Assembly: GCF_015687155.1 (NCBI RefSeq)
Contig: NZ_JADPQF010000004.1
Coordinates: 62,001 to 126,000, forward strand
Direction: 5' to 3'
Source of the DNA: Aliikangiella sp. G2MR2-5
GTDB taxonomy: Bacteria; Pseudomonadota; Gammaproteobacteria; Enterobacterales; Kangiellaceae
Length of the DNA: 64,000 nucleotides
Below are positions 1 through 64,000 of this stretch, piece after piece (the stretch's first letter is position 1; each line of letters begins with the position of its first letter). The position numbers were made by a program, and so were the translations under genes. The notes beneath the pieces are model-generated. The model was not told the origin of the DNA. It searched no databases and worked only from the letters and a program-made list of their open reading frames with translations.

Positions 1-71
1 TGAACCTTCGCCATTCCGATAGAAGAAAACAAAAGCAAGGCAAATGCAGAAATGAGTCTTTTAATATTCAT
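1..71 (-). CDS. N-terminus of an exported protein, cut by the window edge
   Basis: On the minus strand an ATG at 71 opens a frame that stays open to base 1 and encodes 23 residues: two basic residues near the start, a hydrophobic stretch and a small-residue cleavage region (SSIGMA). This is a typical Sec signal peptide. An AAGGA ribosome binding site lies about 7 bases upstream. The mature protein lies outside the window, so its function cannot be said. Confidence 0.6.
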   Translation of the reverse strand, partial: MNIKRLISAFALLLFSSIGMAKV

Positions 72-331
72 AGCATAATCCTTGTGAATTATTGTAGATA
101 ATTATTTTAGATACGTATCTATTAGCGAGCCTGAAACCGTAATCAGCTATAGGCACTCCTACCCTTTAGTTGATACGCAGAACAAACATATAAGAAAAGA
201 ATGATTAGCGTTAATAAGAAAACGACAAAATTTATTGCGGACACGACAGATATTTAAAATAACCGTGTTATTTATTTTTTCGCTGATAAGTTTGCCAAGT
301 TAAGTGCAGGGAAATGGCATTTCTACGGGCT

Positions 332-3300
332 TTAATCGTTAAAGGCGACCAAGTTGAGCTTGCCAATAGCATCAACCAGTGATTGAGTGGTCACGGGCTT
401 GGCGAGGTGATAGTCCATTCCGGCATTATATACTTCTTTGCGATGCTCTCGCATCGTATGGGCCGTTAGCGCAACAATTGATGCAGGCTCTCTATTATTT
501 TCCTTTTCAAAAGCCCTTATCTGCCTTGTCGCTTCAAACCCATCCATATTAGGCATCTCGCAATCCATCAGTATCAGATCAAATGGAGTACTGCTCTGAA
601 CTAAATCCAGCGCTTTCTTTCCATCTGTTGCAACTACGGGTGTAGCATTCAGCCTGTTAAGTAATTTTTTAATCACAATAATATTAATATCATTATCTTC
701 GGCTACAAGGATCTTGAGCGGGCTTAAATCCAGACTGGGTAGTGAAGGTACCGCTGTCGCCTTTTCAGCTCCCTTTCGATTTACATTTTCATCGATCATC
801 CAATCGATTAGTTCTCCGAATCCGGTTGGATTATCCAATTGATATAGAGCCTCGAATTCGCTGATGAAAGAATTAAATCCCTCATCAACAAACTCGCCAT
901 AAAGTGCTATTGGTATCGATATATTAGAGAAGAAATTTTTTATCTGTTCCTTGTTCTCAAAGTTTTCAGCAATAAATTTCTTGCTTATCAACAAACGACC
1001 AGATGAGCTGCTTTCATTTACAATTCTAAAACTCGTTTCTGCGTCAGCCAAATCAATATATTGAAGCTGAATTGAGAGGGAGGCACATAATTTTTCTAAA
1101 AGGCCAGAAAAAAGAACAGTCGAACAATCGACAAACAGGCTCAAGCCTGACGGTACTTTCTCAAATAACCTACGTCTTTTCATTATATTAAGAGCCAAAC
1201 TTGATTCGAGTTTCTTCTTACTCAAATCAACAATTTCGAAACAGGCAGTAAACCAGAACTCTGCTCCTTCACCCTGTTCGCTTATTACTCCAATATCTCC
1301 CCCCATGAGCTCTGCAAGACGCTTACTTATTGCAAGTCCCAGCCCAGTTCCGCCATATTTTCGAGTTGTCGAGCTATCGCTCTGATGGAAAGAATCAAAC
1401 AACTGCTCCTGAGCATCTTTAGGAATACCAATACCGGTATCAGCAATCGAAAACTTGAGCAGCACTTGCTCATCAACACCTCTACTCTGAATTTCTACTT
1501 TTAGGCATACCTCACCTTTATCCGTAAACTTAAACGCATTGCCTAGAAGATTAATCAAGAGTTGGGTAATCCTGGTAGGATCTCCTTTTAGTAACATCGG
1601 AGTCTCTGGAGTAACCAGAGCAGAAAAGTTAATATGTTTTTCCTTTGCTGGTACTTCAAATAAATTAGCACAATCACTTACAACATCTAGCAAAGAAAAT
1701 TCACAACTTTCCAGCTCCATCTTGCCCGCTTCGATCTTCGAGTAATCGAGAATGTCATTGATAATATTAAGCAGGGTTTTACCTGAACGCGAAATAATAT
1801 CAAGGTAGTGGCGTTGGCTTTCTTTAAGTTCGGTATCTTTGAGTAAATCAACCATACCAATAACACCATTCATCGGTGTTCTGATCTCGTGACTCATAGT
1901 CGCCAAAAACTGACTTTTGGCTTTGTTTGCAGCTTCTGCAATTTGCTTTTGTTGTAAAAACCTTTCTTTGTCTCGCTTTTCATTGCTCAACATTTTCTGA
2001 TGCATTCTATTATTCACAAGAGCAATTGCGGTATAGTTTGCAATAGAAGTTAACATATCAATGTGGTAGGAATCATACTGATTTTTCTTGAAACTTTGAA
2101 TACCAATCGTTCCAAGAACTTCTTCATTAAAAAGTATTGGCACATAAACAGTGGAAAGTATTCTCTGCCCGACAGTACCATCTTCAAGTTTATAATCTTC
2201 TTCCTCCTTGGCATCGTACTTAAAGTTCTTGATATAGCGCTCAGTTTCATTATCAATATCATTAACCAATACCGGCTTTCGATTTTTTACGCACCAAACA
2301 GGTAAAGATTCTTCACTCATTTCTCGCACATAGGGTTCATATCGAACCCCAGCCGAATAACTATGGTTGTAGTTGAGTAATTTTTTATCTTCGGACAACA
2401 AACCAATTCCGAAATTATCTGCCGACATAAATGACTTGATATTTTTGTAAACAACTTCTGTCGTTTTCTGTAAATCAAATCCTGCCGTAATTTGCTGCCC
2501 GGCCTCTGCAACAGCCAGAATTACAGCGGTCTTTTTTTCAATTTCTCTTTGAAGCTTCTGATTTTGTCTCTCATAGGCGATCATACGCATTCTGTAGATT
2601 GCAAACGAAGTAGCGGCGACAATCAATATAATCAGAAAATAAAAATACCAGGTTTCATAAAAATAGGGGGCTATCTCAAAGCGAAAAGGGGCTGAGACTT
2701 CTCCCCATACACCAGAATTGTTTGTTCCTTTTGCTATAAATTCATATTTGCCTTTTGGTAAATTTGTATATGCCACAGTACGATTGTTAGAGTCTTCGAT
2801 AGTTTTCCATTCACTATCATATCCAACCAGCTTGTATTGCAATAATATATTTCCAGGATCGCTGAAACTAAATGTTGTAAACCTGACCTCTATATCTCTA
2901 GAGTGATTTGGCAGTTTTAGTAATTCACTTGAGTCAACTTTGTGCCATTGACCAGCAAACTTTATCGACTCGACTTTAGTATTTGGTGTGATTTGATTCT
3001 TTGAAAAGCTCGATGTATTTAAACTAACAATTCCAGAACGAGAAGGAAGAATAATAAGATCACCTGTGAGGTATCCCTTTGAAGTTCCGGCACCCGTACA
3101 GCATGCAGATTTTTCAGCGCCTAATATTCTGCCTGTATCGTCAAGCACATGATCAATGTTAAGCTTTTTTCGCTCTCCCAGCCTGATTCTCTCAATATCC
3201 TGAAAAGGAAATCTATACAGACCATTAAAAGAGGATACCCAAATATATCCATTGGAATCTTCTACAACGAAAAAACCGCCCGGCGTTGGCAAACCTGCAC

Positions 3301-4900
3301 TTTCAACTCCAAGATGCATCCAATAGCTACCACTATTGTATAAAAGTCCAAATGAGGAAGTTCCAAATAGCAAACTGCCATCGTTTCGCTCGTATATTGC
3401 AGTTATATCAAAGTTTTCCAGATTTTTTTCTTTCGGAAAAAGGCGAATTAGTTCATTATTTCTTAGCTCATACACTCCCTGTAAAGTACCAAGAATCAAT
3501 CGACCGTTGCGAGTTTGGTAGAGCGTTCTCAAGGTAATTCTTTTACCGGTGGAATCTCGATTATACAAAGTCGACTTATCCTGATTAATATGAAACAGTC
3601 CTTTATCAGTTGCAAAGAAATAGCTATTTTTTGCCGCTCTATGTATGCCCCTGACATGGCTATAAGAAAGTGACTTTAAACTTTCTGGTACTTCAACTTT
3701 ACCATTGCGATAGATTGCGGCCCCCGCTCGAGTTCCAAGTATAAGTCCCTCAGGTGTTAGCAACTGACTATAAACAACTGGATGCGGTAATGCAGATCCG
3801 TCAACTAATTTTTTAAACTGATTGTTCTCAAAATATTCTAATCCGTTATTGGTTCCTACATAGATTCCCTGATTAACATCAGCTTGTAATGACCAGACTA
3901 TCGGCTCACTTAGTCCAAGCTCTACACCATAACTTTCAGCAAAAGCTTTTTTTAGTTTGGCGATACCGTGAACATAACTACCCAACCAAATATTTTTTTC
4001 GTTGTCTTCAAACATTGACAAGAGGACATTAAAGGCTTTTGGGTGGCTATTTGGAATATGCTCTAGCAACCTGCGCTGCTTAAAGCGAAAAATACCATCG
4101 TTGGTTGCAACCCATAAAATGGCGTCTGTCGCGACTAAAAACGCGGTTACCGGAGAAGTAGAAAGTATCGGATGATCACTGTATCGAGTTAACTTATCAT
4201 CTTTTAAAATAAATAAACCCTCAGCGGTACCAAACCATAAGCGATTAGCATAGTAGGTGATGTGTTCTACCCTTAATTGCGATAAGGAACCTGGAAAAGA
4301 ATAGGTTTGATTGCCCTGACTATTGTAAAGCGTAACTTGGCCAACACCACCCACCCAGACATCGTTTCCGTTAACCAGTAATCCATAGCTTTGTGATTTA
4401 TTATAGGTTTCATCGATGAAAAGCTGGTTATCTTTTACTGATAACACTCCCAGATTTGTAGCGACAATCAGTTCTCCTCCAGGAGCTTGTGTAATATCAA
4501 AAACATTAAGTAACGATGCCTGGTTATTGTCGCTCAGATTTAAAGTAACTTTTCTGAATTTTCCATCAAAAAATTGAAGTAGCCCTGTATTGCTACCTAT
4601 CCATAAAACCCCTTGACTATCTTTGTACAAAGACTGAATAAACCCACCTAAAACCGGATACTCAGAATTAGTAAAGGTTTCAAAGCGAACGCCATCGAAA
4701 CGGCTAAGTCCATATTGTGAACCTATCCAGATATATCCATCATTATCTTGAGAAATGCTTGTTGCAACCACTTGAAGCAAACCATCTTCAATGGACCAGC
4801 GCTGTTGTAAATACTGGTTAAATGGCTTATCTGCGCAGTATGCAACGCCCCCACCGATCAAACAGCAGACCACAAGCAATACAGTAAGAATAAACCTCAT
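332..4900 (-). CDS. Two-component propeller hybrid histidine kinase with GAF and receiver domains
   Basis: 1522-aa one-protein two-component sensor. In order: a signal peptide or membrane anchor (1-23); many blade repeats of the '[17 protein letters not shown]' type to about residue 640 (Reg_prop, two seven-bladed propellers, periplasmic); a Y_Y_Y domain (about 665-735); one membrane helix (about 745-765); a cytoplasmic GAF domain (about 790-970); HisKA with the phosphorylatable His1004 in MSHEIRTP; HATPase_c with the DTGIGIP and [10 protein letters not shown] boxes; a stretch of about 130 residues resembling a decayed receiver; and a full receiver with Asp1446 (LILMDCEMP) and Lys in AKPV. 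The ligand is unknown; this architecture is common for carbohydrate or polymer sensing in other bacteria. No DNA-binding domain is present, so output must pass to another protein. Confidence 0.93.
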
Positions 4901-5155
4901 TAATTTTACCGCGGGAGAGAAAGAAAAAATTTAAATCAATCAATTATTTAGGTATAGCACATCAAAGGAAAATTTATTAGTTATCTGGTTCTCGACATCT
5001 ATATTAGGCAAATTTTCCAATAAGATAGTGCATTTGCATAAGAAAGAAGGTTCTGTAAACTCTGACTAATAAAACTCTTAGCCACATAGACTTCTAAAAG
5101 TAACCTGAGTTGCCACTACCGATAACGATAAATTGATCTTGTACTATATATCAAA

Positions 5156-5860
5156 TCAATTTTTCTCGAATGGGAGAGGAGTATTTAAAATGATAATTTT
5201 CTGCCAGATTTTTCTGCTTAATCCAGATGTCAGATTTTCAATTTCATTGACTGATGAAAGCACCTGCGGCTCAGGTATATGCTGCGCATACACGGCTGCT
5301 ATTTTTCCAATAATAGCTAGCATTTCACTGCAATAATCGAGGTATCGTTGCAAACTATATCGATTCAGATCTCTCACTGGCGATGATGGCGTGCGATGAC
5401 TTTCAGTTAATTCCGATGGATCTTTTGTCAGCTGGTGCATATCTATAACATGAACTATTGCTCGAAGCTGATTTAACGACTTAATAACTTTTGCTCTTTT
5501 CACTCTTGATTCCAAAGATACAAGAAAAAAGAGAGCAAGGACAATCAGAACCAAATCGTTGATTGCGGCCTCGGCAATCTGAATAACCTCGGTCAGTGTA
5601 ATACCTTCTTCTCTAACTTCAAAAATAGTCGCACTATAAGCTAATGCCAACAGGCTAACGATAATGATTAAAGCAACAAAGATTCGCAGAAAATAGTTAG
5701 GTCGGTTAATCAATAACAAGTTTGAATCAGTTTCATTTGCAAACTCTAACAGTTCATGACATACACCTAATATTCCACGATCAGAAAATCTTTCGCTAAT
5801 TCGATTTTCCAAACGAGACAGCGTATCGACAATACAAGAAAAATTAATTTCTCGATACAT
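5156..5860 (-). CDS. Uncharacterised protein with two membrane helices
   Basis: 234 aa, not recognised. A soluble N-terminus (about 1-55, with basic and acidic residues) is followed by two strongly hydrophobic helices (about 56-76, starting 'YFLRIFVALIIIVSLLALAY', and about 98-118, 'LVLIVLALFFLVSLESRVKR'). A C-terminal part predicted helical ends basic. The start is supported by AAGGAAG about 9 bases upstream. It ends next to the M20 hydrolase start region on the same strand and may share a transcript with it, since only 25 bases separate this start from that gene's stop. It could be a small integral sensor or scaffold; no catalytic motif is visible. Confidence 0.75.
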   Translation of the reverse strand: MYREINFSCIVDTLSRLENRISERFSDRGILGVCHELLEFANETDSNLLLINRPNYFLRIFVALIIIVSLLALAYSATIFEVREEGITLTEVIQIAEAAINDLVLIVLALFFLVSLESRVKRAKVIKSLNQLRAIVHVIDMHQLTKDPSELTESHRTPSSPVRDLNRYSLQRYLDYCSEMLAIIGKIAAVYAQHIPEPQVLSSVNEIENLTSGLSRKIWQKIIILNTPLPFEKN

Positions 5861-5885
5861 AAGTTCGACTTCCTTGTAATTTGTT

Positions 5886-7208
5886 TTACTTCTTATCCAG
5901 CAATTCCAAAGCGGCTTCAGTCATAGCTCTAACCCCCTTACTAATCGTTGGCTTAGGATCCGGAGCAAATTTTGCCGAGTGCAAGGTTGGCAAACGAACT
6001 TGGCCGAGCAATGACTGCTCATAGCGGTTTTTCTCTACAGTTCCTAACCTGAACATCAAGCTAGGTATTTTAGGTTCGACTTGTCCATAACGACCAAAAT
6101 CTTCACCAACCATTTCAGGTCCTAGTTCTAAAACGTTATTCTGACCAAATTTTTCTACAAATAGTTTTTCAATTCTGCTGGCCAATACAGGATTATTGAA
6201 CGCCGCAGGAGTGTTTTCATCAAGTACTGTTACGGTAGGAAGTTTATCTTCAGAAATTCCGGCTGCACGAGCTAGATTTGCTGTAATTCTTTTAATCGCA
6301 CTAATCGTTGTCTCTCGGACTTCTTTCGAGTAAGAGCGAAGGGTGAGCTGCAGCTTTACCTGGTTAGGTATTATATTGTGTTGACTACCACCATGGATTG
6401 AACCGACAGTAACAACCGCAGGCTCCAGGGGTGAAATCTCACGACTAACAATAGTCTGCAACGCTTGTACAATTTGAGATGCTAAGACAATAGGATCTTT
6501 AGTGTTATTAGGGTAGGCTCCATGGCCTCCTTCACCATGCACCAGAATATCAACCGAATCAACATTTGCCATAGCGAAACCTTTGACTATACCCAATGTT
6601 CCAGCTTTCAGATTGGAAGATACATGTAGTGCGAGGTTATAGTCAGGTCTTGGAAATTTCTCGAAAAGCCCCTGTTTTAACATGGCTTTAGCTCCGCCAC
6701 TTCTTTCTTCCGCAGGTTGTCCAATCATAACCAGAGTTCCCTTCCAACGCTGCTTTAACTCGACTAAGCGTCTTGCAGTACCGGTAAACACTGTCATATG
6801 AACATCATGCCCGCAAGCATGCATAGTAAAGGTATTCTTACCATCTCGATCTTGCGCTACCCGCTGACTGGCATATGAAAGCCCGGTATTTTCCTTAATC
6901 GGTAAACCGTCCAGATCAGTTCGCAACATGATAGTAGGACCACTGCCATTTTTTAATACAGCAACCAGACCATGACCGCCAAAGTTTTCAACAACTTCAA
7001 ACCCAAGAGACTTCATTTCGCGTGCGATGTATTTGGCGGTTTCGCTTTCCTGAAAAGACAGTTCTGGATTCTTATGTAAATGCTGATAAAGCTTTTCCAG
7101 ATAGGGCCAGTCATTTTCGACGGCTTTTTGCACAGAGTTATTTGCCTGTAGAGGAGAGGAAATGCCGAAAATGATAGATATTAATGCGATTGTTCTGGAT
7201 AGATGCAT
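5886..7208 (-). CDS. Exported M20 family metallo-amidohydrolase
   Basis: 440 aa. A clear signal peptide (about 1-22, ending in LQA) predicts periplasmic location. The rest is an M20D-type amidohydrolase (hippurate, N-acyl-amino-acid or IAA-conjugate hydrolase family): the metal site shows in 'MHACGHDVHM', the catalytic Glu pair in 'PAEERSGGAKAM', a dimerisation-lid region with 'HGEGGHGAYPN', and late metal ligands near 'GPEMVGEDFGRY'. It should cleave an amide-linked acyl amino acid or a short peptide, which fits the amino-acid catabolism elsewhere in the window. The exact substrate cannot be read from sequence. Confidence 0.9.
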   Translation of the reverse strand: MHLSRTIALISIIFGISSPLQANNSVQKAVENDWPYLEKLYQHLHKNPELSFQESETAKYIAREMKSLGFEVVENFGGHGLVAVLKNGSGPTIMLRTDLDGLPIKENTGLSYASQRVAQDRDGKNTFTMHACGHDVHMTVFTGTARRLVELKQRWKGTLVMIGQPAEERSGGAKAMLKQGLFEKFPRPDYNLALHVSSNLKAGTLGIVKGFAMANVDSVDILVHGEGGHGAYPNNTKDPIVLASQIVQALQTIVSREISPLEPAVVTVGSIHGGSQHNIIPNQVKLQLTLRSYSKEVRETTISAIKRITANLARAAGISEDKLPTVTVLDENTPAAFNNPVLASRIEKLFVEKFGQNNVLELGPEMVGEDFGRYGQVEPKIPSLMFRLGTVEKNRYEQSLLGQVRLPTLHSAKFAPDPKPTISKGVRAMTEAALELLDKK

Positions 7209-7318
7209 GGTATTCCTTTAGAGCAAATTAGTTACGTCAGGCGGCACTCACTCTATCAGAAATCGCCACGAACTCGCCAGAAAAGAATTTAAAGCCTAAA
7301 AATCAGTATCTAATGTTG

Positions 7319-7582
7319 TTACTTTCTCGCGCGTTCTAAAGCTGTCTTAAACTTTAGTGCTAACTCCTGTGCTTCTTTGTCGCTCGCTTTTGAGATAATA
7401 TCGAATGCGCCGGCATATCCTACGACTTTACCTCGATTCCCCAAAGCACGCTTAGCCAGCTCCACAGGATCCTTACCCAGTTCTATACTGACGCCCACTT
7501 TTCCGAGTATATGCTTGGCGGTTATATCCAGGCTGGCAAACGCTTCCACAGACTGGTCAAAACTGTCATAAAAAAAGATCAT
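7319..7582 (-). CDS. Small hypothetical soluble protein, 87 aa
   Basis: Not recognised. The predicted protein has no signal or membrane helix and ends in a basic, probably helical tail (KFKTALERARK). Two Gly-rich turns (LGNRGKVVGYAGAFD) separate helical stretches. Codon and residue use look ordinary, with balanced charge and regular hydrophobic spacing, which supports a real gene. The upstream ribosome binding site is weak. It stands alone between the M20 hydrolase promoter region and the divergent REC-EAL gene. Confidence 0.6.
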   Translation of the reverse strand: MIFFYDSFDQSVEAFASLDITAKHILGKVGVSIELGKDPVELAKRALGNRGKVVGYAGAFDIISKASDKEAQELALKFKTALERARK

Positions 7583-7654
7583 ACTAAAAGCCTGTTATAA
7601 AAATTAGGCAAACTCCTTCCTGGCTGTCTATTATTGATCTGAAGAAGGAAAATC

Positions 7655-7687
7655 GTGAATAGTTCGATTACATATGCTTTCATATAG
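7655..7687 (+). CDS. Possible 10-codon leader ORF overlapping the REC-EAL start
   Basis: GTG at 7655 lies 5 bases after a good AAGGA site (7645-7649) and reads MNSSITYAFI before a TAG at 7685-7687, in another frame from the downstream gene. The REC-EAL ATG (7674) lies inside it and has no close ribosome binding site of its own. An in-frame TGA at 7656-7658 rules out extending that gene upstream. Translation coupling is the inference. Confidence 0.25.
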   Translation: MNSSITYAFI

Positions 7688-8873
7688 TGAAATATCCATC
7701 CTTATCGTAGACGACTCCAGAGCAATTTGCGAGGCAATCAGGGAGATCCTCCGACAGTTTGGCGTAGTCAATATAGAAGTTTGTCACAATGGTGTCGATG
7801 CGCTGGAAGTGATCAGGGAAAAGCCTGATTTCGACTTAATCATCCTTGATTTACATATGCCGGGAATGGACGGGATAGAGTGTCTAAGCAATCTGGATAA
7901 GCTAAACTTTAATGGTTCGATAGTTTTGATGTCGGGCCTTGATTCGCGTGTACTAAGTTCAGCAGTAGAGGCAGCGAGACGGTATACCCTCAACCTTCTT
8001 GGCTCGGTAAGTAAGCCATTTCTTGAAGTCAATTTCAGGCTTCTGTTACAGCGGCTCGAAGGAACGCGGAATTTCGCTCTAAAGAGCACCGAAGGTTTCC
8101 TGAAGAAACGGCAGATAAATGAAGGTATTGAGAAGAACCAGCTTACGCCTTACTACCAGCCCATCATCAATATCAAAACGGGACAAATAGACTACTTTGA
8201 ATCGCTGATTCGTTTCGATATGCCCGAAAAAGGAATTATTCCACCACATTTAATTATTCCAGTAGCCGAGAGATTCAACCTCATTGAAAAGGTGACTTTA
8301 AAAATATATGAAACATCTCTGGATGAAATGGGAGATTTATTGCAAAAGGATGTGGGGCAGAAACTTTCCGTCAATCTTTCACCTTGCCTGTTAAATAATC
8401 AGGAGCTTCCCAATATACTTGAGGAAATAGCAAAGGCTAAAAGAGTACCAACCGATGCTATTATCTTTGAGATCACTGAAACCGGCGTACTAAATCGCAA
8501 CAGTTTAACTTACGAAGTAATTGATCGGCTGATTTTGAAAGGTTTTAAATTGGCTATGGATGATTTTGGTACTGGTTTCAGCAATGTTGAACAATTAACC
8601 TCACTCCCCTTTACCCATTTGAAGATTGACCGTTCCTTCGTTCATGGCATAGGCAATGACGATATATCAAAGGTTATCGTCAAATCGTTAATGAGTATTG
8701 CCTCGGCTTTAAGAATGGAAGTAATCGCTGAAGGGGTTGAATCGATGCTGGATTTTGAAACCGTAAAGGCGATCGGTTGCGCTCATATTCAAGGATTTCT
8801 AATCTCCAAGCCCAAACCAGAAAAAGAAATAAAGCGCTGGCTGGCTGGCTGGCGTGGTTTGATAAATCACTAA
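7674..8873 (+). CDS. Response regulator with EAL c-di-GMP phosphodiesterase domain
   Basis: 399 aa. N-terminal receiver (1-125): acidic pair Asp13-Asp14, phospho-acceptor Asp59 in 'LIILDLHMPGMDG', Lys in SKPF. C-terminal EAL domain (about 145-395): the signature is ESLIR (Glu176) instead of EALIR, and the other catalytic elements are present (NLSP, ITETG, DDFGTG, LKIDRSFV, AEGVES). An active, phosphorylation-controlled c-di-GMP phosphodiesterase is therefore likely. No partner kinase is adjacent; the two hybrid kinases in the window are possible but unproven partners. The start is the only ATG after an in-frame stop at 7656. Confidence 0.92.
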   Translation: MLSYSEISILIVDDSRAICEAIREILRQFGVVNIEVCHNGVDALEVIREKPDFDLIILDLHMPGMDGIECLSNLDKLNFNGSIVLMSGLDSRVLSSAVEAARRYTLNLLGSVSKPFLEVNFRLLLQRLEGTRNFALKSTEGFLKKRQINEGIEKNQLTPYYQPIINIKTGQIDYFESLIRFDMPEKGIIPPHLIIPVAERFNLIEKVTLKIYETSLDEMGDLLQKDVGQKLSVNLSPCLLNNQELPNILEEIAKAKRVPTDAIIFEITETGVLNRNSLTYEVIDRLILKGFKLAMDDFGTGFSNVEQLTSLPFTHLKIDRSFVHGIGNDDISKVIVKSLMSIASALRMEVIAEGVESMLDFETVKAIGCAHIQGFLISKPKPEKEIKRWLAGWRGLINH

Positions 8874-8900
8874 CTTTCGTTTTCCAGATTTCAATAAAAA

Positions 8901-8930
8901 AGGCACCCGTTTTCGGGTACCTTTATTGTT
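8901..8930. terminator. Bidirectional terminator between REC-EAL gene and putA
   Basis: AGGCACCCG / TTTT / CGGGTACCT forms a 9-position stem (one C-A mismatch) at 8901-8922, preceded by an A run and followed by a T-rich run. It can therefore end both the plus-strand gene and the converging putA. Confidence 0.8.
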
Positions 8931-8962
8931 CTATTTCAATATCGGACTCAATATCGGAGAAT

Positions 8963-11900
8963 CTAGTCTTCATCGTCAGTTAACGTCATCAACGAAGTAT
9001 TCCCCCCTGATGCCGTTGTATCGATACTGATGGTTTTCTCAGTCAATAATCGAGTCACCAATGTATCATAATATTCGCTGCTGATAACCGGCAAAATTGC
9101 TCCCTTGCGCGCAGCCAGTTGCGTATTAACAAAAGCTTTGCGTTGACAGCCACTACCAATAACAGCTCCAGCCAAATGCGGGTGCGCAAGCAGCGCTTCA
9201 AGCTGGCTTAATTTTGCAACCTGTAACACCCCTTCAGAAACACCACAAGACAACAGCTCGTCTCTGAACGCGAGCGCCTGATCATGAAAATGATCAGATA
9301 CTACGGTAATCAAAGTATTTCCCGTTGCCAGGGCTGTAATAATCGCGATCGCCCAGAAATTAAAGCTGGAATCTTTGTCGGCATAGCACAGAACGCATCC
9401 TCTGGGTTCCAGATAGAGAATGTTGGACTCTCCTGTCGGCCCAGGCATTACAAACGGCTTCGATAGTCTTTTCTCAATTTTAATTACTTGCGACCTGGCA
9501 TCGGCAACCGTCTGCTCCAGGTCTTCAGCCAGATCCTGAATACTCTCAATTTTAGCTATCCTGGCGATAAACTGACGGACAATAGAAAGTCGAGAATTAA
9601 CATCTGAATTGCGCCAGACTTTTTCATCTCTCATCGCTTTGCGCATCAACTCATCCACAAGCGCCCTGCTACCCACCGAGTTATCAAATTCGACCGCATC
9701 AGGTTTGCCCTGACTCAATTGATGATTATTTGGCGAAGCTTTTTCCCTGACCAGACGGCTCAAATAATTCGGTCCACCTGCTTTAGGACCGGTTCCGGAA
9801 AGACCGCGTCCGCCAAAAGGCTGAACACCGACTACAGCGCCGATCATGTTGCGGTTAATATAGATGTTACCGGCGCGCGACTCTCTCGCAAGATAATCGG
9901 CACGCTCCTGAATACGACTATGGACCCCCATAGTCAACCCAAAGCCGGTTGCGTTGACCTGCTCGATTACATTGTCCAGCTCGGTTCCCTTAAATCGGAT
10001 AACATGCACGCAAGGACCAAAAACTTCATCTTTGAGAACCGCCAGGTTATCGATCTCGTACAGGCGTGGTGCAAAGAAGAAATGCTTGTCGGCTTTCACT
10101 TTGGAAAGATCGCACTCGTACAATAACTGGCCGTTGTTTTTCATATAGTCAACGTGCGCATTCAAATTATCCAGCGCTTTCTGATCAATCACCGGCCCGA
10201 CGTCAGTCGACAACCAGCTCGGATCAGCAACGGTCAATTCCTTCATAGCCCCCTTAATCATGGTAATTACCTTATCGGCAATCTCTTCCTGGATAAAGAG
10301 CACCCGTAACGCGGAACAGCGTTGACCTGCACTCTGGAAACCAGAAGAAATTACATCGTCGACCACCTGCTCTGGTAGTGCAGTCGAGTCTACGATCATA
10401 CAGTTTTGGCCGCCGGTCTCTGCAATCAACGGAACCTGGTCACCGCCTCTTTCGGCAAGCGTTTGTGAAATTCTGGTTCCGGTATCGGTTGAACCGGTAA
10501 ACATCACTGCTTTAACTCTTTCGTCAGGAACAATAACCTGACCTACTTTGCTGCCGCGAGCAATTACTGGCTGTACAACATTTTCAGGCAAACCCACCGC
10601 CTGCATTAATTCAATCGTTCGCAACGCGATAAGCGACGTTTGCTCAGCAGGTTTAGCTATTACCGTATTGCCGGTAGCAATTGCCGCAGCAACCTGACCA
10701 AGGAAAATTGCCAGCGGGAAATTCCACGGACTAATACAAAGGACAACACCTCGCGCTTCAAAGCGCTCATCTTTCGCCAATTCTTCCGCGCGTGCTGCGT
10801 AATAACGACAGAAGTCTACCGCTTCGCGAACTTCATCAATTCCATCCTGGGCAACTTTACCCGCTTCCTTGATACACAGTGCGATCAATTCGTCGCGATG
10901 ACGCTCCAGAATATCACCGGTCTTTCTTAAAATATCGGCGCGTTCCTTAACCGGAGTCACCGACCAGCTAGCGAAGGCTTTTTCTGCGTTCTCTACCAAC
11001 AACTTCATTTCATCTTCATTCTGGTGACGAATGTGGCCGATGATCTCATCCAGGTTGGCCGGGTTAGTTACCGGATCGGAACCTTCTGGAACAGCGGTAA
11101 GGGTAATTAAATTATTCTTTACCCATAGTTCCATATTGTCTTTCATAGGAGTGATCAGGTTGATATCGGTCAGATCCAGCCCCTTGGAGTTATCTCTCTC
11201 TTCTCCATAAAGTGCGATGGGTAGCTCTATCTGCGGATTACTTTTCTGTTTATATCCCTGAACTTTTTCCACCGGATCAGGAAGAAGAGATTCCACGGGT
11301 TTGGACTCATCGACAATAGCATTTACAAATGAAGAGTTAGCACCATTTTCCAGTAGGCGGCGAACCAGATACGCCAGCAAATCTTCATGCTGACCAACAG
11401 GCGCGTAGACTCGACACTGAACCTTATCTTCAGTCACTATTTGATCATAAAGGGACTCGCCCATACCATGTAAACGCTGGAATTCGAAATTATCTTTACG
11501 CTCTCCGGCCATTTCCAGAATAGTTGCCGCAGTGTATGCATTGTGGGTCGCAAACTGCGGAAAGATGGTGTCGCGATACTCCATCAAACGAATGGCGCAA
11601 GCTTTATAGCTAACATCGGTGGAAGGCTTACGGGTAAATACCGGAAAATGCGGTAAACCGTCTTTTTGTGAAACTTTAATTTCCGTATCCCAGTAAGCGC
11701 CTTTAACCAGACGGACCATCAATTTTCGACCAACTCTCTGGGTTAGTTCGCGTAGCCATTCGACAACGAAAATAGCACGCTTCTGGTAAGCTTGAACAGC
11801 CAGGCCAAACCCTTCCCAGTCACCCAGATCGTCGTCAGCAAAAACCGCTTCGATAATATCCAGGGAAATGTCCAGTCTGTCAGCTTCTTCAGCGTCAACC

Positions 11901-12766
11901 GTAAAACCGATGTCATAACTTTTCGCTGCCAGTGCAAGTTCTTTCAGTTTAGGGACCAGCTCGGTGATCACACGCTCACGGTGGGTAAATTCATAACGTG
12001 GGTGGATAGCCGATAACTTTACCGAAATGCCCGGGCTTTTGATCGGTCCGCGGCCATTAGCCGCTTTACCGATCGCATGGATAGCTTTCATATAACTATC
12101 AAAATAACGATCAGCGTCCGCCATTGTGCGTGCGCCTTCGCCCAACATATCGTAGGAGTAGGCATAACCTTTCTGCTCTTTTGGCTTGGCTCGCTCGGTA
12201 GCCTGCTCGATAGTTTCGCCCATAACAAATTGCTTACCCATTATTTTCATGGCGAAATTTACTGACTTTCTTATAACCGGTTCACCCAGTCGACCGACAG
12301 TTCGCTTGAGAACACCAAACTGCTCTTCTTTGGATTTATCGGAATAATTAACCATCTTGCCTGTGACCAAAAGGCCCCAGGAAGAGGCATTAACAAAAAG
12401 CGAATCACTGTTACCCAGATGTGAACTCCAGTCTCCTTTGCTCAGCTTGTCACGGATCAGCTCTTCCTGGGTTTCAGAATCAGGAACACGCAGTAAAGCT
12501 TCGGCGAGACACATCAGTACAACCCCTTCTTCTGAAGAAAGAGAAAATTCATTCAGCAACGCATCAATTCCGCCTTGCCCTTTTTGGTCGTTACGGATAT
12601 TCACGACCATTTGACGAGCTCTCTCCCAGGCTCGGCTACGAGCGGCAACGCCCACTTCGGCAAGAGGCAGAATATAGTTGATTACTTCATCCTCATCGAT
12701 ACGATAGAAATCACGAATTTTTTGGCGGATTGGACAATCCGTTACCAGTGAACCTTCAAAAAGCAT
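8963..12766 (-). CDS. putA: Bifunctional proline dehydrogenase / P5C dehydrogenase PutA
   Basis: About 1267 aa from the ATG at 12766, which sits 7 bases after GAGGA; a TTG six bases further upstream is too close to that site. It oxidises proline to P5C with FAD and then to glutamate with NAD+. The PRODH barrel occupies about 130-470 ('VRLVKGAYWDTEIK', 'ATHNAYT'). The P5CDH domain spans about 560-1010, with the catalytic Cys in 'SAGQRCSALRV' and the Glu in 'AETGGQN'. A C-terminal ALDH-superfamily-like domain (about 1070-1250) follows. The N-terminal ribbon-helix-helix DNA-binding domain of E. coli PutA is absent, so this is the type B, non-autoregulating form. The divergent Lrp gene is the likely regulator. 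Confidence 0.97.
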   Translation of the reverse strand: MLFEGSLVTDCPIRQKIRDFYRIDEDEVINYILPLAEVGVAARSRAWERARQMVVNIRNDQKGQGGIDALLNEFSLSSEEGVVLMCLAEALLRVPDSETQEELIRDKLSKGDWSSHLGNSDSLFVNASSWGLLVTGKMVNYSDKSKEEQFGVLKRTVGRLGEPVIRKSVNFAMKIMGKQFVMGETIEQATERAKPKEQKGYAYSYDMLGEGARTMADADRYFDSYMKAIHAIGKAANGRGPIKSPGISVKLSAIHPRYEFTHRERVITELVPKLKELALAAKSYDIGFTVDAEEADRLDISLDIIEAVFADDDLGDWEGFGLAVQAYQKRAIFVVEWLRELTQRVGRKLMVRLVKGAYWDTEIKVSQKDGLPHFPVFTRKPSTDVSYKACAIRLMEYRDTIFPQFATHNAYTAATILEMAGERKDNFEFQRLHGMGESLYDQIVTEDKVQCRVYAPVGQHEDLLAYLVRRLLENGANSSFVNAIVDESKPVESLLPDPVEKVQGYKQKSNPQIELPIALYGEERDNSKGLDLTDINLITPMKDNMELWVKNNLITLTAVPEGSDPVTNPANLDEIIGHIRHQNEDEMKLLVENAEKAFASWSVTPVKERADILRKTGDILERHRDELIALCIKEAGKVAQDGIDEVREAVDFCRYYAARAEELAKDERFEARGVVLCISPWNFPLAIFLGQVAAAIATGNTVIAKPAEQTSLIALRTIELMQAVGLPENVVQPVIARGSKVGQVIVPDERVKAVMFTGSTDTGTRISQTLAERGGDQVPLIAETGGQNCMIVDSTALPEQVVDDVISSGFQSAGQRCSALRVLFIQEEIADKVITMIKGAMKELTVADPSWLSTDVGPVIDQKALDNLNAHVDYMKNNGQLLYECDLSKVKADKHFFFAPRLYEIDNLAVLKDEVFGPCVHVIRFKGTELDNVIEQVNATGFGLTMGVHSRIQERADYLARESRAGNIYINRNMIGAVVGVQPFGGRGLSGTGPKAGGPNYLSRLVREKASPNNHQLSQGKPDAVEFDNSVGSRALVDELMRKAMRDEKVWRNSDVNSRLSIVRQFIARIAKIESIQDLAEDLEQTVADARSQVIKIEKRLSKPFVMPGPTGESNILYLEPRGCVLCYADKDSSFNFWAIAIITALATGNTLITVVSDHFHDQALAFRDELLSCGVSEGVLQVAKLSQLEALLAHPHLAGAVIGSGCQRKAFVNTQLAARKGAILPVISSEYYDTLVTRLLTEKTISIDTTASGGNTSLMTLTDDED

Positions 12767-12904
12767 TTGCAAATCCTCAACAAGAGAAGCAGTTTATTCT
12801 GCCAACAATTATAATTGGACGCATTTTAGACAAAAAACCGCAGGATATGCTGGTTTATTTTCGGAAAACACCGTAAATTAGCGGGTATTAGCCAACTAAT
12901 TCCG

Positions 12905-12910
12905 TATAAT
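12905..12910 (+). promoter_or_regulatory. -10 box of the lrp-like gene, possibly leaderless
   Basis: A perfect TATAAT lies 9 bases before the ATG at 12920. Transcription from it should start about 12916-12918, at or just before the start codon. No Shine-Dalgarno sequence is visible between box and ATG, and the -35 region is poor. Confidence 0.5.
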
Positions 12911-12919
12911 CTACTGAAA

Positions 12920-13399
12920 ATGACAAAAGAGACTAAAAATCGTCCGTTGGACAAGATCGATTTAGCAATTTTAGACGCTCTTCAGCGAAATAGCAGAATT
13001 AGCAACGTCAACCTTGCCAAAGAAATTAATTTAAGCGCCAGCCCCTGTCTGGATCGAGTAAAAAGGCTTGAGTCTGAGGGATATATTGAAAGGTACGGCG
13101 CAGTTCTCAATGCATCAAAGCTAAATTTCGGTCTGAAAGCCTATGTCGAGGTAACACTAGATAAGTCCACTTCAGATGTATTTGACCAGTTTGCCGAGCA
13201 GGTGCAGAAGATCAAGCAGATTGCGGAGTGTGATATGGTCGCCGGCGGATTCGATTACCTGCTTAAAATTCGAATAGCCAACATGGCTGAGTATCGATCA
13301 GTACTTGGTGAGGTAGTCGATATTCCCGGTGTCGCCAAGAATCATACCTATGTGGTCATTGAGCATATAAAAGAAGATAAAGGCTTACCGATTGTTTAA
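12920..13399 (+). CDS. Lrp/AsnC family regulator, probably of putA
   Basis: 159 aa. An N-terminal winged helix-turn-helix (about 10-70, 'LDKIDLAILDALQRNSRISN', 'LSASPCLDRVKRLESEGYI') is followed by a RAM ligand-binding domain (about 75-150, 'VAGGFDYLLKIR'). It is divergent from putA, with 153 bases between the two starts. In several proteobacteria an Lrp-type protein (PutR, BkdR-like) activates proline catabolism from this position, so regulation of putA in response to proline is the natural inference. The mRNA may be leaderless. Confidence 0.93.
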   Translation: MTKETKNRPLDKIDLAILDALQRNSRISNVNLAKEINLSASPCLDRVKRLESEGYIERYGAVLNASKLNFGLKAYVEVTLDKSTSDVFDQFAEQVQKIKQIAECDMVAGGFDYLLKIRIANMAEYRSVLGEVVDIPGVAKNHTYVVIEHIKEDKGLPIV

Positions 13400-13476
13400 T
13401 TTGTTGGAACTATTAAATAACGCTTTCATTGATCCAATGACTTGTTAACCCGCCCAAACTCAATTACTTTAATCTG

Positions 13477-14235
13477 ATGAAAACTTTACTCCTGGCCTGC
13501 TGGATTTTAATTTTTACTTCAACCTCACTCAACGCAGCTGAGGTAAGGGTAGCCGTTGCATCCAACTTTGCGGTTCCGATAAAGCAGCTGGCTAAAAAAT
13601 TTGAGCTATCGAGTGAACATAAAGTACGTCTGTCAATTGGCTCTTCCGGTAAATTCTTTGCCCAGATTCAACATGCAGCACCATACGACTTGTTTCTATC
13701 TGCTGATCGGGAAAAACCGCAGGCTTTAATTAATTTGGGCCTGGCGGTTAATGGCAGTCAGTTCACTTATGCACAGGGCCGTCTTGTACTTTGGTCAAGA
13801 ACGACTTCACTGGTTGACCCCCAAGGGAATGTATTGCTCCGGGGCAACTATCGTAATCTGGCACTGGCAAATCCCAAATTAGCGCCATACGGAGCCGCCG
13901 CGGTTGAAGTGCTGACTCGCCTGAAGCTTTTTGAAAAAGTGAATCCAAAATTGATCCGTGGTGAAAACATCGCACAAGCTTTTCAATATGTAGCGACGGG
14001 CAATGCAGAAATAGGTTTCATTTCTTATTCACAACTCAAACAACTGGATAGTAAAGAGATGGGGTCATATTGGTTAGTGCCTGAATCACTCCACTCCCCA
14101 ATCAGGCAGGATCTGGTTTTATTAGAGCGGGCCAAAGAAAACCCTGCGGCGGCGGCATTCATTGAATTTTTAAAAAGTGAGGGCGCTCAAAAACAGATTA
14201 GACAGTTCGGTTATAAGCTTTCGTCCTCATCGTAG
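13477..14235 (+). CDS. modA: ModA-like molybdate ABC transporter substrate-binding protein, orphan
   Basis: 252 aa with a signal peptide (about 1-20, LNAAE) and a type II periplasmic binding fold. Features typical of ModA: 'VAVASNFAVPIKQLA' at the mature N-terminus, 'GSSGKFFAQIQHAAPYDLFLSAD', 'LALANPKLAPYGAAA' and 'GNAEIGFISYSQL'. It should bind molybdate or tungstate in the periplasm. No modB or modC lies next to it; a cupin on the opposite strand follows. The membrane partners must be elsewhere or the protein has another role. Confidence 0.88.
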   Translation: MKTLLLACWILIFTSTSLNAAEVRVAVASNFAVPIKQLAKKFELSSEHKVRLSIGSSGKFFAQIQHAAPYDLFLSADREKPQALINLGLAVNGSQFTYAQGRLVLWSRTTSLVDPQGNVLLRGNYRNLALANPKLAPYGAAAVEVLTRLKLFEKVNPKLIRGENIAQAFQYVATGNAEIGFISYSQLKQLDSKEMGSYWLVPESLHSPIRQDLVLLERAKENPAAAAFIEFLKSEGAQKQIRQFGYKLSSSS

Positions 14236-14310
14236 TTCTGAATTAAACGACGCAGTTAATTCGCCTTTGATAATAATCGTTAAATGGAGTGAGGGTCGTG
14301 CCAGTCAAGA

Positions 14311-14712
14311 TCAGCCATCAGTAACTTTGTATTCCCTGACACTTTCCTGCTCATTCGCATCATTTCTTGCAACCAGAGCAATCGCTTCTTGCTCATCACT
14401 CAAATTGATAGCTATATGCGGTACGCCTGCAGGTATATATATGAAATCGCCCTGCCTGTTGATGCTCGACTTGGATAGTTGATCACCATAAAGAGTTTGC
14501 ACTTCTCCCTTAATAAGATATATAGCAGTCTCAAACCCTTCATGATAATGTGGCTTGGAACGGGCACCTGCGGGGATGGTTACCAGGTTCATGGAAATCG
14601 ATTGAGCTCCTGCGGTATTTTCTGATATTCCAATGTAGTTTGGTAGCATTTGTAGTGTATCTACTTCTTCTTCGGGTCGAACTGTAATTATCTTCCCTTC
14701 TAAGTCAACCAT
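14311..14712 (-). CDS. Single-domain cupin protein
   Basis: 133 aa. Both cupin motifs are complete: motif 1 'GARSKPHYHEGFETAIYLIKG' shows the HxH, Glu and Gly pattern at about 50-70, and motif 2 'GDFIYIPAGVPHIAIN' at about 88-103 supplies the last His. The protein should bind one divalent metal. Family members include small-molecule dioxygenases, isomerases and sensors, and the substrate is not evident. AGGAG stands 9 bases before the ATG. It converges on modA with 75 bases between stops and no clear terminator. Confidence 0.85.
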   Translation of the reverse strand: MVDLEGKIITVRPEEEVDTLQMLPNYIGISENTAGAQSISMNLVTIPAGARSKPHYHEGFETAIYLIKGEVQTLYGDQLSKSSINRQGDFIYIPAGVPHIAINLSDEQEAIALVARNDANEQESVREYKVTDG

Positions 14713-14955
14713 GATATTGAACTCCTGGATCTAGTCAGCCTGACACTCATTTGGCTATGTTTTTTTCAACTTATTTTTGATCTGCTATTCAGAAATAAAA
14801 GAAAAATCGGACTTGCTCATAGGTTTCGAACCTTCTGGCAAAAAATGGGGAATCACCACAATTTTTTTGTAAGATGAGTATGCCTTCCCTGTGAATAAAA
14901 GGGCCCACAAATTAAGCAGGGTTATTTTGTTATGGTTATTTTGCCATGGTAGAAC

Positions 14956-16827
14956 TTAAGCCACTACAAATTGATCCCGCCCGTTTTCCTTAGCAGTATA
15001 TAATCCTTCATCAGCACGTTTTGCGCAACACTCAAACTCATCATCATCTTCCACAAATTGAGTCGCACCCATGCTAAAAGTAATTTCCTGCTCGAGTCCA
15101 TCAATCTTTATTTTCGAAATTTCCTGCTTAATTCGATTAAAAATGGTCGAGATAATTTGAGGAGTACTATTAGGAAGTATTAACATCCACTCTTCACCGC
15201 CAATTCGACCGAAGCAATCTTTATCTCGAATAACTTTTTTTACCGCATCAGCAAATGCACGCAGCACCTGATCTCCCATATCATGTCCATAGGTATCATT
15301 GATCTGCTTGAAATAATCGAGATCAACAATAGCGATGGTAGTATCCTGTTTCAATTTTTTGTAGTTGTCGAATTCAATTTTCGCCAGAGAAAAAATCTGA
15401 CGACGATTATCAACGCCTGTTAGCTCGTCAGTCATGGCCAATGTGGCGAACTTCCTTCGTCTCTCCTTTTCTTTCCTCAATACAAAGGTGATAAATAGCA
15501 GTAGAAATATCAAAACCAGAAATGATAGGAAGTAAATCATATTCTGCTTTTCCTGAGAGGATAATTTTAACTTTTGCAGTTCATTTTTCTGTTTAAGCAG
15601 TTTATTCTCTTTTTCCTGCAGACGACTTCCAAACTTTGCCTGCATTTCCTGAATTTTTGAGTCATTTTTCTCCTTATAAAATTCATTCAGCTTTTTTACC
15701 AAAGTCCTGTATTGAATGGCTGACTCCCGAAAGGCCTTCTTTTTCAGAGAAAGTTCAGCGAGTGCATTGTCAAACCCCAGTTTTAGCTGTGACTCATTAT
15801 CCAGGAGCAAAGGTTCTATCTGTCTGATTATCAGCTCTGCCTCAGCGATCCGGTCAAACTGTAAGTAAGCTTTGGTTAGCCCCATTCCAGCCAACGTCTG
15901 CAGTCGTTGATTTTTTAATTGCATACCAAGCCGATAAGATTCTTTGAAGTACTTTTCCGCCAACTCGAAATTTTCTTTCGACAGATATAGCTGACCTAGT
16001 TGGCTTGAAGCAAAAGCAATCCCTTGAACAATTTGAAGATCACGAGCAATCTGTTCTGATTTTTTCAGGTATTTCTCCGCTTCTTGCGGCTGCTTATTAC
16101 GCAAATAAGTGTACCCCAGATTGTAATAAATAATTGAAAGCCCGGCAGGATCCCCACTTTCGCTGACAATCTCGAGGGTTTTCCGGTGGTACTCAATTGC
16201 TTTATCCAGATTGTTGGTTGCTTCAAAAATTAACGCTATATTGGGGAGAATCATCGACCCCATTTGAGGTATATTTAAAGATGCCTGCTCATAAGCTTTA
16301 AGTAAAATATTTAATGCTTCATCGTATTCAAGATTGTAATAGTGGGACAACCCCAGTTTGTTCCTGGTAAATATCAGTTCCGGTATATGCTGATTATTTG
16401 CAAAATAATCTATGGCTTGATCGTAAAGTACCTTAGCTTCAGGCCAGCGGTTCATTTGCGAATAAGCTTCTGCCATGCCGACGCCAAATAGTGCATTTTG
16501 CTTGTGATCATTAAGCTTCCGAGCCAGCTTTTGTCCCGAAACCGCAACCGCCACCATTTCCTGCATATTTCCCGCTTGAGCGAGAAGACCTAACTTGATA
16601 TTCATAAGCTCTACCGCCACCACGGGCCTCTTTTCGATTAAGTCTTCATTTAATCTGCTATTTAGCTCAGCTAATGCCTGGGTTGGTGACTCTCCAGCAA
16701 GTAAGCGCAGCTGATGAACTTCATCCTTCTCCAGGGACCAGGCTCGACAGGAAAACCCTGCTATCAGTATAAGGGTCAGAAACGTCAGCAAACGCCAGGA
16801 TATTAGGGAAGAGTAAAAGATTCGCAT
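14956..16827 (-). CDS. TPR-containing membrane diguanylate cyclase (GGDEF)
   Basis: 623 aa. A signal anchor (about 8-30) is followed by a periplasmic run of tetratricopeptide repeats (about 40-380, for example 'AGLSIIYYNLGYTYLRNKQPQEAEKYLKKSE'-type helices), a coiled-coil stretch rich in K/E/Q (about 385-428), a membrane helix (430-452) and a C-terminal GGDEF domain (about 465-620). The active site reads GGEEW (543-547), the I-site-like and 'LTGVDNRR' boxes are in place, and 'DLDYFKQINDTYGHDMGD' is intact. It should make c-di-GMP from two GTP, with the TPRs sensing a periplasmic protein or cell-wall signal. Confidence 0.94.
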   Translation of the reverse strand: MRIFYSSLISWRLLTFLTLILIAGFSCRAWSLEKDEVHQLRLLAGESPTQALAELNSRLNEDLIEKRPVVAVELMNIKLGLLAQAGNMQEMVAVAVSGQKLARKLNDHKQNALFGVGMAEAYSQMNRWPEAKVLYDQAIDYFANNQHIPELIFTRNKLGLSHYYNLEYDEALNILLKAYEQASLNIPQMGSMILPNIALIFEATNNLDKAIEYHRKTLEIVSESGDPAGLSIIYYNLGYTYLRNKQPQEAEKYLKKSEQIARDLQIVQGIAFASSQLGQLYLSKENFELAEKYFKESYRLGMQLKNQRLQTLAGMGLTKAYLQFDRIAEAELIIRQIEPLLLDNESQLKLGFDNALAELSLKKKAFRESAIQYRTLVKKLNEFYKEKNDSKIQEMQAKFGSRLQEKENKLLKQKNELQKLKLSSQEKQNMIYFLSFLVLIFLLLFITFVLRKEKERRRKFATLAMTDELTGVDNRRQIFSLAKIEFDNYKKLKQDTTIAIVDLDYFKQINDTYGHDMGDQVLRAFADAVKKVIRDKDCFGRIGGEEWMLILPNSTPQIISTIFNRIKQEISKIKIDGLEQEITFSMGATQFVEDDDEFECCAKRADEGLYTAKENGRDQFVVA

Positions 16828-17038
16828 GATTTTCCAGTCAAAATTACGGTAAATATCCGAGCAGACAATTTAGGTGGTTCATCTACACAGGAGACAGATC
16901 AAACACCTTATATCGGCAATCTCATCAAGAGATTTAGTAAGAATGTACCACTTACGACTATTTCGTCAATTTTTTATGATCAGGTGATAGAAAATCTACA
17001 TAGTTTTGACCTGGGGCAGGCGTATTACAGGCTTTTGT

Positions 17039-17066
17039 TTGCATTCAATAGACGGCCATTTATACT
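17039..17066 (+). promoter_or_regulatory. Sigma-70 type promoter for pepD
   Basis: TTGCAT (17039-17044), 16 bases, TATACT (17061-17066). Predicted start near 17073 gives a leader of about 28 bases holding the GGAG site (17089-17092) of the GTG start at 17101. Confidence 0.5.
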
Positions 17067-17100
17067 TGGCGTCAATTTAAGATTTGACGGAGAAGCTTGA

Positions 17101-18558
17101 GTGTCAGCAATAGCCCAACTATCCCCAACTTCGCTGTGGGAAATATTCTACCAAATGACTTTAAGGCCGCGTCCATCTGGCCATGAACAAGCGGTTATCG
17201 ACTATGTTGAAAGTCTGTGTCATGCACATCAGTTAACCCTGCGCAAAGATACCATAGGCAACCTGATTATCAGCAAGCCAGCAACTCCCGGTATGGAAGA
17301 ACGCAAAGGGATAGTCATGCAGGGTCACCTTGATATGGTCCCCCAGAAAAATGCTGATTCGACACACGATTTCGAGTCAGATCCTATTCAGACCTGTATT
17401 GAAGATGGCTGGGTCACCGCCGTTGGCACAACATTGGGTGCAGACAACGGGATAGGTGTGGCGGCAGCGCTAGCCGTTATGACGGCTAAAGATATAGAGC
17501 ACGGTCCATTAGAGGTGTTGTTAACCATTGACGAAGAAGCCGGTATGACCGGAGCAAGTAACCTCGAGGCAGGCATTTTACAGGGTGATATTCTATTAAA
17601 TCTTGATACCGAAGATGAAGGAGAGCTCTACGTGGGGTGTGCCGGTGGTATCGACATCAGCGCCTTAGTTGATATGCAATGGCAACCGCTAGAAGGCAAC
17701 TATCAGGCTTTTGAATTGGCAGTAACTGGTTTACGCGGTGGCCACTCTGGACTCGATATCGATAAAGGAAGGGGCAATGCCAATAAAATTGCAAACCGCT
17801 TCTTACTGGAAAACTACGACAAGCTAAACATGAAAGTTTGTCAGTTTAACGGCGGTACCCTACGCAACGCTATCCCGCGAGAATCATTTACCCAAATCCT
17901 GGTCCCGGTTGAAAATGTTCCTGCTTTTGAAAGTGCTGTCACTCAGTTCAAAGAAGAAGTTACCAGGGAATACGGCTCAGTAGAAACGAACCTTTCGATA
18001 GCTTTAAAGTCGATAGACGCACCTTCCCGTAGCTATAGCGATGAAACCTGTCGTAAAGTAATTCACTCAGTCGCTGCCTGTATTAATGGTGTTAGTCGAA
18101 TGAGTCAGGAGTTTAACGGCGTTGTCGAAACCTCCAATAACCTGGCGATTGTCAAGACCGAAGGTGATCAGGTGGCAGTCAAATGTCTGACTCGAAGTCT
18201 TTCTAATAGCGCCAGAGATGCTTTAGCTGCGGAAGTAGCAGCCAGTTTTAAAGCGGTGGGGGCAGCTACCCAATTAAGTGGTGACTACCCGGGCTGGAAA
18301 CCCAACCCTGACTCTAAAATACTTATCACCATGATCGAGGGTTATCAAAGGCTCTATGGGGTTAAGCCTGAAGTCAAAGTAATTCATGCCGGACTAGAAT
18401 GTGGCCTGCTTAGCGAACCTTATCCACACTGGGACATGATTTCATTTGGTCCAACAATCCGCCATGCTCACTCTCCCGATGAAAAAGTCGAGATCGCAAC
18501 GGTTGAAAAATTCTGGGTATACCTGCTCGACAGCCTGAAACATGCGCCTCTAAAATAG
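17101..18558 (+). CDS. pepD: Aminoacyl-histidine dipeptidase PepD (M20)
   Basis: 485 aa, the usual length of cytosolic PepD (Xaa-His dipeptidase, beta-Ala-His dipeptidase). Visible motifs: 'MQGHLDMVPQKN' (metal His/Asp), 'GTTLGADNGIGVAAALAVM' (bridging Asp), 'LLTIDEEAGMTGASNL' (catalytic Glu pair), 'GLRGGHSGLDIDKGRGNANK' (lid), and 'HAGLECGLL' plus 'GPTIRHAHSPDEKVEI' (late ligands). It hydrolyses dipeptides in the cytosol, including carnosine-like ones. The start codon is GTG with GGAG 8 bases upstream. Confidence 0.96.
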   Translation: MSAIAQLSPTSLWEIFYQMTLRPRPSGHEQAVIDYVESLCHAHQLTLRKDTIGNLIISKPATPGMEERKGIVMQGHLDMVPQKNADSTHDFESDPIQTCIEDGWVTAVGTTLGADNGIGVAAALAVMTAKDIEHGPLEVLLTIDEEAGMTGASNLEAGILQGDILLNLDTEDEGELYVGCAGGIDISALVDMQWQPLEGNYQAFELAVTGLRGGHSGLDIDKGRGNANKIANRFLLENYDKLNMKVCQFNGGTLRNAIPRESFTQILVPVENVPAFESAVTQFKEEVTREYGSVETNLSIALKSIDAPSRSYSDETCRKVIHSVAACINGVSRMSQEFNGVVETSNNLAIVKTEGDQVAVKCLTRSLSNSARDALAAEVAASFKAVGAATQLSGDYPGWKPNPDSKILITMIEGYQRLYGVKPEVKVIHAGLECGLLSEPYPHWDMISFGPTIRHAHSPDEKVEIATVEKFWVYLLDSLKHAPLK

Positions 18559-18572
18559 CAACTGCTCTGCTT

Positions 18573-18597
18573 TGGCGAGACATCTGGTGTCTCGCCA
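18573..18597 (+). terminator. Perfect 10-bp hairpin after pepD, no U-tract
   Basis: TGGCGAGACA / TCTGG / TGTCTCGCCA lies 15 bases after the pepD stop. The stem is perfect and GC-rich, but the bases after it are not a T run. It may act as a 3'-end stabiliser or as a terminator helped by a factor. Confidence 0.5.
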
Positions 18598-18706
18598 GTA
18601 ATCAAGCTCCCAATCTTTCCTCTCAATTTACTTGCGATAACACCTAATCAAAACTAGGCTAACTATGTGATATCAATAAGGATTAGTTCCTCTTGTAGAC
18701 CCAATC

Positions 18707-20800
18707 GTGATTACCTTTTTTAGCGCCAAGAACACAAAAGAGCTTTGGCTAAAGTTACTTGCTCTATTGACGTTGTGTTCAATCACCAGCCTGTGCATAG
18801 CTGAGTTGCGCTCGCGTGTCGACTACACCGCCGCAGAGCTCGAGTGGGTCAAGAATAACCCGGTCATCTACTATAGTGACGATATTTCCTGGGAGCCATT
18901 TGTTAATCTAACTTCGAAAAACAGGCTCGAAGGAATTTCTGTTGATTACCTGAAACTCATAGAGGAAAAGACTGAACTAAGGTTTGAATTTATCAAATCA
19001 GATAACTGGAGTCAGGTGATGGAAAACTTGAAAACCAGAAAAATCCATCTGGTATTAGCTGCAATCTACGCCCCGGAAAGAGAAAACTTTGCCAGTTTTA
19101 CCGACCCTTACTTCAGCTCTCCGCTAGCCATGATCACAGGCCCTCAATATTCCTATATCCAGTCGATCGAAGAGATTTACGGAAAGACGGTTGCTGTTCC
19201 CAAAGATTACTATACCTATAGCTATTTAAAAAACAACCACCCAAAACTCAATTTCAAAATTGTTGCCGGCCTGGACGACGCGCTTAGATCGGTTTCTCAA
19301 AATCAAGCAGATGCCTTTGTTGGATATCTCCCGGTAGCGGTTTATAAACTTAAGCTTTCCCACTTTAATAACCTGAAAATATCAGGAACCATCGACGATA
19401 ATCTGAAGGTAAGAATGATGGTTGCCAAAGGAGCGGAACCACTGGCAAGCATTATCAACAAATCCCTTGATCAGATAAGTGAAAACGAAAAAAGACAAAT
19501 TAGCGACAAATGGTTTAACGTTGCAGTGGAAACCGGAATTAATCCAAAAACAGTATTTAATGTGATCGCTTTAGTTGTCTTTTTGGGTGTGCTGACTTTG
19601 TTCTGGATAATGAAACTTCGCAAAGAGATTCGGCTAAGAGAAATTACCGAAAAAGCGTTAATTCAAGCAAGAGAAGAAGCAGAAAAAGCCAACCAGGCGA
19701 AATCGGAATTCCTCGCCAATATGAGCCATGAAATTCGCACGCCAATGAATGCTGTTTTCGGTTATTCACAATTGCTTTCAGAAACAAAACTCGATTCGGA
19801 ACAAAAACAATACCTCGATGCTATCGCTACCGGTAGCAATGGGCTACTTCATATCATTAACGATATTCTGGAAATATCAAAAATTGAAGCCGGTAAAATG
19901 AAGATTGAAATGGAGCCCGTCAACGTTGCTCGTTTAGTCGCTGAGGTCAAACAGTTATTCAAAGACTCTATGGCCGAAAAATCTCTTGAATTTACCACTA
20001 ACCTATCCGAAAAGGTCCCCGTCTGGATTATTAGTGACGGCAATAGACTAAGACAGATTTTGATCAATATGGTAGGCAATGCTTTAAAGTTTACCGACAA
20101 GGGTTTCGTCAATATTCAGGTATTCTACTCTGACGATCAATCACTGTGTTTTACGGTAGAGGACTCAGGCGTCGGTATCGAGCCGACTCGCTTTCAATCA
20201 ATATTTGACCATTTTGAATATCAAATCAGCCCCAGCGCATCACATGTTGCCAGCAGCGGACTAGGGTTATCGATATGTAAGAAACTCGCGGAGAAGCTCG
20301 GCGGTACAATTGAAGTGGAAAGTCAGATAGGCAAAGGTAGTCGCTTTACACTTCGTTTATTCCAAATTGTGGAATCGCAACCAGAACCAGGTGAACAAGA
20401 TCGAGTTGAAGACAAGAAACTCAACTATCGCGAGGCAAGAGTACTAATTGTTGATGATGTTACCAGTAACCGCCTTATCCTGGAAAAATATCTATCCAGT
20501 TTTCCGTTTCATATTGAGCATGCCGATAACGGTCAGGCAGCCGTTGAAGCGGTCAGAAGAGAACGTCCTGATCTGGTTTTCATGGATGTTAGAATGCCCA
20601 TAATGGATGGCTTTGACGCGACCACGCAAATAAAATCCTTCGATCCGAGTATACCAGTTGTTGCAGTTACCGCTTCAGCCCTGGAAAGCGAGTCTTCCAG
20701 AAAGAGAAACCAAATCTTCGACGACTTTTTACGAAAACCGATACTAAAAGCCAAGATTATTAAGGTCGTCGGTGATTACCTGTCAACAACTCAAACATAG
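18707..20800 (+). CDS. Hybrid histidine kinase with periplasmic solute-binding sensor
   Basis: 697 aa from a GTG start. A signal anchor (about 12-32) is followed by a periplasmic SBP_bac_3 domain (about 40-270, 'GISVDYLKLIEEKTELRFEF' and 'ADAFVGYLPVAVYKL'), a membrane helix (about 283-302), HisKA with His341 in MSHEIRTP, HATPase_c (N box 'ILINMVGNALKFT', 'EDSGVGIE', 'SSGLGLSICKKLAEKLGG') and a receiver with Asp627 ('LVFMDVRMPIMDGFDA') and Lys in RKPI. It resembles BvgS/EvgS-type sensors without the HPt domain. The binding domain suggests that an amino-acid-like molecule is sensed. No partner regulator is adjacent. Confidence 0.92.
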   Translation: MITFFSAKNTKELWLKLLALLTLCSITSLCIAELRSRVDYTAAELEWVKNNPVIYYSDDISWEPFVNLTSKNRLEGISVDYLKLIEEKTELRFEFIKSDNWSQVMENLKTRKIHLVLAAIYAPERENFASFTDPYFSSPLAMITGPQYSYIQSIEEIYGKTVAVPKDYYTYSYLKNNHPKLNFKIVAGLDDALRSVSQNQADAFVGYLPVAVYKLKLSHFNNLKISGTIDDNLKVRMMVAKGAEPLASIINKSLDQISENEKRQISDKWFNVAVETGINPKTVFNVIALVVFLGVLTLFWIMKLRKEIRLREITEKALIQAREEAEKANQAKSEFLANMSHEIRTPMNAVFGYSQLLSETKLDSEQKQYLDAIATGSNGLLHIINDILEISKIEAGKMKIEMEPVNVARLVAEVKQLFKDSMAEKSLEFTTNLSEKVPVWIISDGNRLRQILINMVGNALKFTDKGFVNIQVFYSDDQSLCFTVEDSGVGIEPTRFQSIFDHFEYQISPSASHVASSGLGLSICKKLAEKLGGTIEVESQIGKGSRFTLRLFQIVESQPEPGEQDRVEDKKLNYREARVLIVDDVTSNRLILEKYLSSFPFHIEHADNGQAAVEAVRRERPDLVFMDVRMPIMDGFDATTQIKSFDPSIPVVAVTASALESESSRKRNQIFDDFLRKPILKAKIIKVVGDYLSTTQT

Positions 20801-20836
20801 AAGAATAATCGCCTTTGAAATAATGGCTATCCCTAT

Positions 20837-20866
20837 AAAAAAAGACCACCGGGGGAACCAGTGGCC
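20837..20866 (-). terminator. Intrinsic terminator of the transaminase gene
   Basis: Read on the minus strand: GGCCACTGG / TTCCC / CCGGTGGTC followed by seven T (plus-strand A run 20837-20843). The stem has two mismatches. It lies about 53 bases past the transaminase stop. Confidence 0.8.
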
Positions 20867-20918
20867 AAAGCTTCACAGAGCAAATTAAGCGATAAACGCT
20901 TATACAGGTTTTGAGAAA

Positions 20919-22283
20919 CTACTCGAAAATTTCATTGATTCCCGCCTCGACAATGTCCACTATTTGCTCAACCTGTTGCGGATTAAGGGTTAATGGTGGT
21001 GACAAAGCCAATGAGTTAACTGAAGGCAGTGGACGAATAATTAATCCTTTTTGATAACAGGCCTCCGACACTTTGGCCGCCAGCTTTTTACCGGGATCAA
21101 GAAAAGTCTTTTCTGATGCGCTTTGCATGAGTTGAATAGCGGCCAGTAAACCTTTACCTCTGATTTCGCCAACATGTGGATGACCGGCGAGTCGATCAGC
21201 CAAAGCTTGGTGGAGGTAGCTACCAACTTTAGCGGCATTATCGGTTAGACTTTCCCGCTCCATAATATCCAGCACACAGTTCGCGACGGCTGCCCCAATG
21301 GGGTGTCCTGAATAGGTATAGCCATGAGAAAACCCACCAAACTCTCGGGATGCTTCACGCAGCTGATCATGCACGTGCGTTGCAATAAAAGCAGCTGACA
21401 TTGGAAAGACTCCTGCCGTTATTCCTTTAGCGGTCGTCATTAGATCTGGCTTGAGTTCATAGTGTTCACAACCAAAACTTTTTCCTGTTCGCCCAAAGCC
21501 ACAAACCACTTCATCAGCTATTATCAAAATATCATTTTTGCGACAGATTTCCTGAACGCCTTTCCAGTAACCTTGAGGAGGCGTAATAACACCTCCTGCT
21601 CCCATAATAGGCTCACCGATAAATGCAGCAATACTATCAGCTCCTTCCTGTTCTATAAGTTGCTCTAGTCGACTTAGCAGACGCGCACAAAATTCAGACT
21701 CACTCTCTCCGGCAAATGCTTCCTGGTAATAAAACGGACTATCTGTGTGGACAACAAAGTCCAGCGGCAAATTGAACGCCTTATGGAAACCTTTGAGGCC
21801 AGTTAAGCTCGCGGTCGAAATCGAAGTGCCATGATAGGACTGCCAGCGTGAGATGATTTTTCGCTTTTCAGGCTTGCCTCGCATTATCTGATACTGCCAG
21901 GCTATCTTAACCAGAGTATCGTTGGCATCCGACCCGGAGCAGCCAAAGAACACCTGACTTAATCCTTCTGGTGCCATAGCAATCAAACGCTCAGCCAGGG
22001 TTTCCTGTGCCTGGTTTGTATGTCCGTTAAAGGTATGAAAATAATCCAGTTGCTCTGCAGCTTTGGCAAGTACTTGCGCAACCTCTTTACGGCCATGACC
22101 TATGTTGCTACACCAGAGTCCGGCAATACCATCAATCAACTGGTGATCATCCTTGTCTCTCACATATATTCCTTGAGCCGCCTGTACGCACCTTGCTCCA
22201 CCTTGTTCAAGAGCAACTACCGAAGTTGCCGGATGCAGAATATTATTCTGTCGCGAGTTGATGGCTGTCACCGGAGAATTCAT
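20919..22283 (-). CDS. Class III PLP-dependent omega-transaminase
   Basis: 454 aa, fold type I, class III. The PLP Lys is in 'TTAKGITAGVFPM'; 'IIADEVVCGFGRTG' gives the Asp that contacts the pyridine nitrogen, 'SYHGTS' stacks on the cofactor, and 'GEPIMGAGG' and 'YTYSGHPIGAAV' are family boxes. It resembles the taurine/beta-alanine/putrescine:pyruvate aminotransferase group. It should move an amino group from an omega-amine or amino acid to a keto acid; the donor is not certain. The Lrp-type gene divergent to it (start 200 bases away) is the probable regulator. Confidence 0.92.
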   Translation of the reverse strand: MNSPVTAINSRQNNILHPATSVVALEQGGARCVQAAQGIYVRDKDDHQLIDGIAGLWCSNIGHGRKEVAQVLAKAAEQLDYFHTFNGHTNQAQETLAERLIAMAPEGLSQVFFGCSGSDANDTLVKIAWQYQIMRGKPEKRKIISRWQSYHGTSISTASLTGLKGFHKAFNLPLDFVVHTDSPFYYQEAFAGESESEFCARLLSRLEQLIEQEGADSIAAFIGEPIMGAGGVITPPQGYWKGVQEICRKNDILIIADEVVCGFGRTGKSFGCEHYELKPDLMTTAKGITAGVFPMSAAFIATHVHDQLREASREFGGFSHGYTYSGHPIGAAVANCVLDIMERESLTDNAAKVGSYLHQALADRLAGHPHVGEIRGKGLLAAIQLMQSASEKTFLDPGKKLAAKVSEACYQKGLIIRPLPSVNSLALSPPLTLNPQQVEQIVDIVEAGINEIFE

Positions 22284-22483
22284 TTTTCGCTTTACCCTTC
22301 AAATAGCTTATCAATTAAGCCTTATTTGAACATATCTGGAACAAAATCGGGCGCTAAAAAAGAACAGATATGTGCCTTTAAATTTTGTAAAATGGCATTT
22401 AACCGCATATTATTTTGCATTGACAAAATATGCTTCAAATAACCGGTAATATAACGGTCAGCCCACTAATGTGAGTCAAGCGA

Positions 22484-22978
22484 ATGGCGATGGATAACAA
22501 AGATTTAAAATTACTCTCTTTACTACAACAAGATGGCCGAATAACCAATCAGGCATTGGCGGAGAAAGTTGCGCTTTCACCCAGCGCATGTTTGGCGCGA
22601 GTAAAAAGCCTTCAGGATAAAGGCTACATAGAAGGCTTTAGAACCAAAGTTCGACTTGAAAAACTTGGACCGGTACTTATGGCGTTTATGGAAGTCACAC
22701 TGGGCAACCACCATCCGGCTGATTTCAAAAAATTCGAGAAGTATATTGATCAAATTGAGGAAATAGTGGAGAGCTTTGTAGTCGGTGCTCACTTTGACTA
22801 TCTGATACAGATTGTAGTGTCCGATATGACTGAACTAAGAGACTTATCCAATCAATTACTCGAAGCTGATCTTGGTGTTATCAAGCTGAATACACTGCCT
22901 GTAATCGATCGAAATAAAGCATTTTGTGGTTATCCTTTAAAAAAGCTTTCACGTTATCATTTCGAAGAATCGAGTTAG
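22484..22978 (+). CDS. Lrp/AsnC family regulator, divergent to transaminase
   Basis: 164 aa. wHTH (about 5-60, 'DLKLLSLLQQDGRITNQALA', 'LSPSACLARVKSLQDKGYI') plus RAM domain (about 70-150, 'VVGAHFDYLIQIVVSDM'). It is a paralogue-like companion of the regulator at 12920. Divergence from the class III transaminase points to local control of that gene. ATG codons at 22484 and 22490 are both possible; no strong ribosome binding site decides between them. The stop codon overlaps the converging rluA stop by 4 bases (22975-22978). Confidence 0.92.
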   Translation: MAMDNKDLKLLSLLQQDGRITNQALAEKVALSPSACLARVKSLQDKGYIEGFRTKVRLEKLGPVLMAFMEVTLGNHHPADFKKFEKYIDQIEEIVESFVVGAHFDYLIQIVVSDMTELRDLSNQLLEADLGVIKLNTLPVIDRNKAFCGYPLKKLSRYHFEESS

Positions 22979-23628
22979 AAAGGACATTGACTTTGAATCG
23001 AAAAATTCTCGCCAGTGTCAGGGTGTCTAAATGATAAAGACTCTGCATGAAGCATTAGTCGATCCGCCATTTGCAACGCCTGTGGATGGGCATAGAATTT
23101 GTCCCCTAGAATAGGATGCCCAATCTCAGCCATATGCACTCTAAGCTGATGGGATCGTCCGGTGATCGGATAAAGCGCGAGCAGGGAGGCCTGACCATCA
23201 GAATCAAGTAACCGCCAGCGAGTGCTAGATGCTTTTCCGGTTTCCGTGCAAACTTTCTGTTTAGGCCGGTTGGGCCAATCTACGATCAAAGGAAAATTCA
23301 CTTCACCACTGTCGGTCTCGGGCCGTCCCCAGACCCGTGCGATATATATTTTCTCTGTTTCTCTTTGCTGAAATTGGCGATTAAGTTCACGTAATGCAGT
23401 CCTGGTTAATGCCATCAGCATAATACCGGATGTTGACATATCCAGACGATGAACAATACCAATTTCCGGCCACACTAATTGTGCTCGAAACTGCAGGCTA
23501 TCCTGATGATTTCGAGCCTTTCCACGAACGGAAAGTAAACCGGAAGGTTTGTCAAAAACCACCAGATGATCATCACGGTAAAGAATTTTCAGGTAGGGCG
23601 CGATCGGTGGCGTATAATCAAGCAGCAT
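22975..23628 (-). CDS. rluA: RluA-type rRNA/tRNA pseudouridine synthase
   Basis: 217 aa, the size of E. coli RluA (219 aa). It lacks the S4 domain that longer family members carry, and closely follows the RluA sequence pattern: 'KPSGLLSVRGK', the catalytic Asp in 'GIVHRLDMSTSGIML', 'DWPNRPKQKVC' and 'ITGRSHQLRVHMAEIGHPILGD'. It should isomerise U746 of 23S rRNA and U32 of certain tRNAs. It converges on the Lrp gene with a 4-base overlap, so no terminator separates them. Confidence 0.94.
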   Translation of the reverse strand: MLLDYTPPIAPYLKILYRDDHLVVFDKPSGLLSVRGKARNHQDSLQFRAQLVWPEIGIVHRLDMSTSGIMLMALTRTALRELNRQFQQRETEKIYIARVWGRPETDSGEVNFPLIVDWPNRPKQKVCTETGKASSTRWRLLDSDGQASLLALYPITGRSHQLRVHMAEIGHPILGDKFYAHPQALQMADRLMLHAESLSFRHPDTGENFSIQSQCPF

Positions 23629-23688
23629 ATTTTAAATAAATCACTCTAGAGTTTTTTGTTTGAAAACTTTTTGCATTAGTTGCATGCG

Positions 23689-23958
23689 CTAGAAGGAAGC
23701 CAGAATATAAATACCGGCAGCGAGAAAAGCCAAACCGGAAAACTCTACAAAAAGTTGTGTTGGCATAGGCGCCTTGTCAATCTCATCGACGTTTTCAGTT
23801 GGAAATTTGCCAAAAGTCACCGCTCGATAAAAACACCAGCCGATAGTCCAACCGACCCTTTCGACCATCAGATCCCAACCGATAAATAGCAGTACTCTAA
23901 GCCCTCCTGACAAAACTCGTAGCATTGCTTTGAATAGACCTTCTGCCAACTCTTCCAT
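23689..23958 (-). CDS. Hypothetical small membrane-associated protein
   Basis: About 89 aa from the ATG at 23958, which has GAGA five bases upstream; a TTG five codons earlier is the longer alternative. A weakly hydrophobic segment (VLSGGLRVLLFIGWDLM) precedes an aromatic, Trp-rich part (VGWTIGWCFYRAV) and an acidic linker. A C-terminal membrane helix (LFVEFSGLAFLAAGIYILASF) ends the protein. Not recognised as a named family. It lies between rluA and the GGDEF-EAL gene on the same strand, 31 bases from the latter's stop side. Confidence 0.65.
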   Translation of the reverse strand: MEELAEGLFKAMLRVLSGGLRVLLFIGWDLMVERVGWTIGWCFYRAVTFGKFPTENVDEIDKAPMPTQLFVEFSGLAFLAAGIYILASF

Positions 23959-24004
23959 GTTATTCTCAATCAATGAAGACTTAAAAATGGCACTTTACCA
24001 AACT

Positions 24005-26674
24005 TTACCTGCTGCTAGTAGAATTTTCGAATGGATGCCCTTGTAGGGCGAAATGTTCAAAAGTTTGTTGATCAACTGGTGGAGAAATATAGTAACCTTG
24101 CGCATAATCACAACCAATACTTTTGAGAATAAGTAGTTGTGGTTTATTTTCAACGCCCTCAGCAATAACCTTCAGTTTGAGCTTGTGTGCCATCACGATA
24201 ATAGCTTCACACAAAATACGATCTTCTTCTTCAAACTCAAGATTTTTAACAAATGAGCGATCTATTTTAATATAATCTATGTCGAACCGTCTCAGATAGG
24301 ATAATGAAGAATACCCGGTACCAAAATCATCAAGAGCAACCTGGATTCCCGAGTTTCTAAAAGCGAGTAGCTGCTCTGTAATCAGGGGTGATGCATCCAT
24401 CATCATGCCTTCAGTAATTTCCATTACGATAGCCTGACCATTCTCTTCTATTCGGCTAAAATTGCGCGCCCACGCCTCCTTGTCAAAACTATTCGCCTGA
24501 TACTGGGCGGGAGACGTATTCACACTGATTTGAAAATCAGGCGCAATACTTTTGCGCCAGCAAACAACTCTATCGAGAGCTTCCTGAATAACCCATTGGC
24601 CAATCTGGACGATCAATCCGGTTTCTTCTGCTACCTCAATAAATTCTCCAGGAGGAATAATGCCACGAGATGGATGATTCCAACGAATGAGAGCCTCAGC
24701 TTTGATGACCTTTCCCGTTTTAAGATCGACGACAGGCTGGAAGTACAGAGAGAACTCCTGCCTCTCGATAGCATTACGAAGATCACTCACCAGACGCATT
24801 CGTTGTTGCGCAGCTTCCTGCATCGAGTGCGTAAAATATTGATATCGATTTCTGCCCAGGTTTTTTGCCTCATACATTGCCTGGTCGGCATTTTTTAGCA
24901 ACTCTTCGATTCGGCCAGAATCCTGAGGATATAATGTAATTCCAATACTTGCAGAAACATAGGCGACTTCTTCTTTTAGTTGAAACGGCCTGGACAGCTT
25001 CTCAATGATTTTCTGTGCAATAATTTCTACGTGAGCATGCTCGTCAATTTCCGACAAAATAATGGTGAACTCATCTCCACCCAGACGCGCAACTGTATCC
25101 GACTCTCTAACCGATTCACTAATTCGCTTTGCAGCGTCAATCAGTAAAATGTCACCATAGTCATGACCAAGGGTATCGTTTACTTCTTTAAAACGATCCA
25201 GATCGATTAGTAACAAGGCAAATCGTCTACCATCTCGACTTGCCTTTTTTATTTCTTGCTCAAGCCGTTCATGAAACATGTTTCGATTCGGTAAATTCGT
25301 CAGAAAATCATAGTTCGCTTGTTCCCAGATAATTTTTTCTGACTTCTTTCTTTCTGTGATATCTGAGAAAAGCGCTACGCGCCGATGAACACTACCGTCT
25401 TCATTGTAAATAGTATTGATAGTTAGCCACTTGTAATAGATTTCTCCATTTTTGCGCCGATCTTTGACCTCCCCCTGCCATTGACCGGTATGACCAACCC
25501 CAAGAGACATCGCATCATAGAAATGCTGTTCATAAAATTCCGAGTTAAGTACGTCCGCCTGCTTTCCCAAAACATCTTCTGGTTCGTATCCCGATATTTC
25601 AGTAAAAGCAGGGTTAACTGCCAAAATACTTCTGTCATCACCAAAAATCAGCATGGCTTCACTGCTGTTTTCATATACCAGTGATGCCAGCTGTAACGCC
25701 TCTTCTGTTTTCGCCTTTTCCATCACAATGCCAGCCAGTACTGCCGCATGTTCGATCAACTTCATTTCGATTGCGCTTGGCACCGCCGGGTAGTGGTGAT
25801 AAAGACTAAAGATACCTATCACTTCATCTTTGGCATTAAAAAGCGGTTCAGACCAGCATGATATCAACCCCGCTTCTTTTGCATGCGGCCTAAGAAAATC
25901 CCAATCGGGGTTAGTCTGAATCTGCTCGACTATGACACGCTTACCTGCCAAAACACTGTTAATAAAGGCTCCACTCCTATCTCCAAGTTTGGTTCCATCG
26001 ATTGCCGAAATAAATTCTTGTGAAAGACGTGGAGCCGACTCGCAATAAATTTCTCCCTTTTTTATATCAAGCTTTAAAATGCTGCAGATAACTTCAGGCA
26101 TCTCTAGCTCAATGTTGTCAATAATCGCTTTAAAGAGTTCTTTGGTAGGCTTACCTTTTGCAGTCAGAGTTAAAACTTGTCGACGAGATCGGTCCATCAG
26201 TTCATTCAGTTTGATTTCGCCAATATCAGACATGGCGCCAGCAATAACTCTGGACTTTCCATCACGTGTTGTACCAGCCTGACCAACCAGGCGAAACCAA
26301 CGAAAAGATCCATCTTTGTGGCGTAAGCGAAGCTGTATATCAAATGGATCCAGGCTATTCAGATGGGCTTTTAACTTCAATACAACTGGCTTTCTCTCAT
26401 CTCGAAATATCCGGTCGATAAAAGTTGACTTAACATTATCGATTTCGGCGTCATTAAAACCAAGTAATGCTTTCCACTGCGGCGAGAAGTAAAATTCATC
26501 GGTCTCAATATTCCATTCCCAGACGCCATCATTCGCTCCTTTAATAGCACGTTCATAACGAGCTTCTTTGTTGAGTAGCGCTTCATTTTGACGACGTAGA
26601 CGGTATTGCCGAAAGATCAATAACGACAACAAAAAGGCAGATAAAACTGTTACCCAAATCAGATCGCTGGACAT
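24005..26674 (-). CDS. Membrane PAS-GAF-PAS-GGDEF-EAL c-di-GMP enzyme
   Basis: 889 aa. N-terminal membrane helix (about 4-20); PAS/PAC (about 38-160, 'GANDGVWEWNIETDEFYFSPQWKALLG'-type); GAF (about 175-325); a second PAS/PAC (about 335-450); GGDEF with the intact active site at 532-536 and 'DLDRFKEVNDTLGHDYGD'; EAL with Glu660 in EALIR, 'DDFGTGYSSLSYL', 'KIDRSFV' and 'VIAEGVEN'. Both catalytic domains keep their key residues, so the protein could make or break c-di-GMP, with the PAS and GAF domains setting the balance. Many such tandem proteins are mainly phosphodiesterases; direction cannot be read from sequence. Confidence 0.94.
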   Translation of the reverse strand: MSSDLIWVTVLSAFLLSLLIFRQYRLRRQNEALLNKEARYERAIKGANDGVWEWNIETDEFYFSPQWKALLGFNDAEIDNVKSTFIDRIFRDERKPVVLKLKAHLNSLDPFDIQLRLRHKDGSFRWFRLVGQAGTTRDGKSRVIAGAMSDIGEIKLNELMDRSRRQVLTLTAKGKPTKELFKAIIDNIELEMPEVICSILKLDIKKGEIYCESAPRLSQEFISAIDGTKLGDRSGAFINSVLAGKRVIVEQIQTNPDWDFLRPHAKEAGLISCWSEPLFNAKDEVIGIFSLYHHYPAVPSAIEMKLIEHAAVLAGIVMEKAKTEEALQLASLVYENSSEAMLIFGDDRSILAVNPAFTEISGYEPEDVLGKQADVLNSEFYEQHFYDAMSLGVGHTGQWQGEVKDRRKNGEIYYKWLTINTIYNEDGSVHRRVALFSDITERKKSEKIIWEQANYDFLTNLPNRNMFHERLEQEIKKASRDGRRFALLLIDLDRFKEVNDTLGHDYGDILLIDAAKRISESVRESDTVARLGGDEFTIILSEIDEHAHVEIIAQKIIEKLSRPFQLKEEVAYVSASIGITLYPQDSGRIEELLKNADQAMYEAKNLGRNRYQYFTHSMQEAAQQRMRLVSDLRNAIERQEFSLYFQPVVDLKTGKVIKAEALIRWNHPSRGIIPPGEFIEVAEETGLIVQIGQWVIQEALDRVVCWRKSIAPDFQISVNTSPAQYQANSFDKEAWARNFSRIEENGQAIVMEITEGMMMDASPLITEQLLAFRNSGIQVALDDFGTGYSSLSYLRRFDIDYIKIDRSFVKNLEFEEEDRILCEAIIVMAHKLKLKVIAEGVENKPQLLILKSIGCDYAQGYYISPPVDQQTFEHFALQGHPFENSTSSR

Positions 26675-26838
26675 TTATGAAACCTCATAAACCCTGTCGC
26701 CATTTCACTCGATTTCAATTCGAATTCAAGGCTCAACTGCAAGATTATTAGTGGCAGTGTTTTGACTTCAACTAGGCGATTCATAATCCAGCTAATACTT
26801 CACTTTAATCTGGGAAAAAAAAGTCACTATGCTATTCC

Positions 26839-26856
26839 TTATTCTTATTCTTATTT
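26839..26856. repeat. Short hexamer tandem repeat (TTATTC)3
   Basis: TTATTC TTATTC TTATTT lies in the 251-base gap between the PAS-GGDEF-EAL start and the end of the HAD gene. It has three near-perfect units, in a position that could be upstream of the c-di-GMP gene. Confidence 0.5.
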
Positions 26857-26925
26857 TTTCTTCACTCGCCCTTAAGCTTAGCTAATAAAGAGACTATTTG
26901 CCGACTTTATTTGATTGATTTTTCT

Positions 26926-27594
26926 CTATTTTTTGTTGCTAACGAAGTTTATCAACCTTGTGCAATGCTGACCAACAGAAAGCTCTCCCTGAAAAGGAGC
27001 GAAATGATAAAACTCACACTCGGCGGCACTGGCACTTTGCCCATCTTTGTCCATTGAGTCACCAACATGAAGCAGTTTATCGGCAGTGATATAAAAGTCT
27101 GAGATCACCGCTTGCAACATCTGGGGGTGTGGTTTTGCCCGAAATCCGAAGGTTGGCGAATAATGTTTTTCAAAAAACGGGCTCAGTGCTGTCCTGGTTA
27201 AATCACAATTTCCGTTAGATACGGCCACCAGGGTATATTTTTGGCTCAAAGCCGACATCATCGACATAATTTCCGGTAACACCGTTATCTGACTACGATA
27301 TCGAATAAATTGCGTAAAGGCTTTTTCGACGATTCTGGCTGAATCTTTTAAACCTCGGCATAGTTGATTCAATGCGCATTTCCTGAAATGACTTAAATTT
27401 TCATATTGGATATTATTTTCTGTCAGCAACTGCCGTCGAATAGCCTGAAAAGCTTCAACCTGAAATACCTGACCCTGTGCAGCGAACTCAATATCAAGAA
27501 CTTGATTACAAGCCGCTTCAGCGTTATTCAGTACCGGTTGGTTGTCATACAGGGCATTATCCAGATCAAAGCTGATTACTTCAAAACTCGCCAT
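26926..27594 (-). CDS. HAD-superfamily hydrolase (YigB-like) downstream of xerC
   Basis: 222 aa. HAD motif I reads 'ISFDLDNALYDNQ' (DxDNA/T-type), motif II is 'LVAVSNGNCD', motif III is a Lys in 'GFRAKPHPQML', and motif IV is 'LHVGDSMDKDGQSASAA'. In E. coli yigB, an FMN/sugar phosphatase, follows xerC in the same order. The ATG overlaps the xerC stop by one base (TGATG), so translation is coupled. Confidence 0.88.
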   Translation of the reverse strand: MASFEVISFDLDNALYDNQPVLNNAEAACNQVLDIEFAAQGQVFQVEAFQAIRRQLLTENNIQYENLSHFRKCALNQLCRGLKDSARIVEKAFTQFIRYRSQITVLPEIMSMMSALSQKYTLVAVSNGNCDLTRTALSPFFEKHYSPTFGFRAKPHPQMLQAVISDFYITADKLLHVGDSMDKDGQSASAAECEFYHFAPFQGELSVGQHCTRLINFVSNKK

Positions 27595-28553
27595 CAGGAC
27601 TCCTTTTTCGAAGGGCTCTTTTTTTTCCCCGCACGAGGGTGGGCTTTATCATAAACACGAGCAAGTTGCTGAAAATCCAGATGAGTATAAACCTGAGTGG
27701 TAGACAAATCTGCATGTCCTAAAAGCTCCTGCACCGCCCGCAAGTCTCCCGAGGACTCCAGCAAATGTGTGGCACATGAATGTCTGAATTTATGTGGATG
27801 CAGCCTGCCATTCATTCCTACCATTTTGCCCCAGTGAGCCAGTCGTTGCTGAATACTTCGCGGACTGAGGCGACCATTACGCTGACTGATAAAAAGCGCT
27901 TGATTTTCATCTGGCCCCAACCAGACACCTCGTATTTTTAGCCACTCCCTGATTGCTTCCAGTGCGTAGCCTCCCACTGGAACATAACGGGTCTTGTTGC
28001 CTTTCCCCGTGACCCTGACGGTTCTGTCAGACCAATCAATATCTTCGATATTTAGCCGAACCAGTTCCGCCAGACGCATTCCGCTTGAATAAAATAGTTC
28101 GGCCACCGCTTTGTCACGCACTCCGATATCGTCTCCTTCATCAATACCTTCAAGCAGCGCATTAACCTGGTCTACGTCGATAGTTTTTGGCAGCTTACGA
28201 TCAAACTTTGGCGCTTTTACCCCTTTTGCCGGATTGGATGGCAGCTCAAGATCGCGAATCAAAAACTGAAACAAGCTGCGACAAGCAGACAGCATCAGCG
28301 CGATAGAGCGCGGAGATAGCCCTTTCCTGTGATAGAAGGCAGATAGTTGTCTCAGATGGATAGGCTTGACTTGGTCCCACCTGACGACATCCCTTTCCTG
28401 AAGAAATTTTAGCAGGCGAAGGATCTGTCGATAATAGTTGCTTTCTGTATGAGTTGAATAATGTTTTTGCGTTTTAAGTTGCGACAGGAAACGCTGTGCG
28501 CCGGTTTTCAATTCAGGCGCAGCAGTCAGGTTTTCCAGTTTTGCGAAACTCAT
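27594..28553 (-). CDS. xerC: Tyrosine recombinase XerC
   Basis: 319 aa. It resolves chromosome dimers at dif together with XerD and FtsK. The N-terminal SAM-like core-binding domain (about 15-105) is followed by the catalytic domain (about 125-305). Catalytic residues are visible: Arg in 'YSSGMRLAELV', Lys in 'VTGKGNKTRYVPV', His-x-x-Arg in 'LHPHKFRHSCATHLLE', His in 'LLGHADLSTTQVYTH' and the Tyr nucleophile in the same segment. It sits in the conserved order dapF-DUF484-xerC-HAD. The C-terminus is Lys-rich. Confidence 0.96.
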   Translation of the reverse strand: MSFAKLENLTAAPELKTGAQRFLSQLKTQKHYSTHTESNYYRQILRLLKFLQERDVVRWDQVKPIHLRQLSAFYHRKGLSPRSIALMLSACRSLFQFLIRDLELPSNPAKGVKAPKFDRKLPKTIDVDQVNALLEGIDEGDDIGVRDKAVAELFYSSGMRLAELVRLNIEDIDWSDRTVRVTGKGNKTRYVPVGGYALEAIREWLKIRGVWLGPDENQALFISQRNGRLSPRSIQQRLAHWGKMVGMNGRLHPHKFRHSCATHLLESSGDLRAVQELLGHADLSTTQVYTHLDFQQLARVYDKAHPRAGKKKSPSKKES

Positions 28554-28575
28554 TTTCAGTTAAATAGCTGTCTAG

Positions 28576-29301
28576 CTAAGCAGACTCGAATCGGCGGACA
28601 ATGTGGCTGATGAGCTTGGCAATCAACTCGACAAACAAAGTGCCCATTTGAGGTTCGAACCTGGAGATATCATTACTTCCTAAAGCTAAAACGCCAAATT
28701 GACAACCTTTTCCAAGAGGAATCAAAGCAAATGACTGCAGATTACTACTCAAGTCACCAAATAATGCTTTTTTAGACGAAGCTTCTAATCTGCCACAAAG
28801 CGGCTGGCTATCCGGAAACTGGCAATTCAATAAAGCTTTAATTTCTCCCGGGCTGGCTACAACCTGAGCAGGATGAGCATCGTGATAATCACCGACCAGC
28901 ATCAAAGCGGCGCCATCAAGCTGGAAGTCTTCTTTTAGTCGGCGAACAATCGTTGCCGTTAATGAGCTCAAAGAACCGCAATCCAGTAAAGCCAGCATAA
29001 ATTGATTGCATTGAAGCAGCAGTTTTTCGTTGCTGATGGCTGCCTGTAACATGTCAATGAGCTGTGTCTGCAACTCCATATTTCGATCACGTAAAACTTT
29101 GACCTGTCTTTCCACCAGAGAAGTTGCATTGTCTACCTGGTGTGGCAAGTTCAAATGGGTCAGAAGTTGTGGATTTTTATGCAGAAAATCAGGGTTTTCC
29201 AGCAAAAAATTCTTGACAGCAGCTTCTTCCATCAGCTGGTTAAATTGAGTTAAACACCCTTGTTCCAGCGCTTGAGTTTCAACTTGTGGCGGTAACTTCA
29301 T
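28576..29301 (-). CDS. DUF484 family protein (GAF-like)
   Basis: 241 aa. The N-terminal helix pair (about 25-60, '[26 protein letters not shown]') is the DUF484 hallmark. A coiled-coil segment (about 62-95) and a GAF-like domain follow (about 105-235, '[30 protein letters not shown]'-type end). It is almost always found between dapF and xerC in gammaproteobacteria, and its biochemical role is unknown. The start overlaps the dapF stop by 4 bases (ATGA). Confidence 0.92.
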
Positions 29302-30128
29302 ATTTCAATAATTCCCTGATAAACAAATTCAGCGGGCCCCATCATTTTTAATGGCTTGCCTTCCCCCGGCCAATCGATATGTAAATGCCCTCCAGGCAAA
29401 TAAACCCTGACCTTCTGTTGCATCTGGTGGAGCATACGCCCAACCACCGCACTCGCACAGGCTCCAGTACCGCATGCCTGCGTTTCTCCTACTCCTCGCT
29501 CATAAACTCGAAGCCGGATCTCGTCGTCGGCAACAACCTGCATAAACCCGATATTAGCGCCTTGTGGAAAAAGTTCGTGTTCGGTCAGATAACCACCGAT
29601 TTTGTCAACATCAGTAGAAGCAACATCATCAACTCGAATAACACAGTGTGGATTGCCCATTGAAACTGCACCAAACTCCAGAACTTGACCTTCAACGTCT
29701 ACTTGATAACTTAACTGACGCTCCGGCTGCTGCATTGGAATTTTAGCAGGCTCCAGTTCTGGAACTCCCATATCAACACTCACCAGCCCATTGCGCATAA
29801 GTTGCAGATTCATAATTCCTTTTATCGTGCTAATTCTGATTTTATGCTTCCAGGTTAGCCCCATTTGACGAACAAATCGCCCCAGACAACGCGCACCGTT
29901 GCCACATTGCTCTACCTCTGTACCATCCGCATTAAAAATTCGGTAATGAAAATCAACATCCGGCTGCATCGGCGTCTCAATCAGCAATAACTGATCAAAA
30001 CCAATCCCACGGTTGCGGTCCGACAGCTTCCTAATTTGACCTTCGGTAAAGTATATTTGCTGGGAAACGCCATCCACCACCATAAAATCATTGCCCAACC
30101 CATGCATCTTGGCGAAGCTAAGCATCAT
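29298..30128 (-). CDS. dapF: Diaminopimelate epimerase DapF
   Basis: 276 aa. It interconverts LL- and meso-diaminopimelate for lysine and peptidoglycan. It keeps both catalytic cysteines, in '[12 protein letters not shown]' and '[13 protein letters not shown]', and the substrate box '[13 protein letters not shown]'. The start overlaps the lptM stop (ATGA, 30125-30128). Confidence 0.97.
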
Positions 30129-30301
30129 GAATCACCTCGCTTTGATTGATTTTCCGGACTTTTTTTTGTTCCAGTTTCGGGTTGTTGTGACTGTTCACTG
30201 GTTGCAGAGGCTTTTTCCGATGATAGCGTTAGCGCTCCCTTTTGACCGCAAGCACTCGTTAGCATCAGCCCGAGCACGAATAAAATTCGCTTGAGATGCA
30301 T
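30125..30301 (-). CDS. lptM: LptM-like (YifL) small lipoprotein
   Basis: 58 aa from the ATG at 30301, chosen because it is followed at once by a lipoprotein signal peptide ('[20 protein letters not shown]', lipobox TSAC) and preceded by AAGAAG; the longer frame adds 21 unlikely residues. The mature part begins CGQKGAL, as in LptM/YifL, which helps LptD mature in the outer membrane. The remainder is low-complexity and charged. Position directly before dapF agrees with the family. Confidence 0.85.
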
Positions 30302-30383
30302 AAATTGCTTCTTAAAGTAATGACTATTAACGAGGATTTTGAGTAATTTTGGCCTTAAAATCAACGGAAATCCCTGAAGCGGC

Positions 30384-33152
30384 TCATTTTAACTTGTCCA
30401 GTGTATTTTTCAGGCGGTTTTCTATTTCTCTTTTATATTCGAAATAGTGACATAAATGAGGCTCCGGAATTACCGCAGATAAATCCAGATCGGTAATATA
30501 AATGGGATAATGCTCCGATTTTCCCCTTTGCTGGATTATATATTGTGCCAGTTTTCTGTAGACCAGGTCTCCATAATCCCGGTAGCGATAAACAGTAGGT
30601 CCACAATAGAGATCAAAGCAGATGTCCTCTATCGAGTTAAAGCACCCAATCGCTTTAATTCGCCAGTAGGTTTGTGGCAAAGTATTCTTTTCCGGCTTTA
30701 TCTTGTTAAATCGAAAATTTTCCGGATTGCCGGTTAAATCTGAGTACCAGAAAAGACATTCAACGCCTTTAGCACTTAAAAATCCCTGAGTCAGGTTAAT
30801 TGAATCGATAAACTGCTGATAATAAGTCATCAAATGCTCTTCACTGGAATCTCTGTGTCGCTGATAAAAAAGATGTCCCTGCGGCTCTTTTACGAACACC
30901 TGAATTTCTTTTGTCGATATTTTCGCGATATAACAATTTATACTTTCGTTACTCTTACGAGCAATCATCTTGCTGATCAGTGGTGGTACATTCAGATGTT
31001 CATCAACAACATGTTCGAAACGGGAAGTCGAAAACTCGGCCAGAGAATAAAGCATCTGCTCCAGGTCAGGATAAGATTGATAACTGATCCCCTCTTCATC
31101 AAAATTAATTCTCAGAAACTCTCTGCCAAAACTCATTAGATAACGATAGTTTTTGTGCTTTTTTAGTTGATTAATAATCAAGCGATTCCATTCGACCATA
31201 AGCTCCCTGATTCGCCGCTTCAGCTTTTCGGGCTGGGGTAGTGTATCCGCAAATATTTCCATTTTTTCGTCAATATCAGCGAGAATATCCCGGTTATCCT
31301 GGAAAAACTGGATCCATGCACTTGTCCCTCGATAGTTTTTGCAAATATTTTCTCCCCAGGAGTTGGTCGAGAACACCTCAAAGTCGTTCAATAAATTTCG
31401 TCGTTCTTCTCCCCAGCAGAAATGGTCGCTTGATTGTCCGATATTGATATATCTGGAAGACTTTTCCTCTCTCAGAGGATCTTTTCGGGTTGCCACAAAG
31501 ACACCGACTTTTACTGTCACGGCCGGGTGTTGAAAGGCTTCATCATCAACCTTTGACTGTCGCTTTTGGCAAAGCTTCTGTAGTTGGCGAGCAACCCGAT
31601 GCGCTAGCTTCTGATTTAAGTATGGGTCGCTAGCGAACACCTGAAAACTGGTATATTCATTAGCGATTTGATTGCAAATACACCAGGCTATCAACATAAA
31701 CATTGTATCTGCGGTATACACAGGCTGACTGATAACAATTTTTTCTTTTTGCACAGCGCCAACAAAAAGGCTCCACCGCCGCGAAAGGCCTTCAACCATG
31801 GTCAAAGCCGGTTCAGATAAATCCCTTACAATCCCGGTGTTTATTACCTCAATTTTACCTGCGCGCTTTTCAAAGACACTGTAAAGCTTTCTACCAAGGG
31901 ATAAGAGTTCACTCTGACTCACTTGATCGGCGACTCCCTGCTTACGCGCAAAGTTAGCCAGAAAATGATAGGAATGGTTAAGCTCTCTAACCAGCTCAGC
32001 CCTTTCTTTTAATACTATATTGATTTTCCAGCTGCCACGATGATTCAGATATTCAAGACGTTTTTGATTCCAGCCCCAACTTTGAACAATATTAACCAGC
32101 GTGCGGTAGCGCCATCCGACTTTACCTTTAGGCTTTAACTGAATCTTGGAACCTGTTTTTAAATAAAAGGCACGCCGTAGGAATTCCAGTCGCTGTGGTT
32201 GCTCCACAACAAAAGACTCCGCGTAGTTGAACATAAAAAGATAGGGATCCAGCTCCTGACTTTCAATTTCCCCCAGATAAACCCGTTGCTTAAACTGACT
32301 GGAAAGCAAATCTGTTTTGGCTGAGTGTCGAGCGTAAACTTCCAGCAGAAGTAATTTGAGTAACGATTTATAAGGAGACTGAATGGATTTATACAGCTGC
32401 CATAATGATGCACTAAAATACTCTTCTGGCGGGATAGACTCTACCGGCCCGAAATCAATCCACTCGGTTTCATCCAGGTGTTTCTGCATAATAAGCCGTT
32501 TGGCATAACTGATGTAGTCTTCATCAACGGGAACGACCCACCAAAGAGGCATGCGCCCACACAACCATATAGCAGTACGATAAAACTCATCAAGAAGCAA
32601 ATAATTTTGTGTATCACCACAACTTTCAGTAGAAAATATTTTATTTGTCTTACCTTGAAAATCATTTTTATTAACCAGATAACAGTTAAGCTCGATTCCG
32701 CGTTCAGCCATCCATTGTGTTATCAACCCTGCTTTCCGTTCCAGTTTCTGCGCGCGCTCCGGACTCATCTTTTCATTAATACAAATCCAGAGGTCAAGAT
32801 CACTTCGAAAAGTTTGCGCCAAAGTCCCTGCACTCCCCATTAAATACAGAGCAACTACTTCAAACCGTAAATAAGCCCTACTTTTATACTTAAAGCTTCG
32901 ACTCGCAGTTTTTGCAATCGATTTAACGGTATTATCCGGCGAATAATCAGGGATCCCGCAAGGTGTATCTTTATCGATATATCCAGGCAACATTGGATGA
33001 TTAACATGAAAAAGTAATGGCAATAGCTGAATGCTGTCTGATTGAGTCATATTAAAGCTTGAAAGCATCCTTTCCAGACGTATTTGACTTAACTGGCAAA
33101 ACCTACGTCTGATAAGTTTTATTTTTGCTGGGTCAATCTCGCTTTGGCTCAC
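30384..33152 (-). CDS. cyaA: Class I adenylate cyclase CyaA
   Basis: 922 aa, somewhat longer than the E. coli enzyme (848). The N-terminal nucleotidyltransferase catalytic region carries 'GSAGTLAQTFRSDLDLWIC' (family signature, two metal-binding Asp). The long C-terminal half should be regulatory, as in glucose-PTS control. It makes cAMP from ATP. The start codon is GTG with no good Shine-Dalgarno site; E. coli cyaA also starts weakly (TTG), so low translation may be selected. The usual neighbour cyaY is absent; lptM follows after 82 bases. Confidence 0.95.
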   Translation of the reverse strand: MSQSEIDPAKIKLIRRRFCQLSQIRLERMLSSFNMTQSDSIQLLPLLFHVNHPMLPGYIDKDTPCGIPDYSPDNTVKSIAKTASRSFKYKSRAYLRFEVVALYLMGSAGTLAQTFRSDLDLWICINEKMSPERAQKLERKAGLITQWMAERGIELNCYLVNKNDFQGKTNKIFSTESCGDTQNYLLLDEFYRTAIWLCGRMPLWWVVPVDEDYISYAKRLIMQKHLDETEWIDFGPVESIPPEEYFSASLWQLYKSIQSPYKSLLKLLLLEVYARHSAKTDLLSSQFKQRVYLGEIESQELDPYLFMFNYAESFVVEQPQRLEFLRRAFYLKTGSKIQLKPKGKVGWRYRTLVNIVQSWGWNQKRLEYLNHRGSWKINIVLKERAELVRELNHSYHFLANFARKQGVADQVSQSELLSLGRKLYSVFEKRAGKIEVINTGIVRDLSEPALTMVEGLSRRWSLFVGAVQKEKIVISQPVYTADTMFMLIAWCICNQIANEYTSFQVFASDPYLNQKLAHRVARQLQKLCQKRQSKVDDEAFQHPAVTVKVGVFVATRKDPLREEKSSRYINIGQSSDHFCWGEERRNLLNDFEVFSTNSWGENICKNYRGTSAWIQFFQDNRDILADIDEKMEIFADTLPQPEKLKRRIRELMVEWNRLIINQLKKHKNYRYLMSFGREFLRINFDEEGISYQSYPDLEQMLYSLAEFSTSRFEHVVDEHLNVPPLISKMIARKSNESINCYIAKISTKEIQVFVKEPQGHLFYQRHRDSSEEHLMTYYQQFIDSINLTQGFLSAKGVECLFWYSDLTGNPENFRFNKIKPEKNTLPQTYWRIKAIGCFNSIEDICFDLYCGPTVYRYRDYGDLVYRKLAQYIIQQRGKSEHYPIYITDLDLSAVIPEPHLCHYFEYKREIENRLKNTLDKLK

Positions 33153-33325
33153 AATACTGATCTTTTTGGCAGATAAACTACTATAATAGTGTAGATGCTT
33201 TTAAAGAGGTTGGAATGATAAAAGCAGATTCTATAACAACACGAAATCTAACTGCTCGATTGTGATAGCAATGAATAGGCGTTAGGATTACCTCAAGGAA
33301 ACACAAAGCAAACTTCGAGTCGACC

Positions 33326-34120
33326 ATGTCCTTTGAAAACAGTGAAATATTGGAGAAATCTCCACTTGCCATTGCTGTCTGTGATAAGTCAGAGCGAGTG
33401 TTATGGTGCAATAATTTGTTTTATGAACAAATGCACCTCTCTTCGGATGAAGTTATCGACAAGCTTTACCCGGCTCTGCCTATTGAAGCGATTAACAAAG
33501 ATGCCAGCCGAGTCCAGCTGTTTTCAGACAAAGCTAACGAAGAAACCCGCTTTCACTACTGGCAAGCACTTTTAGATAAACCAGAAGGCGCCAGGGTCCA
33601 CTATTTCGCAAAAGAAAAGGTAACAAATAAAAGGTTTAGCATCGCCACCAGCAAACTGGATCAGGGAGAGCTTCCCAAACGCTCTAACTGGGTTGAGTTT
33701 CTAAATTATGAAGTGAGCCGGAGTCGTCGCTACGAAAACCCTCTGTCAATTCTAAAGCTTCACCTGGTAGTATTTAACAAACCGGAAACGGTAGCTGAGG
33801 ACACTTTACACGAAACGATCAAAGACACACTGATGGATGAACTCCGCTGGGCTGATATGGTTGGCCATACCGATCACGGAACCTATTTGATGATTCTGCC
33901 AGAAACCCCTGCCGATGCCCTCTGTGTACTAGAGGAAAAATTAAAAAATAGCCTGAAGGCTCGAATTGACTTTATTGGAAGTGATATTCAATATCAACTG
34001 GTTTTCGGTCATGCTCACTGGGTAAAACATGATGATAGTCAGCGCCTGCTACAGCGAGCAAGGGCAGATTTGGTGGAAAAACTGGAAAAACTACTAAGTG
34101 ATAGTAAAAAACCGGGATAA
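33326..34120 (+). CDS. PAS protein with degenerate GGDEF domain
   Basis: 264 aa, cytosolic. The N-terminal PAS-like domain (about 5-110, 'SPLAIAVCDKSERVLWCNNLFYEQM') is followed by a GGDEF-fold domain (about 118-260) that begins with the usual 'WVEFLNYEVSRSRRYENPLSILKLHL'-type helix. The active-site signature is lost: where RxGGDEF should stand there is 'VGHTDHGTYLMILPET'. It cannot be a normal diguanylate cyclase and may act as a c-di-GMP or GTP receptor, or by protein contact. It is divergent from cyaA. Its stop codon lies in the loop of the terminator. Confidence 0.88.
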   Translation: MSFENSEILEKSPLAIAVCDKSERVLWCNNLFYEQMHLSSDEVIDKLYPALPIEAINKDASRVQLFSDKANEETRFHYWQALLDKPEGARVHYFAKEKVTNKRFSIATSKLDQGELPKRSNWVEFLNYEVSRSRRYENPLSILKLHLVVFNKPETVAEDTLHETIKDTLMDELRWADMVGHTDHGTYLMILPETPADALCVLEEKLKNSLKARIDFIGSDIQYQLVFGHAHWVKHDDSQRLLQRARADLVEKLEKLLSDSKKPG

Positions 34121-34132
34121 TCCCGGTTTTTT
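34106..34132. terminator. Bidirectional terminator containing the stop codon of the PAS gene
   Basis: ACCGGGA / TAA / TCCCGGT (34111-34127) flanked by an A run and a T run. The three-base loop is exactly the TAA stop (34118-34120) of the PAS-GGDEF-like gene, and the left arm encodes its last codons. It also serves the converging cytochrome c5 gene. Confidence 0.9.
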
Positions 34133-34155
34133 ATACTAGATGAAAGCTTTTAAGG

Positions 34156-34590
34156 CTATTGGCTATTGGCAACCATATGCTTTACTGCCGCCGCAATTTC
34201 CTCATCGCTACAGTCAGTACAAGTTCCACGTGCCGGCATAAAACCTGTACTTCCCTGAAATCCTTCCAACGCGTGAGAAATCAATACTTCTTCACCTTGA
34301 GCAATACGATCAACCCATACACCTGAGTCGCCAACTTTAGGCGCTCCGGCTACACCAGTACCATGGCAGGCGGCACATTTTTGAGTATAGATATCTTCGC
34401 CGCTTCTTGGTCCAGCAGACTGAGTAGCTGCAACCACTGGAGCCGCTTTAGGTACATCATCACCAACACGATAAACTTTACCTGTAGGCTTGGTTCTTTC
34501 CTTAACTGTATGAGACTTCATATGATCCGCCGATACAGCGCCAGCTAAAGTAACAGCTAAAGCAACTAGAATAACTTTAATTTTTTGCAC
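34156..34590 (-). CDS. Cytochrome c5 family periplasmic protein
   Basis: 144 aa. Signal peptide (about 1-22, VSADH), a variable linker, then one haem c site 'CAACHGTG'. An axial Met lies in 'TGFMPARG', and the Cys pair in 'TCTDCSDEEI' is the disulfide typical of cytochrome c5. It should carry electrons in the periplasm. The start is GTG with GGGAG 7 bases upstream. Confidence 0.92.
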   Translation of the reverse strand: MQKIKVILVALAVTLAGAVSADHMKSHTVKERTKPTGKVYRVGDDVPKAAPVVAATQSAGPRSGEDIYTQKCAACHGTGVAGAPKVGDSGVWVDRIAQGEEVLISHALEGFQGSTGFMPARGTCTDCSDEEIAAAVKHMVANSQ

Positions 34591-34667
34591 TTTTTAACTC
34601 CCGAGACTCGATCCCCACGCACCTCAGCGCGCCAATCTTGCAGTGGATAAATATCAAACAGGTGCGG

Positions 34668-34696
34668 ATTATAGCGGATTAGCGGGGTGGGATGAA
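34668..34696 (-). promoter_or_regulatory. Candidate promoter of cytochrome c5
   Basis: On the minus strand: TTCATC (34691-34696), 17 bases, TATAAT (34668-34673). Predicted leader is about 70 bases. The -10 is perfect and the -35 weak. Confidence 0.45.
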
Positions 34697-34897
34697 AGCC
34701 ACATGAGTGAAATTCAGTAAATGACTGAAACTAGGAGCAAAAATCCTGCGGACAAACGGTTAGATTCGAAATTACCAATTTGACTATCAGAGTAAATATT
34801 TACTACCAAATAACAAATCTCTACTACACTTTAATTAACCGCTATTGATTGATTTTTAACGGGAAATTGGTCTGAACCGACCTGTTTTTATAAAAAA

Positions 34898-34903
34898 TAT
34901 AAT
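34898..34903 (+). promoter_or_regulatory. -10 box upstream of the MSHA operon
   Basis: A perfect TATAAT within an A/T run, 93 bases before the GTG of mshI. No convincing -35 at 16-18 bases, so activation by another factor is possible. Confidence 0.4.
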
Positions 34904-34995
34904 AGAGGGTTTAGCCTGAGCCATAAAGTTTTCGCTGGTTAAGGATTAACAGGCTGCACCTTCTTTTCTAACCACTTGATTTAAATAATAAAATA

Positions 34996-35964
34996 GTGAA
35001 GTTATTCGGCTCAAAAAAACAGCAAAATTTAGTGGTCGCCTCATTGGAGGGGCAACAATGCCGCTTTCAATTCTTCAAATATACCGATAAAGGACTAATT
35101 CGTCAGTTCGCCGAAAGCTTTCTCTTTACTGATATCCCTACACTTTGTGAACAGTTTACAAATACCTGCAGGAAAATCAGCTGCAAAGGAGCACTTTGCA
35201 AATGGGTGCTGTTTAGCGATCACTATCAGTCAATATCAGTCGATGCACCCAAAGTCGAAGACAATGAAATGGCTGAAGCCCTCAAGTGGCAGGTGAAAGA
35301 TTTGTTGGAACGACCAGTGGAAAAGTCGCTGGTCAGCTTTTATCGACCCAACCATCCCGACCAACAGTTTAATCAGATTACTGCCATTGCGGTGGAAAAG
35401 GAACTTATTGAAGCGCTCATCCGGGCAAGCAACACAGAAGATCTCATTCTCGAGTCGATTGAAATAGAAGAGCTTGCTATTGGTAATGCCCTACTACCAC
35501 AAATAGGCATAGATAAGCTTATCGGTTTTGTCGGAGAAAACTCTAGCGGGCTGCTATACGCTTTTTACCACGGAGGTGAACTCTGTTTTTGTCGGCATAA
35601 GAAAGGAAAATTTATTCCCGAAAAACAGCCTGTAGAAGAAGAGCTCCTTTTAGAGGAAGATGTGGTACAACAAAACTCTCATTCAGAAAACTCACTTCAA
35701 TCGGAGCAAAGAGAACAGGAGGAAGAAATTTTTCTCCTCGAAACCCAGCGTACCCTCGATTATGTTATCAGCCAAATTTATCGACGCCCTCTGGATAGAA
35801 TTCTATTGATTGATAAACCAGGATCCGCGTCACTCGCCGAAACCCTCAGTCAGCTGACCGAAACACAGGTTGAGCTTGTTACAATGAAAAGTGATTATAC
35901 ACAAAATGGTTCCTTTCCTCCGACTGTTGCAGAAGTTGGCTTACTCACTGATTTGCCTGGTTAG
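34996..35964 (+). CDS. mshI: MSHA biogenesis protein MshI (PilM-like)
   Basis: 322 aa, GTG start. An actin-like PilM/MshI-type protein of the inner-membrane assembly platform: 'EMAEALKWQVKDLLERPVEKS' and 'IESIEIEELAIGNAL' fit this family. An acidic, Gln-rich linker (about 212-250) interrupts the C-terminal lobe. It should sit in the cytosol and bind the N-terminus of the next gene's PilN-like protein. First gene of an operon running to mshP; the next start is 5-8 bases after its stop. Confidence 0.85.
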   Translation: MKLFGSKKQQNLVVASLEGQQCRFQFFKYTDKGLIRQFAESFLFTDIPTLCEQFTNTCRKISCKGALCKWVLFSDHYQSISVDAPKVEDNEMAEALKWQVKDLLERPVEKSLVSFYRPNHPDQQFNQITAIAVEKELIEALIRASNTEDLILESIEIEELAIGNALLPQIGIDKLIGFVGENSSGLLYAFYHGGELCFCRHKKGKFIPEKQPVEEELLLEEDVVQQNSHSENSLQSEQREQEEEIFLLETQRTLDYVISQIYRRPLDRILLIDKPGSASLAETLSQLTETQVELVTMKSDYTQNGSFPPTVAEVGLLTDLPG

Positions 35965-35972
35965 GAGGATTG

Positions 35973-36569
35973 ATGCAGCGAATTAATTTTTATTTGCAAG
36001 AGTACCACCCCAAACCGCTAACTTTTGATTTTCGTTTTGCTACAGCATCAATTGGATTAACACTGTTTGCACTCTTAATATTTGCAATCATCGACCAGCA
36101 AAAATTAACGGCTCTTAAACAGGTTTTAGAAAATAAACAACAACAGCAACAAGCAATTTCGCAACAATTAACGCTGTTAAAACAACAAATAAATGAATCC
36201 CAGAATAGCCAACAACTTGATAGTGAGATCTTCTACTATCAAAACCAACTATCTCAATATAACAGAGCTCTGGGCGCAATAAACTTGCCTCAAAGTAGTA
36301 GCCAGAATTATTACAGTAATATACTGGTTGATTTAGCAAAACCAAAGTCCAGTAGTGTTTGGTTAACCAGAATAATCATTGACGATAGCAATCTATCACT
36401 ATTCGGAACCAGCACCAGGGCTAGCGAAATTCCACGCTATGTTGAAGAGCTAAAAACAGGCATTAACTTGCGTAGACAGTTTGACCAGCTATCAATTGAT
36501 CGCGACCTGGAAAATGAGAGTCTCGTACATTTCTCTTTACTTAATGGAAGGAATATTAATGAAAGATAG
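35973..36569 (+). CDS. PilN-like MSHA assembly protein (MshI2)
   Basis: 198 aa from the ATG at 35973, which has AGGAGG 4 bases upstream; a TTG just before it is too close. Short cytosolic N-terminus 'MQRINFYLQEYHPKP' (PilM-binding type), one membrane helix (about 25-42) and a periplasmic coiled coil extremely rich in Gln (about 50-85), then a small ferredoxin-like domain as in PilN. Partner of MshI and MshJ in the alignment complex. Confidence 0.85.
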   Translation: MQRINFYLQEYHPKPLTFDFRFATASIGLTLFALLIFAIIDQQKLTALKQVLENKQQQQQAISQQLTLLKQQINESQNSQQLDSEIFYYQNQLSQYNRALGAINLPQSSSQNYYSNILVDLAKPKSSSVWLTRIIIDDSNLSLFGTSTRASEIPRYVEELKTGINLRRQFDQLSIDRDLENESLVHFSLLNGRNINER

Positions 36570-37227
36570 AATCCTTCTTGGAATAGAGCAATTTAATCAA
36601 CTTGAACTCAGACTAAGGTTGATGCTGACTTTCGCAACAGCACTTCTCCTATGGCTGATAATAGATTTACTATTTTTAAGTTCAGTTGATAAGGCAATTA
36701 CTCGAACCACCAGCAATATTGAGCAGATTGAACAGCAAAATAATCAGTTGCTTGTGACTCAGGCTACCTTATCCAGCTCACTCAAAGACAACAGAAGCAA
36801 CCCCAAAGTAAAGCAGCTAATGCTTTTAAAGTCTGAAGTTGAGCTGGCACATAATAAATTAAAAGAAAAAAGTGTAACCTTGGTACCCGTCGACAAAATG
36901 GCCTCACTATTGAGAACGATTATTGATGATGCCAAAAGTCTTAAGTTACTAAAACTTGAAAAGAAGCCACCACTTTCTCTTCTCCTAAAAGATGCTGAGC
37001 AGGAATCTGATCAAAACGAGCAACAGTTGCAGGTTTATCGACACACCATAGATCTGCTTCTTTCAGGAAATTACACCGAAACCCTGTTGTTTATTAAATC
37101 CCTGGAGTCTATGCAACAAAAGGTAGATTTTGGAAGATTTGAATTCTCTGTCGATGATTATCCTCATTCTTCAATAAAGCTGGAAGTTTCAACAATTAGT
37201 TTTAACAGGAAGTGGATCGGTGGATAA
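36559..37227 (+). CDS. mshJ: MSHA biogenesis protein MshJ (PilO-like)
   Basis: 222 aa from the ATG at 36559, preceded by GGAAGGA; it overlaps the previous gene by 11 bases. One membrane helix (about 20-42), a coiled coil (about 45-85), and a C-terminal domain ending 'YPHSSIKLEVSTISFNRKWIGG', the typical PilO/MshJ end. It should form the periplasmic alignment heterodimer with the PilN-like protein. A longer reading from 36481 would run through the preceding gene and is rejected. Confidence 0.85.
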   Translation: MKDRILLGIEQFNQLELRLRLMLTFATALLLWLIIDLLFLSSVDKAITRTTSNIEQIEQQNNQLLVTQATLSSSLKDNRSNPKVKQLMLLKSEVELAHNKLKEKSVTLVPVDKMASLLRTIIDDAKSLKLLKLEKKPPLSLLLKDAEQESDQNEQQLQVYRHTIDLLLSGNYTETLLFIKSLESMQQKVDFGRFEFSVDDYPHSSIKLEVSTISFNRKWIGG

Positions 37228-37552
37228 ATACATTTTTTTGAGAATCATTTTAACCTGGCTTTTTTTGAATTCCTGCGATTTATTGGCCGCAGATCCAACG
37301 AAGCCGTTAATAAAATCTGAAAATAAGAAAAAGGATTTTTCGAAAAAATCATCATCACCCAGACTGACTGCCATTATTACGCGCAATGGAGAACGTTCAG
37401 CAATAATTGGAAATAAGACGTATCAAACCGGAGATTATGTTTTAGGACTGAAATTAATCAAGATAACCCGTAATAGTGTCTTGCTGGAAGGAATAAAGGA
37501 ACAAAAAACAATGTATTTGGCACCCAAAGTAAAAAGTAATAACAAGAGTTAA
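37220..37552 (+). CDS. mshK: MSHA biogenesis protein MshK (PilP-like)
   Basis: 110 aa, GTG start overlapping mshJ by 8 bases. A signal peptide (about 1-23, LLAADPTKP) is followed by a basic linker and a small beta domain ('LTAIITRNGERSAIIGNKTYQTGDYVLG') similar to PilP/MshK. It should link the inner-membrane platform to the secretin MshL. Confidence 0.82.
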   Translation: MDKYIFLRIILTWLFLNSCDLLAADPTKPLIKSENKKKDFSKKSSSPRLTAIITRNGERSAIIGNKTYQTGDYVLGLKLIKITRNSVLLEGIKEQKTMYLAPKVKSNNKS

Positions 37553-37565
37553 AAGAAGCATCCTT

Positions 37566-39185
37566 ATGAAAAAATACAGCTTAAAGTTTATAACACCAAT
37601 AATTGCAATATTTTTTATGCAAAGCTGTGAAACATTTCAGCCAGCCAAAGTTGATAAAATAACATTAGCTGAAAAAGCACTAGCCGAAGCTGAAAAAGAT
37701 CAAAAAAACAGTGTTTCGCAAATCACGCAAAATGAAATTCTTGATTCGTTACTTCCACCAGTATCATTGAATGAAAATTCAACGGATGAAGAAAAGTTCG
37801 ATGTATCGGTAAAAAATATCGACACACGCAGTTTTCTACTAGGTCTGGTAGATGGTACCAGATTCAATATGGTAGTCAGCCCGGAAGTATCCGGTAAAAT
37901 TACGCTGCAACTGAAGAACGTTTCGATAAGTGAAGTCCTGTCATCGATAGAAAGAATATATCCGCTTATGGTAGAAAAAGAGGGGGATATATTCTTTGTT
38001 TCTTCCGCAGAAACTATGACTGCAATTTATCCAGTTAATTATCTAAATATTACTCGATCGGGGAAGTCCACAACAAACGTCGCTGGGCAAGCCGTCGCGC
38101 AAATGAGTCAAGGTTCAAGTAACCGACAATCATCGACAAATCAAAGCCAGTCCGGTGGCAGCAGTATATCTCAAATAAATGCGTCTGAATTAAATACCGT
38201 TTCGAAAACTGATTTTTGGGCTGAGCTGGAAAAGTCATTGACACTGATTATTAAGGATGAAGCAAATGCAAGTGTTGTCGTAAGTCCTCAAGCAGGTATT
38301 GTCATCGTAAGAGCCTTGCCAAGAACGCAAAAGTTAATCGAAGCTTACCTTGGTTCAACTCAGGAAGGTTTAAATAGACAGGTTATTTTAGAGGCAAAAA
38401 TAATCGAAGTTGCTCTTAACGAAGGTTTTCAATCTGGAATCGACTGGCGCAAAATCCGAACATCTTCTAGCGGGAATATACTGACAATTGGTCAATTAGG
38501 ACAGGTACTTGATATAGCAAGTGATGAAGCGCCGATAAATGGTAGTTTTTCGATGCTATATGATAGCAATGATTTTGATGCAGCAATTCAGCTTTTAGAA
38601 ACTCAGGGAGAGGTTCATGTACTCTCCTCTCCGCGAGTATCCACAGTGAATAATCAAAAAGCAATTATAAAAGTCGGAAGTGATGAATTTTTTGTAACCG
38701 ATGTATCCACAACAACTGTGACAGGTACGAGTACGGCAACAACTCCCGATGTGACGCTAACACCATTTTTCTCTGGTATATCTCTGGATGTAACTCCGCA
38801 GATAAATAATAAGGAAGAAATCATTCTTCATATACATCCTGTAGTTAGTGAAGTCGATGATCAACAAAAAACAATTACGCTTGGTCAGGATGAATTTACT
38901 TTACCTCTGGCTCTTTCTAATGTGCGAGAGTCCGATAGCATCGTTAGATCAGAGAATGAACAAGTTATTGTAATCGGTGGGTTAATGCAAACTCGTATTC
39001 AAAAAGAGGAAAGTTCAACTCCAATATTGGGGGATATTCCAGTCCTGGGCCACCTGTTCACCCAGCATAGAGATACCAAGGTAAAAAGTGAATTAGTTAT
39101 TTTGTTAAAGGCAAGTGTAGTCAATGCAGGGACGATGAGTACCGATTTAAGAGAAACCCGAAAAAGATATAAACAGTTCAGGTAA
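37566..39185 (+). CDS. mshL: MSHA secretin lipoprotein MshL
   Basis: 539 aa. Lipoprotein signal ending in the lipobox MQSC (Cys21). N-domains start near residue 80 (STN-like, 'FDVSVKNIDTRSFLLGLVDG'), a Ser/Gln/Asn-rich linker occupies about 175-205, and the C-terminal secretin domain (about 280-525) shows 'EVHVLSSPRVSTVNNQKAIIKVG' and 'VIGGLMQTRIQKEESSTPILGDIPVLGHLF'. It makes the outer-membrane pore through which the pilus leaves the cell. Confidence 0.94.
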   Translation: MKKYSLKFITPIIAIFFMQSCETFQPAKVDKITLAEKALAEAEKDQKNSVSQITQNEILDSLLPPVSLNENSTDEEKFDVSVKNIDTRSFLLGLVDGTRFNMVVSPEVSGKITLQLKNVSISEVLSSIERIYPLMVEKEGDIFFVSSAETMTAIYPVNYLNITRSGKSTTNVAGQAVAQMSQGSSNRQSSTNQSQSGGSSISQINASELNTVSKTDFWAELEKSLTLIIKDEANASVVVSPQAGIVIVRALPRTQKLIEAYLGSTQEGLNRQVILEAKIIEVALNEGFQSGIDWRKIRTSSSGNILTIGQLGQVLDIASDEAPINGSFSMLYDSNDFDAAIQLLETQGEVHVLSSPRVSTVNNQKAIIKVGSDEFFVTDVSTTTVTGTSTATTPDVTLTPFFSGISLDVTPQINNKEEIILHIHPVVSEVDDQQKTITLGQDEFTLPLALSNVRESDSIVRSENEQVIVIGGLMQTRIQKEESSTPILGDIPVLGHLFTQHRDTKVKSELVILLKASVVNAGTMSTDLRETRKRYKQFR

Positions 39186-39188
39186 TCA

Positions 39189-40085
39189 ATGTACCTCTAC
39201 CAGTTTGGAATGAAAAAGCTACCATTTTGTCTGACTCCAGACACAGACTTTTATTGTCCAACCACAACTCATGCTGAAGCTTTGAATGTTTTACGGTTTG
39301 CAATTAATACAGGCGAAGCGCTTGTCAAAATAGTCGGAGAGGTCGGAACAGGAAAAACCTTGATTTGCCGTGTTTTAATCAATGAACTGGGAAATTCACA
39401 AAAAGTAGCTTACATCCCCTACCCTAAGTTGTCAGCCAGAGAGCTCTCATTTTCACTCGCTAACGAGCTTGGACTCAGAATTAACAGCCATTGTAGAGAT
39501 GATCAGCTTAATCAAAGAATTCAAACCAGACTACTAAACCTCAATAAAAAATCTGGTCCGGTGATTTTAATTATTGACGAAGCGCAGCTGCTAACCAATG
39601 ATTGCCTTGAAACCTTACGCTTGTGGACAAATCTTGAGACAGAGCAAAGAAAACTTATTCAAATTGTTTTGTTTGGCCAGCCTGAACTTGACGTAAAGCT
39701 CTCGTCTTCAGAGCTTAGACAAATAAAGCAACGGATAACATTTAGTTATCAACTCAACGTCCTCAACCGAAAGCAAACCTATACCTATGTGAAACAACGA
39801 CTTGAGAAATCCTCTAGATTTAAAATTGAGTACAACAGAGTTGTAAACATTTTGCTCCATCATTACTCAAAAGGCGTTCCTCGATTGATCAATATTTTAT
39901 GTCACAAATCTCTATTGCTAGCCTATGCACAAAGAAAAAAATCGATAACTTTTTCGAATGTTTTGCGCGCTGCAAAAGATACTGAATCAATTAACACCTG
40001 GTGGCAAAACTATGGTTTAAGGCTGGTGGCTTTCTTTATGCTTTTTACTAGCGGATCTGCGATGGCAATTTGGGGATTGATATGA
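39189..40085 (+). CDS. mshM: MSHA AAA ATPase MshM (ExeA-like)
   Basis: 298 aa. AAA domain with Walker A 'GEVGTGKT' (about 48-55), Walker B 'VILIIDEAQLL' and 'QRITFSYQL' arginine region. A C-terminal membrane helix (about 275-296) sits where longer ExeA proteins continue. Family members such as ExeA work with peptidoglycan-binding partners to insert the secretin. Three bases separate it from mshL. Confidence 0.92.
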   Translation: MYLYQFGMKKLPFCLTPDTDFYCPTTTHAEALNVLRFAINTGEALVKIVGEVGTGKTLICRVLINELGNSQKVAYIPYPKLSARELSFSLANELGLRINSHCRDDQLNQRIQTRLLNLNKKSGPVILIIDEAQLLTNDCLETLRLWTNLETEQRKLIQIVLFGQPELDVKLSSSELRQIKQRITFSYQLNVLNRKQTYTYVKQRLEKSSRFKIEYNRVVNILLHHYSKGVPRLINILCHKSLLLAYAQRKKSITFSNVLRAAKDTESINTWWQNYGLRLVAFFMLFTSGSAMAIWGLI

Positions 40086-41215
40086 GTTTAGTTAACCAGG
40101 TTTTAAGGGATCTCGATAAAGAAAGCAGCAGTCAAAAGCATTTTTTATCAATGCAAGCTGTTGATGTCGAGCCTCAAAATCTAGTTATTCCATTATTAAT
40201 TATTGCGCTGTCGCTTGCTGTTTTCGTAGGCGCAGTCTGGATGAAATATAGCTCAGTGGCGGATGAGATATTGGAGCCACCCATGATATCAGACACAAGG
40301 AATCAAAAGAGTGCACAAGGCGAAAACTCTGATGACACAACCCAAACTGATAATTCTCACAACCGGGTGCACACAAAAAAGCATGTTAAAAAAGACGAAT
40401 TGATTAGTGAGAGCGAGACTCCCAAAAAAAACATAGAAGCATCTTCAAATAATCGGACAACATTAAAGTCAAACGTCGTTGATTCTTCCAGCAAAGAAAA
40501 CATCATGTCTATAGATAAGCCTGCAGTGCAGGTGACAGCGAGCGATAAAGACTCAACAAACACCCCCGTTCAAACCGTCCGAGAAGATTCTATTCATAAC
40601 GAGGTTGACGATGCCCGGTTCAATAACAATAAAGTCAAACAGGTTAGTCGGGAAACCTCTCTTAAAAGAGCACTCGAAGCCATTATCAATAATCAAAAAA
40701 ATACAGGTATTGATGAGACAATTATTCAACTGGATAAGCTATTAAAACGTGACCCAGAATTTACTATTGCCAGGGAGAAGCTCATTCAAATAGCCTGGAA
40801 GCACAATCATCCAAAGTTGCCACAGATTCTGGAATCAGCAGTTATTTATTTTCCTGATAGAGAGAACTATCGAATAGCGACAGCTCAATATTATCTAAAG
40901 CAAAACAATGCAGAAGCGGCAACTAAAATACTCGAAGGTATTTCGACAAATACCGCTTCGATAGAAATATTAAGATTAAGAGGGCTGGTTTTTCAAAAAT
41001 TTGGTAGGCATCAGGATGCGTTAAATGACTATCGCACAATTTTATCGAGATTTCCGAATGACTCTCAGACATTGCTAGCTTCTGCAATTTCACTTGAGCA
41101 TACAGGTAATCTGAATGCGGCAATAGATAACTATGTTAGCGCGATAAAAACAGGTCAACTAAATATTAAGCAAGTGACTTTTGCAAAACAAAAAGTTCAG
41201 TCTCTTAGGGGTTAA
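40082..41215 (+). CDS. mshN: MSHA biogenesis TPR protein MshN
   Basis: 377 aa from the ATG at 40082, which overlaps the mshM stop as ATGA; the reading from 40070 would add four residues from the mshM frame. Short cytosolic start 'MSLVNQVLRDLDKE' (the MshN hallmark), one membrane helix (about 33-53), a long disordered Ser/Asp/Lys linker (about 60-200) and C-terminal TPRs (about 215-375). Confidence 0.9.
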   Translation: MSLVNQVLRDLDKESSSQKHFLSMQAVDVEPQNLVIPLLIIALSLAVFVGAVWMKYSSVADEILEPPMISDTRNQKSAQGENSDDTTQTDNSHNRVHTKKHVKKDELISESETPKKNIEASSNNRTTLKSNVVDSSSKENIMSIDKPAVQVTASDKDSTNTPVQTVREDSIHNEVDDARFNNNKVKQVSRETSLKRALEAIINNQKNTGIDETIIQLDKLLKRDPEFTIAREKLIQIAWKHNHPKLPQILESAVIYFPDRENYRIATAQYYLKQNNAEAATKILEGISTNTASIEILRLRGLVFQKFGRHQDALNDYRTILSRFPNDSQTLLASAISLEHTGNLNAAIDNYVSAIKTGQLNIKQVTFAKQKVQSLRG

Positions 41216-41217
41216 AG

Positions 41218-42927
41218 ATGTTACTCAAAAAAGTCAGGCTGGGTGACTTACTTGTTGAAAAATCCGTAATCACCGAGAAGCAATTACAAGACGCACTAAA
41301 CGAGCAGAAAACCAATCGGTTGAGACTTGGTAAATTGCTGGTAAATCTCGGTTACGTTGATGAAAAGCAGCTACTGGAACTCCTGGCAGAGCAGCTGCAA
41401 ATCCAGTTTATTGATCTGGTGCGCTTTAAAATCAACACCGCTGTAGTTGACAAGTTAAGCGAAATGAATGCAAGACGGCTGCGTGCACTGGTTATTGATG
41501 AAAAAGATGATCACTATCTCGTGGTCATGGCTGATCCGACCGATCTGGATAAATACGACGCACTTCAGGAAAAACTAAATAAGCCGGTTAAGCTTTGTGT
41601 AGCGATTGAGTCAGAAATTATCGCTAATATCGACAATTGTTATCGCACTACTAGCGAAATTTCTTCACTGGCAGAAGAGTTAGAAGATGATCTAATCGAT
41701 GACAGTTTTGATTTACCAGGACTGAATGAGAATGTATCTAACGAAGAAGCACCAGTCGCCAAATTACTGCAAACAATTTTCGACCAGGCAATGCAACTTA
41801 AAGCTTCTGATATTCATATTGAGCCCGACGCACGTGTTTTAAGAGTACGAATGCGCGTCGATGGCCATCTTCAAGAACAAGTTATTAAAGAAACTAGAAT
41901 AGTACCTGCACTGGTACTGAGACTTAAACTTATGTGTGGCCTCGATATTTCGGAAAAACGGAAACCCCAGGATGGACGCTTTCGGATTAGAGCAAGAGGG
42001 CATGAAGTCGATATTCGTCTTTCCACCATGCCTGTTCAATACGGAGAATCGGTTGTCATGCGTTTGCTCGACCAAAGTGGAGGCTTATTAAAACTGGAGC
42101 AAACAGGAATAGAGCCCAAGATATTGCGTGAAATTAGAAAATTGCTCGCTTATCCTCATGGTCTGATTCTAGTAACAGGTCCTACCGGAAGCGGTAAAAC
42201 AACTACACTTTATGCGGCTTTGTCTGAGCTTAATTCTCCAGAGAAGAAAATTATCACGATAGAAGATCCGGTGGAATATAAGCTCGCCCGAGTTAATCAG
42301 GTTCAGGTGAATCCAAAAATTGAACTTACATTTGCGTCAGTTTTAAGAGCAGTACTCAGACAAGATCCTGATATCATTCTAGTAGGTGAAATGCGCGATC
42401 AGGAAACCGCTGAAATTGGACTGCGAGCAGCTGTTACCGGCCATCTGGTTTTATCCACTTTGCATACAAATGATACCCTGTCTGCAGCTATCCGTCTTGC
42501 GGATATGGGTGCGGAAAGCTATTTGCTCGCCAGTGGATTAAGGGGAGTGATTGCACAGCGGTTAGTTAGAAGAATTTGTAGTTTCTGTTCAGAGGATTAT
42601 AAGCCGAATGAAAGTGAGCTTAACTGGTTGGCTAAGGAAAGTGATAAGGTTAGCGATAACACCCAATGGAAAAAAGGGAAAGGCTGTACCCAGTGCCACA
42701 ATACCGGTTATCTAGGACGCGCAGCAATCTTTGAGATCCTGCTTCCAAACCATGAAATGCTAGATGCGATTCGGCGCAAAGACTATTCAAGTTTCTCAAA
42801 AGCGGCACGTCGTTCCGAATTTTTTACGCCCTTAAGTGAGTCCGCAATAAACCTTGCCCTCGATGGAATTACCAGTGTTGAAGAGGTGTTAAGAGTTTGT
42901 GAATCTATTGAAGGCTTGGAGGAATAA
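41218..42927 (+). CDS. mshE: MSHA pilus extension ATPase MshE
   Basis: 569 aa GspE/PilB family hexameric ATPase. The N-terminus carries two tandem MshEN motifs ('VRLGDLLVEKSVITEKQLQDAL' and 'RLGKLLVNLGYVDEKQLLELL'), a fold shown in V. cholerae MshE to bind c-di-GMP. Walker A is 'GPTGSGKT' (321-328), Asp box 'IITIEDPVEY', Walker B 'DPDIILVGEMRD', His box 'AAVTGHLVLSTLHTND', and the zinc tetracysteine is 'CSFCSEDY...CTQCHNTG'. It drives pilin addition, probably only when c-di-GMP is bound. Confidence 0.96.
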   Translation: MLLKKVRLGDLLVEKSVITEKQLQDALNEQKTNRLRLGKLLVNLGYVDEKQLLELLAEQLQIQFIDLVRFKINTAVVDKLSEMNARRLRALVIDEKDDHYLVVMADPTDLDKYDALQEKLNKPVKLCVAIESEIIANIDNCYRTTSEISSLAEELEDDLIDDSFDLPGLNENVSNEEAPVAKLLQTIFDQAMQLKASDIHIEPDARVLRVRMRVDGHLQEQVIKETRIVPALVLRLKLMCGLDISEKRKPQDGRFRIRARGHEVDIRLSTMPVQYGESVVMRLLDQSGGLLKLEQTGIEPKILREIRKLLAYPHGLILVTGPTGSGKTTTLYAALSELNSPEKKIITIEDPVEYKLARVNQVQVNPKIELTFASVLRAVLRQDPDIILVGEMRDQETAEIGLRAAVTGHLVLSTLHTNDTLSAAIRLADMGAESYLLASGLRGVIAQRLVRRICSFCSEDYKPNESELNWLAKESDKVSDNTQWKKGKGCTQCHNTGYLGRAAIFEILLPNHEMLDAIRRKDYSSFSKAARRSEFFTPLSESAINLALDGITSVEEVLRVCESIEGLEE

Positions 42928-44160
42928 TTGGCAACATTTGACTACCGGGCCAAAAATAGCCGGGGGGACGAAATAAGTGGAACCATTGATGCGCCGAGTC
43001 GTGAAGCTGTTGCCGAACGATTAATGGGACGCGGAACTATTCCTGTCGCCATCAAAGAAGCCTCGAATAAAACATCCGGACTCGATATAGATGTTGCCAG
43101 CTTCTTTCAGTCAAAACGAGTTAAAATTGATGACCTGGTTATGTTTAGTCGCCAGATGTATAGTTTAACTCGCGCAGGAATTCCTTTAACCCGAGCTATT
43201 AGCGGGCTTCTGGAAACAACTAATTCGAAAGTACTTAAAACTGCGCTCGAAGAGATCTTTAATGACCTCAATGCTGGTACAAATTTAGCGACCGCTTTTT
43301 CTCGGCATGAACATATCTTTTCACCACTCTATATTAGTCTGATTCATGTAGGTGAAAATTCGGGGCGCCTGGAAGAGTCATTTCAACAGATAGCGAACTA
43401 CCTCGAGCTGGAACAAAAAACTCGCCAAAGAATCAAATCTGCTACTCGTTACCCAACTTTCGTTGTGTTTGCGATAATCGCTGCAATTGTCATTATCAAT
43501 ATCTGGGTTATTCCAAGTTTCAAACAACTCTTTGCCAGCTTTAATGCTGGAGAGTTACCGCTACCAACTCAGATACTCATGGCTACCAGTGACTTTTTTC
43601 TTAATTATGGCTTGTTTTTACTGGTCGGTATTGTCCTGGGGGTAATCGGCTTTATGCGCTTTATCAAAACGCCTGATGGCAAGTTCTGGTGGGACAAGAT
43701 TAAACTTAAGATTCCAATATTCGGAGACATCATTTACCGGGCATTGCTTGCCCGGTTTGCGCGAACTTTTGCCATGATGAGCCGTTCAGGTGTTCCCTTA
43801 ATCAATTCACTTAATATTGTCTCAGAGGTGGTAGATAACGCCTGGGTTGCTTCACATATACAGGATATGAGAGGAGGAGTCGAAAAAGGTGAATCCATAA
43901 AAAACGTTGCGGTGCGCAGTAAAATGTTTTCCGGACTGACTATTCAAATGATATCGGTCGGTGAGGAAACCGGGCAACTAGATGAAATGCTTGATGAAGT
44001 AGCAATTTTTTATGAGGAACAGGTTGATTACGATTTAAAAAAGCTATCTGATTATATAGAGCCCGCACTTATCGTTTTTATCGGTGCAATTGTTCTGGTG
44101 CTGATGCTAGCGGTTTATCTGCCAATGTGGGAATTAACCAGTCGGGTGCGAGGTGGCTAG
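42928..44160 (+). CDS. mshG: MSHA inner-membrane platform protein MshG
   Basis: 410 aa GspF/PilC family. TTG start directly after the mshE stop, with a GGAGGA site inside the mshE end. Two T2SSF domains (about 70-195 and 270-395) with three membrane helices (near 170, 225 and 375, the last 'IVFIGAIVLVLMLAVYLPMW'). Works with MshE to lift pilins from the membrane into the fibre. Confidence 0.94.
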   Translation: MATFDYRAKNSRGDEISGTIDAPSREAVAERLMGRGTIPVAIKEASNKTSGLDIDVASFFQSKRVKIDDLVMFSRQMYSLTRAGIPLTRAISGLLETTNSKVLKTALEEIFNDLNAGTNLATAFSRHEHIFSPLYISLIHVGENSGRLEESFQQIANYLELEQKTRQRIKSATRYPTFVVFAIIAAIVIINIWVIPSFKQLFASFNAGELPLPTQILMATSDFFLNYGLFLLVGIVLGVIGFMRFIKTPDGKFWWDKIKLKIPIFGDIIYRALLARFARTFAMMSRSGVPLINSLNIVSEVVDNAWVASHIQDMRGGVEKGESIKNVAVRSKMFSGLTIQMISVGEETGQLDEMLDEVAIFYEEQVDYDLKKLSDYIEPALIVFIGAIVLVLMLAVYLPMWELTSRVRGG

Positions 44161-44689
44161 CATTTTAACCGGAACATCTCGGACAAGTGGTTACTTTTAT
44201 CTGGTTCTGATTTTGCTTTTGAGTATCTTTATTGCTTACGCCTGGTTTATCAAAGATCCTTCTATAAAGCAGAACTTGCAAGATCAGTCTTTCAACATGA
44301 GCTTTCAAGCATTTCGAAACTCCATCAAACTCGCTAATTTGAAGTATCTAGCGAATAATCATAAGTTCTCCGGGCAAGATCGCTGGGTCGAAAATGGTGT
44401 TGGTCTGGATTTTAATTTGAAAGGCTTCCCAATCGGTACCAATATTAGTATCCCGGATCAGGCCTATCCTGATTCGGCAAAAGATTGCGAAGATATCTGG
44501 CACTTTCTGATCGACTACCTGCTGCCGGAAAATACACCGGGCTCCGAAACTCAAACTTCAAAAATAAATAAAGTCGTTACACTTACAACCGATAACAAGT
44601 GTGTGTACCAGCAGCCTAATTCGAAAATGTTAGCCATTAGCTATGATTCATCTCGAGGGGCCGTTGAACTAGTGCATTTAACATATTAA
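44153..44689 (+). CDS. mshF: MshF-like MSHA locus protein
   Basis: 178 aa, GTG start overlapping mshG by 8 bases. One N-terminal membrane helix (about 14-33, 'FYLVLILLLSIFIAYAWF') and a periplasmic domain with a Cys pair. Identification rests mainly on position between mshG and the pilin, size and topology; sequence conservation of MshF is low. It has no prepilin cleavage site. Confidence 0.7.
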   Translation: MASILTGTSRTSGYFYLVLILLLSIFIAYAWFIKDPSIKQNLQDQSFNMSFQAFRNSIKLANLKYLANNHKFSGQDRWVENGVGLDFNLKGFPIGTNISIPDQAYPDSAKDCEDIWHFLIDYLLPENTPGSETQTSKINKVVTLTTDNKCVYQQPNSKMLAISYDSSRGAVELVHLTY

Positions 44690-44712
44690 TTTTTATGTAA
44701 AAAGTGAATTTA

Positions 44713-44742
44713 TTGTCTACACTTTTACTAGATTCAAATAAT
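44713..44742 (+). promoter_or_regulatory. Candidate internal promoter for the major pilin
   Basis: TTGTCT (44713-44718), 18 bases, AATAAT (44737-44742), in the only sizeable gap (85 bases) of the MSHA operon, directly before the pilin gene. A separate strong promoter here is typical of major pilin genes; the match is moderate. Confidence 0.4.
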
Positions 44743-44774
44743 TCGCCTTCAAAGGCAAAACATGGAGAATATTC

Positions 44775-45239
44775 GTGAAATTTAGTACTCGCTCCAGTCA
44801 AGGTTTTACCTTGATCGAATTAATCGTCGTAATAGTTATTCTGGGTATCATGGCTGCAATTGCAGGCCCAAAATTTATCGATTTGCAAACGGAAGCAAGG
44901 TTATCGGTAATGAGTGGGGTAGAAGGCGCGGTGAGAAGCACTGCTACACTGGTCTACTCAAAATCGTTAATTGAAGGAGAAGAAAGCATCGATGAAGCCA
45001 GTGCTCCGGCAGTTGATGTTGCAGGCGGAACTGTTACAACTCACTTTGGATATCCGAATGCGGAAAATACCGGTTTAATTGCTGGAATGGACCTCGAAGG
45101 AGATATTGTTGTTACTCATCCTGATGAAAATACCACTGTATTTACTTATAGTAGTCTGACCAATTGCAATGTAACTTATGTGGAATCAGCCAGTGATGGT
45201 GCTGCACCAACAATTACAACGACCACTACAGACTGCTAA
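44775..45239 (+). CDS. mshA: MSHA major pilin, MshA-like
   Basis: 154 aa, GTG start with GGAGA 7 bases upstream. Prepilin leader of 10 residues ending in Gly, cleaved before Phe in 'SQGFTLIELIVVIVILGIMAA' (Glu+5 present). The mature type IVa pilin head has a C-terminal Cys pair (TNCNVTY ... TTTTTDC) that frames a disulfide loop, and a Thr-rich end. Only one such gene is present, where Vibrio has mshB and mshA; the choice of name follows size and position. Confidence 0.85.
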   Translation: MKFSTRSSQGFTLIELIVVIVILGIMAAIAGPKFIDLQTEARLSVMSGVEGAVRSTATLVYSKSLIEGEESIDEASAPAVDVAGGTVTTHFGYPNAENTGLIAGMDLEGDIVVTHPDENTTVFTYSSLTNCNVTYVESASDGAAPTITTTTTDC

Positions 45240-45259
45240 ACCAGTTAGACATTTCTCTA

Positions 45260-45288
45260 AAATGCCGCCCTCCTTGTGTGCGGCATTT
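45260..45288 (+). promoter_or_regulatory. Strong hairpin covering the mshC-like start codon
   Basis: AAATGCCGC / 11-base loop / GCGGCATTT makes a perfect 9-bp stem 20 bases after the pilin stop. The left arm contains the ATG (45262) of the next gene. There is no T run after it, so it is less likely a plain terminator than an mRNA end-stabiliser or a translation block. Confidence 0.6.
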
Positions 45289-45687
45289 ACGCTTCTAGAA
45301 CTCATCATTGTTATTGTTATTCTTGCGATTCTAGCCATATTCGTGCAGTCTAAATTTCAGGATGATAATTCCTACCAACTCGACGCAGCGGTTGAACAGA
45401 TCATTTCTACCGCCAGGCTGGCACAGCAATTTTCGATGAATGACAACAGTCGCAACTTTGTATTAAGCATTCAGGCCAGCCAGGTTGACATTCTAGCTGA
45501 TGGAATTTCCCTTTCCGGCCAACTTCCGAACCTGCCTGTAAATTTTTCCAGTGATATATCCCTCTCTCCTGCGCAATTAATTTCTTTTGATGGAATGGGA
45601 AGTACAGGAAGCCAAACACTGATAGTCAGCGCAAAGTCTAGTATCAATATCTGTTTTGAAGCGAGCGGGATGATACATCGATGTTAG
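45262..45687 (+). CDS. mshC: MSHA minor pilin, MshC-like
   Basis: 141 aa from the ATG at 45262. A prepilin N-terminus 'AFTLLELIIVIVILAILAIF' is clear (Glu+5), but the residue before the cleavage Phe is Ala, not Gly, and the leader (MPPSLCAA) has no Lys or Arg. No good ribosome binding site is seen and the start lies in a hairpin. The frame stays open upstream to 45178 inside the pilin gene, so a longer leader is possible. Head domain about 120 residues with Cys in 'INICFEASG'. Overlaps the next gene by 7 bases. Confidence 0.75.
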   Translation: MPPSLCAAFTLLELIIVIVILAILAIFVQSKFQDDNSYQLDAAVEQIISTARLAQQFSMNDNSRNFVLSIQASQVDILADGISLSGQLPNLPVNFSSDISLSPAQLISFDGMGSTGSQTLIVSAKSSINICFEASGMIHRC

Positions 45688-46214
45688 TTTTTGAATCCAA
45701 TAGCTTTGGAAATCATCGAGGCTATTCGCTTATCGAACTAGTTATAACCATTGTCCTTACCAGTATTGTTGTAGTTGTATTTCTAACCCTGTTTAGCTCT
45801 ATACAAAGAAGTTCGGTTGAACCTGTTTTTCAAATCAAAGCAGCAGAGTTGGGACAGGCAGTGCTGGAGGAAATCAGTTTAAAAAATTTTGATGAAAACT
45901 CTCCAGCAGGAAATGCCCGACGCTGTAACGATTCAGGAGCGCCATCATGTACTTCTACTCCTGGTCCAGATTCAGGAGAAACCAGAGAAACCTATGATGA
46001 TATCGACGATTACCACGGTATCAACCAATCCCCACCGGAAGATGCCTTGGGGAATCCACAAATAGGCTATGCTTCTTACTCTCTATCTGTCGCAGTCAAC
46101 TATGCTGGAGACGACCTGGCTCTGCCAACCCAGTCAATTAAAAGAATTCAGGTTACTATCACAGCTCCTGATAATACCCAGTATATTTTCAGTGAATACA
46201 AGGGGAATTATTGA
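45681..46214 (+). CDS. mshD: MSHA minor pilin, MshD-like
   Basis: 177 aa. Prepilin site Gly before Tyr in 'NHRGYSLIELVITIVL', Glu+5 present. The head has a Cys-containing loop (ARRCNDSGAPSCTSTPG) as in MshD. Probably a tip or priming subunit. TGATG overlap with the next gene. Confidence 0.85.
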   Translation: MLVFESNSFGNHRGYSLIELVITIVLTSIVVVVFLTLFSSIQRSSVEPVFQIKAAELGQAVLEEISLKNFDENSPAGNARRCNDSGAPSCTSTPGPDSGETRETYDDIDDYHGINQSPPEDALGNPQIGYASYSLSVAVNYAGDDLALPTQSIKRIQVTITAPDNTQYIFSEYKGNY

Positions 46215-47044
46215 TGATTTTTTTAGGCTCAATTAAAAATCTGAAATCGTTTCCAAAACACAAAGGGTTTACCTTATTCGAGCTAATCATTGTAATCGTT
46301 CTAATCGGCATTCTGGCTATTTCACTGGGAAAAATCAGCAGTGTTTCCGTGTATAGCTATATCGATGCGAAAGATCGCAACCGTATGAGCCACGAAGCTC
46401 GCTGGATAATCGAGCGCATTGCGCGCGAAGCTAGAAATGCTATGGCACAAAGTATTCGAACCGGAAACAATCTCGGTGTCGACTGCGTAGAGTTTATGCC
46501 TATCAGTAATGCTTCAATTTCTACTAATTTACCCGCAAGTGGCAGCATATCTGACTTTAACGCAGTCGCTTACAATTTAAGCTTTCAAGCCAATACTTAT
46601 GTTGCAATTATGCCACTAACCGCTAGTTCTGTTTATGCGATAAACGGAGTACTAGCACCAATCGCTTCAGTTGCAACTACAGGCAATGAGTCTACGATTA
46701 CCTTAAGCTCACCAAGTAATTTTACCCATCGCTCTCCAGAGAACCGTTTTCTTATCGTTTCTCGCCCTGTTTCTTTTTGTCTGGATACTTCCAGTGGCCA
46801 ACTTTCAAGATATGAAGGTTATAATATCAATCAAGTCCAGCAAATCCCGCCAAGTATTAGCGGTGAATTAATTGCGGATAATCTTTCCAGTGGTACCGGT
46901 ATGTTCAGTTATCAACCTGGCGTACTCAGTCGCTCGGGGATTTTACAAATAAACTTCAGACTACAAAATTCAACAAGAAACCTAAGCGGCAATAGCGAAG
47001 CATTTGAATATTTTCACGAGGTACATATTCGAAATGTTCCCTAG
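46214..47044 (+). CDS. mshO: MSHA minor pilin, MshO-like
   Basis: 276 aa from the ATG at 46214 (AGGGGA 7 bases upstream, sharing a base with the mshD stop). Basic leader and prepilin site 'KHKGFTLFELIIVIVLIG'. It is the largest of the pilin-like proteins, as MshO is in Vibrio and Shewanella, with a beta-rich head. Likely part of the tip complex. Confidence 0.85.
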   Translation: MIFLGSIKNLKSFPKHKGFTLFELIIVIVLIGILAISLGKISSVSVYSYIDAKDRNRMSHEARWIIERIAREARNAMAQSIRTGNNLGVDCVEFMPISNASISTNLPASGSISDFNAVAYNLSFQANTYVAIMPLTASSVYAINGVLAPIASVATTGNESTITLSSPSNFTHRSPENRFLIVSRPVSFCLDTSSGQLSRYEGYNINQVQQIPPSISGELIADNLSSGTGMFSYQPGVLSRSGILQINFRLQNSTRNLSGNSEAFEYFHEVHIRNVP

Positions 47045-47474
47045 TAACCATTTTAAGTTTTCGAATCATCTCGCACCAAATCCAAAATACCAGCGAGGAA
47101 TAAGCCTTGCTATGTTGTTATTTATCATTGTGATTCTCGGTTTACTTGCAGCAACATTGGTATCCCTGAATAGTTTATCGACACAAGCAAACGCCCACCA
47201 GGTGATTTCAACCCGGGCTTTTTTAGCGGCAAAGTCTGGAGCAGACTACATGGCGATGCGTGTTTTTCCGCAAAGTGGCGCATCCAGCTGCGGCAATACG
47301 ACTTTAAATTTTACAACCAACGGGTTAAACGGTTGCTCAGCCAGTATTACCTGTACTGCAATACCTGTTGGCAGCAATAATTATTACCAGATTTTAAGTA
47401 ATGGAGTTTGCAATGCTGGACAAACCTTTCAAGCCAGTCGTACCATTGAGATGCGTCTTAAACCGATCCGTTAA
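47034..47474 (+). CDS. mshP: MshP-like pilin-like protein
   Basis: 146 aa from the ATG at 47034, overlapping mshO by 11 bases; GAGG lies 12 bases upstream. Leader 'PKYQRGISLAMLLFIIVILG' with Gly before Ile and no Glu+5, the PilX/MshP type. Two Cys pairs in the short head (SSCGNTT, NGCSASITC). Last gene of the operon: no mshQ follows. Confidence 0.85.
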   Translation: MFPSNHFKFSNHLAPNPKYQRGISLAMLLFIIVILGLLAATLVSLNSLSTQANAHQVISTRAFLAAKSGADYMAMRVFPQSGASSCGNTTLNFTTNGLNGCSASITCTAIPVGSNNYYQILSNGVCNAGQTFQASRTIEMRLKPIR

Positions 47475-47496
47475 ATAACCAGAAGAACTCAGTAAT

Positions 47497-47961
47497 ATGT
47501 CAAACACCTGTCATTGCTGCAGCGGTAAAGAATTTACTGCATGTTGTGAACCTTTTTTAACAAAACAAAAACAGCCAGAAACCGCCGAGCAACTAATGCG
47601 ATCGCGTTACACAGCTTTTAAGCTGGGCAGTATTAACTATCTGATCGATACACTTGCACCTGAAAAAAGAAAATCAGACGACAAAGAAAAATTAACGCAG
47701 GTAATCGAAGGAACCCAATGGCTAGGATTAAAAGTCGTAACTACAGAAAAAGGAAAAAAACGAGACATCGAGGGCGTGGTTGAGTTTGTTGCATTTTATC
47801 AAGATGGCAGTTTTGAACAACTCCACGAACACTCAAAATTTATAAAGCATGACTCAAAATGGTTTTATCTGGAAGGAGAGTTTTTACCCGCAATAAAAAT
47901 TGGCAGAAACGATCCTTGCTTTTGTGGGAGCGAAAAGAAGTATAAAAAATGTCATGGTTAG
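47497..47961 (+). CDS. YchJ/UPF0225 family SEC-C metal-binding protein
   Basis: 154 aa. Cys/His clusters at both ends: 'CHCCSGKEFTACCEPF' and 'RNDPCFCGSEKKYKKCHG', the second a standard SEC-C zinc motif. The central NTF2-like domain has the family box 'AEQLMRSRYTAFKLG'. Cellular role unknown; zinc binding is expected. It follows mshP by 22 bases and may be read through from the pilus operon. Confidence 0.92.
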   Translation: MSNTCHCCSGKEFTACCEPFLTKQKQPETAEQLMRSRYTAFKLGSINYLIDTLAPEKRKSDDKEKLTQVIEGTQWLGLKVVTTEKGKKRDIEGVVEFVAFYQDGSFEQLHEHSKFIKHDSKWFYLEGEFLPAIKIGRNDPCFCGSEKKYKKCHG

Positions 47962-47985
47962 GCAAATGCTCATTAGTAAATTGCA

Positions 47986-48660
47986 TCAAGTCTCTATTAA
48001 TGTCTTTTTAAGCTGAATCCTTTTCTCCTGCCAGCTAGCTACCCAATAAATCGACAGGGGAAATACAAACATAATTAAAAAGGATACAAAAACATCATAA
48101 TTCATGCTAAAAGTCATAGTTTTTCTGTCGGTGATTAAAAATAGAATATTCCAGAAAGAGCTGAGTAGGAAAAGTGAAATCCCCAGTCGTTTGCCTATCT
48201 TACAGAGTTTAATTTTTCTGGTGTAATACTCCTCAAACCACTGATTGGCACTACTAGCTTCCAGCGCTTGTTTTTTCCAAAAACCAAATCTTGTTTTAAA
48301 TGACGCTATCGGCAAATAGAGTCCGAGAAAGATAAACGCGATCCAGGAGGTATGATAGAAAATAAATAAGTCAATTCCTGGCGGTTGCCCGATATCGTAC
48401 TTCTTATCAGATAGTTCGATAACTTCCGACAAGCCGGGAACAAAAGTGAAAGCATCAATAGCGAGTGATACCCCAAAACTCAATAACAAAAATCCCACCA
48501 CAAAGTCGAGGATGGCTTCCATTAGCTGTTTTCTTTCTTTTTTGCGGATAGCTTCTATATAACTATTCAATCGCTCCTGATTAGATTGGCTCACCATAGC
48601 ATCAGGCTTACATTGAGTACGCCAGTCCTCAAAAAATTTATCCAGATTATCCTTTGTCAT
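47986..48660 (-). CDS. Four-helix membrane protein paired with an ECF sigma factor
   Basis: 224 aa, not recognised. A soluble charged N-terminus of about 45 residues ('NLDKFFEDWRTQCK') is followed by four hydrophobic segments (about 48-68, 100-118, 158-175 and 190-210). Its start lies 41 bases after the sigma gene stop on the same strand, so the two are probably cotranscribed. An anti-sigma role is the natural guess from position; the usual zinc anti-sigma motif is absent. Confidence 0.75.
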   Translation of the reverse strand: MTKDNLDKFFEDWRTQCKPDAMVSQSNQERLNSYIEAIRKKERKQLMEAILDFVVGFLLLSFGVSLAIDAFTFVPGLSEVIELSDKKYDIGQPPGIDLFIFYHTSWIAFIFLGLYLPIASFKTRFGFWKKQALEASSANQWFEEYYTRKIKLCKIGKRLGISLFLLSSFWNILFLITDRKTMTFSMNYDVFVSFLIMFVFPLSIYWVASWQEKRIQLKKTLIET

Positions 48661-48701
48661 CGCTAATTCCTGTTTAAATTAATTTCTATTCCGAGAAAGT
48701 A

Positions 48702-49196
48702 CTAGATAAGCAAATCCCTTAACCGCTTTTTGGCTCTGCTCAGCTCTACCCCGACATGATTGGCACTCATTCCCACGATTTCACCGACTTCAGCATAGGA
48801 TAAGCCTTCCATCGATAATGAAATCAGGTGACGCTGACTGACCGGTAACCGAAACATCGCTCTGGCAAAAGCGTCATTTCGTTGTTCGTTTTCGGTGATT
48901 TTTTCAGGATTGGCCTTTTCACACTCTTCCCTGAACCCTTGCTCACCGTCTTTTATTTGCCTTGATTGCCGCGCAATATGAGCAAATGCAGTGTTGTGGG
49001 CAACCCGAAAAAGATAGGTTTTATCGCTACTTAAGCCCTTAAATTGATCGAGTGATTTCCACACCGCCAGCAAGACTTCCTGAAAAAGCTCCTCTTGTAA
49101 ATCAGGCTGTCTTTCATAGACCAATACTACCCGCCAGAGCGCACCTTCGAATTGTTCGATCATTTCAGAAAATTTTTCAGCTTTATTATTCTTCAT
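48702..49196 (-). CDS. ECF-type RNA polymerase sigma factor
   Basis: 164 aa. Region 2 (about 15-80, 'ALWRVVLVYERQPDLQEELFQEVLLAVWKSL', then 'LFRVAHNTAFAHIAR') and region 4 (about 110-160, 'LPVSQRHLISLSMEGLSYAEVGEIVGMSANHVGVELSRAKKRLRDLL') are both complete. It directs RNA polymerase to an unknown set of promoters. It is probably controlled by the membrane protein downstream. Confidence 0.93.
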   Translation of the reverse strand: MKNNKAEKFSEMIEQFEGALWRVVLVYERQPDLQEELFQEVLLAVWKSLDQFKGLSSDKTYLFRVAHNTAFAHIARQSRQIKDGEQGFREECEKANPEKITENEQRNDAFARAMFRLPVSQRHLISLSMEGLSYAEVGEIVGMSANHVGVELSRAKKRLRDLLI

Positions 49197-49404
49197 AGAA
49201 ACTGCTTTATACTCGCATCCTGGCGGCTATCCCTAAACATTCTGACCTGGCAAGCCCTGACCACTTTTAACTATTTAGTTAGGTTAAAGTCCAATTCATT
49301 ACAAAAATAATTCATTTTATTTCGGTTATTCGTCCCGAGAAGTCAAAAATCGCCATATTTACCCGATTTAGCGCCTTGCAGGCATAGGATCATAAAATCA
49401 GGAT

Positions 49405-49413
49405 TGCTATAAT
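49405..49413 (+). promoter_or_regulatory. Extended -10 promoter of glyQS
   Basis: TGCTATAAT (TG at 49405-49406, TATAAT at 49408-49413) is a full extended -10 element; -35 is poor, as allowed for this class. Leader about 29 bases to the ATG of glyQ. Confidence 0.6.
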
Positions 49414-49448
49414 CGTCGCTCTTTGTTTAACCGAATTTAAAGCGGAGC

Positions 49449-50387
49449 ATGGCTTTGTCAGATAAAAGCTTATCCCAACGGGGAATTCAAGGCGCCCCAC
49501 AAACCTTTCAGGGTTTGATCATGGCGCTTCAGGAATATTGGTCTAATCAGGGCTGCGTTATCGTTCAGCCGCTGGATCTGGAAGTTGGTGCGGGGACTTT
49601 TCACCCTTCTACCTTTTTACGATCAATAGGTCCCGAGCCCTGGAACTCTGCTTATGTGCAGCCTTGTCGCCGTCCGACCGATGGCCGCTACGGGGAAAAC
49701 CCTAACCGACTTCAGCATTACTACCAATACCAGGTAATACTGAAGCCTTCGCCGAAAAACATTCAGGAGTTATACCTTGGCTCAATGAAAATGTTGGGTA
49801 TTGATCCTCTGGAGCATGATATTCGCTTTGTCGAAGACAACTGGGAATCCCCTACTCTGGGAGCCTGGGGCCTCGGCTGGGAAGTCTGGCTTAACGGGAT
49901 GGAAGTTACCCAGTTCACCTACTTCCAGCAAGTGGGCGGACTCGAATGTAAACCGGTAACAGGGGAGATTACCTATGGCCTTGAAAGAATAGCGATGTAT
50001 TTGCAAGGCGTAGATAGTATTTTTGATCTGGTCTGGACTACTGGTCCGCAAGGAACCGTCTACTATCGTGATGTCTTCCACCAGAATGAGGTGGAAATGT
50101 CGGCTTACAACTTTGAGCACGCCAATGTGGATTATTTGTTCGGCTTTTTCGACTACTGTGAAAAAGAAAGTCAGGCACTTATCGAGAAGGGATTACCATT
50201 GCCGGCTTACGAAATGGTACTCAAGGCATCGCACGCGTTTAATCTACTTGATGCCCGTCATGCTATTTCGGTAACCGAAAGACAAAGATTTATTCTTCGA
50301 GTGCGCACCCTTTCACGCGCAGTTGCCCAAGCTTATTATGATTCACGTGAAGCACTCGGCTTCCCGATTTGTAACCAGGAGAAATAA
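49449..50387 (+). CDS. glyQ: Glycyl-tRNA synthetase alpha subunit GlyQ
   Basis: 312 aa, the usual size. Catalytic subunit of the alpha2beta2 bacterial enzyme: '[20 protein letters not shown]', '[21 protein letters not shown]' and '[34 protein letters not shown]' are class II motifs. It activates glycine for tRNA-Gly. The next start is 2 bases after its stop. Confidence 0.98.
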
Positions 50388-50389
50388 GG

Positions 50390-52459
50390 ATGGAAAAGAA
50401 GGACTTCTTATTTGAGTTAGGTTGCGAAGAGCTGCCGCCCAAGGCATTGGTGAAGCTGGCAAAATCATTGCACGCAAGCGTCGCTGACGCTTTCGACAAG
50501 TTGTCACTCAACTATGTTGATAGTGAGTATTTTGCAACTCCAAGACGTTTGGCAGTTCGCTTTACTCAACTGGATTGTGCACAGGAAGACAAGCAAGTTG
50601 AAAAGCTGGGACCAGCGGTAGCTGCAGCTTTCGACGCAGACGGAAATGCAAAGCCTGCTGCGCTCGGTTTTGCTAAATCAAATGGCGTCGAAGTAGACCA
50701 ACTTTCCCGAAAAGAAACCGACAAAGGCGAAAGACTGGCGTTTGTAGCAGATGTAAAAGGTGAGCAAACAGAAAGCCTGTTGCAAGATGTGCTCGATAAG
50801 GCAATATCTCAATTACCGGTTCCTAAAGCGATGCGCTGGGGTGAATCCAGCTGCCAGTTTAGCCGTCCGGTGCACTGGGTACTGGCCATTTTGGGTGAAT
50901 CCGTTTTACCGATAGAGCTGTTTGAATTGAATGCTTCCAATCAAACTTTTGGCCACCGCTTCCATTCCAGTGGCGCGATTACAGTTAATACAGCCAAAGA
51001 TTACGAAACTGTATTGGCTGAGGCCAAGGTCATTAGCTGCTTCGAAGAGCGCAAAGCAAAAATTCGAACTCAGGTAGAGGCTGCCGCCAAACAAACCGGA
51101 GGCAATGCAGTGGTCGATGAAGATCTTCTGGAAGAAGTAGCTTGTCTGGTTGAGTGGCCTGTTGCATTGGTTGGTAATTTTGATGAAGAGTTTTTATCAG
51201 TACCGGCGGAAGCTTTGATTTCGTCGATGGCAGAGCATCAAAAATATTTCCACATGATCGATAACGATAGTAAATTATTGCCAAAATTCATTGCCATTTC
51301 CAATATCGAAAGTAGCAATCCGTCTTCTGTTATTGAAGGCAATGAAAAAGTTATTCGTCCTCGATTGGCTGATGCCAAGTTTTTCTATGATACTGACTCC
51401 AAGAAGTCTCTCGAGTCTTATGCAGAAAAACTAAAATCCATCGTGTTCCAGAACAAACTAGGTACTTTGCTGGATAAAACTAACCGGGTAAAACAACTCG
51501 CTCAGGTTATCGCAAGTTCATTAGGAAAAGATCAGGAAAAAGCAGTGCGCGCTGCTACTTTGTGTAAATGTGATCTGATGACTGACATGGTTTACGAGTT
51601 TCCGGATCTGCAAGGTATTATGGGTCGCTATTATGCGACAAATGATGGTGAGGATGCTGAAGTCGCGGCGGCCATGGACGAAATCTATATGCCACGCTTT
51701 GCCGGTGATGATTTACCAGCAACAGATACCGGTTTGATTCTCGCTTTAGCAGAAAGGGTCGATACCTTGGTTGGGATTTTCGGCATTGGTCAAATTCCAA
51801 CAGGAGCAAAAGATCCTTTTGCATTGAGACGGGCCGCACTAGGTGTTCTCAGATTAATCAGTGAAAAAGCTTTGCCTCTTGATCTAAATAATTTGATCGA
51901 TGAGTCCCTGAAGTCTTTTGAAGGGATTGAAATTGAAAGTGAGACTAAAGAAAAACTCCTTGGCTTTTTTGATGCAAGGTCACTTGCCATGTATCAGGAG
52001 CAAGGATTCGACACCCAGTCTATTAAGGCCGTTCAAGAACTTGGAGTAACTGCGCCTTATGATTTCAAACTCAGAGTCGAAGCCGTTGATGCTTTCAATA
52101 AAACAGAAGAAAGTGCGGATCTTTCTGAAGCCAATAAACGCGTTAAAAACATTCTGGAAAAGTCTGAGTTTAATCCAGTAGATATTTCTTTAAATGCAAG
52201 CTTGTTTGAAGCTGACGAAGCAGCCTTGAATCAGACTATTGATGAAGTTTCTTCGTTTGTTGAGAGCCAGGTCGCTAATGGTAAATATCAGGAAGCCCTG
52301 GATAAACTGGCAGGGTTAAAAAATGTGGTTAATCGCTTCTTCGACAATGTAATGATTAATGTAGAAGAAGAAAATATCCGCAACAATCGTCTTGCTTTGA
52401 TCAGCAAGTTGCGAAACCTTTTCCTGGGTATTGCCGATATTTCTCTGTTACAAAAATAA
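50390..52459 (+). CDS. glyS: Glycyl-tRNA synthetase beta subunit GlyS
   Basis: 689 aa, typical length. tRNA-binding subunit: N-terminal 'FLFELGCEELPPKAL', central HD-like region 'MVYEFPDLQGIMGRYYA' and a C-terminal anticodon-binding domain (about 580-680). Translation is probably coupled to glyQ. Confidence 0.98.
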   Translation: MEKKDFLFELGCEELPPKALVKLAKSLHASVADAFDKLSLNYVDSEYFATPRRLAVRFTQLDCAQEDKQVEKLGPAVAAAFDADGNAKPAALGFAKSNGVEVDQLSRKETDKGERLAFVADVKGEQTESLLQDVLDKAISQLPVPKAMRWGESSCQFSRPVHWVLAILGESVLPIELFELNASNQTFGHRFHSSGAITVNTAKDYETVLAEAKVISCFEERKAKIRTQVEAAAKQTGGNAVVDEDLLEEVACLVEWPVALVGNFDEEFLSVPAEALISSMAEHQKYFHMIDNDSKLLPKFIAISNIESSNPSSVIEGNEKVIRPRLADAKFFYDTDSKKSLESYAEKLKSIVFQNKLGTLLDKTNRVKQLAQVIASSLGKDQEKAVRAATLCKCDLMTDMVYEFPDLQGIMGRYYATNDGEDAEVAAAMDEIYMPRFAGDDLPATDTGLILALAERVDTLVGIFGIGQIPTGAKDPFALRRAALGVLRLISEKALPLDLNNLIDESLKSFEGIEIESETKEKLLGFFDARSLAMYQEQGFDTQSIKAVQELGVTAPYDFKLRVEAVDAFNKTEESADLSEANKRVKNILEKSEFNPVDISLNASLFEADEAALNQTIDEVSSFVESQVANGKYQEALDKLAGLKNVVNRFFDNVMINVEEENIRNNRLALISKLRNLFLGIADISLLQK

Positions 52460-52461
52460 TC

Positions 52462-52487
52462 AAGGGGCCTCAGGGCTCCTTCGTTTT
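52462..52487 (+). terminator. Terminator after glyS
   Basis: AAGGGGCC / TCAG / GGCTCCTT (52462-52481, one G-T pair) followed by CGTTTT. It is placed 3 bases after the stop, separating glyQS from gmhB. Confidence 0.7.
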
Positions 52488-52514
52488 ATCCTGATTTAAT
52501 TGCCTATTGTAAAT

Positions 52515-53075
52515 ATGTCTAGTTCAGATAAGTCAAACAAAAACAAACTAATCATCCTTGATCGCGACGGTGTTATTAATCTAGATTCTGATAACTATAT
52601 AAAAAGTATGGATGAGTGGATCCCAATTGAGTCGAGTCTTAAGGCTATCGCCCAACTAAACCGGGCCGGCTTTAAAGTTGCTATCGCGACCAATCAATCA
52701 GGTATCAGTCGGGGATATTTTGACTCAATGACTTTGACGATGATTCATAAAAAAATGGAAATGGAACTCGCCAAAGTAGGTGCTCATATCGATGCCTTAG
52801 AGTACTGCCCGGATCATCCGGATAATGCGGGGCAGGATCGCAAACCAAACCCGGGAATGGCAATCAAACTACTAGAACTATTTGAAGCCAAGCCTGAAGA
52901 AACCTGGTTTGTCGGAGACAATATTTCAGATCTTCAATGTGCAGAAAATGCTGGCTGTAAACCTGCTTTGGTAAAAACGGGGAAAGGTGTGAGAACACTA
53001 GAGAAGTTGCCGGCTGATCATTCATATCCTGTTTTTGAAAACTTGAATGAATTTGTCGAAGACCTTTTAAAATAA
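52515..53075 (+). CDS. gmhB: D-glycero-D-manno-heptose 1,7-bisphosphate 7-phosphatase, GmhB-like
   Basis: 186 aa from the ATG at 52515; a TTG at 52500 would give five more residues and no start has a good Shine-Dalgarno site. HAD motifs: 'LDRDGVINLDSD' (nucleophile and acid Asp), 'IATNQSGISRGYF', and 'FVGDNISDLQCAENAGC'. The zinc loop is shortened: 'YCPDHPDNAGQDRKPNPGM' keeps Cys and His but lacks the later Cys-x-Cys of E. coli GmhB. It acts in LPS heptose synthesis. Following glyS is the conserved place of gmhB. Confidence 0.88.
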   Translation: MSSSDKSNKNKLIILDRDGVINLDSDNYIKSMDEWIPIESSLKAIAQLNRAGFKVAIATNQSGISRGYFDSMTLTMIHKKMEMELAKVGAHIDALEYCPDHPDNAGQDRKPNPGMAIKLLELFEAKPEETWFVGDNISDLQCAENAGCKPALVKTGKGVRTLEKLPADHSYPVFENLNEFVEDLLK

Positions 53076-53077
53076 CA

Positions 53078-53092
53078 GGCTTTTCAAAAGCC
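53078..53092 (+). terminator. Small hairpin after gmhB
   Basis: GGCTTT / TCA / AAAGCC three bases after the gmhB stop; the following bases are only partly T-rich, so termination strength is uncertain. Confidence 0.35.
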
Positions 53093-53251
53093 AGCCTTCG
53101 TTTGTAAACCTTGAGCCAGGTATTCAGCATTATCGCGAGCAATTTTTACAGTTTCTTGTAGCATCTGGCTTTCAACATTTTTTCAAAGCCTTATTACGCT
53201 TTGTTACAACACGAGCATTGGATTGATGTAAAAAGTAATGAATAATGTTTG

Positions 53252-53267
53252 GCTCGATAGATCGAGC
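53252..53267 (+). promoter_or_regulatory. Operator-like dyad upstream of the MDR oxidoreductase
   Basis: GCTCGAT AG ATCGAGC, perfect 7-bp arms, 55 bases before the ATG at 53323. The size and symmetry suit a dimeric repressor or activator; no regulator gene is adjacent. Confidence 0.4.
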
Positions 53268-53322
53268 TAACGTACTAACATTCTTTTAAAACCAGCTACT
53301 TTTACATCGGATATGGAAACCC

Positions 53323-54441
53323 ATGAAGTTAAGATACAAAATCGGCGGCACTTTCTTTAGCCTCATCGCTCTTACTCTAATAACGACCGCGTTTTCAATC
53401 AGCTACACCTCAGATTGCCCAAACTCGACCAAGACAAACTCAAATAATAATGCAAATAAAATGCTGGCAATTGTTCAAGAATGTTATGGCTCTACCGAGG
53501 TTTTAAAGCTAGCACAGATCGACAAGCCAGTACCCAAAGCAAACGAAGTTTTAGTTAAGGTTCACACTGCCGCTATTAACCCGCTTGATTGGCATTTTAT
53601 GAAAGGCTCTCCTTATATCATGCGTTTTATGAAAGGTATTGGCGCGCCAGAAGAATTCAGAACCGGAGTAGATTACGCGGGCGTTGTCGAGCAAGTCGGC
53701 AAAGACGTCTCTAAATTTAAACCCGGCGACAGAGTTTTTGGTGCAAGAACCGGTGCATTTGCAGAATACGTCACCGTTGATGAAGACCGTGGTATCGCCC
53801 ATTTACCACAAAGGATCAGTTTTGACACGGCTGCCGCTATTCCGGTCGCCGGTTTGACTGCACTACAGGCTGTCAGGGATCAGGGACTTATCAAACCTGG
53901 GCAGAAAGTATTAATCAACGGTGCATCCGGCGGAGTCGGAACTATGGCGGTACAGCTGGCCAAGTCTTTTGGCGCCGAAGTGACAGGGGTTTGTAGCACG
54001 CGAAACCTTGAAATGGTTAAATCACTGGGTGCGGATCGAGTTATCGATTACAAACAATCAAACTATACTCTTCTAAATAATCGCTACGATCTTATTGTCG
54101 ATATGGTTGGCAATCATAGCATTTTATCTAACCTGGATGTTCTGACGCCAAACGGCCGTCTGGTCAGTGTCGGTGGAGATAAGGGTGACTGGATAGCACC
54201 ACTTAAGCGCCCGATAGCATCAATGATAGTAGCCCCCTTTGTCGATCAAGCCGTCATCTCCTTTGTCTCCGAAGTTAAGCAGAAAGATTTGGAATTTTTA
54301 ATCAATCAGGTATACGAAAACAAAATGAACTCACAAATTGATAGAGAATATCAGTTAAGAGATATCGGAAAAGCGATTGACTATCTGGCTACAAGAAGAG
54401 CACGCGGAAAGGTATTAATTCAGGTCGAACAACAGCAGTAG
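53323..54441 (+). CDS. MDR-family NADPH oxidoreductase with N-terminal export signal
   Basis: 372 aa. A hydrophobic N-terminus (about 8-27, 'GGTFFSLIALTLITTAFSIS') with a positive start looks like a signal anchor, then a short Asn/Ser/Thr linker containing a Cys. The body is a quinone-oxidoreductase-like MDR enzyme: 'INPLDWHFMKGSP', 'GVDYAGVVEQVG', 'GDRVFGARTGAFAEY' and the Rossmann NADP site 'NGASGGVGTMAVQLAKSFGA'. It lacks structural zinc cysteines. A secreted or anchored NADPH enzyme is odd because the cofactor is cytosolic; it may be anchored with the catalytic part inside. Confidence 0.85.
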   Translation: MKLRYKIGGTFFSLIALTLITTAFSISYTSDCPNSTKTNSNNNANKMLAIVQECYGSTEVLKLAQIDKPVPKANEVLVKVHTAAINPLDWHFMKGSPYIMRFMKGIGAPEEFRTGVDYAGVVEQVGKDVSKFKPGDRVFGARTGAFAEYVTVDEDRGIAHLPQRISFDTAAAIPVAGLTALQAVRDQGLIKPGQKVLINGASGGVGTMAVQLAKSFGAEVTGVCSTRNLEMVKSLGADRVIDYKQSNYTLLNNRYDLIVDMVGNHSILSNLDVLTPNGRLVSVGGDKGDWIAPLKRPIASMIVAPFVDQAVISFVSEVKQKDLEFLINQVYENKMNSQIDREYQLRDIGKAIDYLATRRARGKVLIQVEQQQ

Positions 54442-54469
54442 TTTTTCATTATTTACATTTACTGATATT

Positions 54470-54497
54470 AAAAAAGGGGTCTTAAAACCCCTTTTTT
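54470..54497. terminator. Bidirectional terminator
   Basis: A run, GGGGT / CTTAAA / ACCCC, T run. It lies between the MDR oxidoreductase and the converging cytochrome c gene and works in both directions. Confidence 0.9.
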
Positions 54498-54513
54498 AGT
54501 CTGTAGTGAGTAG

Positions 54514-54822
54514 TTACTTCTTACCTAAACTTTCATAAAAGGCAGCCAGATTTTTGATATCTGCATCATTCAACGCTGCTGCCTGTCCGTTCATAACAGG
54601 ATCGACTCGAGTCTTATCTTTAAAAGCTTTTAATTGCTTCTCTGTATAAGCCGCTTTTTGACCTGCCAAATTTGGATAGTTGGGAACAAAGCTTATCCCG
54701 TCAGGCCCATGGCAACCGGCGCATACTGCTGCTTTCGCTTTGCCGGCAGCAACATCTGCAGCAAACACTGCAGAGCTAGACATGGCAACTACCGCTGCCG
54801 CTACAATGACTTTCAATTTCAT
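54514..54822 (-). CDS. Small periplasmic c-type cytochrome
   Basis: 102 aa from the ATG at 54822, chosen because AAGGAG lies just upstream and the signal peptide starts there ('[20 protein letters not shown]'). One haem site 'CAGCHGPDG' and the axial Met in '[26 protein letters not shown]', a cytochrome c553/c4-type single domain. Electron carrier in the periplasm; partner unknown. Confidence 0.92.
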
Positions 54823-54925
54823 ATTGACTCCTTCGAGCGCTATTTCTAATTTAGGATTCGAAAGCACCTATTTTAGAGAGCTAATCACCCAATGAACATG
54901 ATCTAAGTTAATATTTTTAAACAAA

Positions 54926-55738
54926 TCAATAAAACCCAGCCGCTTTTTCAATCTTTGGAAAATAATAAGTGTCATCAATCAGATCTACGCCACAGGGCAG
55001 TTCAGAAATCCAGTTTAAAAACTGATTGATAGACTCTCCCTGAAAAGCTCTACCATGTTGTGGAACTATCATACTCACATTTAACGACCTGACCATGCTG
55101 GCCCATAATCGACAAGCTTTTCCAGAGGTCATATAACGCTGGTGAAAACCTTTCATACTTGGAATATGAGCTTTAAAGTCAGTTACTGGCTTACCAATAT
55201 CACCATCATCAATCAGCGATGCCCCCATATCACCAGAAAATAGTATTCGACTCACCGGATCAAAGAAGTGGAAGTTACCCACTGAATGCAAGAAGTGAGC
55301 AGGAATAATATGTATTTCATTGTCGCCAAGTCTAAAACTTCCACCTTTATCATCAACTCCTATAACTCTCTGCTTTAGATCCATTCCTGATTGCTGGTTC
55401 ATATAACCGGGAACAAGGTGGGGTAGAAACCGCGACCAAAGACGAGAAGTAATGACACGAGCAGAAGACTTCATTAGCCACTTAGGCAGGCTGGCGATAA
55501 TATCCGGATCCTGGTGTGACGCAAAAATATAGTCGATACTTTCCAGTGAACTATGTTTATTTATTTCAACAGTTAAAGGGGCAAAAGTTAAATCCCCTCC
55601 AGGATCAATCAAAGCAGCACGATGATTATCGACAATTAAAAATTGATTAGACTGAATTCCTTCTCCCTTAACAAGATCACCAAAAGCCAGGCATTGGTGA
55701 TTATCGTCCTGATACAGAATAGTTGCCCTTCTCAACAT
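54926..55738 (-). CDS. Di-iron-type metallo-beta-lactamase-fold protein
   Basis: 270 aa, related to the metal domain of flavodiiron/ODP oxygen-binding proteins, without flavodoxin. Where flavodiiron proteins have HxExDH, this has His75-Gln-Asp77-Pro-Asp79-Ile80. Later ligands appear conserved: His151 in 'AHFLHSVGNF', Asp170 in 'LFSGDMGASL' and His228 in 'VPQHGRAF'. It may bind or reduce O2 or NO, or act as an oxygen sensor. It lies 97 bases after purK on the same strand. Confidence 0.82.
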   Translation of the reverse strand: MLRRATILYQDDNHQCLAFGDLVKGEGIQSNQFLIVDNHRAALIDPGGDLTFAPLTVEINKHSSLESIDYIFASHQDPDIIASLPKWLMKSSARVITSRLWSRFLPHLVPGYMNQQSGMDLKQRVIGVDDKGGSFRLGDNEIHIIPAHFLHSVGNFHFFDPVSRILFSGDMGASLIDDGDIGKPVTDFKAHIPSMKGFHQRYMTSGKACRLWASMVRSLNVSMIVPQHGRAFQGESINQFLNWISELPCGVDLIDDTYYFPKIEKAAGFY

Positions 55739-55834
55739 GAAAAAATACCTCTAAAGTGGTAGAAACAGGCAGGATAATAGCCCTATTACTTTTGAGGTTA
55801 ATTGAGCAGGGTCAATATAACTGACTAAAGTATA

Positions 55835-56971
55835 TTACCGATTATCGACACTCGAATGTCCAACACTGCTAGCCGAATCAATGATCCGCTCGAGTTGCGA
55901 CATTCTCCTGATCAAGCTTTGTCTGTTGGAATCAACCATATTAATGTGGCCCAGCTTTCTTCCTGCTCGCGGCTTTTTACCGTATAAATAAAGGCTACCA
56001 TCAGGCAAACTGATATTTGGAAATTCATCGCCTTTTCCAAGCAGGTTGATCATCCCTTTGTAACTGGGTGATTCGGTTTTTCCAAGAGGTTTGCCAAGAA
56101 TAGCCCTCAAATGATTTTCAAACTGGCAGGTAACATCACTATCCTTAGTCCAGTGCCCACTATTATGTACTCTTGGCGCAAGTTCATTAACCATGAATCC
56201 TTCATCGGTTAGAAACATTTCCATTGTCATCACGCCAACGTATTGCCAGGCACTCATCAGTTTATTGAGAGATTTTTGCATCGCCAGAATCTGTCGCTCA
56301 GGAACTTCTTCCAGTGGCGCGATCGAATGTTTTAATATTCCAGACTCATGAAAATTTTCAGTTACCGGATAAAATTGAACTTCACCACAAGCAGATCTGA
56401 CTCCTATCAAGGAAGCCTCTTTGATGAAGTTGATATATGGCTCCGCAATCCAGTCTTTTGGTTCATGTTCTTTGATAAGTAAATCCAGATGTTGAGCGTT
56501 TTTCAGGTGCCACTGATTTTTGCCATCGTATCCATTTTCACAGGCTTTAATAATTAGTGGAAAACCAAATTTTTCAACTGCTTCAAACAAACTTTCTCTG
56601 TCTGAAACAAGTTGCCATGGAGTCACCGGTATATTTAGTTTCGTCAACCCCTGCTTTTCTTTAAGTCTGTGCTGGCAGGTTGCAATAACTTCCGGACTCG
56701 GTGAAACAGGACAACTCATGGAAAGTTCAAATAATAGTCTGGTATCAATACTCTCCCGCTCAACAGTAATAACATCCGGGTTACCAATCACCTGTAAAAG
56801 GGCCTCACCTGACATTCCTTTATGCCAATGAACAACTTTGCCCAGATGATTAACACAGTCAGATGACTCATTTTCGATAGAGACAAAAGTAAATCGAATA
56901 TCCAGTTTTTCTCCCGCTTCTGCCATTAGGCGAGCAAGCTGTCCACAGCCTAGAATTGCGACATGCATCAT
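55835..56971 (-). CDS. purK: N5-carboxyaminoimidazole ribonucleotide synthase PurK
   Basis: 378 aa ATP-grasp enzyme: AIR + ATP + HCO3- gives N5-CAIR. '[17 protein letters not shown]' is the N-terminal box, '[20 protein letters not shown]' the ATP site, '[14 protein letters not shown]' the metal-binding end. Start overlaps purE by 4 bases (ATGA), so synthesis is coupled. Confidence 0.97.
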
Positions 56972-57453
56972 TCAACCTCCTCTGGCACACTATCTGACTG
57001 AACTCGTCTCCACTCAACAAGCTTGTTGTGAATATCCGTATCACCGAGCGCAAGAATTTGAGCCGACATCAGTCCGGCATTAAATGCTCCGGGCTCACCA
57101 ATTGCTTGGGTAGAAACACAGACGCCCTTCGGCATTTGAACAATTGAAAGAAGACTATCCAGGCCTTTCAAAGATTTGCTTTCTACCGGCACAGCAACCA
57201 CAGGCAGATGAGTCAAAGAAGCGACCATTCCGGGCAGATGAGCTGCGCCGCCAGCTCCGGCTATTATCACTTTAATCCCTCGCTCCTCCGCACTTTGTGC
57301 AAAAGAAACCAGACGATGCGGCGTGCGATGAGCGGAAACCACTCTGGTTTCAAATGGGATCTCCAATTTATTCAATATCAGGGTTGCATTCTTCATGGTT
57401 TTCCAGTCTGACTGTGACCCCATAATAATGCTGACTAGCGGGTTTCTGTTCAT
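56968..57453 (-). CDS. purE: N5-CAIR mutase PurE
   Basis: 161 aa, class I PurE. '[17 protein letters not shown]', '[11 protein letters not shown]' and '[26 protein letters not shown]' are invariant boxes. It moves the carboxyl group of N5-CAIR to make CAIR. It begins 17 bases after sbtA with its own GAGGAG site. Confidence 0.98.
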
Positions 57454-57470
57454 CTGAATTCTCCTCAGTT

Positions 57471-58406
57471 TTAAAAGTTACTGAACCAGATGGCGAGCAC
57501 CCAGTAAACAGGCATGCCGGCCAAAATATTAAATGGGAAAGTTATTCCTAAAGACGTGGTCATACCGTAGGAGTGGTTAGCTTCAGGAATCAGGCTGCGC
57601 ATCGCAATTGGAACAGCTATGTAAGATGCGCTTGCGCCAAGTACTATTGTTAAGAAAATTCCGCCAGTACTAAGCCCCATAGCAGTAGCAAATATTCCTC
57701 CGATAAAACCGTTAATGAGTGGTGCAACAGTGCCCACAGCAAGCAAAAATGCGCTGTCCTGCTTCAAAGCATTAACTTTAGAAGCTGCATCCATTCCCAT
57801 ACAAAGCAGGAATAATGCGAGCACTCCAGTGAACAGTTCTTTAAATAACGGAGTTAGTTTGACCATTTGCTCTTGAGCAACGAGTCCAATAAGCAATCCA
57901 CCAAACAGTAAAACAATGCTCTCGTTTTTAAGAATATGTTGAACCCAGTGTTTGAAGTTCACATTGCCATTGCCTTTGTTTGCGAGAAAAACAGCTACAA
58001 ACATCGCTGGAAACTCCAGGAGTACGACAAACAGGGGAAAGTAGCTTTCATAGGCAATTTGTTGAGACTCTAGTAGAGCAACTGCAACTGCATAGGTCCC
58101 TATACTGACCGAGCCGTAATGCGCTGCAATAGTAGCAGCATCAGTCGTCTTGAAATTACCAACCCACTTGAAGATCGGAAAAACAATAAATGGCAAAAGC
58201 AGCCCCAGCACTATAAACAAAGAAGCTTGCAAGAATAGGCTTGTTGAAATATTTTCAGCTAAAGCGGTTCCTCCTTTTAACCCAATAGCCAGCATCAGGA
58301 ATATACTAATTCCATGATGAAAGCCTTTCGGTATTTTCAGATCAGAACCAATTATTCGGGCGATAAATCCCAAAACAAAAAAAAGTACGATGATATCCAG
58401 TTGCAT
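57471..58406 (-). CDS. SbtA-type sodium-dependent bicarbonate transporter
   Basis: 311 aa with about ten membrane helices in two repeats. Recognisable SbtA-family stretches: '[18 protein letters not shown]', '[18 protein letters not shown]', 'MGMDAASKV' and '[21 protein letters not shown]'. In cyanobacteria SbtA is a high-affinity Na+/HCO3- symporter. Here it stands in line with purE-purK, whose product PurK uses bicarbonate, and downstream of a CbbR/CmpR-like regulator. No SbtB-like PII gene is seen. Confidence 0.88.
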
Positions 58407-58434
58407 ATCCGCTCTCTACTTGATCAGCTTATAA

Positions 58435-58641
58435 CTAAGACTGGTTTGCATTAACTTGCTGCTCACTACGCCAAACTTTTATGATCGATTCTTTGTAAGC
58501 AGAGAGTGATAAAAATGTTAGGAGTCCAGCGACAACATAAAGCACCCAGTATTGAGGGTTACTTTCTGAAGTAGCGTTACCGGTGAGTACAAGGACTAAC
58601 GCCGAGATAAGACAAAAAATAAGCTGTCTGTTATTTTTCAA
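58435..58641 (-). CDS. Small two-helix membrane protein next to sbtA
   Basis: 68 aa, TTG start with a strong AGGAGG five to six bases upstream. Two hydrophobic helices (about 6-22, 'LIFCLISALVLVLTG', and 32-50, 'WVLYVVAGLLTFLSLSAY') and a polar, basic tail. Not recognised. It lies 28 bases before sbtA in the same operon and could be a transporter accessory. Confidence 0.7.
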   Translation of the reverse strand: MKNNRQLIFCLISALVLVLTGNATSESNPQYWVLYVVAGLLTFLSLSAYKESIIKVWRSEQQVNANQS

Positions 58642-58708
58642 CTAAACCTCCTCTAAAATGACTGGTTGGTTTCAATTGATAAAATTGTGACAGCTTTTTC
58701 TTATAGAT

Positions 58709-58724
58709 AATAATATATATTATT
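58709..58724. promoter_or_regulatory. 16-bp perfect AT palindrome in the sbtA operon leader
   Basis: AATAATATATATTATT is fully self-complementary. It sits just downstream of the predicted transcription start of the small protein-sbtA-purEK unit, a place for a repressor or for a LysR-type dimer. Confidence 0.4.
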
Positions 58725-58735
58725 TAGATTTATGT

Positions 58736-58763
58736 TTTATAATAACCTATATAATAAATTCAA
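58736..58763 (-). promoter_or_regulatory. Promoter of the small protein-sbtA-purEK operon
   Basis: Minus strand TTGAAT (58758-58763), 16 bases, TATAAA (58736-58741). Leader about 88 bases to the TTG at 58641. Moderate match to sigma-70. Confidence 0.5.
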
Positions 58764-58768
58764 ACGGC

Positions 58769-59731
58769 TCATACGTAGCCTTTAGCTACTGAATTACACA
58801 GAAGCTGACCGGCGATTTCTCCCCCTTCTTGTTGCAAGAATTCTAAAAAGGTGCGGGCTACATCTGATAACTGCTTGTTTTTTAGATAAACAACATACCA
58901 CTGAAGTTTCAACGGAAACCCAATAACATCTAAAATCTTAAAGCTTGAACTGCTGGTTTGGGCGAGAGTATGAACCGATAGTATCGAAATGCCGAGGTTT
59001 GACATTACTGAGTGCTTAATGGCTTCATTACTCTCAATGGTTAGTTTTTCATTCACCGTATTACCGGTTTCCATCAGGTACTTTTCAACAGCATATCGGG
59101 TACCTGAACCTGCTTCTCTCATGATAAAGGGATCATCCTTTAATTTGGAAAACTCAATCGACTTTTTATCCGCCAGGGGATGTTCGGTTGGCGCGACAAC
59201 AACCAGAGGATTGCTGACAAATTCCATAGTCTCTATTTCAATATCTTCCGGTGGATGACTAAACACATAAAAATCATCTTTGTTTTCTCGAAGACGATTG
59301 ATCATGGCGCCTCGGTTACCAATATTGAATGAAACCTCAATATTCGGATATCTCTGGCAAAATGGCCCCAGCAAATGGGGGAAAAAGTATTTTGAAGTGG
59401 TAACTACTGAAAGCTTTAAATGACCGGCTTGCAAACCAGATAAACTGGCCAACCGACTTTCCAGGCGTCCGAGAGTATCGAAAATTTCAAGAGAGCTTTT
59501 GTAAAGCTCTTTGCCAACATCTGTCAGGTAAAGCTTGCGCCCTACCTGCTCTACCAGAGGCACTTCGAGGTTTTCGGACAGCTTTTTCAACTGAATAGAT
59601 ACAGAAGGCTGTGCCAGATGGAGCTCCTGTGCTGTTTGGCTAATACTTCCTGTTTCTGCAAACTTTATAAAGATCTCCAACTGGCGAAATGTGCCAATTC
59701 GCGCGTGAAGTCTGGATCCTGGATACGGCAT
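58769..59731 (-). CDS. LysR-type regulator, CbbR/CmpR-like
   Basis: 320 aa. wHTH (about 15-75, 'FRQLEIFIKFAETGSISQTA', 'QPSVSIQLKKLSENLEVPLVEQ') and a periplasmic-binding-like effector domain. 'RYPNIEVSFNIGNRG' and 'DDPFIMREAGSGTRYAVEKYL' resemble the CbbR/CmpR group, which controls CO2 fixation and bicarbonate uptake. AAGGG lies 9 bases before the ATG. It precedes the small protein-sbtA operon on the same strand, with the palindrome in between, so control of sbtA is the natural inference. Confidence 0.9.
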   Translation of the reverse strand: MPYPGSRLHARIGTFRQLEIFIKFAETGSISQTAQELHLAQPSVSIQLKKLSENLEVPLVEQVGRKLYLTDVGKELYKSSLEIFDTLGRLESRLASLSGLQAGHLKLSVVTTSKYFFPHLLGPFCQRYPNIEVSFNIGNRGAMINRLRENKDDFYVFSHPPEDIEIETMEFVSNPLVVVAPTEHPLADKKSIEFSKLKDDPFIMREAGSGTRYAVEKYLMETGNTVNEKLTIESNEAIKHSVMSNLGISILSVHTLAQTSSSSFKILDVIGFPLKLQWYVVYLKNKQLSDVARTFLEFLQQEGGEIAGQLLCNSVAKGYV

Positions 59732-59905
59732 CAGCTAACCCTTATGCTTGAATATTACATTTATAATAATAAAAGCTAACGTTAAATCAAATATATTTTA
59801 ATAAATACATAAGGTATGTCATTTTAAATAGTAGGTAAACTCTATAGTTTTAAAGCTATCAATAGAGGTTGTTTATAGACTCTATTATCTCCAGGAGGAA
59901 GGGTT

Positions 59906-60364
59906 ATGAATATTTTAAGCAAGTTCTGTATTTTGTTGTTAACTTCAGCTTTAGCTTTTAGTCTCAGTTTTAGTGCAAAAGGTTTAACTCCATTAAGTTC
60001 AGAAGAACTATCTGAACTTTGCAAAAACTCAAAGCCAAAGCTTTCTGATCCACAAAGTGCCCAATGCGTCCGCTATATCAAAGGTTTTATCGACGGGTTA
60101 CTGGCAACTAAACGTGTCTCTATCGAGTCTCAGCAGGAAAGCAGCGAAAGAAGCAGTTTTATGGAAAGAGCCATTAAAACTCGAATAGGAAACCGGATTG
60201 AATACAGCAGAGCAAACCCAGATGAACAGGTTTGTTTAACTCGGGCACCATCTTTAAAAGAAATCGTGCATGAAGTAGCTGGTGAAATACAAAAACAGGA
60301 TCACGACCAAACTACTGCACTCACCGCAGTCTATCAGGCGCTTGTAGAGAATTATCCTTGCTGA
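59906..60364 (+). CDS. Rap1a/Tai-like periplasmic protein
   Basis: 152 aa with a signal peptide (about 1-23). The mature part has the Rap1a/Tai fold pattern: a 'ELCKN' Cys, 'QCVRYIKGFIDGLLATK', 'CLTRAPSLKEIVHEV' and a C-terminal Cys, which would give two disulfides. Some members are immunity proteins of type VI secretion amidases; many others stand alone, and no effector gene is near. Strong AGGAGGAAGG site. 82 bases before nhaA on the same strand. Confidence 0.75.
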   Translation: MNILSKFCILLLTSALAFSLSFSAKGLTPLSSEELSELCKNSKPKLSDPQSAQCVRYIKGFIDGLLATKRVSIESQQESSERSSFMERAIKTRIGNRIEYSRANPDEQVCLTRAPSLKEIVHEVAGEIQKQDHDQTTALTAVYQALVENYPC

Positions 60365-60446
60365 GTAAAGTCAATTTTTTAGAGAAATGCTCGTGGCGAG
60401 AATTTTAGCTATTTATTAGTGCCCAATTTATACAAGGAGAACCCAG

Positions 60447-61685
60447 GTGGTGGATAAAGTTAAATATTTGTTTCGAAGTGAAGCTTCTGGTGGAGTATTG
60501 CTGGTTCTTGCAGCTGTACTCGCGTTGATCATTGCGAACTCGCCTGCCAACCACCTCTATAACTCTTTTTTGGAAGTCCCTGTAATTGTTCAACTGGGAA
60601 GCTTCATTATTAACAAACCTTTGTTACTCTGGGTGAATGATGGTTTGATGGCCATATTTTTCTTTCTGGTTGGACTGGAAATCAAAAGAGAAGTACTTTG
60701 TGGAAACCTGTCAGATTCAAAAAGTATTATCCTGCCACTAATTGCTGCTATCGCAGGTATAGCTGTTCCAGCAATAATCTACTTATGGTTAAACGGGAAT
60801 GATCCTGTTGCAGTCAAAGGATGGGCAATTCCGTCGGCGACAGATATTGCTTTCGCTCTGGGTATTTTTGTTATTTTTGGTAAACACTTACCACTGACTT
60901 TGAAACTGTTTTTACTATCAGTTGCTATTTTTGATGACATTGCTGCTGTTGTTATTATCGCCCTGTTTTATTCGCAAGATTTATCGATGTTGTCAATAAT
61001 CGTAGCAACCATAGGAATCGCATTTCTATTTGTTTTAAATCAGCTCAATGTGCAAAAACGAGCAGCCTACTTCCTGGTTGGTATTATCGTATGGGCAGCA
61101 GTTCTTAAGTCAGGTGTTCACGCGACTCTCTCTGGTTTTGCTATTGCCTGGTTTATTCCAACGAATAAACCAAAGTCGGAAAAACAGTCGATGCTCGAGA
61201 GCATCGAGCATGCACTTCACCCCTGGACAGCATTTTTTATTCTGCCGCTTTTCGCTTTTGCTAATGCAGGCGTTAATTTGATTACTGCAGATGTGAGCGC
61301 AATTACCAACTCTATAACATTAGGTATCGCTATGGGCTTATTTATCGGAAAGCAGGTTGGCATATTTGGTGCCTGCTGGGTGGCAATAAAACTAGGTTTA
61401 GCTAAACTTCCAGAAAGCACAAACTGGTCCCAACTTTACGGAGTTTCCATTCTCTGTGGAGTCGGATTTACCATGAGCTTATTTATCGGTACATTAGCTT
61501 TCGAAACCTACGGTATAGAGTATCAAAACAATGTTAAAATAGGTGTACTTATGGGCTCGCTGCTTTCAGCTGTATTAGGGGCTATCATAATAGCGCGCGA
61601 AGAAGCAAAATATCGCTCAACGAACACCTTCAAAAGAAATATGGAAACGGAAAGACTTATCGCAGTTGAACCAGAATTAAGATGA
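60447..61685 (+). CDS. nhaA: Na+/H+ antiporter NhaA
   Basis: 412 aa, about twelve helices. 'FFFLVGLEIKREVLCGNLSD' and 'AIPSATDIAFALGI' are NhaA signatures. The adjacent ion-binding aspartates are in 'LSVAIFDDIAAVVIIALFY'. 'LSGFAIAWFIPT' and 'SILCGVGFTMSLFIGTLAF' are also typical. It exchanges Na+ for H+ across the inner membrane. Two GTG codons (60447, 60450) are possible starts after AAGGAGA. Confidence 0.96.
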   Translation: MVDKVKYLFRSEASGGVLLVLAAVLALIIANSPANHLYNSFLEVPVIVQLGSFIINKPLLLWVNDGLMAIFFFLVGLEIKREVLCGNLSDSKSIILPLIAAIAGIAVPAIIYLWLNGNDPVAVKGWAIPSATDIAFALGIFVIFGKHLPLTLKLFLLSVAIFDDIAAVVIIALFYSQDLSMLSIIVATIGIAFLFVLNQLNVQKRAAYFLVGIIVWAAVLKSGVHATLSGFAIAWFIPTNKPKSEKQSMLESIEHALHPWTAFFILPLFAFANAGVNLITADVSAITNSITLGIAMGLFIGKQVGIFGACWVAIKLGLAKLPESTNWSQLYGVSILCGVGFTMSLFIGTLAFETYGIEYQNNVKIGVLMGSLLSAVLGAIIIAREEAKYRSTNTFKRNMETERLIAVEPELR

Positions 61686-61731
61686 TGGCAAGAATAGACA
61701 AACGAAAAAATTTAAAAAACTATAAAACCCG

Positions 61732-61749
61732 GGGCTGTTGTTACAGCCC
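61732..61749. terminator. Terminator hairpin between nhaA and the siderophore genes
   Basis: GGGCTGT / TGTT / ACAGCCC, perfect 7 bp. The better T run lies on the minus side (CGGGTTTTATA), so it may mainly end the siderophore operon while also slowing nhaA read-through. Confidence 0.6.
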
Positions 61750-61819
61750 TTAGTTGAAATATTCCGCTAACAAGAAGTTAACAAATAAAAATACTCAAAA
61801 ACTTAAAAGGTCCATATAG

Positions 61820-63010
61820 TTAATCCAAAAAAATCACCCTCGGCTTTTCATGCATCAAAAAGTTCTGGTGGGAGATATTCCAGGCATAAGCACCGGCATA
61901 TGTAAACACGATCCAATCACCGACAGACAAGCTTTCAACAAACTCTTGCTTAGCCAAAACATCCTTGGGAGTACATAGCTGTCCTACAATAGTTACCCTC
62001 GATTGACTTATTCGAGGCACAGCTTCCTTCGTTAGTCTGGAATGAACAATCTTAAATGGATGACTGTGATTTTGTGCTGCCGGTGTTCTAAAATGATGAG
62101 TACCTCCACGAGCTACCACAAAAATCTCTCCATAACTTGGTTTAATATCGAGAACTTGCATGCCGTAATAACCACACTGCGCACTAACGAAACGACCACA
62201 TTCAAAACGTATCGTTACATCCTGCATTTGAGAATCATTTATGAGCCTACTCAGCCGATCACAAAACCTGGGCCAGTCAAACCAATTATCAGGATCCGAA
62301 TAGTTGATACCAATCCCTCCGCCGACATTCAAGTGAGTAACATTCTGAGCATAGCTTTCTCGCCAGCGTTTAAAGGTTTCAAAATACAGGGCCATAAGTT
62401 TAATATGGTTATCAAGATCTAGTTGATGGGACATCAAATGAAAATGAAAGCCTTTAAGTTCTATATTGGTACTCTCACCTATAACACTTAGCGCATCGGT
62501 CAGTAGAGCTTCTTCAAGTCCAAATGGTGTTGGCTTACCGCCCATACAGAGCCTGGTCTGATTGATGTCACCTATTGGAATATTCATTCGCAACAATATA
62601 GATACCTTAGCATTTTTTCTTTGCGCAATACTTTGTAATCGACGTAGTTCATACAGACTTTCAACATGCAGTAACTCGATATTCAGATCAATTGCAGCCT
62701 CCAGTTCACAGTCCAATTTACCGGGTCCACCAAAAATCAGACGCTGCTCGGGAAGCTGTTGACGTAGCCATTTTAGCTCGCCACCTGACGCAGCTTCAAA
62801 GCCATCGACTATAGGTTCCAATGCTTGCAAAATTTCTGCTTCAGGATTTGCTTTCGCCGCATAAAAAAGCTCACAGTTTTCCGGTAGTGCCTCGCGCATC
62901 TTGCTGGCATGGCTGACTAACTCACTCAAGTCATACAAATAGGCACATTTTAGATCACCCTGTTCCTCACCAAGATTTTGAAAAACTTGTTTAATCTTTT
63001 CAGGAAGCAT
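61820..63010 (-). CDS. PLP-dependent siderophore decarboxylase (PvsE/SbnH-like)
   Basis: 396 aa, fold type III (alanine racemase/LysA type). PLP Lys53 in 'FYAAKANPEAEI', Gly loop 'HLNVGGGIGINY', 'FECGRFVSAQCG' near the phosphate, and the closing Tyr region 'TYAGAYAWNISH'. Resembles PvsE (vibrioferrin) and SbnH (staphyloferrin B), which decarboxylate a citrate-diamino-acid intermediate. It starts one base inside the stop of the NIS synthetase (TAATG). Confidence 0.9.
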   Translation of the reverse strand: MLPEKIKQVFQNLGEEQGDLKCAYLYDLSELVSHASKMREALPENCELFYAAKANPEAEILQALEPIVDGFEAASGGELKWLRQQLPEQRLIFGGPGKLDCELEAAIDLNIELLHVESLYELRRLQSIAQRKNAKVSILLRMNIPIGDINQTRLCMGGKPTPFGLEEALLTDALSVIGESTNIELKGFHFHLMSHQLDLDNHIKLMALYFETFKRWRESYAQNVTHLNVGGGIGINYSDPDNWFDWPRFCDRLSRLINDSQMQDVTIRFECGRFVSAQCGYYGMQVLDIKPSYGEIFVVARGGTHHFRTPAAQNHSHPFKIVHSRLTKEAVPRISQSRVTIVGQLCTPKDVLAKQEFVESLSVGDWIVFTYAGAYAWNISHQNFLMHEKPRVIFLD

Positions 63011-64000
63011 TACTTACCTCCCAAAGGATTTTTCAGATAAACGTAGTCGGCCAGACGATCAGCCTGTTTAAGCAGTCGAGTCATGAAATTACATTTACAC
63101 GGAATATCCGCTCCCTGCAACAGGGCTTCAAGCTCAGGTTCACTCCCAAATTTTTTCTGAAAGTCGATAACTTCAGTCCTGACCATCTGCCAAAGTTGTT
63201 CTTCCATATCGATATTACTACCGCTCAAATGATGAATGGCTTCGCTGATATTGTTGATTAAAGTACAGTAGGCAACTCTTTTAAAGCCTTGTTCTCTACT
63301 ATAAATTACCGATTGACGTGCACGTTCGCTCATCCGGCTAAGTTGACTGTCAGACCACGCACCATCAACTAGCTTGGTTCCTTCAAGATCACGTAATTGC
63401 AAACGAGATGGTAGATGTTCGCTAAAACCGACAACAGTATTTTGCAGGTGTGGTTCAAAGATAACCCCTAACTTAAAGAAGTAATAAAATACCGGCCCTA
63501 CTAACAGATGAATATAATGCTGGAACCAGAGTAAGACGGCATCAGTATGAGTCAGCCCTCGATGCCTGGCTAATGCACCAACATAGCTGTTCACCACACT
63601 TTTAAAATTTTCGTCATCTGCAAAAAGTGCTGCAGCGACTCTTGGCTGGAACAGGTTAACTTCACCTGCTTTGTATGCATTCCTGAAAAGCACACCAAAT
63701 GCTTCGCTTAGAAGTTGTACCTGTTCGACTTCAATATCGTGTTGTACTCCTGTCAAATCCAAGGTTAGCGAAGCAGGTTCATCCATAAGTTCAAACATGG
63801 GAAAAAGTGATCGAACTTTTCCCCCAAACTCTTTTAACAATTCAGTCATAAAGATAGCGCTTTCCAATTCATACCAGGCGTTTTTACGAACACAGTTGGT
63901 CAAACGTACGTGCAGTGAAAACTTCAAAAAATAATTACTTTGAGGTTGGTAAAGAGTTCGTACCGAAGATGTCGGATACCACTTAGAGTCACTTTCGCCG
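63010..64000 (-). CDS. NIS siderophore synthetase, IucA/IucC family, C-terminal part
   Basis: Partial: the frame is open to the window edge, giving about 330 C-terminal residues; the full enzyme should have about 600. 'KWYPTSSVRTLYQPQ' followed by 'FSLHVRLTNCVRKNAWYELE' and 'FEPHLQNTVVGF' are IucA/IucC core motifs (ATP site and catalytic loop), and the end carries the ferric-reductase-like cap (about the last 120 residues, with 'CKCNFMTRLLK'). It joins a carboxylate such as citrate to an amine or alcohol with ATP. The TTG at 63925-63927 is an internal Leu, not a start. Confidence 0.92.
   Translation of the reverse strand, partial: GESDSKWYPTSSVRTLYQPQSNYFLKFSLHVRLTNCVRKNAWYELESAIFMTELLKEFGGKVRSLFPMFELMDEPASLTLDLTGVQHDIEVEQVQLLSEAFGVLFRNAYKAGEVNLFQPRVAAALFADDENFKSVVNSYVGALARHRGLTHTDAVLLWFQHYIHLLVGPVFYYFFKLGVIFEPHLQNTVVGFSEHLPSRLQLRDLEGTKLVDGAWSDSQLSRMSERARQSVIYSREQGFKRVAYCTLINNISEAIHHLSGSNIDMEEQLWQMVRTEVIDFQKKFGSEPELEALLQGADIPCKCNFMTRLLKQADRLADYVYLKNPLGGK

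Follow-up and report, generated by a model that had tools for sequence, protein, structure and literature searches.

A terminator-like stem in the MshC prepilin leader codons of Kangiellaceae as a putative determinant of minor pilin dose

Introduction

A pilus is generally expected to require its major pilin in high dose and its minor pilins in low dose, and the genes for both are presumed to belong to a single transcription unit. How, then, might one transcription unit yield far more of the major pilin than of the minor ones? The question arises at an MSHA locus in the 64-kb stretch of DNA analyzed here as a whole (hereafter, the window), in which a hairpin separates the gene for the major pilin, mshA, from those for the minor pilins. 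A preliminary description of this hairpin noted that it locks the start codon of mshC, the next gene, and proposed that it may set the ratio between major and minor pilins, either by transcript processing or by a translation block that is opened by ribosomes finishing mshA. Here we describe the hairpin, its counterparts in related genomes, and the readings that these comparisons favor.

Results

The MSHA locus and its gene names

An MshL secretin and an MshE-type c-di-GMP domain, both above the cut-offs of their models, identify the locus as MSHA (Table 1). In the profile search, the pilins of the window exceeded cut-offs solely for general prepilin motifs; since no specific family model was matched above its cut-off, the names mshA and mshC are based on gene order together with the N-methylation motif. 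The sequence CTACACTT upstream of mshA is found exactly in 5 of 11 aligned genomes and partially in 5 more, and it is a possible promoter -10 element. In a promoter scan, whose raw scores are uncorrected for base composition, the best values were ~8-10 in the region before mshA and ~6-9.5 in that before the stem. Elsewhere in the window, a stem of 12 bp flanked by A and T (34105-34133) lies between the convergent genes 33326-34120 (+) and 34156-34590 (-), and it is likely an ordinary two-way terminator.

Table 1. Positions in the window of the MSHA genes and of the elements around the mshA-mshC junction
Feature	Position	Strand	Evidence
mshL secretin, marks the locus as MSHA	37566..39185	+	TIGR02519, 263 bits (cut-off 250.2)
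mshE-like ATPase with MshE-type c-di-GMP domain	41218..42927	+	NF053729, 69.5 bits (cut-off 38)
mshG-like gene, query for finding relatives	42928..44160	+	homology search
CTACACTT, candidate -10 region of the mshA promoter	44717..44724	+	conservation
mshA-like major pilin gene, 154 aa	44775..45239	+	prepilin motif, gene order
Alternative in-frame starts (GTG, ATG, GTG) inside mshA, leader of 29-31 residues	45193..45201	+	start scan
Ungapped block against 16 relatives: stem and Phe-Thr-Leu-Leu-Glu codons (U-rich tail in relatives)	45256..45306	+	alignment
Hairpin, 9 perfect pairs, 11-nt loop, overlapping mshC-like leader codons	45260..45288	+	fold, compensatory changes in relatives
ATG in left arm; Lys codon AAG in most relatives	45262..45264	+	alignment
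mshC-like minor pilin gene, start uncertain; cleavage site Ala/Phe, not Gly/Phe	45262..45687	+	prepilin motif, gene order
mshD-like minor pilin gene	45681..46214	+	prepilin motif, gene order
mshO-like minor pilin gene	46211..47044	+	prepilin motif, gene order
mshP-like gene	47004..47474	+	position alone; no family match

The hairpin in the window

The two arms of the hairpin (45260-45268 and 45280-45288) are 100% complementary over their 9 bp, and the hairpin begins 20 nt downstream of the mshA stop codon (45237-45239), after a short stretch that, judged by eye, is apparently unconserved. The ATG of the mshC-like frame falls within the left arm. The segment 45258-45290 folds at -13.5 kcal/mol (z -5.19), a stability reached in 0 of 200 shuffles, and folds with wider flanks gave z scores of -3.47 and -2.26. 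In the 64-kb window, 3 perfect stems were counted (at least 9 bp, a loop of 3-12 nt, and at least 5 G-C pairs), compared with 0, 1, 0, 0, 1, 0, 0, and 0 in 8 dinucleotide shuffles. The stem is followed by ACGCTTCT (past the G-C core, ATTTACGC), with no real T run; the hairpin does not appear in the list of terminators predicted for the window, and its terminator score is negative. In addition, an Rfam scan of the window returned no family at gathering score, and thus no match to a riboswitch or translational attenuator family.

No ribosome-binding site was detected at ATG 45262 (duplex energy +0.2). The leader that would start there, MPPSLCAA, is devoid of basic residues, and the in-frame starts at 45193, 45196, and 45199, which overlap mshA, have better ribosome-site energies (-3.3). 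Given these overlapping starts, ATG 45262 may not be the true start of mshC. Thus, the preliminary description was accurate as to the perfect 9-bp hairpin, its position exactly between the major and the minor pilins, the ATG in its left arm, and the missing T run; its claim that the next gene has no ribosome-binding site holds at the stem ATG.

The stem is shared by MSHA-bearing Kangiellaceae and a second family

Relatives were collected with the MshG query (E <= 1e-100), and an MSHA locus was found in 17 of 40 Kangiellaceae genomes, that of the window (G000) included. All 17 have a stem at the mshA-mshC junction, with a G-C core that ends at the Ala codon before the prepilin cleavage site; hence the sister species do carry the stem on whose presence there the preliminary description had let its reading depend. 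The stem typically reads AAG CCG CCn nnn nnn CAG GCG GCT TTT, i.e., Lys-Pro-Pro-x-x-Gln-Ala-Ala-Phe, and the loop is shorter by one codon in G004 and G011. In a second family, represented by three genomes, the stem recurs in the same register in two (G049 and G065), and none was seen at the mshA-mshC junction of the third (G064). The 16 other Kangiellaceae together with G049 and G065 are referred to below as the 18 relatives. Aliikangiella marina hosts the MSHA locus twice on one contig (L116 and L117), 59 kb apart and with equal MshG scores, which may be a real duplication or an assembly artefact; one of the two copies was used in our counts.

A covariance model (R1) matched 31 of 394 genomes at E <= 0.01, most of them by construction, since it was built from 17 of the stem sequences. 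Matches located precisely at the mshA/mshC stem occurred in 18 genomes (E <= 9.7e-4), and outside the training set G011 was recovered and G004 was missed. The remaining 13 genomes had weak matches alone (E 0.0018 or more).

Pairing is maintained beyond the coding requirement

Among 17 gap-free sequences, changes on both sides were found in 7 of 11 pairs (14 cells in total, a count that overstates independent events because the genomes share ancestry). Paired cells amounted to 89.3%, compared with 80.1% after shuffling, and the covariation score was 0.245 as opposed to 0.085, and none of these values was reached in 500 shuffles; when the structure was slid along the alignment, pairing and covariation fell far below those of the real register. 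A repeat of the covariation analysis on 19 sequences had a similar outcome. RNAalifold, unaided, recovered the stem with 8 pairs, 5 of which have both-side changes. By eye, six or more distinct double changes can be counted, namely, in columns 8-30 (window), 12-26 (G008), 13-25 (G018), 11-27 (second family), and 14-24 (differing between G049 and G065).

The stem was also compared with synonymous recodings of the same peptides at each genome's own codon usage. The observed mean was 9.7 pairs versus 6.0 for the recodings, with all 19 genomes lying above their recodings (each p <= 0.05); the window was the weakest of the 19 (p 0.049 for pairs and 0.016 for energy). Core cells (columns 8-14) comprise 128 Watson-Crick pairs, 3 G-U pairs, no A-C mismatch, and 2 others, and edge cells (columns 6-7 and 15-16) comprise 52 Watson-Crick pairs, 2 G-U pairs, 6 A-C mismatches, and 14 other mismatches. 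The core of the stem is therefore kept and its edges are loose, and a core with G-U pairs but without A-C mismatches fits an RNA of the + strand. Collectively, the conserved position, the compensatory changes, and the pairing beyond what the amino acids require indicate that the stem is not a product of chance.

The start codon and the cleavage site of mshC

In the 18 relatives, the nearest usable candidate mshC start (i.e., one whose leader would exceed 3 residues) precedes the stem core by 8-38 nt, and by 8-26 nt in 16 of them; G008 and G011 have an additional start codon further in, where the leaders would be 2 and 3 residues long. In the window, ATG has replaced the Lys codon AAG, and GCA the paired Ala codon GCT, so that a U-A pair stands in place of A-U. 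This change retained the stem, created an ATG inside it, and cost one T of the run. An ATG within the stem thus appears to be peculiar to the species of the window, with usable starts located upstream elsewhere.

The residue at position -1 of the cleavage site is Ala in all 17 MshC proteins of Kangiellaceae, compared with 0 of 17 for MshA, 2 for MshD, and 3 for MshO. Among the remaining mshC genes (48 from other families and that of G064), it is Ala in 4 of 49. The right arm, read in frame (GCG GCT), encodes Ala-Ala, and the RNA stem may thus account for the Ala of MshC.

The stem has the form of a terminator in the relatives

An intrinsic terminator requires a G-C-rich stem-loop with a U run directly after it. 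Such a stem-loop is present in the window and in the 18 relatives, and TTTT or TTT directly follows the G-C core in all 18 (i.e., 16 of 16 other MSHA-bearing Kangiellaceae, G049, and G065), but not in the window. We therefore do not class the copy in the window as a terminator, and we refer to the family element as terminator-like. The terminator score was positive in all 18 relatives (9.7 to 56.6) and at best -9.5 in the window. The U run of the relatives is made of the Phe-Thr/Ser-Leu codons of the pilin motif, after the cleavage site, and it may be largely borrowed from that motif. In the 15 nt past the cleavage site, the mean T count is 7.2 in mshC versus 6.7 in mshA, 6.1 in mshD, and 6.5 in mshO; mshC is above the mean of the other three pilins in 14 of 17 genomes, by a small excess.

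A fixed terminator criterion was applied to the pilin junctions, with mshC taken as the third pilin counted from the end of the cluster. By this criterion, a terminator was found at the mshC junction in 16 of 17 Kangiellaceae (the window being the exception; shuffled expectation, 0.10) and in 2 of the 3 second-family genomes (shuffled expectation, 0.15), and none was found at the C/D or the D/O junction in any of these 17 and 3 genomes. The element is thus placed where a terminator that controls stoichiometry would be expected, at mshA/mshC and not at the next two pilin junctions.

The same junction in other families and in a second pilin system

From the MshG-matching genomes of other families, 51 were picked by hand, one to several per genus; three with too few pilins were dropped, as were two C/D junctions beyond the distance limits. 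A spacer terminator was found at mshA-mshC in 22 of the 48 usable genomes (shuffled expectation, 0.25; median terminator score, 34), with the other 26 having none by the same criterion, and at the next junctions in 1 of 46 (C/D) and 0 of 48 (D/O). Among the named records from other families, which partly duplicate organisms of the 48-genome set, 25 of 57 usable loci (67 in total) had a terminator. Terminators are not wholly confined to the junction into mshC: an earlier form of the rule placed one at 6 of 42 junctions into the last mshA, in several cases between copies of mshA.

A stem that reaches the final codon ahead of the cleavage site was found, among the genomes tested at mshA/mshC, solely in Kangiellaceae and the second family. 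Elsewhere, the stem at this junction ends 26 or more nt before the cleavage site, or 18 nt before it in two Alteromonas species. The latter (A. facilis and A. flava; L150 and L178) have a strong terminator-like stem with TTTTTGAT, and a TTG start could fall within the U run. The sole C/D terminator-like stem, that of Rheinheimera texasensis (L175/G090), lies within the downstream leader and ends at the cleavage site. At the gspG/gspH junction of the T2SS, an in-frame terminator-like stem was found in 2 of 31 usable Kangiellaceae junctions (from 41 gspG places), with the stems at the cleavage site of gspH, a minor pseudopilin gene, in L245 (G013) and L229 (G001); at this junction, the in-frame stem is sporadic.

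Discussion

Given its placement and form, we consider it probable that the hairpin in the window is a copy of a family-wide partial transcription terminator (attenuator) that sets the minor pilins below the major one. Kangiellaceae would have a partially effective intrinsic (Rho-independent) terminator behind mshA, with the MshC prepilin leader codons (typically Lys-Pro-Pro-x-x-Gln-Ala-Ala) forming its stem and the Phe-Thr/Ser-Leu codons its U run. The majority of RNA polymerases would stop at the stem and leave an RNA with mshA only, and the remaining ones would read through into mshC, mshD, mshO, and mshP, resulting in many major and few minor pilins. We infer that polymerase stops here, that it does so in part, and that the pilin ratio is the purpose. 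Since the stem overlaps mshC, expression of mshC would require either read-through or a promoter inside mshA, and because the U run in the window is weak, termination is probably weaker in the species of the window than in its relatives. As to the preliminary description, its stem is real, selected, and located at the boundary between major and minor pilins, but a start codon locked in the stem finds no support as a general mechanism: the 18 relatives start mshC upstream and continue from the stem into T runs that the window lacks, so that the conserved feature looks like a terminator.

Two other readings were considered. A stem that hides the mshC start region until ribosomes completing mshA open it would agree with the ATG inside the stem and the missing ribosome-binding site in the window, and the nearest starts of the relatives are close enough to the core for an initiating ribosome presumably to compete with it. 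Such a translation block is nonetheless quite unlikely: the start position varies while the stem and its register are nearly constant, and the block needs neither the T run that follows the stem in every relative nor a stem in the spacer, where other families have comparable stems, often with longer T runs. Alternatively, once the transcript has been cleaved, the stem could mark or shield the 3' end of the mshA mRNA and let mshA RNA outlive mshC RNA. Selection is indeed clear on the stem and at most slight on the U run, the window retains the former and has lost the latter, and the stems of terminators can also shield 3' ends. Still, processing or protection is distinctly improbable, given that a T run immediately follows the core in each of the 18 relatives and that 22 of 48 genomes from other families have spacer terminators. 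The translation block and RNA processing are both least improbable in the species of the window.

It is very hard to sustain that the pairing is incidental to a peptide, Lys-Pro-Pro-x-x-Gln-Ala-Ala, retained for leader function. Most Kangiellaceae do share this peptide, and all four pilin genes have U-rich codons past the cleavage site, but synonymous recodings pair less in every one of the 19 genomes, and the stem persists where the peptide changes (Ala to Val in G008, accompanied by CCG to CCA, and Pro-Ala to Phe-Thr in G018) and with the quite different leaders of G004, G049, and G065. A further reading concerns the species of the window alone and is compatible with partial termination in the family, namely, that its hairpin is a functionless, decaying relic of the family terminator. 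This would accord with its negative terminator score, as opposed to the positive ones of all 18 relatives, and with its last place in the recoding test; we nevertheless regard it as rather improbable, since the A-U pair was changed to U-A on both sides and is still paired, which a relic would not need.

Partial termination might also be sensitive to translation. A ribosome moving without delay from the end of mshA to the start of mshC would cover the left arm and let polymerase pass; otherwise the stem would form, transcription would stop, and the mshC start would be covered. This dual-coded attenuator is speculative and, in our estimate, unlikely; if it operates, the dose of minor pilins would depend on the supply of ribosomes, and Ala would have been imposed by the RNA stem, in place of Gly, at the prepilin cleavage site. 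More broadly, partial termination would offer a testable answer, at the level of sequence, to how one transcription unit could yield so much more major than minor pilin, and the locus would clearly illustrate how the same codons can carry both an RNA signal and a protein targeting signal, in which the RNA apparently favors certain residues at a protease cleavage site.

Comparable arrangements are known. In fimbrial operons such as pap, stem-loops lie behind the major-subunit genes and mRNA stability differs after processing, so that the ratio of major to minor subunits is set at the RNA level, as we propose for MSHA. The spacer terminators after mshA in, e.g., Aeromonas, Agarivorans, and Aliivibrio species occupy the same junction as the Kangiellaceae stem and have the same predicted effect, but they reside in the spacer and often have longer T runs, whereas the stem of Kangiellaceae, G049, and G065 extends up to the codon that immediately precedes the cleavage site. 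A search of the open-access literature on MSHA and pilin terminators and on terminators overlapping the next gene found no report of the mshA/mshC element. ABC-importer operons of cellulolytic Clostridia contain internal intrinsic terminators, many with few U residues, that stop part of transcription and set the gene ratio (PMC9045158). They resemble the MSHA element in that a stem-loop separates a gene whose product is needed in excess from genes of lower dose; the clostridial stem-loops came from a search of long intergenic regions, whereas in Kangiellaceae the downstream gene's own codons make up the stem and the U run, which evolve under dual constraint. Partial termination was measured in Clostridia (PMC9045158), whereas we infer it from sequence in the MSHA locus. 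In operons of an archaeon, internal termination has been tied to unequal expression of neighboring genes; there it is linked to the factor aCPSF1, with no comparable hairpin described in the portion of the source used here, unlike the MSHA stem (PMC10450193). What is new relative to the known internal terminators is the overlap with the downstream prepilin leader.
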